Positions 1 through 64,000 of a DNA stretch of 64,000 nt are shown here, piece after piece. The notes beneath the pieces were generated by a model. The model was not told where the DNA came from. It did no database searches and was given only the letters and a program-made list of their open reading frames with translations. This DNA comes from Pseudeuparius sepicola (lineage: Eukaryota > Arthropoda > Insecta > Coleoptera > Anthribidae), in assembly GCA_963920635.1 (NCBI GenBank), contig OY987300.1:57929415-57993414 (forward strand), written 5' to 3'. Within the stretch, counting starts at the first letter, position 1. Every line of letters starts with the position of its first letter. The position numbers and the translations under genes were made by a program.

Positions 1-534
1 ATCGGTGTAATCTCGGTTTGGTCCCTCTTGCACTATTTTTCCAACAAACACGTATACAGTGTGTTTCAATATACCTAAGTGGAACAAAAAGAGGTTTCAA
101 AGAAAAGAAATTCTGGTCCACTGCTGCTTGAGTAGAGCAAATTTTCAGTTTTGAAAAATCAAGAAGGCCCTGATACTAGTGATATATTTATTTACAGTGA
201 AGGTAAAGTCCTTTGATTTCATCGAGTCATCATTATTTTCTTCTAGTCCATAAGAAGAACTAACAACCTAATGACAATTTGCAGCCATTTCCTCTCCGCA
301 GAAGAGGATGATTTTTTTAGGACTACCACCGCGATTTTCTCGCTAATTTTACGCCCTACAAAAAAAACAAAATGTGGCAATTTTTGATAGCTAAGTGGTC
401 AATGAATAAAGAACCACAGGAAGGAGCAAATTTGGGCTTTACGCTGGACGGGTCCAGTCTCTGCATATGGCGGCATGCCGTTTCCGGTTTTACAGTGGCG
501 TACTATTTTAAAATGATATAAATGAAATATTCAA

Positions 535-538
<4 letters not shown>
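1..538. other. AT-rich non-coding stretch
   Basis: No open frame, RNA fold or repeat recognised. Ends at an (AT)n microsatellite. Confidence 0.5.

Positions 539-584
<46 letters not shown>
539..584. repeat. (AT)n microsatellite
   Basis: Uninterrupted AT dinucleotide run directly abutting the left end of the 326-bp ribozyme repeat array. Confidence 0.95.
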
Positions 585-587
<3 letters not shown>

Positions 588-639
588 AAAAGGTGATAAT
601 GGGCAAACACTCAAAGTTAACAAAAAGAAAAAACTAGTA

Positions 640-684
640 ACCGCATACACGTGTTTCATGCTATTTGGCAATCATCAGTACGGT
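640..684 (-). ncRNA. Hammerhead ribozyme, type I, copy 1
   Basis: Minus-strand RNA. Stem I is ACCGUA with UGCGGU (six pairs, one G-U). Core CUGAUGA, stem II UGC/GCA closing a CAAAUA loop, then GAAA, palindromic stem III CACGUG, and cleavage site UA. All invariant core bases of the hammerhead consensus are present. Stem III has no loop, as in ribozymes known to act better as dimers. Confidence 0.88.
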
Positions 685-965
685 GTAACATTAACCAAAT
701 CAAAAGATAGGCATGATTTGGGAAGCAACAAATGAAGTCCAGGCAGGAGCCAACAGCACATTTGCAGCTTCAGTCAGCACATCCCCTATTTTGGGGCTTG
801 TACTAACATCGCCACGGAGGCTGCTAAAGCGACCTGCGTGGAAATCTTCATAACCCAAGATACAATGACAATAAGGATGTAAGATTAGCGAGTGTAAATG
901 TAATAATTACAAGAAAAGGTGATAATGGGCAAACACTCAAAGTTAACAAAAAGAAAAAACTAGTA

Positions 966-1010
966 ACCGCATACACGTGTTTCATGCTATTTGGCAATCA
1001 TCAGTATGGT
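966..1010 (-). ncRNA. Hammerhead ribozyme, type I, copy 2
   Basis: Same fold as copy 1. One base change in stem I (ACCAUA instead of ACCGUA) creates a C-A mismatch. The catalytic core is unchanged. Confidence 0.85.
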
Positions 1011-1291
1011 GTAACATTAACCAAATCAAAAGATAGGCATGATTTGGGAAGCAACAAATGAAGTCCAGGCAGGAGCCAACAGCACATTTGCAGCTTTAGT
1101 CAGCACATCCCCTATTTTGGGGCTTGTACTAACATCGCCACGGAGGCTGCTAAAGCGACCTGCGTGGAAATCTTCATAACCCAAGATACAATGACAATAA
1201 GGATGTAAGATTAGCGAGTGTAAATGTAATAATTACAAGAAAAGGTGATAATGGGCAAACACTCAAAGTTAACAAAAAGAAAAAACTAGTA

Positions 1292-1336
1292 ACCGCATAC
1301 ACGTGTTTCATGCTATTTGGCAATCATCAGTACGGT
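1292..1336 (-). ncRNA. Hammerhead ribozyme, type I, copy 3
   Basis: Identical to copy 1. It lies in the last, truncated direct unit, just before the orientation switch at 1368/1369. Confidence 0.88.
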
Positions 1337-1371
1337 GTAACATTAACCAAATCAAAAGATAGGCATGATAC

Positions 1372-1416
1372 ACCGTACTGATGATTGCCAAATAGCATGA
1401 AACACGTGTATGCGGT
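1372..1416 (+). ncRNA. Hammerhead ribozyme, type I, copy 4
   Basis: First copy of the inverted arm. CUGAUGA at 1378-1384, GAAA at 1399-1402, predicted cleavage after UA between 1410 and 1411. It faces copy 3 tail to tail across the junction, so a transcript through both would fold into a long hairpin. Confidence 0.88.
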
Positions 1417-1697
1417 TACTAGTTTTTTCTTTTTGTTAACTTTGAGTGTTTGCCCATTATCACCTTTTCTTGTAATTATTACATTTACACTCGCTAATCT
1501 TACATCCTTATTGTCATTGTATCTTGGGTTATGAAGATTTCCACGCAGGTCGCTTTAGCAGCCTCCGTGGCGATGTTAGTACAAGCCCCAAAATAGGGGA
1601 TGTGCTGACTGAAGCTGCAAATGTGCTGTTGGCTCCTGCCTGGACTTCATTTGTTGCTTCCCAAATCATGCCTATCTTTTGATTTGGTTAATGTTAC

Positions 1698-1742
1698 ACC
1701 GTACTGATGATTGCCAAATAGCATGAAACACGTGTATGCGGT
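1698..1742 (+). ncRNA. Hammerhead ribozyme, type I, copy 5
   Basis: Sequence identical to copy 4, and 326 bp from it. Cleavage of the intervening RNA at both sites would release a 326-nt monomer. Confidence 0.88.
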
Positions 1743-1975
1743 TACTAGTTTTTTCTTTTTGTTAACTTTGAGTGTTTGCCCATTATCACCTTTTCTTGTA
1801 ATTATTACATTTACACTCGCTAATCTTACATCCTTATATATATATATATATATAAATTCGGTCATTTGGTCAGCGGGATGTGCTGACTGAAGCTGCAAAT
1901 GTGCTGTTGGCTCCTACCTGGACTTCATTTGTTGCTTAGCAAATCATGCCTATCTTTTGATTTGGTTAATGTTAC

Positions 1976-2020
1976 ACCGTACTGATGATTGCCAAATAGC
2001 ATGAAACACGTGTATGCGGT
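1976..2020 (+). ncRNA. Hammerhead ribozyme, type I, copy 6
   Basis: Identical core and stems. It lies 278 bp after copy 5 because the unit between them is partly replaced by a (TA)n tract. Confidence 0.88.
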
Positions 2021-2301
2021 TACTAGTTTTTTCTTTTTGTTAACTTTGAGTGTTTGCCCATTATCACCTTTTCTTGTAATTATTACATTTACACTCGCTA
2101 ATCTTACATCCTTATTGTCATTGTATCTTGGGTTATGAAGATTTCCAGGCAGGTCGCTTTAGCAGCCTCCGTGGCGATGTTAGTACAAGCCCCAAAATAG
2201 GGGATGTGCTGACTGAAGCTGCAAATGTGCTGTTGGCTCCTGCCTGGACTTCATTTGTTGCTTCCCATATCATGTCTATCTTTTGATTTGGTTAATGTTA
2301 C

Positions 2302-2346
2302 ACCGTACTGATGATTGCCAAATAGCATGAAACACGTGTATGCGGT
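2302..2346 (+). ncRNA. Hammerhead ribozyme, type I, copy 7
   Basis: Identical core and stems, 326 bp after copy 6. The unit is cut short at about 2441. Confidence 0.88.
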
Positions 2347-2519
2347 TACTAGTTTTTTCTTTTTGTTAACTTTGAGTGTTTGCCCATTATCACCTTTTCT
2401 TGTAATTATTACATTTACACTCGCTAATCTTACATCCTTATAAAAAATATTAATGGAGCAACAGAGAAAATATACCTATATAAGTATTTTCTAAAATATA
2501 TTTGTGGCGTAAACAGATC

Positions 2520-3517
2520 CATTGAATTTTAATTGGGTTTTTCGCCACCAAACTGGTTAAAAAGCAACTTTTTCAAGTTGCCTGGAAAATTAATAAATTC
2601 TTAACAGTAAATGAACTAAACTTTGAACTTGTAACTCAAAAAATATCTTCAACAAATTTGTTTCCTGAGCTGAATAGTTATCCTACTGAATTTATTGAGC
2701 AAGTTTTTCAGGATTGCCAACAAAATAACAATGCTAATAGAATTAGAGAAATTAATGTGGTGGACCGACCAGTAAATTTAATTATTCCTTATTATATTCC
2801 TGGCCTATCAGATGAGCTAAAACGCATAGGCAATCGTTTTAATGTCAGAACAGTATTTAAAACCAAAAATACATTGAGATCGATGCTAGTTAAAACGAAA
2901 CCATTTAATGAGGTACAAAGTTCAAAAAATTGCATTTATAAAATTCCTTGCGAATGTGGAAAGTTCTATGTTGGGGAGACTTGTACGCCATTTAACGTTC
3001 GTTTAAAAGAACATAAAAATTATATCAGGCAAAATCAAATTTCGAAGTCGAAAATATGTGAACACTCTTTTAATAAAAATCATAGGATTTTGTAGGATAG
3101 TTCCAAACCAATTCTCAAAGAAGAAGTAGGAAATAGCCGAAAAATTAAAGAATTAGCATTTATTCTAGGAAATACAGACAACTGTGTTGCTGAATGTTCA
3201 GTTGAATTCAGGTAAAATATTATTGCCACTTATTCAAAGAGAAGTTAGTATAAATAATTAGGTAGAACACAGGGTACAATATCAGACATGTGGCTAGGCT
3301 ATTGTTTCTGTTGTCATGACATTTAACCTGAAATTTATTAATCTGCCATTTCACTTTGACGTGACAGGATCTTTGAGAAAGGGGGTTGAAGATATTTTTT
3401 GAATTACAAGTTCAAAGTTTAGTTCATTTACTGTTAAGAATTTATTAATTTTCCAGGCAACTTGAAAAAGTTGCTTTTTAATCAGTTTGGTGGCGAAAAC
3501 CCAACTAAAATTCAATA
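2520..3517. repeat. ~135-bp inverted repeat enclosing the Penelope remnant
   Basis: Arms 2520-2654 and 3382-3517 are near-perfect reverse complements. The left arm is part of the same open frame as the Penelope coding sequence, so the right arm is an inverted duplicate of coding sequence. Penelope insertions commonly carry such inverted fragments. Confidence 0.85.
2526..3215 (+). pseudogene. Penelope-like element, C-terminal RT thumb/GIY-YIG fragment
   Basis: A frame open from 2526 to a TAG at 3093-3095 continues in the same frame to a TAA at 3213-3215. The final part reads as the C-terminus of a Penelope polyprotein. A segment with the YYIPGLSDELKRI type of motif and the KTKP stretch is followed by a GIY-YIG endonuclease core: KIPCECGKFYVGET, then a conserved Arg in NVRLKEH and a CEH...NH pair. 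The TAG sits where a Trp is usual after the NHRI motif, so one nonsense change separates this from an open C-terminus. The reverse transcriptase body is absent, so this is a 5'-truncated dead copy. Penelope elements prime reverse transcription with this endonuclease. Family assignment is firm; exact ends are not. Confidence 0.85.
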
Positions 3518-3653
3518 GAGAAAATATCTAATTTGTTTAAACACTGGAGCTTGAAAGTAAGGTATCAAAATAGCAAATCTTATTTTTAAAGTACAAAGTG
3601 GTTGGGATTCGGGGTCGTAAAAAAAAGGCAGCATAAAATTAAATCATCTCTTC

Positions 3654-3690
3654 ACCAACGTTTCGGCTGATATACAACCATCTTCAGGGT
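3654..3690 (-). ncRNA. Degenerate hammerhead-like motif
   Basis: Mirror copy of the motif at 4127-4163: stem I ACC/GGU, CUGAAGA, short stem II with a G-U pair, GAAACGUU. One extra U follows the core, so activity is doubtful. Confidence 0.45.
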
Positions 3691-4126
3691 TCTAAAATTT
3701 ACAAGATACATAGTAAAACGAGAAAATAAAAACATTATCAAAACAACAAAAGTTTGACAATTTAAAATGTAAGTAATAAGTTCAATAAAAACACAAATAG
3801 CCAAAAGTTTGTTTTTGCGGTTTTCCCCTTTTTATCCTCATTCATGTGTAGAACGTTTCAGAGTCAATTTGCTTTTCGCTTTCAAGACAAATAATAAAAT
3901 AAAACTCATGTACTTGATTAGTTTGTCTAGCTTTAATATCTACTTCAGTCCTGTCTATTATTATTGTTTAATAGTGACAAGTAAAAGAATATCTTGGTAA
4001 GTCATTTGTCTTTTGGCTATTTGGGTTTTTATTGAACCTATTACTTACATTTTAAATTGTCAAACTTTTGTTGTTTTGATAATGTTTTTATTTTCTCGTT
4101 TTACTATGTATCTTGTAAATTTTAGA

Positions 4127-4163
4127 ACCCTGAAGATGGTTGTATATCAGCCGAAACGTTGGT
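4127..4163 (+). ncRNA. Degenerate hammerhead-like motif
   Basis: ACC-CUGAAGA, a GGUU/AGCC stem II, GAAACGUU, then GGU closing a three-pair stem I. The layout resembles the minimal hammerheads reported in Penelope elements, but stem III is only AC/GU and there is an extra U after CUGAAGA. Confidence 0.45.
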
Positions 4164-4295
4164 GAAGAGATGATTTAATTTTATGCTGCCTTTTTTTACG
4201 ACCCCGAATCCCAACCACTTTGTACTTTAAAAATCAAATTTGGGTCACGAAATATATTATTAAGCAAATCTTATGTTCAATATGTCGACTTTTTC

Positions 4296-4560
4296 TTAAA
4301 TAGTTGGAATAGGTCAAATAAGAGATTTTTCATTTGCTCCACAAAACCTCAACAGGTTGGCATACACCCTGTACATACCGGTCTATTGTTAACAAAAAAA
4401 TCGTCACTATCTAATATGTTCAGTTTTTTTTCCTCTTTTACCACATAGAGGATCTACTTTATATAGTCCTGAGGATGACCTCATTGTAGGTCGAAACGTT
4501 GACTTTTTATAAACAATGATCTTCTAAAAATCTGTTGTTTGACCTATTCCAACTATTTAC
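4296..4560. repeat. Short TIR element with hammerhead-like core
   Basis: Inverted 22-bp arms (about 4298-4319 and 4537-4558, AAATAGTTGGAATAGGTCAA type) flank a stretch containing the hammerhead-like motif at 4465-4504. Confidence 0.55.
4465..4504 (+). ncRNA. Degenerate hammerhead-like motif
   Basis: AGUC-CUGAGGA, stem II GACC/GGUC, GAAACGUU, then GACU. Stem I AGUC/GACU pairs perfectly. One extra U follows the CUGAGGA core. Confidence 0.5.
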
Positions 4561-4869
4561 CCGCTTCAAACTTATGTTAAATGGTAGATATTAATTGAAA
4601 CTTAGATACTTCCTAAATAGATATTTTAAAATTATAATAACATAGAAATAAAATTTTCCTGTAAGTAATTTGCTTAGAATAAAATATTAGAAAAAACGTC
4701 TAAGTACCTACGAGGTGGGTACTAACTAGATTTTAATGGACACGAAGAGGGCGCAAGCAAATTATTTGAGTTATTGGATATCTAACGAGGGCGGCCATTT
4801 ATGAGGTTTTTACGTATTCCACAGATGTATGTAAAAACGGGCTTTATTGCTTTATACAGTACGCTGCCA
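4561..4869. other. Non-coding, nothing recognised
   Basis: AT-rich single-copy-looking sequence without supported features. Confidence 0.4.
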
Positions 4870-5560
4870 TACATAAATAATGAAAAGAAAATAGAAAATC
4901 AATTTGAGCTGCCGGTCATTCGCTCCCCCAGCGATTTACCGCACGTCACCCGACAAAAACAAGTCCGCCCGTATTAAAACCTCATTGGCGTCGGCCTCGA
5001 TACCATTAGCCATCATCAGGGCCCTCGACGGCCCGGACGGCCATCCCCGAGGTGGATTCGTGATTGGCCCGCTCCACTAATGGCACTCCGCCGCTGATGG
5101 TCTTTTAATAGCCCTAAGAACGCGCCCCATAAGTCAGCCGGTCGCGGCGGTTCCACGGGCTCAGCTTTAATTGTTATGTATTTTATTTTATAACTTGGTG
5201 CTTGAGCTAATTCGACCTCTTTAATTTCAATGAAATGCGCGTATAACCGGCTTAATATGTGCCCATTTATTTGATGTTTTCCAATTGAATTAAACGCCCG
5301 GCCATATATTTTGGTGTTTGGAAGATTATTTTAAAAATGCTCCCATTCGCTGCTCTTTAATTTTATGTTTTGCTCAATGGGGTCTATTAATTTCGCATGT
5401 AAACCTCATTTTTCTAAATCCGTGCCTTCAAGTCACGACCGCGCGGCATCTGTTACGGTCAGGAAATGACGGGAATAAAAAACGAGTCCAAATATGAGCC
5501 GGCATATTTTACCCCTTAATCGTTTTATTTTAAACCGCACAGAAGTGGCCTGAACACTTT
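4870..5560. other. GC-richer non-coding block
   Basis: A block of clearly higher GC (especially 4910-5160) within AT-rich DNA, without a sustained reading frame or repeat structure. The pattern of GC patches alternating with homeobox-like AT motifs resembles conserved cis-regulatory DNA, but that is only an impression. Confidence 0.3.
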
Positions 5561-6059
5561 AACATGCTGTGCCTAAAATCCGAAATGAAATGTATATATG
5601 TTATGGCTAAATTTCAAACCCGATGCAAACAAATCGCTATTCTACAGAGAGAATTTTTTAATAGTTAAAATTCGAATACCTATTTATTATTTTCGTTAAA
5701 TGAATGATTTTCTTAATAATTACTTCTACATCACTATTTCAGTGAAAGATGTCGAAGTATTGCTTCTGCAAAACACTGTAATGGCTGCAATCACCGTTAC
5801 GAAGGAAGCGCGTGCAAGTAGCTTGATATTATATCTTGTCTTTGTTTTATTACTTATTACCATTGGAAAAATAGGAAAAAAGGAGAATTTGGTCCCGACG
5901 TTATGTCTTCTTTCTACTGTAATCATATTAAACACAATCTACGATGCTGTCCAGACTCCTTGAATGCCCCTATTTGCTATCGGGCTTTGGATTTATATCT
6001 ACCTACCAAACAGTGGAGCTTTCGAGAATGTTTAGGTTTAAGTCGAAAAAACGTTGGGT
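5561..6059. other. Non-coding, nothing recognised
   Basis: Short frames only, none with recognisable protein features. Confidence 0.4.
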
Positions 6060-7640
6060 TCCCTCAACGATTTAACCGAGTTGTTGTACTCATATGAATA
6101 TATTTATAAATTATGCCTCCTTGTTGTATATAATTATTATCTGCGTGTTCTCCATTGGGGAAAATCGGTCATAGCCGTACACAGTTATGCACTTGTCTCC
6201 TTTCCTTCTTTGTTCCTATATTCCATTTGTGCAAAAATGAAATCCAGGTAAGGAATTTGATCTTTCAGTAATGTCTTGCAATTATTTATATAAAATTATC
6301 GTTTTATTATTGGGTAGAAGTAGGGCCTCTGTATCTGCCAGAGATAAATTTGATCGTGAGGCCTTGTCCATACCTGCTTTTCCCTGTAATGTAATAATAT
6401 TGTTGGTTAAATATGGAGAACGTGGAGTACGTTTGTCCTCCTGGGGAAAAAAAATTGGTCGGCCATGCGGTTATGTGCTTACTCCTTAATTTTTACCATA
6501 TTATTATTATTTGGTAAGTGTGGAGTTCACGTGTATCCTACAAGAACAAAATTTAGTCGTGAAGTCATGTGACTGCGCCCCTTTTTGTTGTCATATTATT
6601 GGATAAATGTGAGGTCCATGTGTCCTCCAAGGGGTAAATTTGGTCACTACTAGGTAGGTGTCTGCTCCCCTCATATTGTTACCCTGTTATCTTTAAGCAA
6701 TTGTGAATACATGTATCCTCAAGAAGGAAATTAGGATGTGCTATTAGTCACTGTTATGGTTATTTTTGCTAATATTGGCAGTTCTGTAATACCTATTGTG
6801 AGCAGTAAGTTTGTCTACCTTTTTTTGCGGTTATGCAATCCCCTGGGCAATCCTATACGACTAGCAATCATATGATTGCGCCCTAATTATTGCATGATTA
6901 TTTTAAAATACTCTTGTGTGCCCCGTAAAACAGTCTTAATGACCTGCAATCATATGATCACCATTTCTATCGTCTATGTGCGCTAGGATCGATGTGTACC
7001 CTGAGGCCGAAAAACCTTGCAATCCTGTGATTGCGTCTCTATACAAAAATATTCTAATAAATGTAACTTATCTCTAAGTCAAGAACCGAAATTCATTTTG
7101 CCTTTTATCAATTTCGTTTTTCGATTGGATTATGGAATATGTATGTACGCCCGGGGCAGTCGCAAGACTATGGCAATCGTATGATTGCGCCCCTTTGGAA
7201 GCAGTCCTAAAGACTTGCAATCCTATGATTGCGCTTCCTATATTATTTATTTGTGTTCGCGTATAAAGGGTCGACGTAGACACGGACTCACCTGCTAATC
7301 TTTTGTGTGCTTGTTTTTCAATGGGGCATGTACTCCCCGGGGCAGTCCTATGACTAGCAATCGTTTGATTGCGCCCCACTGGCAGCTGTGGACACGGAGT
7401 CATATAATCTTTTTTGTGCTTGTTTTTCAATGGGGGCATGTGGTCCCCGGGGCTGTCCTACGACTAGCAATCGTTTGATTGAGCCCCACTGGCAGCTGTG
7501 GACCCGGAGTCATAATCTTTTGTGTGCTTGTTTTTCAATGGGGGCATGTGCTCCCCGGGGCAGTCCTACGCGCCCCAGGAAGCAGTCTTAATGACTTGCA
7601 ATCGTGTGATTGAGCTTCCTTTATTTACCTTCCTATAAGT
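6060..7640. repeat. Degenerate ~105-bp minisatellite
   Basis: Successive stretches share an order of motifs: a GTGGAGT-like start, TGTCCTCC, GGGGAAAAATTGGTC, then ATGTGATTGCGCCCC. The 5' part (6060-6750) is very diverged. The 3' part (7290-7580) has near-identical ~108-bp copies containing GGCAGCTGTGGAC and CCCCGGGGC. From 6864 on, each copy carries the palindrome described separately. Confidence 0.75.
6864..7613. repeat. Eight copies of a GCAATC-N4-GATTGC palindrome
   Basis: Sites at 6864-6879, 6946-6959 (degenerate half), 7019-7034, 7173-7188, 7217-7232, 7357-7372, 7467-7482 and 7598-7613. The outer six bases of each arm are conserved while the central four vary, as expected for a dimeric binding site or a hairpin. 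The last two sites end in GATTGA. Confidence 0.8.
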
Positions 7641-8099
7641 TTTACAATATCCTGTGGTTACATTATTACACCTTATTTATTGTCTACACCTCTTTTTAAG
7701 CGGCGAACCCGACGAAGATCGCGAAGTGAGACACGTCTGCACACGCTTATACAAAATAAAGCACCGAGATAGTTTTTAGCGACGATCGGGTGACTGGCGG
7801 CGGTTGCGACAAAAAACACCTTTCTTTAAACGTTTGTATGGCGTTTGTACAGAGTGAAGCAAACTACATTAGTATTTGTAATATGAAGGATGAGACTGCA
7901 GTTACTGGCAGCAAGCGCAAGCGTGCGCTTTGACAGATGTAGTCACCATATCATCGTGCGTCATCCTGTCAACGCTTAAATTAAATAATTAAATTATGAA
8001 TTAAAATGACGCGATTCCCTTCTAATAAACAAAAACGTGTGTTTATCTTTCCAAATTTTATTTTTTTATACGGGGTGCTTTAGTTTCAAATCGATAAAC
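7641..8099. other. Non-coding, nothing recognised
   Basis: No supported feature. Confidence 0.4.
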
Positions 8100-8156
8100 T
8101 TTGGGAAAAATTGAACATTGAAAAATAATGCTTCTTTCTCATATAAACTTGGCGTC

Positions 8157-9040
8157 TTTGGGGCTCTCTAAGGAAGTTACAGGCTGTTAAATTTGCAAAA
8201 CGAATTCATGGTAGTTTCACTTTTTTAGTTCAATACAGGGTGGTCACTCTTACAGTGCATACCATTGGGATATCCAAAACGAATATTTCAGAATCTAGTT
8301 GGCGTAGGAATTATTTGACATTTCCATTGAAAAGCTCACATCGAGAAATGTAAGATTGCCAGGTTTCATAAATTTTCCATTACATATAAAAAAGTTATGA
8401 AGGAAGAAAGAAAACGCATATTTTCAGTTTTTCAGCAATATTTCAGGAACTACCTAAGATATCTTAGATTTCTTTTCAGATTATTGAAAAACATGCAAAA
8501 ACGCAACTTTTCTCTAATTTAACCCACGCTGTATCTCTTACCGTTTCGGATATCCCAATGGTATCCACTGTAAGAGTGACCACCCTGTATACAAAAAATG
8601 CATAAAAAGGATATCAAAATTCCACTTATTCCATATTTTTATTAGATCATGATAAAACAGAATGTGGTTTAAATTTAACTTTAGAAAGGAACAATAATTT
8701 AAAATCATATAAATAACAGATTATTTGACCAACAGTAATATTGTGTTCAAAGTGTCAACCTCTGGCATCGATCATTAGTACAATAATTATTAAGCTTCAC
8801 ATCGACGCAGATTCACATCGATGCAAAATGCTATCCACAGCCGCTCTGGTTAATTCCGGATTCCCTTTCATTAATTTCAGCTACAAGAACATTATTTTAT
8901 GCTTACAATTATTTTATGACAAATTCTCTTCGAATGGCTTCATTGGTTTTAGAGATATGAAACAACATCTTAATTTTTTTGAGAAATTTTACACCCTGTA
9001 ACGTAACTTCCTTAGGGAGCCTCAAAGACATTAAGTGCAC
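8157..9040. mobile_element. Decayed mariner/IS630-type element with nested MITE
   Basis: About 8157-8230 and 8950-9040 are imperfect inverted repeats sharing TCTAAGGAAGTTAC, the left copy reading CTTTGGGGCTC and the right GTCTTTGAGGCTC. On the minus strand around 8900-8690, broken frames read like the C-terminus of mariner relatives (an ARG-x-HFEHN motif). The interior is interrupted by the MITE at 8236-8587. Confidence 0.5.
8236..8587. mobile_element. 352-bp MITE (Tc1/mariner type), TA target duplication
   Basis: Terminal inverted repeats of about 50 bp start CAGGGTGGTCACTCTTACAG at the left and mirror this at 8538-8587. TA flanks both ends (8234-8235, 8588-8589). No coding capacity. Confidence 0.85.
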
Positions 9041-9044
9041 AGAT

Positions 9045-9165
9045 GACAAAATAATAGTAATTGACCCCCCTCCCCTGCACAAGCATTCAGTTGCTTCTGG
9101 GGCACTCCTAATGTGGAGTATTGTGAGGGTGAGAATTATTATTATTAATATTATTATTATATAAG
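9045..9165 (+). repeat. Dispersed repeat 3' end with (ATT)n tail, copy 1
   Basis: Shares ATAGTAATTG-C-rich-GCACAAGCAT...GGAGTATTGTGAGGGTGAGA plus an ATT-rich tail with 20203-20325 and, inverted, 62583-62690. A 3' end with a simple-repeat tail suggests a LINE or SINE. Confidence 0.7.
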
Positions 9166-9179
9166 AAACTGGCATTATT

Positions 9180-11345
9180 TTTTAATGAAAGGGCCAAACT
9201 GTTAAAACCATGCTCTCTCTATTACAACAAAAATATTTATTGGGATATTCGTCTTCCTTTAGTTCTGAATAATTGAAAGTTACTTTACATTAACTTCTAA
9301 ATATAAAAAGACTGATTCTAATGGCAGCGATTTTTTTTCTGCCGCTGTTCTGGTACAACGTCATGTTCATATTCCGATTTGATAAGTTGTTCCTTTGGCT
9401 AGTAGGATAAACCGTTCTTTGATGCGGTTCCTTTCATCCAACCGCGCAATATTTCACGTTTTTGTAGGGATGCTGAAAAACACGATAATTGCCATCGAGT
9501 AATGTAGCTGACCGCGGGGACATTATTTATACTGGTGCGTAAGAAAAATCCTGGACAAATAGCAACGTATAAATAATTTCCTTTCTTGCCAGCGCGCACA
9601 ATTTGTCTTCCTAGTTTTGCTAAGTGCAAAATATTTACTCGCTCGTTTCCAGTAAAAACTCACTCTTAGTGGGATGGAGTCTAAGGCGGCTGGAACATTT
9701 CTCCTTATTCGGAAAAAGTTTATATAAATAAACCATCGTCGATCAAATGAATAAGTCTCATGAAAATCCGAAAAGAAAACAGTGGAGTGTTACCATCGTC
9801 TTCAGAGGTCGACTAGTAGTAAGTTATCATTTTTGGACGGCTAATTTATAATAAAAATAAACACAGCTCATTCTTGTCCATCGATACCATCAATAACACC
9901 TCCGGCAAGATCCATCTTAAACACAGTCAGGGGGCCACCTGGAACGCGCTTATAATCAGAACCTGCATAGCTGCTGCCAAAAACAACCGCAATCTTCTTC
10001 ATCGAAAAGAATCTTGCTCAGCGGTAAGCTCCTTGTTTTGAATTTTGGAAGGAGCAAATCATAAATAATAAATCGAGAGGCTAAAATAACAGCAGTGTGC
10101 AGTTATTACGGGTATGTATGAGTATTGCGGTATAAACACATTTTTGAAAAGGTACACATACACAAGTCTACTACAAAGGTACTACGTGAAAGAGCAAGTC
10201 CCGCAAGAATTTGTTAGGTTTTGTCCGCCTCTAAGTAATGTTGTCGGTACATATTTATATACAGCGAAAATGCGAAAGTTGAATTTAACAGGGCGTTTTC
10301 GAGACCTTGTTGATCACTGTCTATTCTGGCCGCTCGCTTAATCAAAAACTGCCGGTTGTGGCTAAAACAACGCGATTTTTCTCTGCCAGGCCCGGGCCAA
10401 AAAGGTCCGTCCTTTTTTTGCCGCGTTCGGAGGGTGGCCGGTGGTCGCGACGGGGAAACATTAGCAAGGCTTTTTCTGGACAAGATAGCCACCGCCGCGG
10501 GCTAGTCCGGATCGGTTCGGAAAAACCAGTTCTTAAAAAGCAACGACTGGGTGACGGATTAGCAGGTTTTGGAGAGCATTTCCTTTCTTACAAAGAAGAG
10601 CGGCTGGCAGTAGAGTTTTTGTACGCAAAAGTTGTTTAGAATTGAAAATACAATATGCGATAAGTCTATTATTTGTAACTCTGAACAACCCTTCGTAATA
10701 ATTTTTTTTATATCTTGACCAAGAAAGGTAGTTGTTTACCTTTACATGCACATTAAATTAATGATAATAGTATGCTGAAAATCCCACTGCATACGGGCTT
10801 ATAGGTAGGTACCTATAATATAGTAATAGAATACTGGCAATGGGTTGACTTGTTTAAATGTTCGCTTCAAACCGTTTCATTCTAAACATCAAAATTTCAC
10901 TTTACTTTAACTTTTTGTTTTCACTATGAAAGAGTAGGTAGGTATAGTTTATCTAATTTGAATTCAAATAGTCGTCGAAAACAGGCGCCTCGGCAATAAA
11001 ATACGGCACAAAGCACGTTGTTTAACCATTTAAATCGAATCTGGTATTTGTAGTAGAAGGAGATGAAGGCGACAGAGAAGATAGAAAATACTGTAGTAAA
11101 AACAAGTGGCTGCATGCTCGCCTAATAAGTATCACCAATACTTGCATTAGTTACACTATTCGACGACTAGTCACTTGTGCGGCGAAATCAATATGGCTTT
11201 TTAGATACCTTTTGACGATATTAGGTGTTTAATATCCATTACATTGTGTTTAATGATAACATTGAAATCCTTAAAAGTGAAATATTACCTTATAACACAC
11301 CTGAGGTCTGTTATAGCTGGGTCTGTTCAATAAAACCTTGTTAAC
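9180..11345. other. Non-coding stretch with a GC-rich patch
   Basis: No gene recognised. A GC-rich patch lies at about 10290-10580 (CCCGGGCC, CCGCCGCGG); it gives two short overlapping frames on opposite strands with no recognisable domains. Confidence 0.4.
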
Positions 11346-11349
11346 TCAG

Positions 11350-11414
<65 letters not shown>

Positions 11415-11675
11415 TTATTTATCACAATTTTATGATTCACAGATATTGTTTATGACAACTAGAAAAAAGTAAATCAACTTTAATATAAAGTTAAATTTGG
11501 TTAACCATTTACATACAATAACCTAGGAAATAGAGTTAAATTTTAATTAAAAATTTGTTAGAAGCAAAAAGAATATGTCAAATTTCCTTTACAAATACTC
11601 TGACTGTTCAGTGTTCAGCGCTATAGGTAGGTACTTTAAACTTTGATTCTTAAGTTTGAACTGAGTGTATCGTTG

Positions 11676-11735
<60 letters not shown>

Positions 11736-12000
11736 TTATTTATCACAATTTTATGATTCACAGATATTGTTTATGACAACTAGAAAAAAGTAAATCAACT
11801 TTAATATAAAGTTAAATTTGGTTAACTATTTACATACAATAACCTAGGAAATAGAGTTAAATTTTAATTAAAAATTTGTTAGAAGCAAAAAGAATATGTC
11901 AAATTTCCTTTACAAATACTCTGACTGTTCAGTGTTCAGCGCTATAGGTAGGTACTTTAAACTTTGATTCTTAAGTTTGAACTGAGTGTATCGTTGCTTA
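11350..12000. repeat. 321-bp tandem duplication punctuated by (TA)n
   Basis: Segments 11411-11678 and 11732-12000 are almost identical (one obvious difference, AACCATT versus AACTATT). Each is preceded by a (TA)n microsatellite of about 55-60 bp. The duplication breakpoint coincides with the microsatellite, suggesting slippage or unequal exchange there. Confidence 0.9.
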
Positions 12001-13965
12001 CGCTCTAAGCGAGGTTGTAGCGGGGGTGGAGGCGAGGCTAGGGCTTCTTCCGGTCCTTGTCTGCTCGTGTAGGCGCTGCTGTTGTTGTGGCTAGCAAATC
12101 TCAAGGTTTTTTTGCCTAAGTAGAGCTGACCAGGAATCCACACCTATGCCTACGCAACTCCCGTTACGTCGTTCGTCCTCAGAAGGCTGTGGTCGTAGCG
12201 TCCTCAGAGATGGTGTGCAAGCATGAACAAATCAGAGAGAAAATAGCATTAGACAAGGTTTACCTTTTACAAAAATTAATAAACCACTAGGTTTCGATTA
12301 ATATTTAAAATTGAATTATGATACCAAAGTTATTTAATATTGACAAATAATGATAAAAATTAAATGTTTATAACTATACTAAACTATGGGGAACTACATG
12401 CATAGTTTTTTAAATTTTTAGATAATATAGATCAACTGACCGGAATAGCAAAGTGCTTAATATTTAATTAAAAGAAAAAATTGTGAGAATGCTCCAGCCC
12501 GAATTTAATGAAAATTATTATATTTTAAATCAAATTTAACGCGAAAAATTTATTTGAGACTTGAACGGTAAATACAAAATTTAATAAGAAAGTTGATAAA
12601 ACTAAAGTTAATATGAATTTACTAGAAAACTGAATTTATCGGTGTCAGATTTATTTGAGTGGCCCAGTATCACAGAATCGAGACTTAACCCGAAAAATAA
12701 AAGAGGTGGGTATTCAAAGAAAAGACAGTGCTATGTTTCTGAATTAAAGATGGCCGGGGCCTTAGACAAAATGAGTCCCCAAAAAAAACAGCACGTCAAA
12801 AAAAAAACGCTACAGGTGAGTAGTAAAGTCGCTGAACTAAGCAAAAATCAAAAGAAATTACTCACCTGTAGGGTTTTCCAGGAGAAACAGCCACCACTAT
12901 CAAAACCTTAACACCAAAATACAAAACCACTCAAATAATCCACCGATGGCGATAATTGAACTATAGATAAAAATCGAAAAGATTCAAAATTTGAGAGATA
13001 TTTTGACTGAGTTTTCTCTACGAATTGTATTCAAAGAAGGACGGGAGCAAACTGGAGTTGGCGCGGATGCCGGGCAGCACCAAAAATCATCCGACCGCAT
13101 TCGACCAATCAGGTGTTAGCATGAAACGTATTTAATAAACCAAATAGAGTTTACGTTCAAATTATGAATCAAAAGAACCGAAAAATCGAGTAATTTATAA
13201 TACCGATTTTTAATTACATACCTACTGATAAATAAACACATAATTCGCATTTGATTTTCGAATTTTAAATCTGCACAGGGTTCGAGGCTAAGCTGACGTA
13301 TAGGGCAGGAAATAATTTAAGTTTTAAAATTTGAAAAAGTCTTAATAAAGTTGAATACAATATTGTAAATGAATTGAAACTGTACGAAAAATAAATCAGT
13401 TATTAAGTATGAGATATATGTTTGAAAATAATGACTTTATGTTAATAACAAAATATGAAAACGAGTAACGGATTTAGAAATGGAAAAATCCGTTACAACC
13501 TATGTTAGCATGTGGAATATGTATATATTTTTAAAAACTGCGTGTCGCCTATGACCTATATTTCTTTTGTAGCCAATCATAGTTTTTATGCTGTTTCAAG
13601 TGACTTTAGCATTTCTATACTACAAAATATTAGTAGAGTAAAAATAGGTTTACTAGGTAGAACTTGAAAAATCTACTAAGTGGCAGAATTATAACCAAAC
13701 ACTTTTCAAAAAATCAATAGGTATAGGTATACTGCTTGGCTCCTATAATTTGAATATCGGGGCCTTAGAGTCAAGGGGGTACTATGGGTGGAGCTTCACT
13801 CCATTTTTGAACCTCCCCCGTATATGAAATGAGATATTCATATTTTGAAAACTGCGTTTTGAGTTAGCAGGAATACAGAAACTTTTATCGCAAATAAAAT
13901 TTTCTGATAAATATAAAATAAAAAAAATCTCATATGGTGCGTATTTTCTGCCGTACATTGTATAT
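12001..13965. other. AT-rich non-coding stretch
   Basis: One unrecognised frame lies at 12642-12911 (plus, 89 codons, GTG first codon, lysine-rich, a FEWPSITES motif). It includes a hairpin with CTACAGGTGAGTA/TACTCACCTGTAG-like arms near 12810-12870. It looks like transposon debris, but no family can be named. Confidence 0.35.
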
Positions 13966-13966
13966 A

Positions 13967-16225
13967 CAGGGTTTCCACTTTCAAACATATGCAAATCCAT
14001 AAAATTTTTATTTTTGGAGATAATCGCCTGAACTTTTTTTGTTTGTAAGGCCTTAAAGAGCTGCTTCGTTTGACCTTCCTACCATTTTCAAAATTCAAAT
14101 CAGGGCCGGCTGCAATTTTTTTATACCCCAATTTTCATGAAACCATTTAGCAATTTTTGTATTTAATATCTGCCCCCACAGGACACCCCAAAACCCCCAT
14201 ATACCAAATTTGAACAAAAATATACCTACAGGAAGTTCCATTCTGCAGGGTATCAAATTATTTGGGAAAAATAGAAATTTTAAAGACATCTGGCGAATCA
14301 AGTGTGCTATGGAATCGCCTCAAAACTGTAGAATAGTCAACAGGACCACTGAAAGTGTTGATGTGCAAAGATTCAATACAATATTGTACAGGATGTTTGT
14401 CTCTGAGTCATCATAAAATGCAGAATTTTAATAAAATGGCTTTTTTCGATCTGTAGCGAGTAACACGCATAATTTAAAACTTTTGGTCAAAACAAATTTT
14501 AATCTAAGTAATTACTCACATTTTGAGAAAAAAAGTATTTAAAAATTTTTATCACAATGGCCGTTATTAGCATTTGCGCAAAAAGCCATTTAACTTCTTT
14601 ACAGTAAATCAGTAAATTCGTAATTAAGAAAAGAATTTTTTGAATTACTTCAATATTTTTATTGTATACCATTTTATTGCATTGAGTTCTTTGCGTCTCT
14701 ATAGTGCAGGGATATTTGAAAAAAACATATCTGCCATGAAAATTGAAGCAATGAAATTTACACCTACATTGAACTTAACAATAAAAGTGTTTGGCTGTCT
14801 CTGTAACACAATGGATCATCTTACTTAGAGAGAAAAAATTGAAATTGTTCGTTTAACAGGTGAAAATGTACCCTATCGTGAAGCCGCAAGAATATTTAAT
14901 GCGCGTCATGAACGTAACACACTTACAACTATGGCAATGATAGCTTTAAGAACTGCAATATTTTGTAGGATATATATCTAAGACTAAATCCACACCACGC
15001 AACGCCAACCAAAGATCTGAACAAATGATGCGTCATTTCAGTCACCAGAAAATATCTAACACCTGGAAATGTATAAAGGCAAATAAAAAGCCATTTAAAG
15101 CAATGTTTTTGCATACATTAGAAGAAGGTGATATGGATAAAAGATTAGAGTATTGTTTGTCGGTACAAGACGAAATTTAAAGGATGTCGGTATCCTAAAT
15201 TGAATACTATTTACGGTTGAATGCATCATTTTTACTACAAATGGTATAGTTTCATCTCAAAATTTCATCCCCAATTTTGTTGTGCATTGCAAGAGTTAGT
15301 TCTCACATAAAATAAATGTATTTCTGTGGAATAACCTGCCAAAGGGTGATAGAGCCTTGCGTTTTTAACGGATCGTTAAATAGTGCCCTTTTTGTTAAAT
15401 TCTTAAGAGGGTAGTTCCAAAATGCACTTGACGAGCTGTCACTAGTATAGAAACCCAGGGACTTAATGATGCAATTGGATAGAGCACCTTATCCACACAA
15501 CTCGGCCGGTCGTTGAGTGGCTAACCGCTAATTTTCCCAACAGGTATTGTTAAGTTTCCAGTTTCTATCACCATTAATTTTAATGTCTTCCTTTAGATGG
15601 ACTTGTTCCAGATGGGCTTTTATTTTTGGGATGCGACAAAAATTGAGTATATCACAACCGCCCCAGAAATATACACGAACTATACGTCTACCTCTACCGG
15701 TCAATTAAGTTGAGGTGAGTTAAGACGGTTAATAATGTTCCATAACAGAATGTATCATATTAGAGGGTATGGCTTTCTCAAGAACGATCCAATAATGTAA
15801 AATATTTTTATACATGTTGTGTGATATTTTGTAAAATAAAAATAAATTATTTTGTGTTCATTAGCAGTTTTTATAATAATTCCAGGATACTCTGGACTCT
15901 GATAAAGCTTTGATATGACTCAGAGACATATATCCATATGTATAATATTGTATTGGATCTTTGTATACCAACACTTTGAGTGCGTCCTTATTCAACTGGT
16001 TTGAGGCTAGATGCCTTTAAAATTACTGTTTTTCTCAACTTTAACAATCTGCAGAATGGAACTCCTTATGTATATTTTTTGTTCAAATTTGGTATATGGG
16101 GGTTTTGGAATGTCCTGATTAACGCTGTGGGGTCAATTTTAAATAAAACAAATCGCTAAATAGTTTAAAAAAAGTGTTTTTTTATAGGCCCATCAAACAA
16201 AAAAAGTTCAGAAGTAGGCACCCTG
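13967..16225. mobile_element. Decayed 2.26-kb IS630/Tc1-mariner-type transposon
   Basis: TA dinucleotides flank both ends (13965-13966, 16226-16227). Long imperfect terminal inverted repeats start CAGGGTTTCC at the left and CAGGGTGCCTAC at the right. They share AACTTTTTTTGTTTG near the ends and an interior block around 14170-14255 and 16050-16120 (CCCCCATATACCAAATTTG). The size and layout match the intact 2.31-kb DD41D element at 31690-34002. Confidence 0.75.
14827..15180 (+). pseudogene. Transposase remnants, IS630/Tc1-mariner type
   Basis: Around 14829-14930 the plus strand reads REKIEIVRLTGENV...YREAARIFNARH, the helix-turn-helix head typical of DUF4817-type transposases. Around 15060-15178 a second piece reads KPFKAMFLHTLEEGDMDKR, matching the segment before the first catalytic Asp. 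Everything downstream, including the DDE/D core, is deleted or unrecognisable. It sits inside the TIR-bounded element 13967-16225. Confidence 0.65.
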
Positions 16226-16970
16226 TATGGATGGGCCTAGAATCAATAGTACTAAATAACAATTTCATCCACATAATTTATAATTTAACACGATTAACAG
16301 CCAAAACACAGACGCAAGATATTTTTCTCTTTTGCGTCGATGCGTGTATAAGAGAAATAAAATTAACTATAGTAATCTCAGAGCATCCTAGCAAAACTCA
16401 TTGTTCGACAATAGTTTCGTTACCTTGATTTGCTATGGCGTCTGGCGTCTTATTAGCCGAATTTGTCCATTTTTGACATTAATTGTACAATGAAGGAACC
16501 GTCGTTATTTCACTTCTTTGTTATCCTTCACAAAAATTATAGGTCGACACGTATGCACTTCTAAATTGAAGCGCTCCTAGCGTCAACAAAACGTTGCCAT
16601 AGAAACACACTATTTCCGAGTATTTAGAGTGTCGAGTGTCAGCAAAGCTTTACCATACAAACACATTATTGTCCGAGCGCTACGAGCCGTTCGAGAGTGA
16701 ACTAAAACTCACCCATAGTAGGCTCACTAAAACTCACCCATAGTACGCCAATGTAGGCCAGAATGGTGTTTAAGTCTCAGATTAGAAATTTAGGTCAGGG
16801 CTGACACTTGTACCTTGTAAAAATATAATAAGGTCAATCCGTGGAAACAACCCAAAGCGCATGTGTCATTTTGAAATTTGGCATAAATTGGCCTCCTAAT
16901 GTACGACTTAGGACTGTAGTGGCGATACTGACGACTGATGAGGAATCATGTTAAATCCATCGTTGTACAC
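16226..16970. other. Non-coding; short direct repeats
   Basis: A 22-bp direct repeat (ACTAAAACTCACCCATAGTA) occurs twice within 16702-16745. A looser repeated block lies at about 16589-16690 (CAAAACGTTGCCATAGAAAC versus CAAAGCTTTACCATACAAAC). Confidence 0.5.
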
Positions 16971-16971
16971 T

Positions 16972-17223
16972 ATAGCATCAGGCAATATCGGCATGAAATA
17001 TGAACGTCAGAATCAGCGGGCACTAATGAAATTCCCACACGTGATTCCGCCCGAAAAACGGTGGCAGGGGGACGCGCGTCGCCCAAAGAAGGGCGGGCGG
17101 GGGCGGCGGCCCTGCGGCCGCCCCGGCCGGATGACGGATGGCGTCTGATCCGTCACTGTCGGGCGGAGGGCGGCCCGCTCGGAATTGGATGCGATGCAGG
17201 CCCACAGGAAACTTTGTAATATC
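16972..17223. repeat. GC-rich ~250-bp element, copy 1
   Basis: Homologous over its full length to 25249-25499 with almost no net length change. Conserved blocks include AAATTCCCACACGTGATT, CCGAAAAACGGTGG, GATCCGTCACTGTCGGGCGG and GGATGCGATGCAGGCCCACA. On the minus strand both copies keep a roughly 60-codon open frame. GC content is far above the surroundings. Coding, regulatory or repeat nature is unresolved. Confidence 0.8.
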
Positions 17224-17777
17224 AGATCTTGTTCAGAATGCCATATACGCAGAGAAGTAAACATCGGCATCTCAAAATACACAGGAAAAAATATCGCCGT
17301 GTAAACCTTAAAAAATTGCTGGTAAACCATATTTGGTTAATTTTTTTCACCATATTTCGTTAAAACGGAAAATTTTCACCAACTCACCTTTGGTAAATCG
17401 ATTTTTTTGACGAAAAATGGCTACTGATACACGCGCGGGTGTACAAAATACACGGTGTGTGTTTTCATAAGCACATATCACGAAGTGTAATTTCGTTTTT
17501 TAAAAACACCGGCCGTGTGATCGAGGTCAAAATAACCGCCAATTGGGCCCTGTCCCCTTCCTCTGTATCAGTCAATAGTTGAATTTCGGTTAGCGAGCAT
17601 ACATTCGTGTTGCGTCCTGTCGTAACTGCGGGGAAAATGTTGGTTCTAACCAAATTTAAATATAATAAAATTTTAAAATATGTGCTCTGTGATACTAGTG
17701 AAAGTTTTGCAGATGTTTTGACTAAAGGTAAGTAATTATTTACTCTATTTAGGTACCTACCTGCTTTCAGAAGTATA
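17224..17777. other. Non-coding, nothing firm
   Basis: Similarity to the other GC-element copy may extend weakly to about 17275. Otherwise no feature. Confidence 0.35.
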
Positions 17778-18633
17778 CACTGTGTTCATTTGAAAACAGT
17801 CCACCATTAATATTTTTAAAACTACGAAAAAAAATCAGAAATCGCCGGGACCCGTCAATTTTTATTCGGAGGGGGAACTTCTTTGACGTACAGGTCATGT
17901 TGACAAATTCACCCCTGTAACCCCCACCACCACCTAAATTTCAAATGGGAATACCCCCTTTGTGATACATCATTTTATAGCTGATGTTATTGCGAATACA
18001 ACTCATTTTTATTTTTTAAAATCCGATGATGTTTGGGTTATGGGTAAAAAACGGTTTTTTCATAATTAATAGATTTTCAACAGCATTGACATGGGGAAAT
18101 AAAACAAACGTGTATAAAACCCCTCCCACAAAAATTGAGGATCTAAAGAACAGAATAACAGAAGAATGCCAACGTATTTCTCGCAACACTTTTGTTAAAG
18201 TAAGAGCGGAATGTGAACAGAGATTGTACTACTGTCTATATAGCGACTAATGGAGCTCATTTTGAAAATTTAATAAAATAAGTAGCCGCAAAATCATTGT
18301 GTATTATATCCCCATGAGATTGCTGTTGAAACTGTAGGGTAAAAAGTAATTTATTTTAAACTATGAAAAAAACGTTTTTTACCCATAACTTCTCCAAACG
18401 TCATCGGATTTAAAAAAATAAAAATGAGTTGTTTCGCAATAACATCAGCTTTAAAATGATGTATCACAAAGGGGGTATTCCCATTTGAAATTTTAAAGTT
18501 AGGGGTTGTGGGGGTACAGGTACGTCAAAGAAGTTCCCCCTCCGAACAAAAATTGACGGGTCCCGGCGATTTCTGATTTTTTTTCCTAGTTTTAAAAATA
18601 TTAAGGGTGGACTGTTTTCAAATGAACACAGTG
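17778..18633. mobile_element. 856-bp deletion derivative of an IS630/Tc1-mariner element
   Basis: TA flanks both ends (17776-17777, 18634-18635). Terminal inverted repeats of roughly 290 bp start CACTGTGTTCATTTGAAAAC. The middle retains only the end of a transposase gene (18090-18285). Confidence 0.85.
18090..18285 (+). pseudogene. C-terminal fragment of IS630/Tc1-mariner-type transposase
   Basis: The frame reads through VYKTPPTKIEDLKNRITEE and QRLYYCLYSD, the conserved end of DUF4817-type transposases. After a one-base shift near 18248 it finishes with the hallmark NGAHFENLIK and a stop. It lies between the two long inverted repeats of the 856-bp element. The catalytic domain is missing. 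Confidence 0.75.
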
Positions 18634-18820
18634 TATATAGAAGTAGCTATAATTGCATTCTATACGTATTTTGTTCGCTATTTTGTATGGAAAGCTGATT
18701 TTTTTGCTTTTATCAAACGTAACACTTTCGGTATAACAAATAAAATAATATATAGGGCTACGTGAAATTTCTCATTATTAAATCTACTTAAGTACCTACT
18801 TAAAAGTAAAAAGTCAAAAT

Positions 18821-19048
18821 TTTTTTATTACGCTTCTCTCAAATAACCAAGCTTTCGTTCAAGGTTTTGAACTTCTAATTTAAGAAAATTTTAAGAAAAT
18901 TATTAAGGAATACCTACTTTAAGAAATTTTTCACTTATGTGCTACATAAAGAAAAAATTTAGATTTTTTTTCTAATACCCAGATGGAGTTCAAAAACCTT
19001 GAACGAAAGCTTGGTCATTTGAGAGAAGTGTAATAAAAAAAATTTTGC
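18821..19048. mobile_element. Small fold-back MITE
   Basis: Inverted arms of about 60 bp: TTTATTACGCTTCTCTCAAA...CAAGCTTTCGTTCAAGG at 18826-18870, mirrored at 18987-19040. The central part is AT-rich and non-coding. Confidence 0.75.
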
Positions 19049-20202
19049 TGCAAACCCGTTAGGTATTTTCAATTCTATAAGTAGGTACTTACCTAGCTAC
19101 TTTTTTGCTAAATTTGAGCAATTTTGAATTTTTTCTGCATGTGATGGCAAAACCCGGATGCTATGCTAATTTTGTTTTTTAAAATAGAATTATATTAGGC
19201 CCATTTTCGATAATTTCTGTCATTTTTATAAATAAAGGAGTACCTAATCTGTTAATTAAAATAGACTGTTGCACTCAATCTTGCACGAGAAAAGAATTGA
19301 CAAACTGTATACAGTCGTAGGTATATGCTAAAAATATATTGATTTTGAAAATAAACAAAAATAAACTGGTCCTATTTGAACAATTAAAATTAGTTGACAG
19401 GGATAATGACATGGATTGCCACAAACCATGTTGATAAACCAATGACGGAGAAGTGGGCATTTAGCACATTTATTGTAAAAAAAAATGAATCCCTTTGCAT
19501 AGTACTTAGGTCTAATAAAATTTAATGTTTTTTAAGTAGATTTTTTTTGGTATGGTTTGATGGGAAATGTGTTTTAAGCATTAAGTAAGTATTTAAGTAT
19601 ATTTCCTCGGATATTTCTGAAAAATAAAAACTGAAGTATTTGTGTTATATGAGTTATAAGACTCGAAGTAGATACACAGTAATAAAATTTGGTAAAATTA
19701 AAAGACTAAAAGTGGTCACATTAAGGCCACACGGATTCTGGTTAAATTAACCACTTTCGTTTTGGTACAATTTGAATGTTTGCACAAACATTTACACGGA
19801 GATGTGCATATTTACTCGCCCATGGTGTAAAATTAACTACTTTCCGTGTATATTTTTTACTGTGATTCGTGTAGAAAATCGACACTAACACGTGGGGGCG
19901 CGCTGGCGTCGCTCGTACCGGCGCTGACTTTTTAGACTGCATGTTTTTCTACCTTCGATCGACCTCGGTTCGAGGCAGGCACATGCACATGTCTTTAAAG
20001 AAAAACACCGCTATGGCCAAGAGCGCTGGACAAATGTGGGTTCACGGTATTGCTCCTAAATAGCTTTACCCGTGTGATTTCCTAATTGTCTTACACTCAC
20101 TGGGATTACTACGGTTTTCTAGGGTTTTCCGTAGTACTTGAGCGAATGCTATCCTAGTTCTATCGGGCAAAAAGTCGGCCCTAGCCGCAGATGGCAACGA
20201 AG
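19049..20202. other. Non-coding, nothing recognised
   Basis: AT-rich. No supported feature. Confidence 0.4.
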
Positions 20203-20325
20203 GCAAAAATAATAGTAATTGCCCCCCTCCCCCGCACAAGCATGTGGCTGCTTCTGGGGTTCTCCTAGTTTGGAGTATTGTGAGGGTGAGAATTATTATT
20301 ATTATTATTATTATTATCATTCCTC
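20203..20325 (+). repeat. Dispersed repeat 3' end with (ATT)n tail, copy 2
   Basis: Closest relative of 9045-9165. Ends in a clean (ATT)n run (20292-20317). Confidence 0.75.
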
Positions 20326-21130
20326 TCTTGGTCTGCTTGAGCCACAGGGTTACAAACACGCCAAACAAACATATACGTCATCATCGCCGCTTGATTTTGG
20401 CGGTTTTACTGTTGTCGGCTTCTTAAATGTCATAATCTTTTTTGTTTTCCTGTAGCTTCTGTAACTGTTTTCTTTTGTTTTTCTTCATACTCGATCCTAA
20501 TTTTTCTTTTTATGGCGTATTTGTGTATATGGCAGAATGTATTTTCTGTGTTCTCTTTAGGTACTTTCTCTTTATTGGGTGGACCCTTCAGAAAATATAT
20601 AATTAGGATTAAATCTTTCGATCTCTCATTGGTCATTGGTGATTTGATGCAGTCTCATTTGTGGTTGCCTGAGTATTTCTTCCATGGATGGATTTCTGCT
20701 TGTATAGATGGTAAATCTCTGCTTGTAGAAATAGTTATGTTGTGCTTGTGGAAGGTTGAATGGTGATTGTGGATGGTTTAGATGCACCGGGCTTCGATTG
20801 ATTCGCTGTTAGTTTAATTTAGTTGCCCTCGGGGACAATTATTGTACCGGTACAATCGTTCCAATCGCGTTCGTTTTTTCTATAATATTCTAGGGAAAAA
20901 TAAGCAACGGCAGGCAATTTAAAAAGAGTAATAATAGTCTGATTACCTACCAGTTAAAACAATCAACTGCATTACGCTGAAGTCTTCATATTTAACAAAA
21001 TGAATATTTAGTGTCCCCATTATAATTTTAAAAGAAATGGCTTGTGGCATATGGGACAAAATGCTTTGGTAATTCGCAACACCAAACTAGTTTCCAATAT
21101 CTAATGAAAATTATGTATGGGTCTTTCGGA
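20326..21130. other. Non-coding, nothing recognised
   Basis: No supported feature apart from the 3' flank of the hammerhead below, which may belong to the same element. Confidence 0.35.
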
Positions 21131-21197
21131 GGTGTGCAGACCACGACAGGTACCTGTTTCGGGCTTGTTGGCCCTCATCAGGCAGACGTAGCGCACC
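21131..21197 (-). ncRNA. Hammerhead ribozyme, isolated
   Basis: Minus-strand core: CUGAUGA (21175-21181), stem II GGGC-loop-GCCC (21161-21174), GAAA (21157-21160), palindromic stem III CAGGUACCUG (21147-21156), cleavage site UC. Stem I starts with C-G, G-U, U-G and C-G pairs and closes again distally with GGUG/CACC. All invariant bases are present and stem II is strong. The design (type I, palindromic loopless stem III) matches hammerheads of Penelope elements and retrozymes. No coding part of such an element is visible nearby. Confidence 0.9.
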
Positions 21198-22122
21198 TCA
21201 ACCGAAAAGACCCAGACACGTTGGCTAAGTGGAAAAGGAACTAGTGTAATGCGGTGAGCATTACCATCCAACGCCATCTAGCTGGTACTGCCAAAACCAA
21301 AGCAATGTGAATGTGTATATATGTATATATCGACCGGTCTATCGACATATAAAAAGAACTCGGCAAAGCGGCGCGGCGCGGTGGAAAAAACCAGAAGAAG
21401 CATACATACGGGGGCCATATTCATATTTAACATTATTCAGATGTAAAATAACTAGCTTGTTGCTTGAGACTCGCAAAATCATACTATATATGGTCCGAAT
21501 AACGTCTTTCCGTTGCCAGGTTCACACTATCTACTAAATCAATATGCACACCTTCTACAGATTTGAGGAAAAAGGGAATGATATAACTCTCTCCTGATAC
21601 AATTGCCCCCGGCCTACAACCAACTAGCCTTGTTTATGGAATCCCTAGTTATCCAATGTGAGACATGGTCGTAAGGATACGAGAGCAACGTTGGATACAA
21701 GCAACATATCGCGCTAAAAATTAAAGTGGCCCGGTCATTGCTTGTTAATTTTCTTATGTTAAAATCTACTATAAAAAATAGCTGGTCAAGTTTATTATTG
21801 CAAAATCTGTCCCTTGTATCTATTGTATTTCCTTAAGGATCTGACAGACATAATATAAATCAGTATATCAGGTATTGGCTAACTAGAGCATCCATATAAA
21901 CAAGGATACAAGTATGGGTCATTCCATGAACTGCATGGGAGATGTTAACGATCGAACACAAAAGCAACATGAATAACAACCGCTTGAGCGATTCAACATT
22001 ATGCGGTATGAAAGAGCAGTGGCATATTATAACTACGGAAGAGTAGGCCCGTGTTCAAAATTTCAGCTGGACCCCTGTGTGTTTTTATGTTTGAAAGCGG
22101 TGTAACAATGACAAACTTTGTA
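21198..22122. other. Non-coding, nothing recognised
   Basis: No supported feature. Confidence 0.4.
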
Positions 22123-22472
22123 CAGGATGTCCCATTTTCGATACTTTTGAAAATTATATTATTTATATTTTGAAATTCTTACCTTTTAGAAAAAAACCGT
22201 GTACGCCACTGAATTCTACATGAAAAAATTTATAACGGTCGATTTCTACCATTTCAACAAGTTAGCGTATAACGGATATAGGGGGGGGGGGCTGAAAATG
22301 GCAAATTTTGAAAATCACCTTGTGTTTAAAAAACTAAGGAGGCCGCATGAAATTTCTGTATACGAGCCTTTCTTTTTATGAAAAAGTAGGTCAGTGTCCC
22401 GAAAACCGCAACACCCTATTTCTAAAAAATAACAGAGATACCTCGCAAAAGTATCGAAAATGGGACACTCTG
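22123..22472. mobile_element. 350-bp MITE, TA target duplication
   Basis: Ends CAGGATGTCCCATTTTCGAT and its near mirror at 22446-22472; TA on both sides (22121-22122, 22473-22474). Arms of about 28 bp. No coding capacity. Confidence 0.8.
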
Positions 22473-22603
22473 TAGGTGCATAGAGAATAATCCAACTTAA
22501 ACTTTGTATTGACCAACAGTTAAAAATAATGCACATTGCTCACTACGGGTCAAAAAACGCCATTTTATAGGTCAAAATGTTGAATCATCATGTACGTTCT
22601 GTA

Positions 22604-23253
22604 CAGGGTGATCCAAACTCGACGCTTCAGGCCTACTGCGGGAACACGAAAACTGAAAATAAAATTTCGAACAGGGGCTCTTAAATGGAATGGAATGAAA
22701 AACATGGAATTTTTTCTATTAACTAGGATCGGTTTTCCGAAATCTAGCTGGCCATGAAAACAATTGCGATAGTCAGAAATTGTTTAAGAGTATGTTAGGG
22801 TGCCTTGTGCACCATTAAATTTGTTCGACTGGAGTATTTTTTAAATTTTTTGAATTGTGCTTGTCACTGACTTGTTTGCTATTATAGTTTGTTACAAAAA
22901 TTGTTTTTTAATATTCCAGTTGAAAAAAATTAAGGATGCACAAGACAACCTAACATTCTCTTAAATAATTTCTGACCATCAATGTAAAATTTGAACAATA
23001 AAAGATACAGAAAATCTTTTCCTATAAAAGTTTTTGAGAGTGATAAGGACTTTCAATATTTAGGAAAAAATGGTATGTTTCTGGGGAAAAATATTGATGA
23101 CGTCACAGCGGCCATTTCCCCAAACAAAAAAACTAATTTTCGGTCATAATTGGGCCTTATAGTATGTCCCATTTAAGAACCCCTGTTCGAAATTTTATTT
23201 CCAATTTTCGTGTTCCCGCAGTAGGCCTGGGGCGTCGAGTTTGGATTATCCTG
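22604..23253. mobile_element. 650-bp MITE, TA target duplication
   Basis: Ends CAGGGTGATCCAAACTCGAC and the mirror at the right, TA on both sides. Arms extend over roughly 85 bp (shared GGCCTACTGCGGGAACACGA block). Confidence 0.85.
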
Positions 23254-25248
23254 TAGGTACATTTACTCTTAAGTTATTATACATTGTTTGTACTTCCCTT
23301 GCATTTTTATTGTTTCGAAATTTCAATCGCCCTCTATGTAGGTAACCTATAAGAGATTCTGACTCGTAGGTTATTCAGCACCACATCAATCGACTCGCAT
23401 CGAAAAAACCGAAATTTATGCGCCCTGCATGAATATGAATCTTGGTAGCGGTGGGCCCCTAGCAGCTCTGGGCCCGCGTTCACCTCACACTCTGAACACC
23501 CTGTAGTTACGCCACTGGAAAGAGAGATTCCGGCATTATATTACTTTGGCACCAATGACCTGCTAAATTTAATAGCTATAGTTCCTATTTTTTCTTCTTA
23601 GTTTACTTAGCGAAATAGTTGATAGGTAGATAATCAATTAGTACAATTTTTACTTCGAAGCGCAAAAATAAGAACTGCATCACATATCATTCATTGTACG
23701 TACAGTCAAGCAGAAGTCCAGAGAGCGTCAAACTGTATTTCGGAATATTCATTTGGATTCTAGAAACGGTCCTGTTTCGGAATATTCAATTGGTTTTCAG
23801 AAACATCATTTGGATTTCGGAGTAATCAAAGAAATTTCAAAAATCGTAATTTGAATAGGTATCAGAATAGACAATGATTTCAAAAAAATATATTTGTATA
23901 TTTTCAAGTAATCAAAATACCCAAGTAACACAAAATGATCTATTTGTGGTTTAAAACACATCTATAGCATATGTTTGGATACTAAGAGTCACGTAAAGGC
24001 TAACTGGGTCACCTCACTTATTTAATTATTTTGAGTTGATAAAAAAATGTTAAATAGGAAAATAGTAGGGATCAAACTAAAGGTTGTCAAAATGACATGC
24101 GACACAAATTTGTGTTTTTAAACGGGATACACTATATGTTTCTTACTGCCTTTAAATATTAAATTAATTTTGCGTTTTGCATGTTATGGAAATGGATGAT
24201 CTTCGCGGCTTCAAAGTTAATGCCTAGTTTTGTCCCTTTTTATGCTACAAGTTGTAATACCAAAAAAGCAATTTTTATTGGTGACTGATCATTGACAAAT
24301 AAGGCAGTGGGCTTTGTATTACCGTTCCTCTACTGAAAATGGTTTCTTTTTCATATATATAAAATTTTGTGCAATATAATTATGCCATTTCAGTGTATCT
24401 ATAGTATCAATGTTGGGACGTCTTGTTTTAATAGCTGAAAATAGTGATGCACCATATCCTGCATCCTGCCATATATTATAACGAAAATTTTGCCTAATTT
24501 CGTAAATTTTGTAACATTCAAGATTTAAACTTGCGCCTACATATTTTATATTTGCAACTTAAATATTTATTCGTAACTTCAGATTTAATGGTCTAAATTA
24601 CATCTTGCAAATATATTGTAAATAGCAAAATGTTATCTTTTATTTAACCTTCAGCAAACTAGTTCAAGCTTCTAGCGCTGAAACGAACCATTTTGGTCAT
24701 AATATGCAGAACTCTTTTCATGGAAAATGAAATAGTCGTAAGAAAACTTACAAGAAAATTACGACTAGACGGTGTGTATCTGCGTCTGCGCAAGACTGCT
24801 TGGAGTGTTGTTTGCGGTAAAACTAAAACATATATACATATATAAAACGTATGTGTTGGAGTTTATGTGCACAATTGCGGAAGCCAGCTATCCTTTCGGA
24901 GATTTCGTTTAAATGTTGGAACCGAAATGGAATTTGGATCCTTAAAATGCCTATAGGACCTATTGTATAAGTAAGTACCCGTCTGTAAGTTTTTAGCTTT
25001 CCAGAGGTCGAAAATTTACGAATCCATCCAGAAATGATTAACTGCTTTCCAATCAGACATAAACAAATCTATAATCCAAACATAAAAGAATTATTAGTAA
25101 GTTATCATACAAAACTGTACGTAAAAGTGGTCTTTATTCGTTCGCGTTAAGCATCTAAACCCGGATTTAATCGAGCCACAAATGGAGCCTCTATTGTTCA
25201 ACAAAAATGAACAATAAGAAACCTTATATTTACCCGAGAACTCGTAAT
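23254..25248. other. Non-coding; one short tandem duplication
   Basis: A ~40-bp imperfect tandem repeat (TTTCGGAATATTCA, then ATTTGGATT) lies at about 23733-23822. Nothing else is recognised. Confidence 0.4.
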
Positions 25249-25499
25249 ATAGCATCAGGCACACCTGCATGAAATATGAACGTCGGAATCGGAGGCCACT
25301 AATGAAATTCCCACACGTGATTTCTCCCGAAAAACGGTGGCGCGGGTGCGCCCCACGCTTCAAGGAGGGCGGGCGGGGGCGGCGAGCTCGCGGCCGCCCC
25401 GACCCGATGACGGATGCCGCCTGATCCGTCACTGTCGGGCGGCGGGCGGCCCGCTCGGAATTGGATGCGATGCAGGCCCACAGGAAGCTTTGTAATATC
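25249..25499. repeat. GC-rich ~250-bp element, copy 2
   Basis: Full-length homologue of 16972-17223. The core centred on about 25340-25440 (GGCGGGCGGGGGCGGCGAG) diverges most between copies; the outer blocks are nearly identical. Weak similarity continues to about 25575. Confidence 0.8.
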
Positions 25500-26049
25500 G
25501 GCTCAACCTTAGACTGTGCCTCCGAGAATGATCCCCCGTATGCGCAGAGAAAATAAAATTGGTGCCTCAAAATTATTATACATTCAAGCAGATTAATATG
25601 CATAGTATTCATTTAAAGTTGTTAGGCCCATGGACGTCTACATTTCATAACCAAGGCCGAGATAATCCATAATATTATTCCAAAAGTTTCGAGCGTTGAC
25701 TACAAAGGCGTTGATATTATTTTCTACAGATAGAAAATTTGAGAGAAGACCTGCACGTATTAAAATTAGGACACATTAAGATTAATAACTGTCCTTAGAT
25801 ACTACCATTATACTCAAGAAGTAGATTGTGGCTCTCCTGTAGTACCTAAGTTTTATCGACTTCTTTTGGTCAAGCTGGCTAATATGGTTTGAGTTATATG
25901 TTATCTGATTTAAATTCTTTACTTCCTTCTTTTCTTATTTACACTGTCATCTAGCATTTGCTGTTATTGAGCAAGCCAATCACCGTGGGTTTCATTGACG
26001 GGTTAAAAAGTTGGAAACAATCCACATAATATATAATAATATGTAATAC
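25500..26049. other. Non-coding, nothing recognised
   Basis: No supported feature. Confidence 0.4.
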
Positions 26050-26725
26050 CTATTTATATAATATATAAATAGGTATGTATAATATATAAAGAGGTATGAA
26101 TAATTTCGAATATTGGGCTTTTTCCTCTTCCGTACAGCAATTACCATTAATAACAGCCTCGAATTGGTAGAGGTAAGTGCTCCAGGCCACTTGGTCATCA
26201 AATTCTGGGAGCTTCCTCTTTATTCTCATGATGGCTTCAGTTTTTGGAACACTTTGTATTGGCAACTGTTTGATCTTAACTGTAAATTCTTGTACTTTTC
26301 ATTCAAACTCTTCATTTGTTTCATTTCGGTGTGGACTTCGCTTTTGATCACCCTGAGTTCTTCACATTACCAATATATTATGTTTTTACTTGATTTATTT
26401 CTTCTTCGACGACTTATTCAAAATCGTGAATTTTGGTCTACAGCTCTATCTTTAGGTCTTCTTTTATTTCCTTCAGATATTGGTTTGTCTCGGACTGGAT
26501 GGCATTAACTTTTTTCTTCATTTCTTCTTGGTCGGTCTTCATATCTTCTTTAAAGTCACTCACCAGTTTTTCCTGTTTCGTGTCCCTATTTTCTTCCCTC
26601 TTGCGCATTTCCTCTTGTTTCTTGTCCATTTCGTCAAATTTCTTCATAAACATTTCCATCAACTTTCCCATCTCCATTGCGGTATGTTTTCTGGTTGGGG
26701 GAATTCATCTAGCGGTCCTCTTCAA
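26050..26725 (-). pseudogene. Ty3/Gypsy-type gag remnant
   Basis: Minus-strand pieces in order: a start near 26677, a charged helical stretch (KKFDEMDKKQEEMRKREEN) typical of a gag coiled coil, then a broken part, then KLPEFDDQVAWSTYLYQFEAV with EEEKAQ (about 26215-26105), the gag capsid head seen in many insect Gypsy elements. Frames are interrupted. It directly follows a primer binding site on the same strand (26725-26747). Downstream gag and all of pol are missing. Confidence 0.65.
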
Positions 26726-26747
26726 ATCCCACGTCTGACACCAAATG
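26725..26747 (-). promoter_or_regulatory. Primer binding site resembling tRNA-Leu 3' end
   Basis: Minus strand reads TGGTGTCAGACGTGGGATT, complementary to the 3' end of tRNA-Leu apart from one base. It is preceded by CGTTACA, a plausible LTR end. Confidence 0.65.
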
Positions 26748-27233
26748 TAACGGAATTCAACAATATAACAGTCCAAACTCGTTTCCTTGGTTATTACCTT
26801 TATTGTAGCTTTCACAAATAAACTTGTCAGGCACTGTAACTGACCAAGAATATGATTAGTCAGGTCTAAAATTCGCAAAAAAATCGAGTTCTAATATACT
26901 TACTCTTATATACTCAAATAGAAGAATGGAGTCTAGTCTACAATATTCCTGGCTAATGACTTAATGACAAATGTACAAGTCAAGAAGTTCCAGCAAATTT
27001 CTAGAAAACCTATGGAAGCTCTACAGGAAAAATAATGAAAAACTAAAGAAAATGGGGCCTTTGGGGCCAACAAATCTGTTTTATTATCTGCTCAATTAAC
27101 TTTGTACGCATTGCTTCCTATCATTAACATGAAAAGACACATTATATAACCCGCTTTTCATTGCAATGTGTCAAAGTTTTGTTAAGTTCATTTTCAACAA
27201 AGGAATTTATTGCCTGATATTTTTACTTGATAG
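26748..27233. other. Possible truncated LTR, then non-coding
   Basis: Sequence right of 26748 would be the 5' LTR of the Gypsy remnant on the minus strand. I could not find its matching start, so the LTR is truncated or too diverged. Confidence 0.3.
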
Positions 27234-27619
27234 AATTGAAGACACAAGTGGATAAAGGTGTCATGTCATATTTTTAAACTTCCAAGATATTTAATAAAGC
27301 GCGTTTTGAACTAGAACATTTTAAATTATTATTAAATTTTATTTTGTAATATCGGAAAATTTAGTTAAAAAGAAGTTAATTTCTTTGATGAATTCTAATT
27401 AAAAAAAAATTTCTACATGTAGGTAAATGTATGTGTACATAACACCTTCATCCACGAAACATGTAGGTAACTTGACACCTTTATCCACTAGGACATGATA
27501 CATACGGTGCGTGACTTAACACCTTTATCCATTAAAAAAAAACTTTAAATATATAGATAGAAGTATTTAGGATTTAGGAAAATGTGACATGACACCTTTA
27601 TCCACTTGTGTCTTCAATT
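27234..27619. mobile_element. 386-bp TIR element with subterminal repeats
   Basis: Terminal arms of about 35 bp begin AATTGAAGACACAAGTGG and contain GATAAAGGTGTCATGTCA. The motif ACACCTTTATCCAC recurs inside at about 27474, 27516 and, diverged, 27441. Terminal plus subterminal copies of one motif suggest transposase binding sites. Superfamily unknown. Confidence 0.75.
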
Positions 27620-27700
27620 ATTAATGTGCCGTTTCTATAGTAAGTTACAAAACTGTGGGGATTCAGCCAAAAAAAGTGTATTATATTCCTAGTTTTTAAT

Positions 27701-27740
27701 AACCAAGCTTTCAACCAACATTGTGACCTTCATCAGGGCT
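27701..27740 (-). ncRNA. Hammerhead-like core, weak
   Basis: Minus strand: AGCC-CUGAUGA ... GAAAGCUU-GGUU. Stem I pairs four bases and the core letters fit, but no convincing stem II is visible. Confidence 0.3.
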
Positions 27741-27745
27741 AAGAA

Positions 27746-28150
27746 ATGTAATAATTAAATTTCCAATTGTTAAAATAATTGTCATTAGTTATTACTTACT
27801 ATTAAATTAAATTTTAAGTGAATTTCTGCATATACATTGGGATGTGATTTCTTTTAATTTAATGCTATAAGTTAAGTATGGCTATTGTTTCTTCTGGTTA
27901 TAGGTAAATTTTCTTGCATAAAATTGGTAAGTAAAAAATTTTAATAATTAAATTTCTTAGTGTTAAAATAGTTGTTATTAATTATTACTTACTAGTAAAT
28001 TATAAGTGAATTTCTTGCATACAATGGACTGTAATTTCTTTAAATTTTATGTTACAAAAGTGAAGTATGGCTATTGTTTCTTCTGGTTATAAGTTATTTC
28101 ACTCAACGGTTATAGGTTCAATTTCTTGCATAAAATTGGTAAATTTTTTC
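27746..28150. repeat. 189-bp tandem duplication
   Basis: Two diverged copies. GGCTATTGTTTCTTCTGGTT occurs at 27880 and 28069; TTTCTTGCATAAAATTGGTA also repeats. It follows the hammerhead-like core at 27701-27740, reminiscent of the tandem pseudo-LTRs of Penelope elements. Confidence 0.7.
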
Positions 28151-28716
28151 TTATAAAAAATTGTAAAAAATCAATACTGTTTAAAAATATTAAGTTGTTT
28201 AAATAAATAAATGAAAGAACAAATGAAAACAATTGCGTTCGCGTTACTTTCCTATATTAATATATACCACAAGAGTGAATACCGATACCTCTATCAATTA
28301 ATTATGTTATCGTAAAGAAAACTTTTGGAGCATTTGTCGGCTGTAAGAAAATCTTATATTTAATTTAGTTCTTTGAAGTACCTTCGTGTCTTGTTATACT
28401 TTAATATCGGCACACACATGTAGTGTTTTGCAGGGTGTACATAAAATAAGGAATAAATATATTATCTAGAAAAATAAGTTTTTCGGAGAAATCCTCGCAC
28501 ACGTTTATTTTCCTTGTAAAAAGGGCTTCTTTTGACATGGCACTCGCATTTTTGACATCATCACTGTTCCGGATATTTGATGGATCGCACATTATTTGTC
28601 TGCATACACCACGTTAAAATTTTTGTCTGTTACATAACGAAATATTCAAGAAAATTTATGTAATATGGGTTTACAATAATTAACTCAATTCATTTAGTAC
28701 AATAAAGAAGAATATA
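28151..28716. other. Non-coding, nothing recognised
   Basis: No supported feature. Confidence 0.4.
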
Positions 28717-29072
28717 TACTAAAATCGAGCAATCCTTACGACTGGCGTAAATAAAACCACGTGTTCAATGACGTTCCGCGATTGGTCGGTAGGCTATAAA
28801 ATTTCACCCGACTCGGCAACAGAGACGTACTCGATCGCAAAAGTGTAGTTATGCGGTTTTATCTTGTTGTTTTCAGCTATTTAGACACTGCCACAAATCA
28901 TGTTATCGATGTTTTGAGCCGTTTTAATTAAGCCAATAATTTTTATTTTGATGTAAACAATTGTAAAACTAAAATTAAATAAAGGTCGTGCCTCAGTGCG
29001 GCCCTGGCGTACCTATATTTCAACGCACGTGCTCTTGTTTACGCCAGGCGTAAGAGTTGCTCGATTTTAGTA
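28717..29072. mobile_element. ~356-bp TIR element with promoter-like core, copy 1
   Basis: Inverted ends share TACTAAAATCGAGCAA and a GGCGTAAA block, about 50 bp in all. Inside are a CCAAT-type box (GATTGGT, 28780-28786) and a TATA-like box (CTATAAAATT, about 28794). Related by order of motifs to 54531-54973. Confidence 0.7.
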
Positions 29073-29383
29073 TAGTTAATTGAGAGTTCTAACTGGAGTT
29101 CTTCCTGAGCCCGACAGTAACCAAGACGGTTAATAAATTCTCATTGGACTTTACTGACAGTTTCTTGGGAAATAGTGTTACATTCATTTCCAATCCTTCA
29201 GTATTGTCAGGCCTGGTTTTATGCGAGTTTTCAAGATGTCACACGGAAAGAAATTTAATGGATTTAAGTCTAGAAACCTTTGGGACCCGTTCACTTTCCA
29301 AGAAGAGTGTCCAGAGTGTCCAACGAGAATTTATTAACCGTCTTGGCTAGTGCCAGGCCCAGGAAGGACCCAATTAACTATAT
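29071..29383. mobile_element. ~313-bp fold-back element
   Basis: Outer ends TATAGTTAATTG/CAATTAACTATA and long inner arms (29103-29149 versus 29317-29363, with AAGACGGTTAATAAATTCTC). Directly abuts the preceding TIR element. Confidence 0.75.
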
Positions 29384-29909
29384 TTGTGTTCATTTTAAAA
29401 TAAAATAAATTAATTGTAAATCATCATGTTTCAAAAAATTTCCTTATGTACATGGCAAACATTTAACGCGTTGTATATGTAGTATCGGAATGAATAGCGT
29501 AGATTCCAAAAATTGAAAACATACAGGATGTTCCATTTAAAAAAACATAAGTTTGATTTGTACAGCTTTTACGGAACACTCTGTAATAATTTCAACAAGA
29601 CCATGGAAAATCACCCCAAAGCTCCTAAAACTTTTATCTCTACATTGTTTCCTTTACGAAAAATATAAAGCGGGGTAAAAGGTTAGGTGGACCACCCTGT
29701 ACAAAGATAAAAAGTGGTCAGGTGACTTGCAGTAACTATCAAATTTGACATTTTAAAAATAAAATCAAAAACGTAACTTATTTGTCCAAATATCGAAAAA
29801 TTTATAAAAAAATCCCTTTAATAATATTCTTCATCGGTATATACCAATTTTCATGAACTTACAAGAACATTTATTTTATGGATTATTTAAGAATTTTAGG
29901 ATTATATCT
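29384..29909. other. Non-coding with TE-end-like fragments
   Basis: Contains ACAGGATGTTCCATTT (about 29522) and CCACCCTGTAC (about 29692), which resemble ends of Tc1/mariner-type elements but do not form a clear inverted pair. Confidence 0.35.
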
Positions 29910-29975
29910 ACTCGGATTTATTGCTTGTCATAAAATACCCAACTCGTATTTATTACAAAGAAGCTCTGAATTATA

Positions 29976-29982
29976 GTAATAC
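29976..29982. repeat. Target-site duplication of the P element, left
   Basis: GTAATAC. The right copy at 41711-41717 reads GTAATAT. Uninterrupted monomers read GTAATACTGTGCC at the same place, confirming the empty site. Confidence 0.85.
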
Positions 29983-30245
29983 CCCAGAAAAGGACGAATC
30001 AGAAGTGGCACTTGGCTAATTTAAGAGGGCAGAGGGGTATTTTTATGAGGTGGTGGGGACGGAGAGTATTGCTAGGCCGCCAGATCCTTAGAAAGGTTAA
30101 AACATGTCAACATATTTTTCACTATCATTTATTCATTTTGGGTAGGTATACCAATAAAATTAATATGAAAGCAATTAGTATTATCTAATGTGTGCCGGTA
30201 GTAAAATTATTATGTTTTACGAACCATTTATTCTATTTATCTGAG

Positions 30246-31098
30246 CCCAGAAAACCCACAACCTGACCCCTGTTTTCTGGGACTTGATTATGAAAGCGGA
30301 ATGCTTGACAACAGCGCGGCGCGGCGCCACAGATTCCGTTCTTGCGGTACTGCCAGATCGTCCAGTCGGGAGCCGGTAACCAAGGCAACCCACAAAAATA
30401 TAATGCAAATTAATTTAGTATAAAATGAAATCGATGATAATTTACTTATAAAAATGTTAGTCCTTGATAGTATTTTGGTTGATATTAAATTGAAGGCGAT
30501 AAAAATAGCTAAATGAATTTAAGGAAATTGTCAGGCATAAAAGCTGACGAAGTCCCGCAACGTCGTTCGTGGCCTACGACTGACGCGTCACCTAACGCCA
30601 GACGCCAGACAGCGTCAGTATGTTCAATTGAGGTTAAACTCCTTATAAAACGTAAACAATAAAACGAAAAACGATTACCAATTTCTAAGTAAAAAAGCCC
30701 AGTATTATTATCATGACTGTGATAAAAGTATCCAAAACAGGGACCAGATAAGGTGTACAATATGTATTCAGCTCAACTTGACTGCTTGTGTTGTTACTTC
30801 GAATACTTCGTTGCTGTATTTACACTAGTGCATTGTGCCCCAGAAAACCCACTTTGTGCTTAGGTTTTGTGACGAAATGGCCCCGCAATTATTGCTGTGT
30901 TCGTGGATGTTCTAACAACACGAGGAATGTTGGGATAAGTTTTTTCAAAATACCTGCTGATGAAAACAGGTAGGTACCTATGTGTAGTTTGTCCCTATCT
31001 TGTTACCACATTATTATATCCTTAGGTATTATAAATTTTATGTCCTACGTAGGTACTACCCCTTTTACTGGAGTATTACCTACCCCAGAAAACCCACA
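30246..31098. promoter_or_regulatory. Internal copies of a TIR-like motif (candidate transposase binding sites)
   Basis: CCCAGAAAACCCAC occurs at 30246-30259, 30839-30852 and 31084-31097, plus an inverted TGTTTTCTGGG at 30271-30281. All begin with the same CCCAGAAAA as the element's termini. The pair at 30246-30281 forms an inverted repeat. P transposases bind repeated internal sites; the assignment here is inference. Confidence 0.55.
30788..30969 (+). pseudogene. P transposase exon 1: N-terminal half of THAP domain
   Basis: Reads KWPRNYCCVRGCSNN...GISFFKIPADENR, the start of a C2CH THAP zinc finger (first two zinc Cys in CCVRGC). It ends in a donor (CAG|GTAGGT at 30969/30970). No ATG occurs in this frame upstream within the exon, so the true start lies in another exon or has been lost. 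The THAP domain gives sequence-specific DNA binding to P-type transposases. Confidence 0.8.
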
Positions 31099-31154
31099 AA
31101 TGGTTTCCTACTGATAATACCTACCTAACTATGGTTTTTAATTTTTTTTTCAAG

Positions 31155-31328
31155 GTGTTCTGCATGGACGAGAAAGTGTGGAAGGCAGGATTTGTTAGAA
31201 AAAACACCCACACAGCTTTTTATTAATTATAAAGTTTGTTCAATGCACTTTGAAAATAGTACCTATGTTTGCAAACCAGTCGAAGTCTGGGCTAAAGAAA
31301 ACAGCAATACCAACTGTGTTCTCATCAT
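31155..31328 (+). pseudogene. P transposase exon 2: C-terminal half of THAP domain
   Basis: Acceptor TTTCAAG before 31155. The split codon joins exon 1 in frame and gives CSAWTRKCGR, then KVCSMHFENS, supplying the C-x2-H zinc pair of the THAP finger. The donor AT|GTAAGTA at 31328/31329 leaves two codon bases, whereas exon 3 as drawn needs one. Either exon 3 uses another acceptor or a one-base change has broken the frame. Confidence 0.78.
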
Positions 31329-31481
31329 GTAAGTACCTTCATTGGTAATTATGGAAATTAGTGGATGCACCGCCCGATTTTCTTGACATTTTGACCCCAT
31401 AATTACCCCTTCATTATTAGATAATAATATGTATTTTTTGCTGATACTTGTAATTTTGCTGCATTTAATTTTTTTTACTAG

Positions 31482-31676
31482 GTTATATCGATGAGGCTTC
31501 TTCACAGAGTCCTTCTGTGTCTGTATGCAGCAATTTGACTTTGTTAGAACCTCAACGAGAACTTGATCAACCAGTCTCGATCGCTCAACCTTTGGATCAA
31601 CCAAGTACACCCCATCTGTCACAGTCACCTATAGGCGATCTCCACAGCATTACCGAATTTTCAGTTGCATCAAAAG
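31482..31676 (+). pseudogene. P transposase exon 3: linker
   Basis: Acceptor ACTAG before 31482 and donor AAAG|GTAATG after 31676. Encodes a Ser/Pro/Gln-rich linker (QPLDQPSTPHLSQSP) between the THAP finger and the catalytic part. Its end phase fits exon 4 exactly (G|AT gives Asp). The following intron carries the DD41D transposon insertion. Confidence 0.65.
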
Positions 31677-31689
31677 GTAATGATATATA

Positions 31690-34002
31690 CAGGGTGTCCG
31701 GTAAGTTCGGGGAAATCTCTCGCCAGCGTGTTGGTGACGTCAAAATATACCTGGTGTTTCATATATTTTTTTCCCCTAAAGTACTCCGTAACAGAACTAC
31801 AGGGTCCCAAAGGGGTACTCACTGCTTTACATTTTTTGATTTAACTTTTGAACGCCCTTGTATATTTTGATGAAATTTTGGAATTTTGCATAGACGGTAA
31901 AAACCAATTACCTCATATTTGAATCATGCTTGGACAATGCCGTGGAAGTCAGGAACGGACTTCACGCAATACCCATGGGCTCAAAATTTTGACTGGTATA
32001 AATTTAAAAAGCCGAAAACAATTTTTTTTAAAGCCTTGAACATTTCTCTTCAAAAAAGGTACTCTTTATTCGTTTCGAAAAAGTCAACCGTTTTCATGGA
32101 AAAATCGCTTTTTTGAAATCCGTAACTTAAGATGCAATAATGGAAACTACCAGAATTTAGTGTTTTCACCTGACGGATAACAACAATTACGTGTGACAAG
32201 ATTTGTCAATAATTTTTATTAGCACACTGCAATTTTCAGTAGGCATTAATATCGAGAAAATGAAAAAAAACAATGAAACTGTTTAAAAATAGTTTAATAA
32301 AGTTTGGTTATAAAGAAAATGTTTCGTTTAGTCGGGCAAATGTTCAAAGTGAGCTCCTTCTACCCGAATACATTTTCTTATCCTGCGAATTTTTTCTTGC
32401 TGCACCCTAAACAGCATTTCAGGATCATTTCGAATTTGATCAGAATAGTGAAATATTCTTTCCAATAACTCTTCCCTGGTATTTACAGGAGTTGAATATA
32501 CTAGTCCCTTGAGATGACCCCAGAAAAAAAAATCTAGCGGATTGAGGTCAGGAGACCTAGGTGGCCACAAAACAGGTCCTCCTCGGCCTATCCAACGATT
32601 GTCAAAGTGCTGGGTTAAGTAGAGACGTACCTCCCGGGAATAATGTGGGGGAGCGCCATCGTGCATAAACCACATTTGATTCCTTATTTGTAAGGGCACA
32701 TTTTCCAGTAAATCATTTAAATTATTTTGTAAAAAATGTAAATACAGAGCTCCATTCAAACGTTCATCCAAAACAAAAGGACCAATCAAATTATTCCCAA
32801 TTATCCCTGCCCAAACATTAACCAGAAATCTTTGTTGGTGCTTGATCTGAACTATGGCGTGAGGGTTTTCGTCATGCCAAATGTGCAGATTTCGACTGTT
32901 GGTAATACCGTCTCTCGTGAAGCCAGCTTCGTCGCTAAATAAAACAATTTCTGTGAAACTCGGATCGCCTATAAATTGTTGCAAAAACCAGTTTGCATAG
33001 TTAAGCCGTGGACGATAATCATTCGGAGACATTGCATGCACTTTTTGGACGTGATAAGGATAAAGTAGCTGTTCTCGCAATGTTTCATGAACAACCCCCT
33101 TTGTGGTATTTAACTGAGCTGCAAGCTTACGAACGCTATTAGAAGGGTTTTCGGATATTTCATCCAATATGTGCTCTTCTAAGTTTTGATTTCTTGCTCT
33201 CCTTTGCGGCCCTTCCCCACCACGACGAGGTAAAAAACTACCTAATGTAAATTTTAGGAGACTGATTTAAGACATTCTAAACTCGGTTTGTTTACTACCT
33301 GTTTCTCTTAAACGACGATCAACTCTCACAAATGTTTTTCGATTTGGCAAATTGCGATTTGGAAATCTTTGAGCATAAATTCTGCTTGCCTCCAGAGAAT
33401 TGCAGTGTGCTTGTCCATAAATTAAATGCATGTCTGCATATTCGGCATAAGTATAAAAATGCTCCATTGCTAATAAAAATTATTGACAAATCTTGTCACA
33501 CGTAATTGTTGTTATCCGTCAGGTGAAAACACTAAATTCTGGTAGTTTCCATTATTGCATCTTAAGTTACGGATTTCAAAAAAGCGATTTTTCCATGAAA
33601 ACGGTTGACTTTTTCGAAACGAATAAAGAGTACCTTTTTTGAAGAGAAATGTTCAAGGCTTTAAAAAAATTTGTTTTCGGCTTTTTAAATTTATACCAGT
33701 CAAAATTTTGAGCCCATGGGTATTGCGTGAAGTCCGTTCCTGACTTCCACGGCATTGTCCAAGCATGATTCAAATATGAGGTAATTGGTTTTTACCGTCT
33801 ATGCAAAATTCCAAAATTTCATCAAAATATACAAGGGCGTTCAAAAGTTAAATCAAAAAATGTAAAGCAGTGAGTACCCCTTTGGGACCCTGTAGTTCTG
33901 TTACGGAGTACTTTAGGGGAAAAAAATATATGAAACACCAGGTATATTTTGACGTCACCAACACGCTGGCGAGAGATTTCCCCGAACTTACCGGACACCC
34001 TG
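31690..34002 (-). mobile_element. DD41D-type Tc1/mariner-superfamily transposon, 2,313 bp
   Basis: Starts CAGGGTGTCCGGTAAGTTCG and ends with its exact mirror. TA lies on both sides (31688-31689, 34003-34004). The terminal inverted repeats are about 534 bp (31690-32223 and 33469-34002) with only a few differences, so the insertion looks recent. The right repeat stops one base before the transposase start codon. The transposase on the minus strand is intact apart from a short intron. It sits in an intron of the P transposase, on the opposite strand. Confidence 0.93.
32328..33467 (-). CDS. DD41D transposase (DUF4817-type helix-turn-helix), one 57-nt intron
   Basis: Coding parts 33467-33299 and 33241-32328 give 360 residues. 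The intron 33298-33242 has donor CAG|GTAGTA and acceptor TTACATTAG|G; it is a multiple of three but contains a stop, so splicing is needed. Residues about 1-55 form the DUF4817-like head (YADMHLIYGQAHCNSLEASR). The splice joins RETGS to FLPRRGG, as in related transposases. A second helix-turn-helix follows (SVRKLAAQLNTTKGVVHETL). Catalytic residues are Asp160 (FSDEAGF), Asp251 (MHDGAPPH) and Asp293 (PDLNPLDFFFWG), with 41 residues between the last two. The C-terminus has the hallmark GAHFEHLPD. It cuts and pastes the element at TA. No disabling change is visible. Confidence 0.9.
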
Positions 34003-34261
34003 TATTCACAAACTGTTATTATAGTATACACACCCAAATTTATATGACATAACGCATTATTTGCGATAATTTTTTTGTCAAAAAAATTATATGTCATGGA
34101 AAGTCAAAAGTGTTTACTAACAAAAACAGTTAAATGTGAAAAACCCGACAATATAAATTGTAATAAATATTAAGTGATTCCATATTATAAGTTTGGGTGT
34201 GTGTACATATATTGTAATTTTTTGTATTACTTATTTTGTTATTGAATAATTCTATTTTTAG

Positions 34262-36228
34262 ATGCTAGTCAACAAACTTCTCTTAGTTTGAGTGCACATA
34301 GTCCGAGAAAGCATTCATTAAAGTTACAAATAAAAAAACTCCAAAGAAAGTTGCATCCGAAGTTGGAGCAAGCTGTCGACAGTGCCGACACTGAAATAAA
34401 TGACGAACAATTTCTTGCCATTTGTGAGAAAAAACTGTCTGCTTCAATGCTACTATTTGTAAGGCATTATTTAGAAAATCCCAAAAAAGATCCACAGGGA
34501 TATCGTTACTCTTCAGATATGAAACAATTTTCCTTAACAATTTATTTTCTAAGCCCAAATGCTTATAGATTTTTAATGAAACCACTTTATTTGCCATCTA
34601 AAAGCACTCTTCAAAGAATAACTAGCAAATGGCATATAACTGCAGGTCTTAACAGTTTCATTTTTGAGGTTATTAAATCAAAAGCTACAAATTTAGAGGG
34701 TTCTTCAAAACAGTGCATTCTTTGTATTGACGAAATGTCATTAAAAATGTTTTTATTTTACAATAGATCTTCCGATACCATTGTTGGCTTTCATAATACA
34801 TTGAAGGAAAAAAGATATGCTCCTGCTAAATATGTTTTAGCTATGATGGCTAGAGCAATATTTGCTAAGTGGAAGCAACCAGTTGCTTATTTCTTTATTG
34901 ATACTTGTTCAGGGGAGGATTTAAAATTTATTTTTGAAGCAATAAGGAAACTTAAATCTGTAGGATTACTAGTAAGTACGTTAGTGTCTGATCAAGGATC
35001 AAATTTTGTACAATTTTCAAAATCAGTTGGCATCTCTCCAAACTCTTCACATTTTTATGTCGATAGCGAAAAAATATTTTATATTTTTGATGTGCCGCAT
35101 CTCTTAAAATCAACATGAAATAATTTTTTCAATTACACATTCGAAACCTCTGAAGGATGTACAAATAAAACGTATAGGTATTGACCAAATTTATAATAAA
35201 CAAAAGCATAAGCCTTTGGCTCTTCGGCTGTGTCCAAAATTTACAGATGAACACATTAATTCGAATCCTTTTAAAAAACTGAAGGTTAGTTTAGCCGTCC
35301 AAGTTTTCAGCGCAATGGTAGCTGCGGCACTTAATTCCTTTATTGAATTCGGACAATTCCCCCCTTCGGCAAACGCTACAGTGTCATTTGTAGAAAAAAT
35401 TGATAAGTTATTTGATATCTTAAATTCCTCAAAAATATCAGGCAGTAATACAAGTACAATAGACCTTTCAAAGGAGCAGATTACCAAGTCGATTTTTTAA
35501 AGGAAATGTTTACATATTTTGAGAATATTAAAATTTTAAAACAAAATATAGAGGTTACCAATAAAGTTAAATTTTTGAAAGGGTGGCAAATCACAATAAA
35601 TTCATTTTTAGGTCTTTGGGAAAAATTTCATTGTTTAGAGTTTAGTTCCTTATACACTCGACGCTTAAATCAAGATTGTCTCGAAAATTTTTTCGGCACT
35701 ATTAGGCAGCAAGGGGGAAATTGCTTGAATCCAACCCCCATCCAATGCGAAAGGGCTTTCAAAAAATCATTTTGTTTAAATTATTTCCAACACGCGGATG
35801 GGGCTAATTGTATTGAGGATTTTGATTCATTATTGTCATACGTAACCACCGAACATACACAAATTTACAACAAAGTTGTGGGAAATGCAAGATCTATTTT
35901 TTCTGATTTAAGTTCGATGGCACCAGATTATATTGATTTTGAACTACATGAATCAAATAGTATATCATATGTTTGTGGATATTTATTAAGAAAGTGCTTG
36001 GAACAACATTCATGTGAAGTTTGTATTAAATATTGTAAACGTCATACATTAGGGGATACTGATTTGTTTACTTATTTTAAAGCATACAAATCAAGTGGTA
36101 ACGAAACCTTTGGACATTTATTTTCACCTCCTGATAATTTCCTAAATTATATTAAAATTCTCGAAGTTAATTTTTGTACCCTCTTTCCAAAGTTTGCTTT
36201 AGAAGAAAATGTTGGTGTGAAATTAAAA
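34262..36228 (+). pseudogene. P transposase exon 4, 5' part: catalytic domain
   Basis: Acceptor TTTTTAG before 34262. A coiled-coil-like basic stretch (LQIKKLQRKLHPKLEQ) is followed by the P/THAP9 catalytic core. First Asp in CIDEMSLKMF (codon 34729), second Asp in LVSDQGSNF (codon 34990), final acidic residue in NQDCLENFFGTIR (Glu codon 35683), so the DDE set is still readable. Breaks: TGA at 35116-35118 in the DVPHLLKST motif, a frame change between about 35120 and 35200, and another in a T run near 35493-35505. The frame then runs into the DIRS insertion at 36229. Dead as it stands. Confidence 0.88.
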
Positions 36229-36374
36229 ATTGTATTACCCGCCTCTTCCTTCTAGATCACTATGTAGTTCACTCTTCCGCCGATAGGTGGAGCCACGCAT
36301 TTCAAAGCTAAACAAAGACAACAGTCGAACCAGTCGCCCTCTCGTACTACGCCGCGCTCCAAGGTCACCTCATT
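36229..36374. repeat. DIRS left inverted terminal repeat
   Basis: Mirror of 40891-41036 with a few differences near the outer end (e.g. CCTTCTAGATC versus CCGAATAGATC). The last part may hold the promoter of gag. Confidence 0.9.
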
Positions 36375-36426
36375 GTTCTTTTGCGTGTACGTGGAGTCAC
36401 GTCGCCGCGCTGTCGTTTTTCGCAAT

Positions 36427-37768
36427 ATGAGTAAACGCGCGCGAAATCCGCGTAAACGTGTAATCTCGGATGAAGATGATTCGGATTCCGGTTCGTCGGA
36501 CGAGGTATCTATAATAATGAGACAGTTAAAACTATTATCAAGAAAGGTTTCCCGGCTTAAGAAGAAACGGAAAATTCGCGAGCCTTCCCCAGTGAGTTCG
36601 GACGGTGGTGCACCCGATAACGAATTTTCTCTTCAGAAGTCTAATCCTGATACCTTCGGGCTTGTAGACTATGAACCTTCTGATTCAGGAGGTAAGTACC
36701 TGGTTTTATTTTTTTTTAGGAATTTTTTATTCTAATGTCAACGAGTTTTGACATGAACAATCCACACACCAGCACGCATCCTTTGTTACCTGTTGCTAAC
36801 GAGTTTGGCAATTTTACGGGTATTTTTGAATGGCTTCCTGTTACTTGCTAACGAGTTTGGCAAATTTCAGGGACCTATGTCTAGTACTAGTATAATGGAT
36901 CTGATCACTCACTCAGTAGAAATTTTTACTTACTTGTCGCCCTTCTGTTATAGGGGAGGACAGTGGTGCGGTACCTAATGGTGCAATTCCAGAGGACTTT
37001 CTGGCGCTTCTAGGGAAGAATAGTGTTACAGATCAGACAAACACAGAGGATCTGAACAACGAGCTTGCTCAGATTTGGTCCAAAATATTACAAGAGGGAC
37101 TCGATCCCGAGGTACAAGCTACCATGTCGAAAAAATACTCCCCGCCCAATAACCTGGTTTTCGCCGGTGCTCCCAAACTCAATTTGGAAGTGTTCTCTGT
37201 ACTCACAGAACAACACAAACAACGAGATCAAAGGTTATCTAAGCAGCAAAATCAAATGGGAGCTGCTTTGGTTGCAATTGGCAAAGCAATCACAGTATTG
37301 TTGAAAGAAGAGGGGGGGGCGAACAGAAGAGTGCTTATAGAGTGGCTCAGCGATGCTGGACGTTTACTCTCAGACGTTCATCACGAACAGTCTTCTTGTA
37401 GAAGGACTCTAGTCTCAGTGGATGTTGACAAGCAACTTAGAGCGACGCTCACCAACGTTTCAGTGGATGGTTTGTTATTTGGGAAAAATTTAGGCGAACG
37501 GGTGAAAGCAGCACGTGATTTGGAAAAATTATCGTCAGACCTCAAGCTCAAGACAGTTGTTACCAAACCTACCACTAGCACTAAGCCTTTAAACTTGAGG
37601 AGTCTGCCGCGAGGGAGTTTCGGGGGTTCTCACGGCAGACCGAAATACCCTCCCAGAATGCAGACTCCCGACGCCAAGAGAACTCGGAAGTTTGCTCGGG
37701 CAACGAAGGACAATCCAACATTTTATCGGCGCAACCAAACCAAGGACGATCGAACTCAGACACATTAG
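36427..37768 (+). CDS. DIRS Gag-like protein, one intron
   Basis: Exons 36427-36691 and 36954-37768 join in phase (G|GG) to give 359 residues. The 262-bp intron has donor GAG|GTAAGT and acceptor TTATAG. The N-terminus is basic (SKRARNPRKRV) then acidic/Ser-rich (SDEDDSDSGSSDE) and then basic/coiled (LKLLSRKVSRLKKKRK). The C-terminus is basic and Arg/Pro/Gly-rich, consistent with nucleic-acid binding. No zinc knuckle is seen, as usual for DIRS Gag. The pol frame is open across the gag stop in another frame, so the two products overlap. Confidence 0.78.
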
Positions 37769-39651
37769 AGGTACCTTACAAGTGTGGCAGATTGAGATAT
37801 TTTTTACGCTCCTGGGAATCACTAACCTCAGATAAACGTTTATTATCATGGATTCAAGGTTATAAGATTCCTTTTTCACAAAAACCTTTCCAGAATCATG
37901 TCCCCAATGAACGTAAATCATGGTCCTTAACGGAAGAAAATTTTTTATATGCCGAAATCAAACGGCTTCTTTTATTGGGGGCCATAAGGAGATGTTCTTA
38001 TCGACAAGATCAACTTATTTCAAATATTTTTTTAACACCCAAACATGGTGGATCATTTAGGTTAATTCTAAATCTGAAGGAACTAAACAGGTTTGTTAAG
38101 ACAGAACATTTTAAAATGGAAGACCACAAGATGGTCACCAAGCTTTTGACAAAAAATATGTTCCTTGCATCATTAGATCTCAAAGACGCGTATCATTTGG
38201 TCCCAATACATAAACAACACCAAAAATATCTGAGGTTTGTGTTTGCCGGACAAATTTATGAATACACTTGTTTACCTTTTGGCTTGAACACGGCCCCTTA
38301 TATGTTTACCAAACTGCTGAAGCCCGTATTACATTATTTGCGGCAACGGGGTTTCTTATCGGTATTGTATATTGATGATTTTTTGTTGTTAGGTCGTTCT
38401 TATGTGGAGTGTTTATCGAACGTCAACGCAACTAAAAAATTTTTGTTAGGATTGGGTTTTATAATTAATTCAGAGAAGAGCATACTTATTCCATGCACAA
38501 ATATAAAGTATCTGGGTTTTTTATATAACACTGTTGATATGTCTGTGAGTTTACCTTTTGATAAACAAGAGAGCATTTTAAGACATATTTTCAAAATTAT
38601 GAGTGGTAGTAGGTTTACTATTCAAGAGTTTGCAAGTTTGATAGGTAAATTGATCGCTGCATGTCCAGCTATTAAATACGGTTGGCTTTATACCAAAAAC
38701 TGTGAGAGAGCAAAGTTTTTAGCTCTAAGAAGATCGAGAGGGTCTTATAATCACGATATGACTATTTCTAGTGAAGTTTTAATAGACCTCGCCTGGTGGA
38801 AGACTCTCCTGTCTAGCAAAAATACGTTCCATAGTTTTACTTTTAAACTAGAAATATTCAGTGACAGTTCCCGGTCGGGTTGGGGCGTATACTGCAACGG
38901 TTGTAGGACCCGAGGTTTCTGGTCGACAAAAGATAGGAATAACCATATAAATTACTTAGAACTATTAGCTGCGTTTTTTGGACTTAAATGTTTTGCCAAG
39001 GATCTTGTAAACTGTGAGATTTTGTTACGGATAGACAACACTACTGCCATTTCATATGTGAATAGGATGGGAGGCATTCAGTTCCCTCATCTTAACAATC
39101 TTGCAAGGGGAATGTGGCAGTGGTGCGAACACCACTCACGTAATTTATTTATATTTGCTTCCTACATAAAATCAGATGAAAACACTGTCGCCGATCAAGA
39201 ATCCCGTTACCTAGATACTGAAACGGAGTTTACAATTTCTAATTACGCGTTCAAAGAAATTTGTCGCCTATTGCGAACACCTGAGATAGATTTATTTGCA
39301 TCCAGAATTAATTCCAAATGCAGAAGATTCGCTTCTTGGTTTAGAGACCCCGAATCCGAAATTGTTGATGCATTTACAATATCTTGGGCTAATTATAACT
39401 TCTATGCTTTCCCACCTTTTTCCCTTGTTGCTAAAGTTCTACAAAAAATAATTACGGATAATGCCGAAGGTATCGTGGTGGTTCCTTGTTGGCCAAGTCA
39501 ACCATGGTACCCTCTATTTAAGGTTTTGCTGGTTAAACAGTCAATAATATTCTCTCCTAATATCGACCTATTGTTGTCCATTGACAGGACTCCCCATACT
39601 CTGCACCGGAAACTTTCCCTGGAAGCAGGGCTCTTATCAGGGAAGCGATGA
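37769..39651 (+). CDS. DIRS pol: reverse transcriptase, RNase H, methyltransferase-like
   Basis: Open from upstream of the gag stop; no ATG is present at the head, so the first codon is unknown (TTG at 37792 is the first near-cognate codon). Counting from 37792, about 619 residues: RT with SLDLKDAYH (127-135), LPFGLNTAP (161-169) and the catalytic YIDD (193-196). RNase H acidic residues are Asp358 (FSDSS), Glu390 (YLELLA), Asp415 (RIDN) and Asp468 (VADQES). A DIRS-type methyltransferase-like tail has DLFASRINSK (500-509) and FYAFPPFS (537-544). It copies the element RNA into DNA. The stop overlaps the recombinase start (ATGA). Translation by frameshift or from a separate message is inference. 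Confidence 0.92.
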
Positions 39652-40595
39652 TAATCAAAGGGGTTCCTGAAGAGGCGATTGAGATTCTAATCTCGTCTTT
39701 AACAGAGTCATCTATAAAGCAGTATGGAAACGGGTTTAAATTATGGTGGGAGTTTTGCGTCCAACGGAAATTGAACTGTTTTGAACTAAATATTCATACC
39801 ATATTATACTTCTTAACTTCCTTGTTCAATTTTGGCATGTCATATAGCTCCTTGAATACGATACGGTCAGCCCTAGCAATGCTTATTTCGCCACGAGTTG
39901 GCGATGACCATCAAATCAAAAGATTTTTTAGAGGCGTTTCTAAGCTGCGACCACCTTTGCCTAAATACGATGTAACATGGGACCCGACTATAGTTTTAAA
40001 TTACTTAGACACTTGTTATCCTAACGATATCATTAGTTTAGAAATACTGACTCAGAAAGTATCGATGTTAATGGCCCTGATAACAGCACATAGGGTGCAA
40101 ACATTATCATTAATAGAGGTTCAAAATATTGAAATCTCGAGGGAGAAAATAGAAATAAAGGTTCCGGCCAGGATCAAGACTTCAGCTCCAAATAGATACC
40201 AACCTTTATTATCATTACCTCTTTTTCATGATAAACCCAAACTATGTGCAGCCAGTGCGCTTAATTGTTACTTGAACCGAACCGCTGCTATTAGACAGGC
40301 AGGCAAATTTTCCAAACTTTTTCTGACTTACAAGAAACCTTACAGAGAGGCAACGGCCCAATCTATTAGTCGCTGGATCCGGGTGGTCCTAGACAAAAGT
40401 GGAATAGACACATCAGTTTTTACAGCGCATAGTACGAGACATGCGACCACATCGGCAGCTGTCAACAGGGGTATTAACATCGACACGATACGCAGGATAG
40501 CAGGGTGGACCGCTTCATCTGATGTGTTCGCAAAATTTTATAGGAGGCCTCTAATGAAGGCTGATAGTTTTGCGAATGCAATTTTCATGCAGTAG
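39648..40595 (+). CDS. DIRS tyrosine recombinase
   Basis: 315 residues from an ATG that overlaps the pol stop. The N-terminal SAM-like core-binding region (about 10-105) precedes the catalytic domain. The recombinase signature is complete: Arg149 (TAHRVQTLS), His261 and Arg264 (HSTRHATTSA), Trp287 (IAGWTAS) and the nucleophile Tyr298 (KFYRR). It inserts the circular DNA copy without making a target duplication, replacing the DDE integrase of LTR elements. No breaks are visible. Confidence 0.94.
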   Translation: MIIKGVPEEAIEILISSLTESSIKQYGNGFKLWWEFCVQRKLNCFELNIHTILYFLTSLFNFGMSYSSLNTIRSALAMLISPRVGDDHQIKRFFRGVSKLRPPLPKYDVTWDPTIVLNYLDTCYPNDIISLEILTQKVSMLMALITAHRVQTLSLIEVQNIEISREKIEIKVPARIKTSAPNRYQPLLSLPLFHDKPKLCAASALNCYLNRTAAIRQAGKFSKLFLTYKKPYREATAQSISRWIRVVLDKSGIDTSVFTAHSTRHATTSAAVNRGINIDTIRRIAGWTASSDVFAKFYRRPLMKADSFANAIFMQ

Positions 40596-40723
40596 TATAT
40601 ATTGTTGTAGATTTGTATGTTTTGGATTTGTTCTAAAAGGAAAAGGAAAGAAGTTAATAAATATATCTTCTTTTATGTTTTATTTATTTCTTCTGTAACT
40701 GTTGCGCTACCAACTTTGAACAT
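40596..40723. other. DIRS 3' untranslated stretch
   Basis: Between the recombinase stop and the internal complementary region. AT-rich, with AATAAATAT (about 40656) as a possible polyadenylation signal. Confidence 0.5.
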
Positions 40724-40835
40724 CTACATAGTGATCTAGAAGGAAGAGGCGGGTAATACAATTATAGGATTAAACGAACTTACCTAAGTGAAGTTCGATC
40801 ATAATTGTATGACCGCCTCTTCCGAATAGATCACT
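40724..40835. repeat. DIRS internal complementary region
   Basis: 40724-40762 is the exact reverse complement of the left end (36229-36267). 40763-40835 is the reverse complement of the right end (41004-41076). Read on the minus strand it spells the right end joined directly to the left end, i.e. the junction of a circular intermediate. Confidence 0.95.
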
Positions 40836-40890
40836 CCCTCCATCCCAGAACCCTTGACCTATTTTACCGCAACAGTTACCGCTTTGAAGT

Positions 40891-41076
40891 AATGAGGTGA
40901 CCTTGGAGCGCGGCGTAGTACGAGAGGGCGACTGGTTCGACTGTTGTCTTTGTTTAGCTTTGAAATGCGTGGCTCCACCTATCGGCGGAAGAGTGAACTA
41001 CATAGTGATCTATTCGGAAGAGGCGGTCATACAATTATGATCGAACTTCACTTAGGTAAGTTCGTTTAATCCTATA
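40891..41076. repeat. DIRS right inverted terminal repeat plus extension
   Basis: 40891-41036 mirrors the left repeat. 41037-41076 is present only at the right end and in the internal complementary region. Confidence 0.92.
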
Positions 41077-41247
41077 AATAAGCTGCAAAACATTTCATGT
41101 CAACATCCATGCCCTAGTTTTAATCATGCCTATTTATTATCCCTTTATGTAAGATTTAGAATCTATTCTTCTTTAAAATTTTTAAATCGTGATATTGTTT
41201 CTAATAAAACTAATAAAAATTATAAACTTCGAAATTTACATTTATAA
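41077..41247 (+). pseudogene. P transposase exon 4, 3' part: C-terminus
   Basis: Directly continues codon phase from 36228 across the DIRS insertion (AAA|AAT). It encodes the typical P/THAP9 tail with a His/Cys-containing stretch and VRFRIYSSLKFLNRD, ending at TAA 41245-41247. Only the DIRS insertion separates it from the catalytic part. Confidence 0.85.
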
Positions 41248-41710
41248 GTGCTGCCAGGGGTCATTATTTTTAAAAATTAGGCTAAGTTGATAATGTATAG
41301 TGTGCATGTGCATAATATGTACGTAAGTAGTTTATAATATCTTTTGTATTTATAGGTATTATATTTTATATGTGCTATTGTTTTTGAATTTTTTTTATAG
41401 ATTTTAGTAATAAACATTTTTGATAAATAACCTTTTTTTACTACCAGTGATACGAAGGTCAACCAATTTTGCAAATAATAATTGTTATGGATCTATATAA
41501 AAAAACAAATTAATTGCCAAGCTATGAGTTTGGACGCAAGTCGATTGAAATATTGTAATATTTCAACCACCCAAGTAGAATAGTTCACTTGAACCTAAAT
41601 CATAGTTGTTTCTAATTAATATAGGTAAGTATAAAATAATAAAGAGGAAATATTGTGAAATTTCCATGTACAATAAAAAAATGTATTTTTCTCCTTCGTC
41701 CTTTTCTGGG
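41248..41710. other. P element 3' untranslated and terminal region
   Basis: AT-rich, ending in the 16-bp terminal inverted repeat (41695-41710). Confidence 0.7.
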
Positions 41711-42682
41711 GTAATATTGTGCCTCAGCTAGCGCGTTCGGTTGCTACGACAACGTCCGTATCAATCGGGGGCGGATACTTTTCAGAGTAAACAAGGAATC
41801 ACGGCGAACTCAGGCTAATTGGAACTTTTGTCCGTGATTGAAGGGACAACCCGATTGTGGCTTTTGTGCCAATCTCGGTTAAGTTATCTGTGGTCGTACA
41901 TTACTCGGATTTATTGCTTGTCATAAAATACCCAACTAGTATTTATTACAAAGAAGCTCTGAATTATAGTAATACTGTGCCCCAGCTAGCGCGTTCGGTT
42001 GCTACGACAACGTCCGTATCAATCGGGGGGCGGATACTTTTTCAGAGTAAACAAGGAATCACGGCGAACTCAGGCTAATTGGAACTTTTGTCCGTGATTG
42101 AAGGGACAACCCGATTGTGGCTTTTGTGCCAATCTCGGTTAAGTTATCTGTGGTCGTACATTACTCGGATTTATTGCTTGTCATAAAATACCCAACTCGT
42201 ATTTATTACAAAGAAGCTCTGAATTATAGTAATACTGTGCCTCAGCTAGCGCGTTCGGTTGCTACGACAACGTCCGTATCAATCGGGGGGCGGATACTTT
42301 TTCAGAGTAAACAAGGAATCACGGCGAACTCAGGCTAATTGGAACTTTTGTCCGTGATTGAAGGGACAACCCCATTGTGGCTTTTGTGCCAATCTCGGTT
42401 AAGTTATCTGTGGTCGTACATTACTCGGATTTATTGCTTGTCATAAAATACCCAACTCGTATTTATTACAAAGAAGCTCTGAATTATAGTAATACTGTGC
42501 CTCAGCTAGCGCGTTCGGTTCTTACGACAACGTCCGTATCAATCGGGGGGCGGATACTTTTTCAGAGTAAACAAGGAATCACGGCGAACTCAGGCTAATT
42601 GGAACTTTTGTCCGTGATTGAAGGGACAACCCCATTGTGGCTTTTGTGCCAATCTCGGTTAAGTTATCTGTGGTCGTACATT

Positions 42683-42989
42683 CCTCTGATGTGACCTCTT
42701 ATTTCAAACCGATTTGTGATTTGTTCCCATTTACATTTAACACACAACTAACAGCGAAATTTCTCGAAGGCGCACTACGAAACTTATCGCAACGACAATC
42801 ATTTTCTCCAGTTTACTAATCGGTCACAGTCTGTCTGTCCGCCAAGGGGGCAAACTCTATAGGAAATTACATAAACTCGGCACGGACAAATACAAATGTG
42901 TCCCCGCTGCGTAGCGTGCCGCAAAGGCGAAGCGTGGCGTCCATCGGGCGACGGTATCCACCATCTACCGCAACCGCGCTTCCATTATT
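42683..42989. other. Non-coding, right flank of the tandem array
   Basis: Unique sequence starts precisely at the unit boundary. GC rises toward 42890-42980. Confidence 0.45.
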
Positions 42990-43102
42990 GGACAGATGAT
43001 GGCGGCCTTCTTGGCTCCTCGGACAAATGGAGAAGGATGCTTTCGAATAATTGCCGACTGGATCGAGCTTTCCATTGCCGTGTCCACAGATCTTTAATGA
43101 TG
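42990..43102. other. Duplicated non-coding block, copy A
   Basis: Aligned without gaps to copy B (44428-44538): by hand about 74 of 102 positions match, concentrated in blocks GATGATGGCGG, ACAAATGGAGA, GAATAATTGCC, AGCTTTCCATT and CAGATCTTTA. No frame is kept. Confidence 0.75.
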
Positions 43103-44427
43103 GAAGGAACATTTCCTCTGTCCAAACCTCAAACGTTATACACCTAATAAGACATGATTTTGCGATAGATTTAACTTTAAAATGATGCTTTCTTCGTCTG
43201 TTCAAATGCATGGAATCTAAGAGCTGTAATAGTCGAGATTCCGTCTTCCATCGATACACAAGAAGCAAGAGCTATAGATTATTTTCAGTTCTGAATCGTT
43301 AGATGAAATAGGTCAATTGAACACTATATAACATGTACATGTGGAGTTGGAAGCGATGTGTCTCCTAGTAAACTATTGTCTTTTTAGCGCCTATATTTCT
43401 GACACCATACCAAAAGCGATTGAACTCGAGCTACGGAGGAAGAACATCAAGAACAAAAGATATGAAACACACTGCTGGATTTCCCACACCAATAGGAAAT
43501 ATATATGTACTACACCGTTTTCTCTTTGCATAACTATGCATCCTTAAGGCATGGAGCCACCATTTATGGATACTCTAACGATAAAAAGCTACTAGTATGG
43601 ATGGAAATTTGAACTCAAATTAGACCAACGATGGGACGATGTTCATATACCTGGATCTGAGCACTAAAGCATATAGCAGTCACTGGATTATTTGACTATA
43701 AGGTCTCTATCGTTACTGTTTTGGTCATTTAATAGAGTTAGAAAGTCCGTTTGAAAAATTCTTCCTGCAAGTAAGCTATATAGAAGAAGTAATGAAAAAT
43801 AATAATACATAATAAATTAAAACAGTAAAATTGAAAAAATAAAACAAAAAATTAAAGTTTTAAAATTGAATTGTGGCAACACTTCATCGCCTTGCAGACT
43901 TAATACCTGATGATCTCATTCTTTGATAATTTTAATTTCCAAAATAAAAATGAAAATAAATTAGAAAAGAAAAATGAATAAAGAACAAATCTAATGCTTC
44001 TTCTCAGAGCTGTGGCCTACATTCCACATGGGCTCCAAAGGCTTGTGTTCTCATGATCTCACCCTCGCGCTAGTTAGCGAATTAACACAACACAACACAG
44101 CAAAGATAATAAAGCACTCTGAGTCAGACCATACAATTTTTCTCGGCATTTCATCTTATCTGCAAACTTCAGACAACAGGTGAAAGGTATTGTTGACTTT
44201 TGGTATCGATAGTAAAAATTAAACACATTATTATAAATACATGTATACTTTTGTCAAATGATTTTATAGGAATAAAAACATATGCGAGGCTGTAAATTCC
44301 GTTACTTCTTTCCCGCTAATTTCGCAGACAGGCTAAAAGTCAAACGGTTACTCTGTAGTCTATTTTTCTCCAAAGACAATCTCTGCTATCCCGACGCTTT
44401 CGGCGGGTGATGGAATCCCCGCCAATA
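43103..44427. other. Non-coding, nothing recognised
   Basis: AT-rich; short frames without recognisable features. Confidence 0.4.
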
Positions 44428-44538
44428 TAATAGATGATGGCGGGCGTTCCAACAACGCAGACAAATGGAGACGAATGCCCCCGAATAATTGCCTATCTGA
44501 CCAAGCTTTCCATTACCCGCGCCGCAGATCTTTATTAA
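44428..44538. other. Duplicated non-coding block, copy B
   Basis: Same orientation as copy A. GC-rich flanks on both sides (44390-44430, 44540-44630). Confidence 0.75.
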
Positions 44539-45040
44539 TAGTTTAAGTATTGGAACGGCGGCTGGCGGAGACGGATCCCGGGCTCATCTGTCTCGGGCAG
44601 GCGCGCGCTTAGCCGTTCAAAATATGGTGCCGGCGAACTTCTGAAGTTTCAATCTCCACTTTTGTCGATATAATGAAAGTCTGATAAAAAAGTGTTTGAA
44701 ATATTTCCTCCACAAAAACAATATCGGGCATCTGCTCAGGAATTGTTCTAAGAGTTGTTTCTGTTGTATCGCAAAAACATATAAACCGTATACATCGTTC
44801 CTAAATAATTTGATCTTCCAATACCGTGTTACAGTGTGAAAATTTATATTTTAGTTTGTTAATTTCTTTTCGTTAAGAATTAGGTACCTACCTACTTCAA
44901 AATACTATATGCTACACGTTTTATAAGCGTCATTTTTTCGTCACGAGTTTCTAATAGAACGAGTATCTATAGAGGAGTTTGTAAAACGTGTTGAATACTT
45001 ACTATATTTTTTTACGAGTGTATTTATTAATTTATTTATA

Positions 45041-45490
45041 GAAAGATTTTTAGTACCTGTAATAAGTATAAATAATAAATGATGTGGCATATCAGGTAAA
45101 AGATATCAATTGAAGAAAATTCACTCCAGCCGGGACTCGAACCCGGGACTCCTACTGTGGCCTTAGGCACTTTAACCAACTAAGTTACCGGAGATACGGG
45201 TTCCATCGGCTAGGTGTTATTTATTCCAATTGATATATAGTTAGTAGCGGTGAGATGTAGGAGACTTCGGCGTCTTCTACAGCTACTAGAAGGGGTTAGA
45301 GGGTGTAGGGTAACCATTCATTATTGTTGGTTATGTAAACTTTATATTCTAAATTATAACTAAATATTCGACATATAGCGACTTAATGCAAGTATCGAAC
45401 GTGGAAATTCTAACCTACAATATCAAGCCAAGAAAATGAAACATAGAAAGATTTTTAGTACCTGTAATAATTATAAATAATAAATGATGT
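45041..45490. repeat. tRNA-derived repeat, first unit, bounded by direct repeats
   Basis: GAAAGATTTTTAGTACCTG plus about 60 further bases occurs at 45041 and again at 45448, a direct repeat some 406 bp apart. The unit contains a minus-strand tRNA-like sequence and a stretch (45255-45320) repeated inverted at 45545-45610. Confidence 0.8.
45123..45194 (-). ncRNA. tRNA-like sequence (SINE head or tRNA pseudogene), copy 1
   Basis: Minus strand: acceptor TCTCCGG/CTGGAGT, D-arm-like GTAACTTAGTTGGTTAAAG, T-arm CCGGG-TTCGAGT-CCCGG with a good polymerase III B box. The anticodon stem is mismatched (CCTAA/GTAGG) and the loop lacks U33. Confidence 0.65.
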
Positions 45491-45783
45491 TTAGTGGTAT
45501 ATCAGGTAAAGGATATCAATTGAAAAAAAATGCACTCCAGCCTGGACTCCTACCCTACACCCTCTAACCCCTTCTAGTAGCTGTAGAAGACGCCGAACTC
45601 TCCTACATCTCACCGCTATTGACTAAATATCAATTGGCCGATGGAACCCGTATCTCCGGTAGCTTAGTTGGTTAAAGTGCCTACGGCCACAGTAGGAGTC
45701 CCGGGTTCGAATCCCGGCTGGAGTGCATTTTTTTCAATTGATATCCTTTACCTGATATGCTACTAAACATCATTTATTATTAA
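45478..45783. mobile_element. Palindromic tRNA-like element (~306 bp)
   Basis: Ends form an inverted repeat of about 60 bp (AATGATGTTTAGT ... GGATATCAATTGAAAAAAA ... GCACTCCAGCC at left, mirror at 45720-45783). The left arm contains a fragment of the tRNA 3' half; the right arm belongs to a complete plus-strand tRNA-like sequence. Confidence 0.75.
45653..45724 (+). ncRNA. tRNA-like sequence (SINE head or tRNA pseudogene), copy 2
   Basis: Acceptor TCTCCGG/CTGGAGT (six of seven pairs), D arm GCTT/AAGT, anticodon stem CCTAC/GTAGG with loop GGCCACA, T arm CCGGG/CCCGG with TTCGAAT. All four arms form, but the loop has G instead of U33, so it is unlikely to be a working tRNA. The B box GGTTCGAATCC is perfect. 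Confidence 0.7.
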
Positions 45784-46734
45784 TTTATTTATTTACACGA
45801 AAACAAGCCAAGAGGCCTAATTACTTGGATCGAGATACAAAAAAAAACAGTTATATCAATGTTATACCAATGTAAGGGGGAAAATTACCTATGCGGAGGT
45901 AAAATATTATCAAAAATTTTCCAGTCCAAAATGCATGCCAAAATAAAAATTAATTAAAATGTCATGAAACTACTTCACGTATGTAACCAAAATTCACTAC
46001 TTTTTACGGCTAAAATCCAATAATTAAGATGAAAGATAATGTGTCCCGTAAAATGTGCTGAATTTTAGTTAGATGCGTGAAACAGTTTGACTAGATTTCA
46101 ACTATATGAAAAACGAATATTATCAATATTTAGCAATAAAAAGTGAATAGAATTATGAAGCTAGTGATATAGGTAAAATAGATTGTATTAAGTGAAATGT
46201 TTATAAAATTTTCAGAAAGTTCAAAATTTAAAAAAATGCCAAAGAAGAAAAACTTTTAATAGAAAGTTTAAATTCGGCGCTTTTTATTTAAAATTGAATA
46301 TAGCGATTTTATTTTTTAATGTCATTTTTGATAGTCATGTGGCCACGTTTGAGCGAGTCCGCACTTTTCATCTTTTTAAAAGCAAAAGATAACCCCAAAG
46401 TTGAATTTTAAAATAAATCATTAATTAAAATTGTCCGCTAATTCCTCTTCTTTTATCTAGCCATAAAGACGATTAAAAATGAAGGCTTTGAATATTACAT
46501 CGATGCGATTGATAAGTGTGTGTGATCCAGATATTGGATTGGAACAGATAATGATAATAATTTGGAAGGTACCGATGGCATCATAAAAATCGGGACAAAG
46601 GGTAGGAAATTTTATTTTTAAATTATTCAGGTGGTTGCGTCTGTAACTATGGACTTAATTCACAATATAAATGACTCTATTATGTCTATGGGACGTTCCA
46701 GTATATGTCACTGAACTACACTGAACTAAAGCAA
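45784..46734. other. Non-coding; possible LINE tail
   Basis: 45784-45835 read on the minus strand (AGGCCTCTTGGCTTG then TAAATAAAT) looks like the tail of a LINE 3' end, similar in style to 60590-60640. Otherwise nothing is recognised. Confidence 0.35.
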
Positions 46735-46976
46735 GAATTTTACACAGAATAGAAGACGGTAGGAAAAAGTACTATATCAGAATTAGGAAAAAGTGGATTG
46801 AACATCAAGCATTAAAAAGAACTCCGGGATCAGGCCGAAGAAGGGTCTGCACTAACGAACAAGCATTCGATTTGGTGAATTACATAAGGCAGAACCCGCT
46901 CGGTTTCGCAAATACTGGTAGTCATGAATCAAATTTTAATGTTAGAACTGCACAGAGACGTTTGAAAGAAAGTTAA
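46735..46976 (+). pseudogene. Tc1-like transposase N-terminal remnant
   Basis: The frame reads RTPGSGRRRVCTNEQAFDLV and ends in NVRTAQRRLKES, the order seen in the helix-turn-helix/GRPR-type head of Tc1-family transposases. A stop follows immediately. No catalytic part or inverted ends were found, so it is a fragment; family assignment is tentative. Confidence 0.45.
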
Positions 46977-48689
46977 TTAAAAAAATGTTCTGCTGCCAAC
47001 AATCCTGTTTTAACGGAAAAAACAAAGAGGAGAAACTTGCTTTTGCATCTGAATTTGCAGATCGAAATCAAGAATTTTGGGTTTGGTAATTTTTTCACAC
47101 AGAAAAGTATTCCAATTGTGCCATACCCAAGTAGCATTTTTAGTGGGCGCCACGTAACGACCACTGCCGTAGAAACTTTAAAGTGTTTATCACTATAGTG
47201 ATAAATTATAGGAACCTTTCTATAACGTGGCTGCCACCAAAATGGATAACAATTTTTGGGTGGCAGCCACGTTGCCACCACCTTTTTGCAACTTATACCG
47301 TTACGTTCCAGCCACGTGGCATTTACGTGGCAAAAACGGGGGCGCATAGTGGCAGCCACCTATGAGGCCGCCTACGTAAAACTTGGCTACTTGCCTCCTT
47401 CTTTTCCATGTCACTCGGCCTCTCTCTTTCAACTTATTTAGGTACATACATTATTATATCCTGCTGCCTTTCTCCCACCAACTCGAAATTACTGAGATTG
47501 ACGGTGTCAATCGGGAATATATAACTACTATGAATATTTATTTTATTTTAATGTAATTAGGAGATGGGGATAAAACAAAACGATTTCATGTTTACTGTAA
47601 AACATAGACGTTATAGCTCGAAATATGAGCACGCCCTCTCGCAATATTCAATATTTTCAAAAAATAAGATAAGTGGGGAGCACAATTTTTTAAACATATC
47701 TAATAAAACATATCGCAAACAATTTTTGTATTATTCCTGGTTACGTAAAACCAATAATTACTAACTGATAGGTATACGCTATTTTAATGAAGAAGACGAG
47801 AAATTAATTTTTATTCAGTAGCCTGTTCATTTTGTCATAATGGCGGCATAAATATCATTCTTAAATATAGCGTCTTGTCTAAAATAAAATAAAGCGATTT
47901 CCACATACATTTGCGTATTTGAGGTGTTTGTTACTTGATCTTAGTGGCCGTATAGTGGCGGAAATTGTGTTATTCCACTTCATAGCATAGTTACTTTCAC
48001 TATTTGAAAGTGGCGGCCATGTCACAGACACGACTGCAGCCACGCATCTCTACACGCGTGAGTGTCAATTTCCATAACCTCAAAATTTAGGGCACAAAGC
48101 ATAGTACATATTTTACATTTAGTTAAAATCTCGAAATAAATTATAATAATATACAATAATAAATCCACAATAACAAACACTTATTTAGGCGAAGGTTTCA
48201 TTCAAGAATTCGTCCACCGAGTAAAAAGCATTTAGTAGCAAAAATTACTTAATAGTTTTAAATTTTGGAAGTGGCAGCTCAGAGTAGGTACTGTGTGGTA
48301 GCTTCTTAAAGATTCTTATCCCTAAGAAGCTTAAACCGCTGTCACATCTCTTCAAGCGACAATATTCTGGAAGCAGGCCCTGCTCTCTCAGAGTGTGATA
48401 TGCACATCATCATGTCGTTCATATTAATGAACGACACTAACTTTATCGTTTTCTACTCTTCAAATCTACTTGATACCCATATTAAGGGGGTTGAAAAGAA
48501 AATTTTATCCGCCATCTTGGAGCGACGGCCATATTGAATTTTTATTTGGAAAAACCTCGTTCAAAAATTGTCTAACAGGTCTCGAGTAATGAGAGGGACA
48601 ACCATCACGTTGTAGCCAAATTTTTGCAAGGGCATTAAGATGGATTAAAAGGTAAAAGGTGCAAGGCATCAAGATGGGTTAAAAGGTAA
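46977..48689. other. Non-coding with clustered GCCAC motifs
   Basis: GTGGCAGCCAC-type motifs occur at about 47228-47240, 47262-47281, 47308-47330 and 47350-47362, with looser copies near 47145, 47945 and 48010. A 32-bp imperfect tandem duplication lies at 48636-48705 (AAGATGG-TTAAAAGGTAAAAGG). Confidence 0.45.
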
Positions 48690-49413
48690 AAGGTGCCTTT
48701 GCAAAAAGTCCAATTACATAATATCTCCATTAAGATTTCCTTCAAAAAAATGAGGTCCGATGATTTTCTGACCCAGGATTCCTCCCCATAGATTCAAAGT
48801 CCACATATTGTGCTTCCTATCTGTTGTACTAAATTTAGGTTCGTTTTCGGTAGAGTAATAATGGAAATTATGTCTATTTACGAAACCATTTTTATGAAAA
48901 GTCGATTCATCGCTAAATAATACATCTTTAAAAAAATGTTGGTCTTGACGAATTTTTTCTAGCGCTCACGTACAAAACTAATCTTTTTCGAAATCCGCAA
49001 TATTTAATTCCTGATGTAGGTAGTTCAACTTTAAATGGATGTAATTTGTGATCTTTTAAAATTCGTTATACACATTTTTCAGGTATATCAAAATTTTTAC
49101 TAATTATCCTAATATTTGTTTCCGGATCCTCGGTAACAAAAAGAAGAACATTTAATTGATTTTCTTCGGTAAGTACAGTTTTTGCCGTGCCTTTTTTCTT
49201 TCGATACACACCAGTGACTATAAATCTTTCTAATAAGATCTTGAAACACTTTTGTTGTGGATGTCGTCTTTCAGGATATTTTGCAGCATACATTCTACTC
49301 ACTAAGAAGCAATTTCTATAACTCTCACCAAGCTCAAATATCCTGTCAATCAGTTCATCTTGAGAATAATTCATTACTTTTAATGTCTCAACACTCAGCC
49401 ACAATGAAGCCAC
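48690..49413 (-). pseudogene. IS630/Tc1-mariner-type transposase, truncated and broken
   Basis: From a start near 49413 (or ATG at 49374) the first part reads a DUF4817-like head (RMYAAKYPERRHPQQKCFK) and a second helix-turn-helix (NIRIISKNFDIPEKCV). After frame breaks around 49065-48960, the first catalytic region follows: VLFSDESTFHKNGFVNRHN near 48930, then LWGGILGQKIIGPHFFEGNL near 48780. The second and third Asp are missing; the copy stops near 48690 at a short tandem duplication. Diverged relative of the intact DD41D transposase at 32328-33467. Confidence 0.75.
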
Positions 49414-50499
49414 AGATCAGAAAAGCGGTAAATGTAACTATTGACACATAATGAAAATATTGTTTACTTTTAATGACATTTTTTTCCAGGGCCTCCTGAG
49501 ATAAGAGATAAGTATCAGATTTTTTGCAAAAAGTTGGAAAATATCTCTGTTTGAGAATTTAATAAACCCAAACTGCGTTGATTTCTGATACGTCAGCGTT
49601 TTCACAACAATCAGTTATACCTGTGCATTGGAAAAGTAAAAAAAATTAGCTTTGTTTTGATAGGAATGGGGGACATATTGAACATGTTTTAATAATTTAA
49701 TAAACAGTTTGTTATTTCTTGTTCGTTTGTGTTCTTAAATTTTTGTTGATAGGTATCTACTTACTGATAGTTTCAACTTGCTTGTCGCAATTAAACTAAA
49801 ACACAGCATTTTGAAAGACAAAGAAATATGAATTCGAAAAGTGAAAAAAATTTAAAATTTAATTTTGAAAGTACCATTACTCGTAAACTATCAAGAATAG
49901 CCCCACATAATGGGTATCATTGAAAAGGTAATTTTGTACACTTTTGATATTCATTCACAAAAATAGAACATTTTATTTAAAATGTTTGAGAAAATTTTGA
50001 TTTAGCAAAATGCAACACCCAGTAATAATGGTAGGTAATATTTATGACAATGCAAAAGAGCATTTTGTAAACTTCAAGATCGTTAGTGACAATCTGTGAA
50101 GAAAAATCGTTCCCACCTTATTATACTGGGTGTTCACATAAGCTCAGATGAAATCGGGAAATCGGCTAATTAAAACCTCTGCAACATTATTTTGCTGCAT
50201 TTCATAGCGCTATCCAAGTATGCAATAAAAGCATAGGCATTCCATTAAAAAAAAATAAGTTTATGTTATACGGTCGATTTTATAAAATGAAAATAATTTT
50301 AAAATATGCGTCCCATCGACCCCTACCAATGTACCAAATTTCATTTTGATACCACTTTTAATAAAGGAGCTATCCTCCGAGTACCCACTAATGACACACC
50401 TTGTATACTTAAATACATTTATACATATCAGATTTGTACTAATGTTTAATAACAATCCATTAGTAGATTATTAAAACAATTAATTATTTTATAAATAAA
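49414..50499. other. Non-coding, nothing recognised
   Basis: Fragments such as TACTGGGTGTTCAC (about 50122) and CACACCTTGTATAC (about 50395) resemble transposon ends but do not pair. Confidence 0.35.
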
Positions 50500-50710
50500 T
50501 ATTAGAGTCATTGTTCTACGCCTCACATCTAAGGCTGGAATACCAAACTCCGCCCTGAGATGCTTCAACCGTATTTAATTATCGTCTTCTATGTTTTTTT
50601 TTAATACTGACCTTTTAGAAATTTGTTTTGAATTTTTTCAAGCTGCTGTAGGTATGCCTGAAGCTGATTCGAAAACAGTATTGCAGCATAATCTATAGTG
50701 ACTTCAGGTT
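50500..50710 (-). pseudogene. LINE reverse transcriptase C-terminal fragment (Jockey/CR1-like)
   Basis: Minus strand reads DYAAILFSNQLQAYLQQLEK with IQNKFLK, then after a break LRAEFGIPALDVRRRTMTL. These match the conserved end of the RT domain of Jockey/CR1-type LINEs. Both ends are lost. Confidence 0.65.
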
Positions 50711-52581
50711 TTTATGTGAGAATAAATTTGCACTTCCCATAACAAATTCCAGTAGGCTGTTAGACGTCTTTGCTACACCCTCAATGCTCCGTTGAAATGT
50801 TAATTGTTAGTCAGATGTCACAGTTGCTCAGACTGTCTTCTAATTTGATTCGGGGCTATGGTACAAACCATTTATTTGTACTATTACTAATTAGAGCTGC
50901 AGTAAATTATATAAATCTATTTTTTTCATTTATTCCGGTAAGAATTTTATTTAAGGCGATTTTATGATCGATATACGTCATGTTTCTATAGATTTTGGTC
51001 ACAAATGGAAATTAGTGACCACACCTTTTTTTTGTGGATTACCGACTATACATAGGTAATATAATATTATAATATTATGAAGCCGCGATATAATAATAAT
51101 TTATTGAGCTGTACTTGATTTCTTTTTCTAATTTGCTAATAACTATTTATCCTTTATTTACTAATTCATAAATGAACTCATTATATATTAGATAATTGCT
51201 TTTGCAACAAAAACCTCCAAGCATTCCTTCGTTTTAAATTCCCACCGGTTAGAGGACATCAATTATCAGAGTGGCTTTAAATTCAGTTGGAGCGGTGATG
51301 GATCTCGTTGATAACGGTGGCTCAGGGAACACCGCATACGCGCGATCCAGATTGGATCCATTTGGAAATTGTCTCTGTATCACGGCTTCCCCGGTGATGA
51401 AGTGCTGAGAAGCTTCGCTTCTCGCGATTTAGGATGCGGCAGCAGAGTCTGAATCTGGGGTAGCAAAACTGAGTGGCATTTGGAAATATACACTTACTTC
51501 TTGAAAGATAACATGCCGCCGATCTTTTAAAATGAATTGACGAATTTTGTTTGCAACTGTATGTAAAAAATTGTTTATCCTTAAAAACCTTGTTCTGATT
51601 TTGAGCATTAGAAAATAAGCAATCCTTGGAAAATCACAGATCACAGTTTTTATTTTAACGCGTTCGTTGGAGCTCAGAAAATAAATCAGATCTAAGATAG
51701 TCCCAACCAGTCCAAGTCATATTTCTTCTTATTATAATGGGCAATAAAATATTATTATAACGGGTAATAAAATCAGGAAACCTTAATACGTAATATTATT
51801 ATAAATGGCGTAAAAAATGAATTTTTAAATGCTAAATTATTCATGCATAACCAGCTCTTATTTGTTTACAAAGCACAAATTAGACATTAGGTCTACAAGC
51901 AATCATTGATTCAAATGCGCTTAATTATTGAAATTTCTAAACGACAAAAGTGTGTCTATAGACTGTTGCCGAGTGTGCAGACCGTCGCCTTGTCGTCTCC
52001 CGTGTCACTGCATAATGATTTTATTCACCTCCGACCTTAATAATTAAATTATACAATCAGCAGATGTTTTATAAACAACCAGTCTCTCAGTCTTCCCCGC
52101 TCAAAGTATATTTAATTAAGCTACAACCCATTTGCATAGGGCTGACTGGCTCGCAGCCGTAATCCAACGTGATCCAGGAGTCCACTCAACCATTAATCAG
52201 AATGGTTAATATCAGCGCGGGGAACATAGGTGTAGAAATGACCAGCTTCAATCTAAAACAAGTGGGTACAAGCAAATGGTAACAGAGGGAATAGGGATTG
52301 TAGTATTGTGCTTTTTTTACTGAACAGTAGACAGTAACCTCTGTTGCGACAAAGTTGACGAAGTCATCTGTTAATACTAAACAAAAACTGCACCTGGACC
52401 TTCTCATAATTATATTCTCCAAGCAAATTATCAAATTGTCAAAGTCAATAAAGAAATATTTTTTAGTTTAATTTAGTTTTTTACTTTTAGTCTCTTAGCC
52501 CTGTTTTTTTTTAATAATTTCTAATGGAAAATATAAACATGCTTTATTTGTCCGTTGTAATAATACTTAAATTTTTTATAC
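50711..52581. other. Non-coding with GC-richer patches
   Basis: 51240-51430 and 52090-52200 are GC-richer and frame-free; the second contains an octamer-like ATTTGCAT (52129-52136). Nothing else is recognised. Confidence 0.35.
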
Positions 52582-53508
52582 AAAGTAGGTTGCACCTACC
52601 TGGACCAACACTATATTAAAGACCTGTGCATAGCGCTGTTTCAAGCGATCGCCACTGGCGCCACACGACGAAACAAATTTACACGGTGGTTTAATGTTAA
52701 AACACCATTGTTGCAGAATCTTTTATAAAATAAAAACATGCAAATATGTCTGTTACAACAAATTTAATATTCAAAATAAAATAAAACATTTGTTTGTTAT
52801 GTCCCTCTAATTTGACAAGTCCATATGGCATATTTCCATACATTTTCTTAAGAAAAGCAAGTCTAAAAAGCAAGCAAGAGCATTAATTTAGTACCTTTTG
52901 GTTTGAAATGAAGTCCATGGCTAGTTGTAGTGTAAGTAAGCATAAAAACATTAGATTTTTCAGTTTCTTCTTTGTATGGAGGACAATTGGTTCGCTTTGG
53001 AGCTATAAAAAAATTCCATTTTCATTCTTGCATACGTTGCAAAATACTCTACCAAAATAATATCTAGAATTTGTGCTTCTTCAGCTGGTTGATCAGATCA
53101 TCCCATAATTCCATAATAGTGTTTATTCTTATCTGTAATTCATCTAATGGTCTGTGCAATGTACATAGAGCATACCATTTTCTTCATGTGCATGAAAATT
53201 TCATGTTATCACAAACAAATCTACCTATAAAAGCTGTGATAATAGGATAAAACTGCTAAATACTGGACGCAAAGACAATACGTTACCGTAAAAAGAAGGT
53301 AAATCGTAATTAACCTGGATATTTAAAATTTGGTACATTTTAAACGTCAATAACTGACATACCAATAACCACATAATACCACCCTATAACCTATAATAAG
53401 TCGCAATTTTTTTCGTCGAGTAGAGTCACCTCAGTCCGTAAACAATAATGAAATATGACGTCATGCTGGGGTCTTTAATATAGTGTCGGTCCAGGTTGTA
53501 CTATCCTA
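52582..53508. mobile_element. ~0.9-kb TIR element
   Basis: Inverted arms of about 26 bp nearly perfect (ACCTGGACCAACACTATATT at 52597, mirrored at 53477-53496), with weaker pairing outside. No transposase recognised. Confidence 0.65.
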
Positions 53509-53890
53509 TACGCAACATCATACGGTTAATTAGAGGTGTCACATAATTCTGCTAGAACTAGACGCAATCTATAGGCACTGTCTTAAGCCGTTCAAAGTTC
53601 TCTGTCACCCGAAACTTACCCACCAATTATTAATTTTACATATCCGTGTCATCAAGGATACGATTACCTAAATCGTCGACATTAAACCCTCTCTACGATA
53701 ATTGCCGGCGGTGGTGAGATTTCGAGAAGTTCATATCCCCAGGTTACTATGATTTAATCTATGATGGAGAAACATTATCAGATATACGACTGCCAGACGG
53801 GTTGATAGAGGAATGGCACTAACAATATCTGCAGAATATAGTAAATTGTTTTATAATGCTAGACTGGGTAACACAACACTGTAACACATA
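53509..53890. other. Non-coding, nothing recognised
   Basis: No supported feature. Confidence 0.4.
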
Positions 53891-54318
53891 ACAACGCCAT
53901 TCATAAAGTTTGCTCCAAATGAAAAAAATATATTCATTATTAGATTTAAAAAAAAATCTTATTTTTCTCCTTAGTTTTGCCTTGAGAGTTATTATTTATA
54001 TTTAAAGAGAAATAAATAAAAAAAAAATGAATATCCCGATATCTTTCTGAAAATTGGCATAGAGGCACAATAACCAATGATCATAGTAGTCAATAATCAC
54101 ATTTTCTCAATAACTTTTCCCGATATTTCCAAGACAAATTCGATTTTTCCAAATTTTTAATTTTCAATCAAAGTTGCCAAGCATGGGCTATGGCGTTAGA
54201 CCCTCTTTGGTTCAATAATGTACCCAAAACATGCACCAACATAACCCGAAATCAGATTTCCAAAAAATCTAACAACACAATTTTCTGCCATTTGGTGCAA
54301 ACTTTATGGATGGCACTG
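53891..54318. mobile_element. ~430-bp MITE (Tc1/mariner-like ends)
   Basis: Right end CAGTGCCATCCATAAAGTTT (read inward) followed by TA. The left end is a diverged mirror (CAACGCCATTCATAAAGTTT). No coding capacity. Confidence 0.7.
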
Positions 54319-54530
54319 TATATTGGTTGATTCAGTTCAATTCTAGGAGATTTCAACAGGTAACTTTTTTCCACAATGGCCTCATTTTTGAGATATGCTT
54401 CACTTTCAGAGGAGAGAATTCTTTATTTTTCGAGAGATGGGCCGATTTTCAAAAAACTTTTTCTCAACCTATAGTACTCGAAGAGCTCTACATTTTGGAT
54501 TAAAAAAGTCACTGGCCTAAACTCTATTCA

Positions 54531-54973
54531 AACTAAACGCAAGTGAAACATAAACACAAATTGTTGCATGGCTAGAGCGTGGTACGCACGTGATCGGCTT
54601 GCTATTGGCTAGCCGGCAATAAAATCTGACTCGGCGGGCGAGTGCAGCGAGTCGGTGTTTCTTACAGAGGTGTATTGAGTTGCAAGTGGAACTTTATTTT
54701 TTCTGATATAATTTTTCGCTGTTTATTAATTGTTGGAGCTACGATTTGTGTTAATAGTAGAAATTTGCAGGTAAGTGAATGACTAGGTGTGCCATAAAAG
54801 TTTGTTTTTAAAGTTCTTAATACTGGGGCATATTATTTTAATATTTTATATTATAAAATACATAGAGATCGTCCTTAATACGGCCCTGCCTCGTATTAGC
54901 CATCAGAATAATTGTTCACGTGCTTCTATCGTGCAAATGTTTACGCGCGACTTGCATTTAGTTTGAATAGAGT
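54531..54973. mobile_element. ~443-bp TIR element with promoter-like core, copy 2
   Basis: Ends share ACTCTATTCAAACTAAA and a CGCAAGT/GCAAGTCGCG block. Contains GCTATTGGCT (CCAAT-type), CAATAAAATCTGACTCGGC and, further on, ACGGCCCTG and CACGTGCT, in the same order as the element at 28717-29072. A strong donor-like CAG|GTAAGT lies at about 54770. Confidence 0.65.
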
Positions 54974-55311
54974 GTAGTGTTGGTATTTAAAGGAGACACA
55001 CAAAAATCGCAAAACCTTATTAGGAATTTTTTGAAAATAAAATGGATAGTGCCATCTAATTGGTCATAGTTCAAAACACAAAATTTCAGTACTTTAAGTT
55101 ACAGGGTGTTTATCAAATAGGGCAATAGTTCTAAAAATTGGGGTTTCCGCAGTATCTTGTATAAACCACAAGGCATATTTTGGTGATCTTTTCTCGCGAA
55201 TCAATTAAGCCTTTCCCAAGTTAGTATTTTGCATAGTATAGCCATCCAAGCGCTCACAGGGTGTTCTGTAAAAAAGTAAAAATTAATGAAAATCATTTAT
55301 GTACAAATATG
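54974..55311. other. Non-coding, nothing recognised
   Basis: ACAGGGTGTTTATCAAATAG (about 55103) resembles a transposon end without a partner. Confidence 0.35.
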
Positions 55312-55897
55312 TAGAGATTCACGGTTTGACTTGACTTGACTTGACTTGAAATCAAGTCAAGTTCAAGTCAAGTAGTAATTTTACAATATCAAGTCAAGTC
55401 AAGTATTTATTTTTCAAGTACTTGAAAAATCAAGTTTTTCTTGAAGCTACTTGATGAAAAATTTTATTATCAGTTAGGGCAGTTACAAGTGAATAATAAT
55501 AAACCTTTGCATTGTACACTTTTTTGCAAAACTAGGAAAGGACTAGGAAAGAACAAAAACTAGGAAAAACAAAAATAAACTATTTCAGGTCCACTTTTTA
55601 ATGTTATCATTTTCCATCCACGACTTAATGATAGAACGTACAAGAGGTTGTCCGGCTGGAAGCTCCTCCGGAAGTACTTTTGTACCGGGACTAGGTCCTG
55701 CTAGCAGTACCATAGTAAAAGGTATATTGATTCCGACCTCTCAGAAATTTATTACAGGAGTCCAGTGGCGTGGTTTAATATAAAGTGGAACATTAAAAAA
55801 CAAATATTTATTATTTATTTGGTAAATAAAATATAAAAAAGAAAAAAAAAACAAAACTCTACAAATAATCAACCTATATAGCTATACTTTTAAAATA

Positions 55898-56208
55898 CAG
55901 GGTGATTCAGTTGTATTCTGCGACACTTCAACAGGTGATAGGAAACTAAAAAATAACCGCACTTTGTTTGATAAAGTATATCATTTTTAGGCCTTATTAA
56001 AAAGTTACAGAGTGTTAAAGTTTTAAGAAACATGTGGTCTTTATTGAATATTTACCTAACTAGTTGAGATATTTAAGTCATATTTGGTACACGTTATAAC
56101 GGCATGGGTTAGCATAAAACCTATTAATATCAATCACCTTGAACAACCAGCGGCGTAGAAGTAGGTAATTAGTATAATTGTTTTTAGAAAAAAAAAAGAG
56201 CCACCCTG
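55898..56208. mobile_element. Possible nested TA-flanked element
   Basis: CAGGGTGATTCAG at left, CCACCCTG at right, TA on both sides. The inverted similarity is only about 7 bp, so the call is tentative. Confidence 0.4.
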
Positions 56209-56789
56209 TATAGCAATAAAGTGTATTCAATTTCTTATGTACATTTTAATTTTAAACAAAAATGCCCTCTTGGTAATTTTTTGTATGTGTCATATGTTCT
56301 TATTTTTTTATTAAGTAGATAGGTAAGTCTACAACGAAAGAAAAAATGATAAATTTTATCATCAAATGATAAATTCAAAAATTACCTTGTTCACAGTCTT
56401 CCACTCGTAGGGCATCAAGTGAAATTTTGACTACCTTTTTATCAATATCCCAAAGCACTAGAGCCAAATTCTTCGATTTAATAATTTTTCTAATTGTACC
56501 ATTAGGTACACCGTGCCGACCGCCACTGGTCACCAAACTGAGAAAAGCTCCACGAATTGTCATATTTCGCGTCAAAACAACTAGCTAAAGCGGAAACACG
56601 CTGCTCCACTCGCATTATTTTGGCGACTAAAATACGGGAGATTCGACAGGTCATAACTTCTCTGCGATTTGACGTACAGTCCTGATCAAAAGTTGCGCTG
56701 GTAGCTTGAATTTTGACGAATTTTTTGATACTACTTTCAGTCCTGCCAGAAGGATGGAAAAGCCTTAAATATTACGATTTTGCAAGTCC

Positions 56790-57020
56790 TCAAATGAGTG
56801 GTTTTCGTCCTGCCGGCAGTACGCTGTACATTCTATCATTAAGGCACATTAGGCATCTAGTGGATTTGGCGCTTAACCGATTTCGCGTTTTTGTAACTGT
56901 CAAAGCAGCCCTGGAAAACCGTCTTTCAATAGGAGCTGAAGACGCTGGAGTTGACAAGAATAGAGATTCATGGCTTGACTTGATATTCAAGCTACTTGAC
57001 TTGACTTGACTTGAAATCAA
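56790..57020 (-). pseudogene. hAT transposase C-terminal dimerisation domain fragment
   Basis: Minus strand reads LFLSTPASSAPIERRFSRA then LTVTKTRNRLSAKST and MCLN, the conserved hAT dimerisation motif (usual form A-S-S-A-P-x-E-R-x-F-S). The catalytic N-terminal parts are missing or unrecognisable, so only the end of the gene survives near the right terminus of the element. The frame runs into the CAAGT subterminal repeats. Confidence 0.88.
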
Positions 57021-57160
57021 GTCAAGTTCAAGTCGAGTAGTAATTTTCCAATATCAAGTCAAGTCAAGTATTTAATTTGTCAAAAGCTTGATTTTCAAGT
57101 CAAGTCAAGTAATTAGTTAAAATGTCAAACTACTTGACTTCATGAAACCCTACAAATATG

Positions 57161-59219
57161 TAATAAAATATGATGATAAAATCGTTTATTTAAAGTATAT
57201 ATTTATATTTAAATAAAAATTTGGGGATTTCACTGTATTTCTATTAGTCCTCCTTGGAAAAATATATTTAATTTTAACAAGTAATTGTACGCCTCCTCCA
57301 TCCTTAATTAATTTTGCTTTAAACAACAAGTTGAAGCCAGGGGCGGCGACTAAACAGGAGCAATAGGGCCAATGCACCCATAAAGATCATATGAATGGGT
57401 GCATTGCACCCTTAGAAACAAGTAGTAACAAAAATCACACACTTTAATTTTTTTTGAAATATGCTATGTCTCTGTATTGCCTGATGAATCCATCCTCTAA
57501 TCGCCGCTCGTCGCTCAAACAATAAAAGCTTATTTTTTCATTATTAATTATGTAATAATATGTTTATTTGTTATTGTTTTGCTTCAGTTATGAGAATTGT
57601 TTTTTTGTTATTTGGAAAATATATTTTACTTGTGACAGTTTACTTTTCTTGCTAAGAGTTTACTCGCAAGTGTTAATCGTCAATACTTTATAAATTTACT
57701 TTCTAAGTTCAAGTAAATACTCGTGGTGTTACCTATCAATCTTAAAGCAGACTTTATTGACTTCCTAAAATAAAGTAAAGATTCCTCAAAGATATCTAAA
57801 TTATGGCAGTGCTTAGCAACTTGCAGAGTAATGAAGAGAATGGTATGTATACATTAAAATTCTAGAATATCGTGAGTTATTTGATATTTCACAGGAATTC
57901 TCAAAATAAATATATATATGTATGAATTTTAGTAATATATGTATAAAATGACAATTAATATTGTAACATTTTAATGTGAAATTATTTTGGTTACATCAAA
58001 AAAAATTTGTTATTACATTAATCGTCTATTTTTTATTAGGTGTGTCAGATCCACAAATCCAAGTTAAATAGATTTAGTACAAAATTTGAAAATTAATGCT
58101 TCAAAAAGGGTACCAGATATTGGTATAAAGTTTTTTTTTTACGAACAACCTGGCTATACTATGTATAATGATATCTTAGGCAAAGCATAATCGACTCTCT
58201 AAAAAAGATACTCCGGAAAACCCGATTTTTTCGAATTTTGGCCCCATTTGGTGAACACATTGTATAACTTAGAGTAATGAAATTGTGCACAAAAGGTTTT
58301 GAACTAAAGCCAATTCGATGGCACTATCAAATTTTTTTCGTAAAAATGCCTAATATGGTTTAATGATTTGTGAGGGTGTTCTTTGAATAACAGTAGGCCA
58401 CGGAATAGGACTATTTCAAAAAAGTATAATCCAGTATAACGAGTACAGTGTAACACATTGTTCACACATCCTCCCCCCCCCCCCCAAGGCAAGTCTAAAC
58501 TATTTTTAAGAGTACCTATATTTTATATAATTATTAACCACTTTTAACTTAGATATTTAACGTTAATCTGCATACTGTAGTTTGCGTTAATATTATTAAT
58601 AGGTATTTTTTTATGGCGCAGTTTATGTACTTTGTTAAAGTTTTGGCAATTTGATTTTGTAAAAAATAGAAATAAAGTTTGTTTTACTATAAAAGGGTTT
58701 TTCTATGACAGTCTCCCAAATCATAATCCTGGATATGCCAATATAAACGGTTTCTATGTTTCAATAACCTTTATAGTGAAATATATTTTAATTTGGTTTC
58801 CTTTGACGAAGGCGGAAATTGCGCGTAGTACTTCTTGTATTAATGCAGGGGGAGCTCACAACCTACTCCATTTAACCATAGGCTCAACGGGGTCTGATCT
58901 TTGTCTCTATATGAAGCCCTAAAATAATGGCTGGTTGGGAGTTTCGGTGATGGTTAGGACAGAAAAATATTATTTCGACTGTATTATCTAGTGAGAAGCT
59001 CAGTTCCAAAAATCGTCCATGAAAACTAAGAGTGCAGTTATGTCGAAGATGACAGATGACGAAATGTTCTCACCCCCTAACTAAGTACTCTGTTTTGGAC
59101 ATCAGGGGTTGCTTCGAGTACCTACTCAGAGTGCAAGATCTACTTAGGTGTTGTACATCTACCACTTCCTAATTATTCTCTGAATGTAATATTTGTTTGG
59201 AATGAAATTTTCTTATTCA
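57161..59219. other. Non-coding, nothing recognised
   Basis: AT-rich. A poly-C run lies at 58472-58485. No supported gene. Confidence 0.45.
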
Positions 59220-59530
59220 AATGAAGCAGCTTCTGTCTCCGAAGGGAGCCCCCGCCAAGGCATCTTCTCCCCTTTTAATTACGGTCCGGCCCGCTAAGCG
59301 CCTAATCCTGCCACACCTGCGGGCGGTCCAAGGCGCGCCAGGGGGCCCGCGATCATCGTGCCAATCCCTCGGGTTCTCCCTGATAAATCGGGGAGCGAGA
59401 AAACCGGAGGAGGGGGGGAGACGCCACCACCTACCACCTCCGCGGGGGTCTCCCGATCGACCGGCGCCCCTGGAGCGATGGCTTGCAGTGGCGGAGAAGG
59501 CGAGGGGAGAAAACTATTCGTAAATGTACG
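59220..59530. other. GC-rich island
   Basis: Strongly GC-rich and CpG-containing (GGCGCGCC, CCGCGGGGG) within AT-rich DNA. Several overlapping open frames of 79-105 codons on both strands are expected from composition alone. Could be a regulatory island, a promoter or an exon; no domain is recognisable. Confidence 0.4.
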
Positions 59531-59824
59531 CAAACCAATATTGTCACCAATATTTATTAAACGACCGAGCAGCTTTTCGCTACATAATTACCTACTATAT
59601 ATCTATCTCATCTTAGCGCTCTGGCGGTCTATAATGCAAACTCTGGAAACTCTCACTCTCCTGGGCGTATCTTAGCTGACCAAGATGTAAGCTTTCATTC
59701 CATTGGACTCACGCCAGACCAAAGAATAACAAGCAATCTTCAGTTTTTATCCTGGACACTCCTGATTGAGTGATCTAAAATCTTCACTGTCGCGCGATGG
59801 AATTCAAACGATTATTTACCTTGA
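59531..59824. other. Non-coding, nothing recognised
   Basis: No supported feature. Confidence 0.4.
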
Positions 59825-60085
59825 GTTTGTGGATCTCATGATAAAGATAGACGATCAATGAAATAACAAAAAATGTTTGTTTTGTCCAACGGGAATAACA
59901 TAAAATTCCAAAATGTTAGGAGATTTTTTGATACTCTCGAAATAAAATAAGGATTTTGGGAAAATCTCTTAACATTTTGGAATTTTATTATGTTGTTCAC
60001 TTGGTTAAAACAAAAACATTTTATTTATTTAGTTATTGCATCTATCATGACTTACCATAAGAGATCCACAAATTAAAATTAAATA
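59825..60085. mobile_element. ~260-bp fold-back element
   Basis: Arms 59829-59935 and 59960-60080 are imperfect reverse complements (AAAATTCCAAAATGTTA near the loop, TTTGTGGATCTC at the ends). Confidence 0.75.
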
Positions 60086-60589
60086 AATTAGGTATGTAAA
60101 AAAATTGAAAATGGGATATTCTAAGAACGGAAAATATAATTTACGCAACTGGCGACACTGGCGTGCGAAGCACTTCATAAGCGCACGATTGACAGAATTT
60201 TGACGAAGCCGAAAACCGAGTCAAAATATTCGGGTGAGCTAAAGGCGATTTGCACACGAGTTGCAGACAATATTTTTTCTACAACCGTTTTAAGTACCTA
60301 TATAAAAACCAAGCTGAAGTCGTTCTAAACAACTCTACCAATAATTGTAATTTAAATAATTATTGACCTTCGAGAATGGTTGTCACTTATATGGCGACTT
60401 TTCTTCTTCTCCACGTCAAATGCCCGAAATCATGGTATGCAAAGCCTATTATGTGCATTGATAACAATTATTTAGTGTGTAGTTTTGTTGACGGTTGTAG
60501 AAAAAGATAATGGTACATTATTTCATAGGTATAAATCGTCGTGACGAGCAGATTTCAAAAATGCAAAACTATATATAGGTTATTCATTT
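60086..60589. other. Non-coding, nothing recognised
   Basis: No supported feature. Confidence 0.4.
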
Positions 60590-62290
60590 ATATTTATTTA
60601 TTTTTTATTTATTTATTTGATTTGGGGTACATACATTAGGTAATCTACACACATTAGGTAATCTATAATCTCTAAATGTAGGTATGCCTAAACTTTAACA
60701 CAGCTCAATTAATTTATAAAATTGACTGACAATGAGGTAGACACAAATAAATTATTTACATAAACATATACTTACTAAGTATGCTAGAAATTTATTTTTC
60801 AACTTGTTTTTTTAAATTAATGGCCAAAATGTCAAATTCGGAACAACAATCATTTGGTAGTTGATTTCATCATTCTATAAAATGGGGAACAGTTTGTATG
60901 TCTTGTGGGGATGCGAAATAAAAAGTGATTTCTGAGATTAATGTTACACTGAGTATTAAATGATATATGTGACAACAGTTGAGAAGAATCTATTTTATTA
61001 TATTTATTATTTTGTGGATAGTGAGGATATTTGATCCTTCCGTCTATTCTCCAAAGTTGGTATTTTAAAGTGTATCCAAAGCAACTAAGTATAATCGTTT
61101 GTTACAATATTGTAATTTTCCATGAAAGACAGTTTTTTTAAGAACTTTTCTTGGACACAAATTTTAATTTTGGAAAAACATATGCATAATTATTGTAACG
61201 ATATAATTTACGTGAGAATCAAAAATTAATTTGCTGTCAAAGATCACTCCAAGATCTCTAATGTCGTTTACTCTTTTTAGGACTTTGTTATCTAGGGAAT
61301 AATTAAATGGGCTTAACCATTTCTGGTAAAAGTAACATTGCATTTTTCTAAATTTAGAAACAGGTCATTTTCCTTGCAAGGCCTGTCTAAACAGCTCAAT
61401 TCTTGTTGTAATCCTAGGCAATCATTTATAGAGTTATTGCTTTTATACAGTGCCCGCCAAAAAGTCTGCACCATATGGGAAAAATTATTAATTAAATAAA
61501 TTATTAATTAATATTTTGCCCTTTGTTGCCCTTTTCCGTATTTGTTAATCCATAAAAGTCGATCCTATGCAATTTAAAACACTCATTGACTGAATACATA
61601 CTGCATAATACTTAGTTTACGGTCTAAATATCCTTCTTTTCCTTTTTTTTGCAAAAAAATTAAAATGAGGGCTTGTTGAAGAAGCACGCTTGGTGTAAAA
61701 CTGATCTCATTTTTACAGATAAATTCGATTTACAAACTTCTTTCTATAGTAAATGGTTGTAAAAACACACAAATATTTCTGTCATGCTGATCTTATCAGA
61801 AATATCTAGAAAATTTAAAATATTATGTCCAATAATATCCAACAAAGGGCAAAATACGAAAATCGTATTTGCATGCATAGGGGTATAAAATTGCGGAAGA
61901 AACATATCTTTCTTATGACTTTTTTCGAAATTCGGTTAAATAAGCCCATTTTTCTGACATTTTTTTCATTAATGTCAAATTTGACATATAAAAGAGACTA
62001 CGTCACAACATTTGATTATGTCAATTTTGGTTCTAGAGCAAGCAAAACCTGATGCCGCAAACAAATTTTCCGTAAGTTACTTATTAAAAATTTTTCCCAT
62101 AAGGTGCACACTTTTTGGCGGGCACTGTATACCTCCAGGTCATCCGCGTATTGTAAAAATTAGAAGAACTGAAACGTTCTGATATATCATTTATGTAAAT
62201 TACAAACAACAAAGGACCAAGATGATTTTTGTTCGACTGGAGAGTGACGAGTCTGAAAGGCAAATTAAATTCTACTGATGGGTGATGCAT
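60590..62290 (-). pseudogene. 5'-truncated LINE (Jockey/CR1-like), split by a MITE
   Basis: Minus strand in order: HLGPLLFVIYINDI (about 62220) and the catalytic YADD (about 62152). After the inserted MITE come DCLGLQQELSCLDRPCKEND, LFLNLEKC (about 61390) and RVNDIRDLGVIFDSKL (about 61240), then the C-terminal FLFRIPTRHTN...FYRMMKS (about 60900). These are motifs C-E of a LINE RT plus the typical C-terminal tail. Frameshifts and stops are present, so it is dead. A TAAA-rich stretch at 60590-60625 is the likely 3' tail. The endonuclease and earlier RT are missing (5' truncation). Confidence 0.85.
61448..62127. mobile_element. 680-bp MITE inserted in the LINE, TA target duplication
   Basis: Ends CAGTGCCCGCCAAAAAGT and an exact mirror, TA on both sides (61446-61447, 62128-62129). 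The LINE frame resumes on either side. The interior has no recognisable transposase. Confidence 0.9.
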
Positions 62291-62582
62291 GTTTTCTTTA
62301 ACGAAGTGGATCAGTACATTTTACCAATTTAGATATACGGTTATCAAAATTACACAACATAAAATTTTTACTTTAAAAACATTAAGTTTGTTTTGTCTCT
62401 GATATCACTCTATTCACTCGCATCAAAGCTTTAAGTCATTCTCGTGGTTGTTACAATAAATATCTTCCGTAATAAACTATATCCAGTAAAAGCGAGAGTG
62501 AAATACTGCATAGGCCACACGAGTTAAGAACAGTTAATTCGCAACCTTCATAGCCCTTATCAGTCACGTAGGTTTTTACTTA

Positions 62583-62690
62583 TAATAATAATAATAATTC
62601 TCACCCTCACAATACTCCAAACTAGGAGTACCCCGCAGAAGCAACTGAATGCTTGTGCCGGGGAATGATATACAATTATTGATACCTACT
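62583..62690 (-). repeat. Dispersed repeat 3' end with (ATT)n tail, copy 3
   Basis: Inverted relative of 9045-9165 and 20203-20325. Confidence 0.75.
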
Positions 62691-63780
62691 GTCTGTTGTT
62701 GTGCAGGTTGTTATTATACTGTGGGACTTCTGGGTATTGGCCAAGCATGCTTTTTTATTATAACATATCTGGGCGTATAGATTATAGGGAGTTGTCGTTG
62801 ATTGAAATTTTTGAATATTATGTCACTCAACGGTATTGTCTATAAATAGATATTTCTCAGATCGGCATTTGCGGCAGGTTGCCCATTATTTTGTTCCATG
62901 CGGCGGAGCCTATTTACCATAATGGCGGCCGGCATGAGACCCTGCATTTTCCATTTTCTACACGCACTTTTTTTTCCAATTAGGAAGTTAAATCACACGT
63001 AAAGCGAACCATCTCCGCGTTCTCAGTTCATTAGCCGATACCAGGCGTTCCAGCCGGAATTTTTCTCGAAAAAAAACTTATAAAGTATACCCATTATTCC
63101 GATAGCTGTAATGTGGTAGCCCGAGACCGGGCAATTTGGAACCGCTTGTATGCATTTTTCATCTGGGCCCCGCTCACAATTATAGCTGCAGCGGCGTGGT
63201 TGATCCACACTATTATCAAGACGAAAACGACGTGGAATAATCGCCTTCGATTAACGTGGATCGCTACTAAGAAAAAAAGACGTCACTCGAATCTGATTAA
63301 CTTTAATTAAGATAGTTTTGTCCGGTTTGTTATTTATTAGTACATGGTTTTGTTTCGAGGCTCTCCTGTAATTAACCGGCATGATTTAGGGTCGAGCTAG
63401 CGCGGACCAAGACTAGTGGATTCCTTCATACGTGTGACGAAAAACAGGGCTGAAAGTATCATTTTTATCCGCCGTTTATTATCGGAGGATATAATCCTTC
63501 GAATCAGTTTCCCTCATTAATGTAATTGAAAGCTTTAACGCATATTCGAAATCATGATATTTCTAGATAGTACAGTATCTTCATATTTTGTTATGCAAAG
63601 GTGGAATATTGAGTACTCATTCCTTACATTCCAACTAGGTAATTAATGATAAATTGCTTCCCAAACAGAAAAATGGGCTAATGCAAATTTGGTCAGAAAT
63701 TTTACTTTAATTAAACACCTTAAATAAACTATAGATACCTTATCATAATATAATTAAACTCTCAATTTCTTTAAGGGAGT
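62691..63780. other. Non-coding with GC-richer patch
   Basis: 62860-62960 and 63110-63270 are GC-richer (ATAATGGCGGCCGGC), without a domain or repeat match. Confidence 0.35.
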
Positions 63781-63781
63781 T

Positions 63782-63979
63782 GGTTAGTTTACATACTAAC
63801 CAACGAGATTTTATGTATTGTTAGCAATATTAAGTTCACACTTTATCCAACAACTGTGGATAGTTTATAAACTAGCCAAAAAAAAACAACAGTTAATTTC
63901 TGTAATTTTCTTGTGGTTTGTACTTTAGCGATAAATCTGATATAGTTTGTAAACTAGCTGGATAGTATACAAACCAACC
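63782..63979. repeat. Four copies of a ~20-bp palindrome at the window edge
   Basis: GGTTAGTTTACATACTAACC (63782), GGATAGTTTATAAACTAGCC (63858), TATAGTTTGTAAACTAGCT (63941) and GGATAGTATACAAACCAACC (63960). The arms are conserved and the centre varies; the series may continue past the window. Confidence 0.75.
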
Positions 63980-64000
63980 AATATTCGTAGCTATTTTATA

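Follow-up and report, generated by a model that had tools for sequence, protein, structure and literature searches.

Metazoan non-LTR retrozymes have no LTR, PBS or PPT, and their target-site duplications, when present, are longer than 4 bp, according to extracts of PMC7229834. Which enzyme moves animal retrozymes is an open question. Penelope-like elements (PLEs) are regarded as strong candidates, and in the same extracts of PMC7229834 the case is built on the type I hammerheads found in both, on tandem copies and on the co-existence of the two kinds of element. PLE insertions typically carry direct pseudo-LTRs (pLTRs) next to an inverted one, the usual orientation being head to head; one of the inverted repeats may have an additional 31-bp tail, and simple AT-rich targets are favoured (PMC3846280, in excerpt). 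A purified PLE protein from Anolis cuts and extends both DNA strands, and its copying starts inside the RNA at two sites which bound a tail of 30-40 bp (PMC11167929).

The array described here lies at 585-2441 of a window of 64,000 nucleotides, the whole stretch of DNA analysed, which corresponds to C3:57929415-57993414 of the 769-Mb, 16-contig assembly of Pseudeuparius sepicola. An initial annotation had described it as a retrozyme-like 326-bp tandem repeat with one hammerhead ribozyme in each unit. The retrozyme-like character, each unit having one type I hammerhead, is borne out by the unit size, the strand-specific motif, the non-coding sequence and the copies in the genome.

Hammerhead motifs and architecture of the arrays

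The seven 45-nt hammerhead motifs reported by the annotation were found where it had placed them (Table 1). Six are exact and the seventh carries a single stem I change, whereas 100 dinucleotide shuffles gave a mean of 0.00 matches. All seven passed a type I descriptor, i.e. stem I with at least five of six pairs, CUGANGA, stem II with at least three of four pairs, GAA-A, a stem III closed by A-U and a cleavage base other than G. They are open at stem I and closed at stems II and III, which makes them type I. Eight stretches in the whole window passed the descriptor, the eighth being at 21139-21187, and 400 first-order Markov simulations of the window gave no match. The claimed stem I of six pairs is present in six motifs, but five of six pairs are formed in the motif at 966-1010. 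Stem II is short as claimed; a U.U mismatch at its base, which the annotation did not mention, leaves three pairs. Stem III is the palindrome ACACGUGU.

The covariance-model search proposed with the annotation gave a divided answer. No hammerhead was found in the whole window at the Rfam gathering thresholds, whereas at a relaxed threshold all seven motifs in 500-2520 were matched, each below its gathering threshold: five by Hammerhead_HH9 (27.1 bits against a cut-off of 52) and two by Hammerhead_1 (26.5 and 22.2 bits against one of 34). In the bare 45-mer the hammerhead fold (-4.4 kcal/mol) is not the minimum, another fold being preferred at -6.9, but with two 45-mer strands the double hammerhead formed through the palindrome is the minimum (-23.9 kcal/mol). 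Within a transcript the energy above the minimum is 5.2 kcal/mol for one single hammerhead, 6.0 for a double one and 13.0 for two single ones, and the pairs of the single fold have probabilities of 0.001-0.06, all with energy models which disregard tertiary contacts. The predicted fold of the 326-nt monomer is better than that of every one of 100 shuffles (z -3.0). Axolotl retrozymes are cleaved mainly in dimers, and the axolotl HHR_Amex2 has the same U.U mismatch at the base of stem II (extracts of PMC7229834). By analogy, we would expect cleavage of the present element mainly in dimers.

A second, unrelated hammerhead with the full type I descriptor occurs as a single copy in the window at 21139-21187 (minus strand), with a 4-pair stem II, a 12-nt palindromic stem III and a long stem I. 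It is flanked at 20985 and 21420 by a 13-bp direct repeat, TTCATATTTAACA, which may be due to chance in AT-rich DNA. A degenerate form of the array core also matched 2 viral and 24 prokaryote contigs. As none of these 26 loci passed the descriptor at relaxed stem I, they were treated as chance matches.

Units were numbered from the predicted cleavage site, so that phase 0 is the first base past it, at 1411. The 326-bp period stood, complete units differing at 0-3 of 326 bases, except that one spacing of plus-strand hammerheads is 278; phases 101-185 are absent between 1837 and 1875. What did not stand is the single tandem array. Three hammerheads lie on the minus strand and four on the plus strand, head to head, and the units form the two opposed arms of an array A, 97-100% complementary, and a separate, direct array B (Table 1). 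This inverted head-to-head architecture and the fixed ends were missed by the annotation. Array B ends in the 3' direction at phase 100, as does the direct arm of array A, and 37 bp of other DNA, starting with (TA)n, separate the two.

Table 1 Features at and beside the array (positions in the window; phases count from the predicted cleavage site)
Feature	Position	Strand	Remarks
(TA)23 tract	540..585	.	left edge of array A; presumed target
Array A, inverted arm	585..1369	-	~2.4 units, from 1369 (phase 254) to 585 (phase 60)
Type I hammerhead 1	640..684	-	
Type I hammerhead 2	966..1010	-	one stem I change (5/6 pairs)
Type I hammerhead 3	1292..1336	-	
Head-to-head junction, array A	1365..1369	.	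arms match bar one base; short microhomology
Array A, direct arm	1365..1837	+	~1.45 units, from 1365 (phase 280) to 1837 (phase 100)
Type I hammerhead 4	1372..1416	+	predicted cleavage 1410/1411
Type I hammerhead 5	1698..1742	+	predicted cleavage 1736/1737
(TA)10 tract	1835..1854	.	right edge of array A; shares 2-3 bases with the unit end
Array B, direct only	1875..2441	+	~1.74 units, from 1875 (phase 186) to 2441 (phase 100)
Type I hammerhead 6	1976..2020	+	predicted cleavage 2014/2015
Type I hammerhead 7	2302..2346	+	predicted cleavage 2340/2341
Open frame, 189 aa	2526..3095	+	adjoins array B

Runs of (TA)n with at least nine repeats make up 0.28% of the window, yet they adjoin both edges of array A. 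The right-hand tract is presumably a duplicate of the target tract on the left, and with (TA)n at both sides the length of the target duplication is undefined. No target-site duplication is evident at array B.

Nine phases vary among the copies in the window and each change is private to one copy, which supports the recent spread at this locus that the annotation had proposed. Compared with the copy at 1411-1736, there are 2 changes in 1258 bp of array A, one junction base being omitted, and 6 changes in 567 bp of array B (Fisher p 0.013). This contrast, together with the common end at phase 100, favours two separate insertions, array B being the older; a single array with a replaced segment is the less likely alternative. 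The unit is non-coding with a GC content of 0.405, the longest open stretch in the repeated unit being 77 aa, and no further copy that might serve as an LTR was present elsewhere in the window.

The open frame next to array B is probably a neighbour and not a part of the retrozyme. On account of a motif, it may be the remnant of a Penelope-like GIY-YIG endonuclease. It had one relative (P0001, 67% identity over 50%), no Pfam match up to E 1 and no PDB match, and the structure prediction of 139 aa (pLDDT 33) was not usable. As Pfam and PDB gave nothing, the frame is an unconfirmed PLE candidate. An inverted copy of its first 126 bp lies at 3385-3510 (95%).

Further repeats and transposons were observed in the window. 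At 11357-12000 there is a 321-bp direct duplication with an identical 300-nt core, the unit of which starts with (TA)n, and at 41711-42690 a 260-bp tandem repeat of 3.8 copies; neither had an Rfam match up to E 0.1. The region 32328-40595 holds a DDE_3 transposase, a P-element-like transposase in pieces and a pair of RT and tyrosine recombinase, presumably of the DIRS type. The few named relatives of two neighbouring transposon proteins are mostly from beetles (Callosobruchus, Photinus, Ignelater, Sitophilus, Popillia); the rest comprise one moth, one dragonfly and a record of Rickettsia that bears the name of a weevil host. Two near-identical tRNA-like genes in inverted orientation, at 45122-45194 (minus) and 45653-45725 (plus), could be tRNA-derived SINEs.

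Copies and array ends across the genome

The annotation had asked for related copies elsewhere in the genome, and these are abundant: the ribozyme core gave 5431 matches with up to two mismatches (2647 + 2784 on the two strands) and the reversed core none on either. The first 100 of the listed matches, all exact, form 34 clusters of 1-13 motifs over 12.4 Mb, 18 of them being single motifs and two having 13. A set of 20 pieces of 10 kb, spread over the genome, contained no unit, which is little informative because the density is about 7 motifs per Mb. Among the same 100 matches, neighbours within 500 bp were head to head in 10 cases and tail to tail in 2 (p 0.04), a bias that is weaker within 1000 bp (10 and 3, p 0.09). 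At C1:3142673-3146286, 13 motifs are spaced by 299 bp instead of 326 bp, and this array would be a shorter unit variant amplified in place.

Array edges were read in seven clusters of core matches, at locus L078 and in the window. Where the 3' edge, in the sense of the RNA, touches other DNA, it lies within 3 nt of phase 60 or phase 100 in 12 of 18 cases, mostly against AT-rich DNA. The remaining six ends are at phases 106, 78, 76, 68, 40 and 16, several of them in old copies. The 5' edges, both joins and truncations, are scattered, none of 18 falling in these zones. When the window, on which the zones had been defined, was omitted, 9 of 15 3' edges and 0 of 15 5' edges were in the zones (Fisher p 0.0007). 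A single (TA)n at C1:973769-980581 is flanked by two of these 15 3' edges, and dropping one of the two leaves 8 of 14; taking one 3' end per cluster leaves 4 of 8 (binomial p 2e-4). That (TA)n, between two retrozyme arrays, is split by a terminal-inverted-repeat element, CAGTGTGACCC... (about 977815-978765). Five of the seven head-to-head joins read overlap by 3-5 nt and two are gapped, by 2 and 4 nt. At locus L078, ATAAGTT is found at both flanks. The ends that were read showed neither a poly(A)-like nor a common 3' tail of the unit.

The two ends were also counted genome-wide, as the unit up to a given phase followed by ten A/T letters. Phase 100 gave 791 places (404 + 387) and phase 60 gave 448 (231 + 217), while the single control phase, 240, gave none on either strand and the reversed junction patterns of all three phases none. 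The phase-60 count is an upper bound because the native sequence beyond this phase has one G, so that a single change mimics an end; the phase-100 count is cleaner because three bases would need changing. Eleven phase-60 places were read in letters: five run into (TA)n, four look like internal copies and two adjoin other A/T sequence.

Adjacent ends listed within 3 kb of each other in C1:0-90.1 Mb face outward in 34 pairs and inward in 6 (p 8e-6), with 17 same-strand pairs. Twenty-six of the outward pairs combine one end at phase 60 with one at phase 100, three are 100/100 and five are 60/60, whereas by hand calculation about 16 of 34 pairs would be mixed if the 62 and 100 ends were drawn freely. 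A spacing of 189 bp is common to three of the 60/60 pairs, and these may represent a single derived element in several copies. The stretch between the two ends, phases 61-100, has an A+C content of 0.525, which places it 43rd among 326 windows, compared to 0.43 in the unit. The resemblance to the AC-rich start site of PLEs is weak and was not used as evidence.

Possible mode of insertion

Ribozyme anatomy, copy number, the two favoured 3' ends, the outward-facing bias and the AT-rich flanks are best explained by a metazoan-type non-LTR retrozyme, multimers of which would be cut by the hammerheads and inserted in trans by a PLE protein via target-primed reverse transcription. We consider this probable. 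Multimeric transcripts of the non-coding 326-nt unit would be cut by the type I hammerheads, probably acting in pairs, and the 326-nt monomers would probably form RNA circles. A PLE protein acting in trans would cut AT-rich DNA, often a (TA)n tract, and both DNA ends would prime copying of the retrozyme RNA. Copying would begin at either of two internal sites, at phase 60 or 100 and thus 40 nt apart, and may traverse several units, after which the two cDNAs would be joined head to head, mostly via short microhomology. Array A would stem from a single event of this kind that started at both phases, 60 and 100, and array B from a second, one-sided event with a start at 100.

As the arms exceed one unit, a multimeric or circular template is needed. 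A circle would fit the published retrozyme model, linear multimers being the alternative, and the simplest reading would be that a PLE enzyme copied the RNA. It is possible, though we put it at a little under even, that each head-to-head array records how a PLE reverse transcriptase, starting from the two ends of a single DNA cut, travelled round an RNA circle made by the ribozyme. In that case the retrozyme would carry, in phases 60-100, a mimic of the PLE tail and would parasitise the enzyme, and the length of each arm would count the laps around the circle. Against the explanation by a retrozyme moved by a PLE protein are the Rfam scores under the curated cut-offs, the single hammerhead not being favoured in energy, the 6 of 18 3' ends at other phases, the internal copies among the phase-60 places, the weaker head-to-head bias of motif pairs within 1000 bp and the lack of an evident target-site duplication at array B. 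Other two-ended target-primed mechanisms are an alternative as movers.

It seems unlikely that the units are instead the pLTRs of one PLE, multiplied without its gene, so that the supposed retrozyme would be an assemblage of solo pLTR arrays. The pLTRs of PLEs do bear type I hammerheads and occur in tandem and head to head (PMC3846280, PMC11167929 and PMC7761336, in excerpt), but the PLE hammerhead variants described in the excerpts of PMC7761336 are usually without stem III, which the array hammerhead has. The possible PLE remnant beginning 85 bp from array B would suit such an origin, whereas the unit itself has no open frame longer than 77 aa and is not repeated downstream of the remnant within the window.

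Mobilisation by another non-LTR retrotransposon (LINE), with inverted arms arising from twin priming, is slightly less likely again. Twin priming by LINEs leads to 5'-inverted copies with short homology at the join, but the second primer starts at variable places. The outer ends of the present arrays lie mostly at two fixed places, one of each in 26 of 34 pairs, and no poly(A)-like or common tail was noticed among the ends read. LINEs have been named as possible movers of retrozymes in the extracted text of PMC7229834.

An ordinary satellite, spread and homogenised by unequal crossing-over or gene conversion with the hammerhead as a passenger, is very improbable. The two clusters of 13 motifs, one regularly spaced at 299 bp, are what local amplification would give, and a satellite process may have contributed to the growth of the longest arrays. 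However, the 34 clusters are small and dispersed, more than half being single motifs, and the window array carries private changes only; favoured 3' ends alongside scattered 5' ends refute dispersal as a satellite. An assembly or library fold-back artefact, as the near-complete complementarity of the arms might suggest, is hardly credible, since the arms are of unequal length and end at different phases, the DNA to the right is not an inverted copy of that to the left, and head-to-head arrays are found at other loci too.

For the retrozyme moved by a PLE protein, two 3' ends 40 nt apart, outward arms and AT-rich targets provide evidence at the level of mechanism, of a different kind from that in PMC7229834 and open to counting wherever a genome with retrozymes has been assembled. 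They further mark the 40-nt stretch as a candidate site for binding and start of copying by a PLE protein. Such evidence on how retrozymes move appears to be new: a phrase search, which other wordings escape, found no open-licence paper pairing 'retrozyme' with 'head-to-head'.

Comparison with known systems

Plant LTR retrozymes likewise carry a hammerhead in a non-autonomous repeat and are thought to be mobile through circular RNA (PMC4918200 and PMC7761336, in excerpt). Their hammerheads are, however, of type III, and they have LTRs of about 350 bp, PBS and PPT and 4-bp target duplications (excerpts of PMC7761336), whereas the present element has type I hammerheads. In insects, pDo500 of Dolichopoda cave crickets (PMC2837043, in part) is a tandem repeat with a hammerhead; it is from another insect order and is likened here by its description only.

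Metazoan non-LTR retrozymes are described in extracts of PMC7229834 as non-coding tandem repeats of 150-450 bp with a GC content below 50%, one type I hammerhead per unit and thousands of dispersed copies. The 326-bp unit is alike in all of these, and by the features tested the element fits a metazoan non-LTR retrozyme. It differs in its head-to-head inverted arms and its two favoured 3' ends 40 nt apart; the words 'inverted' and 'head-to-head' are absent from the main text of PMC7229834 (Cervera and de la Pena 2020).

With PLEs that carry hammerheads (PMC3846280 in excerpt, PMC11167929) the element shares head-to-head repeats, AT-rich targets and a type I hammerhead, and the alternative ends of PLEs, set apart by a tail of 30-40 bp, resemble its own two ends. 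It is not itself a PLE, because a gene for RT and GIY-YIG endonuclease is absent from the non-coding unit, and its hammerhead, unlike most published variants of theirs, has a stem III. By analogy, then, these are insertions of a retrozyme that are built like those of PLEs.
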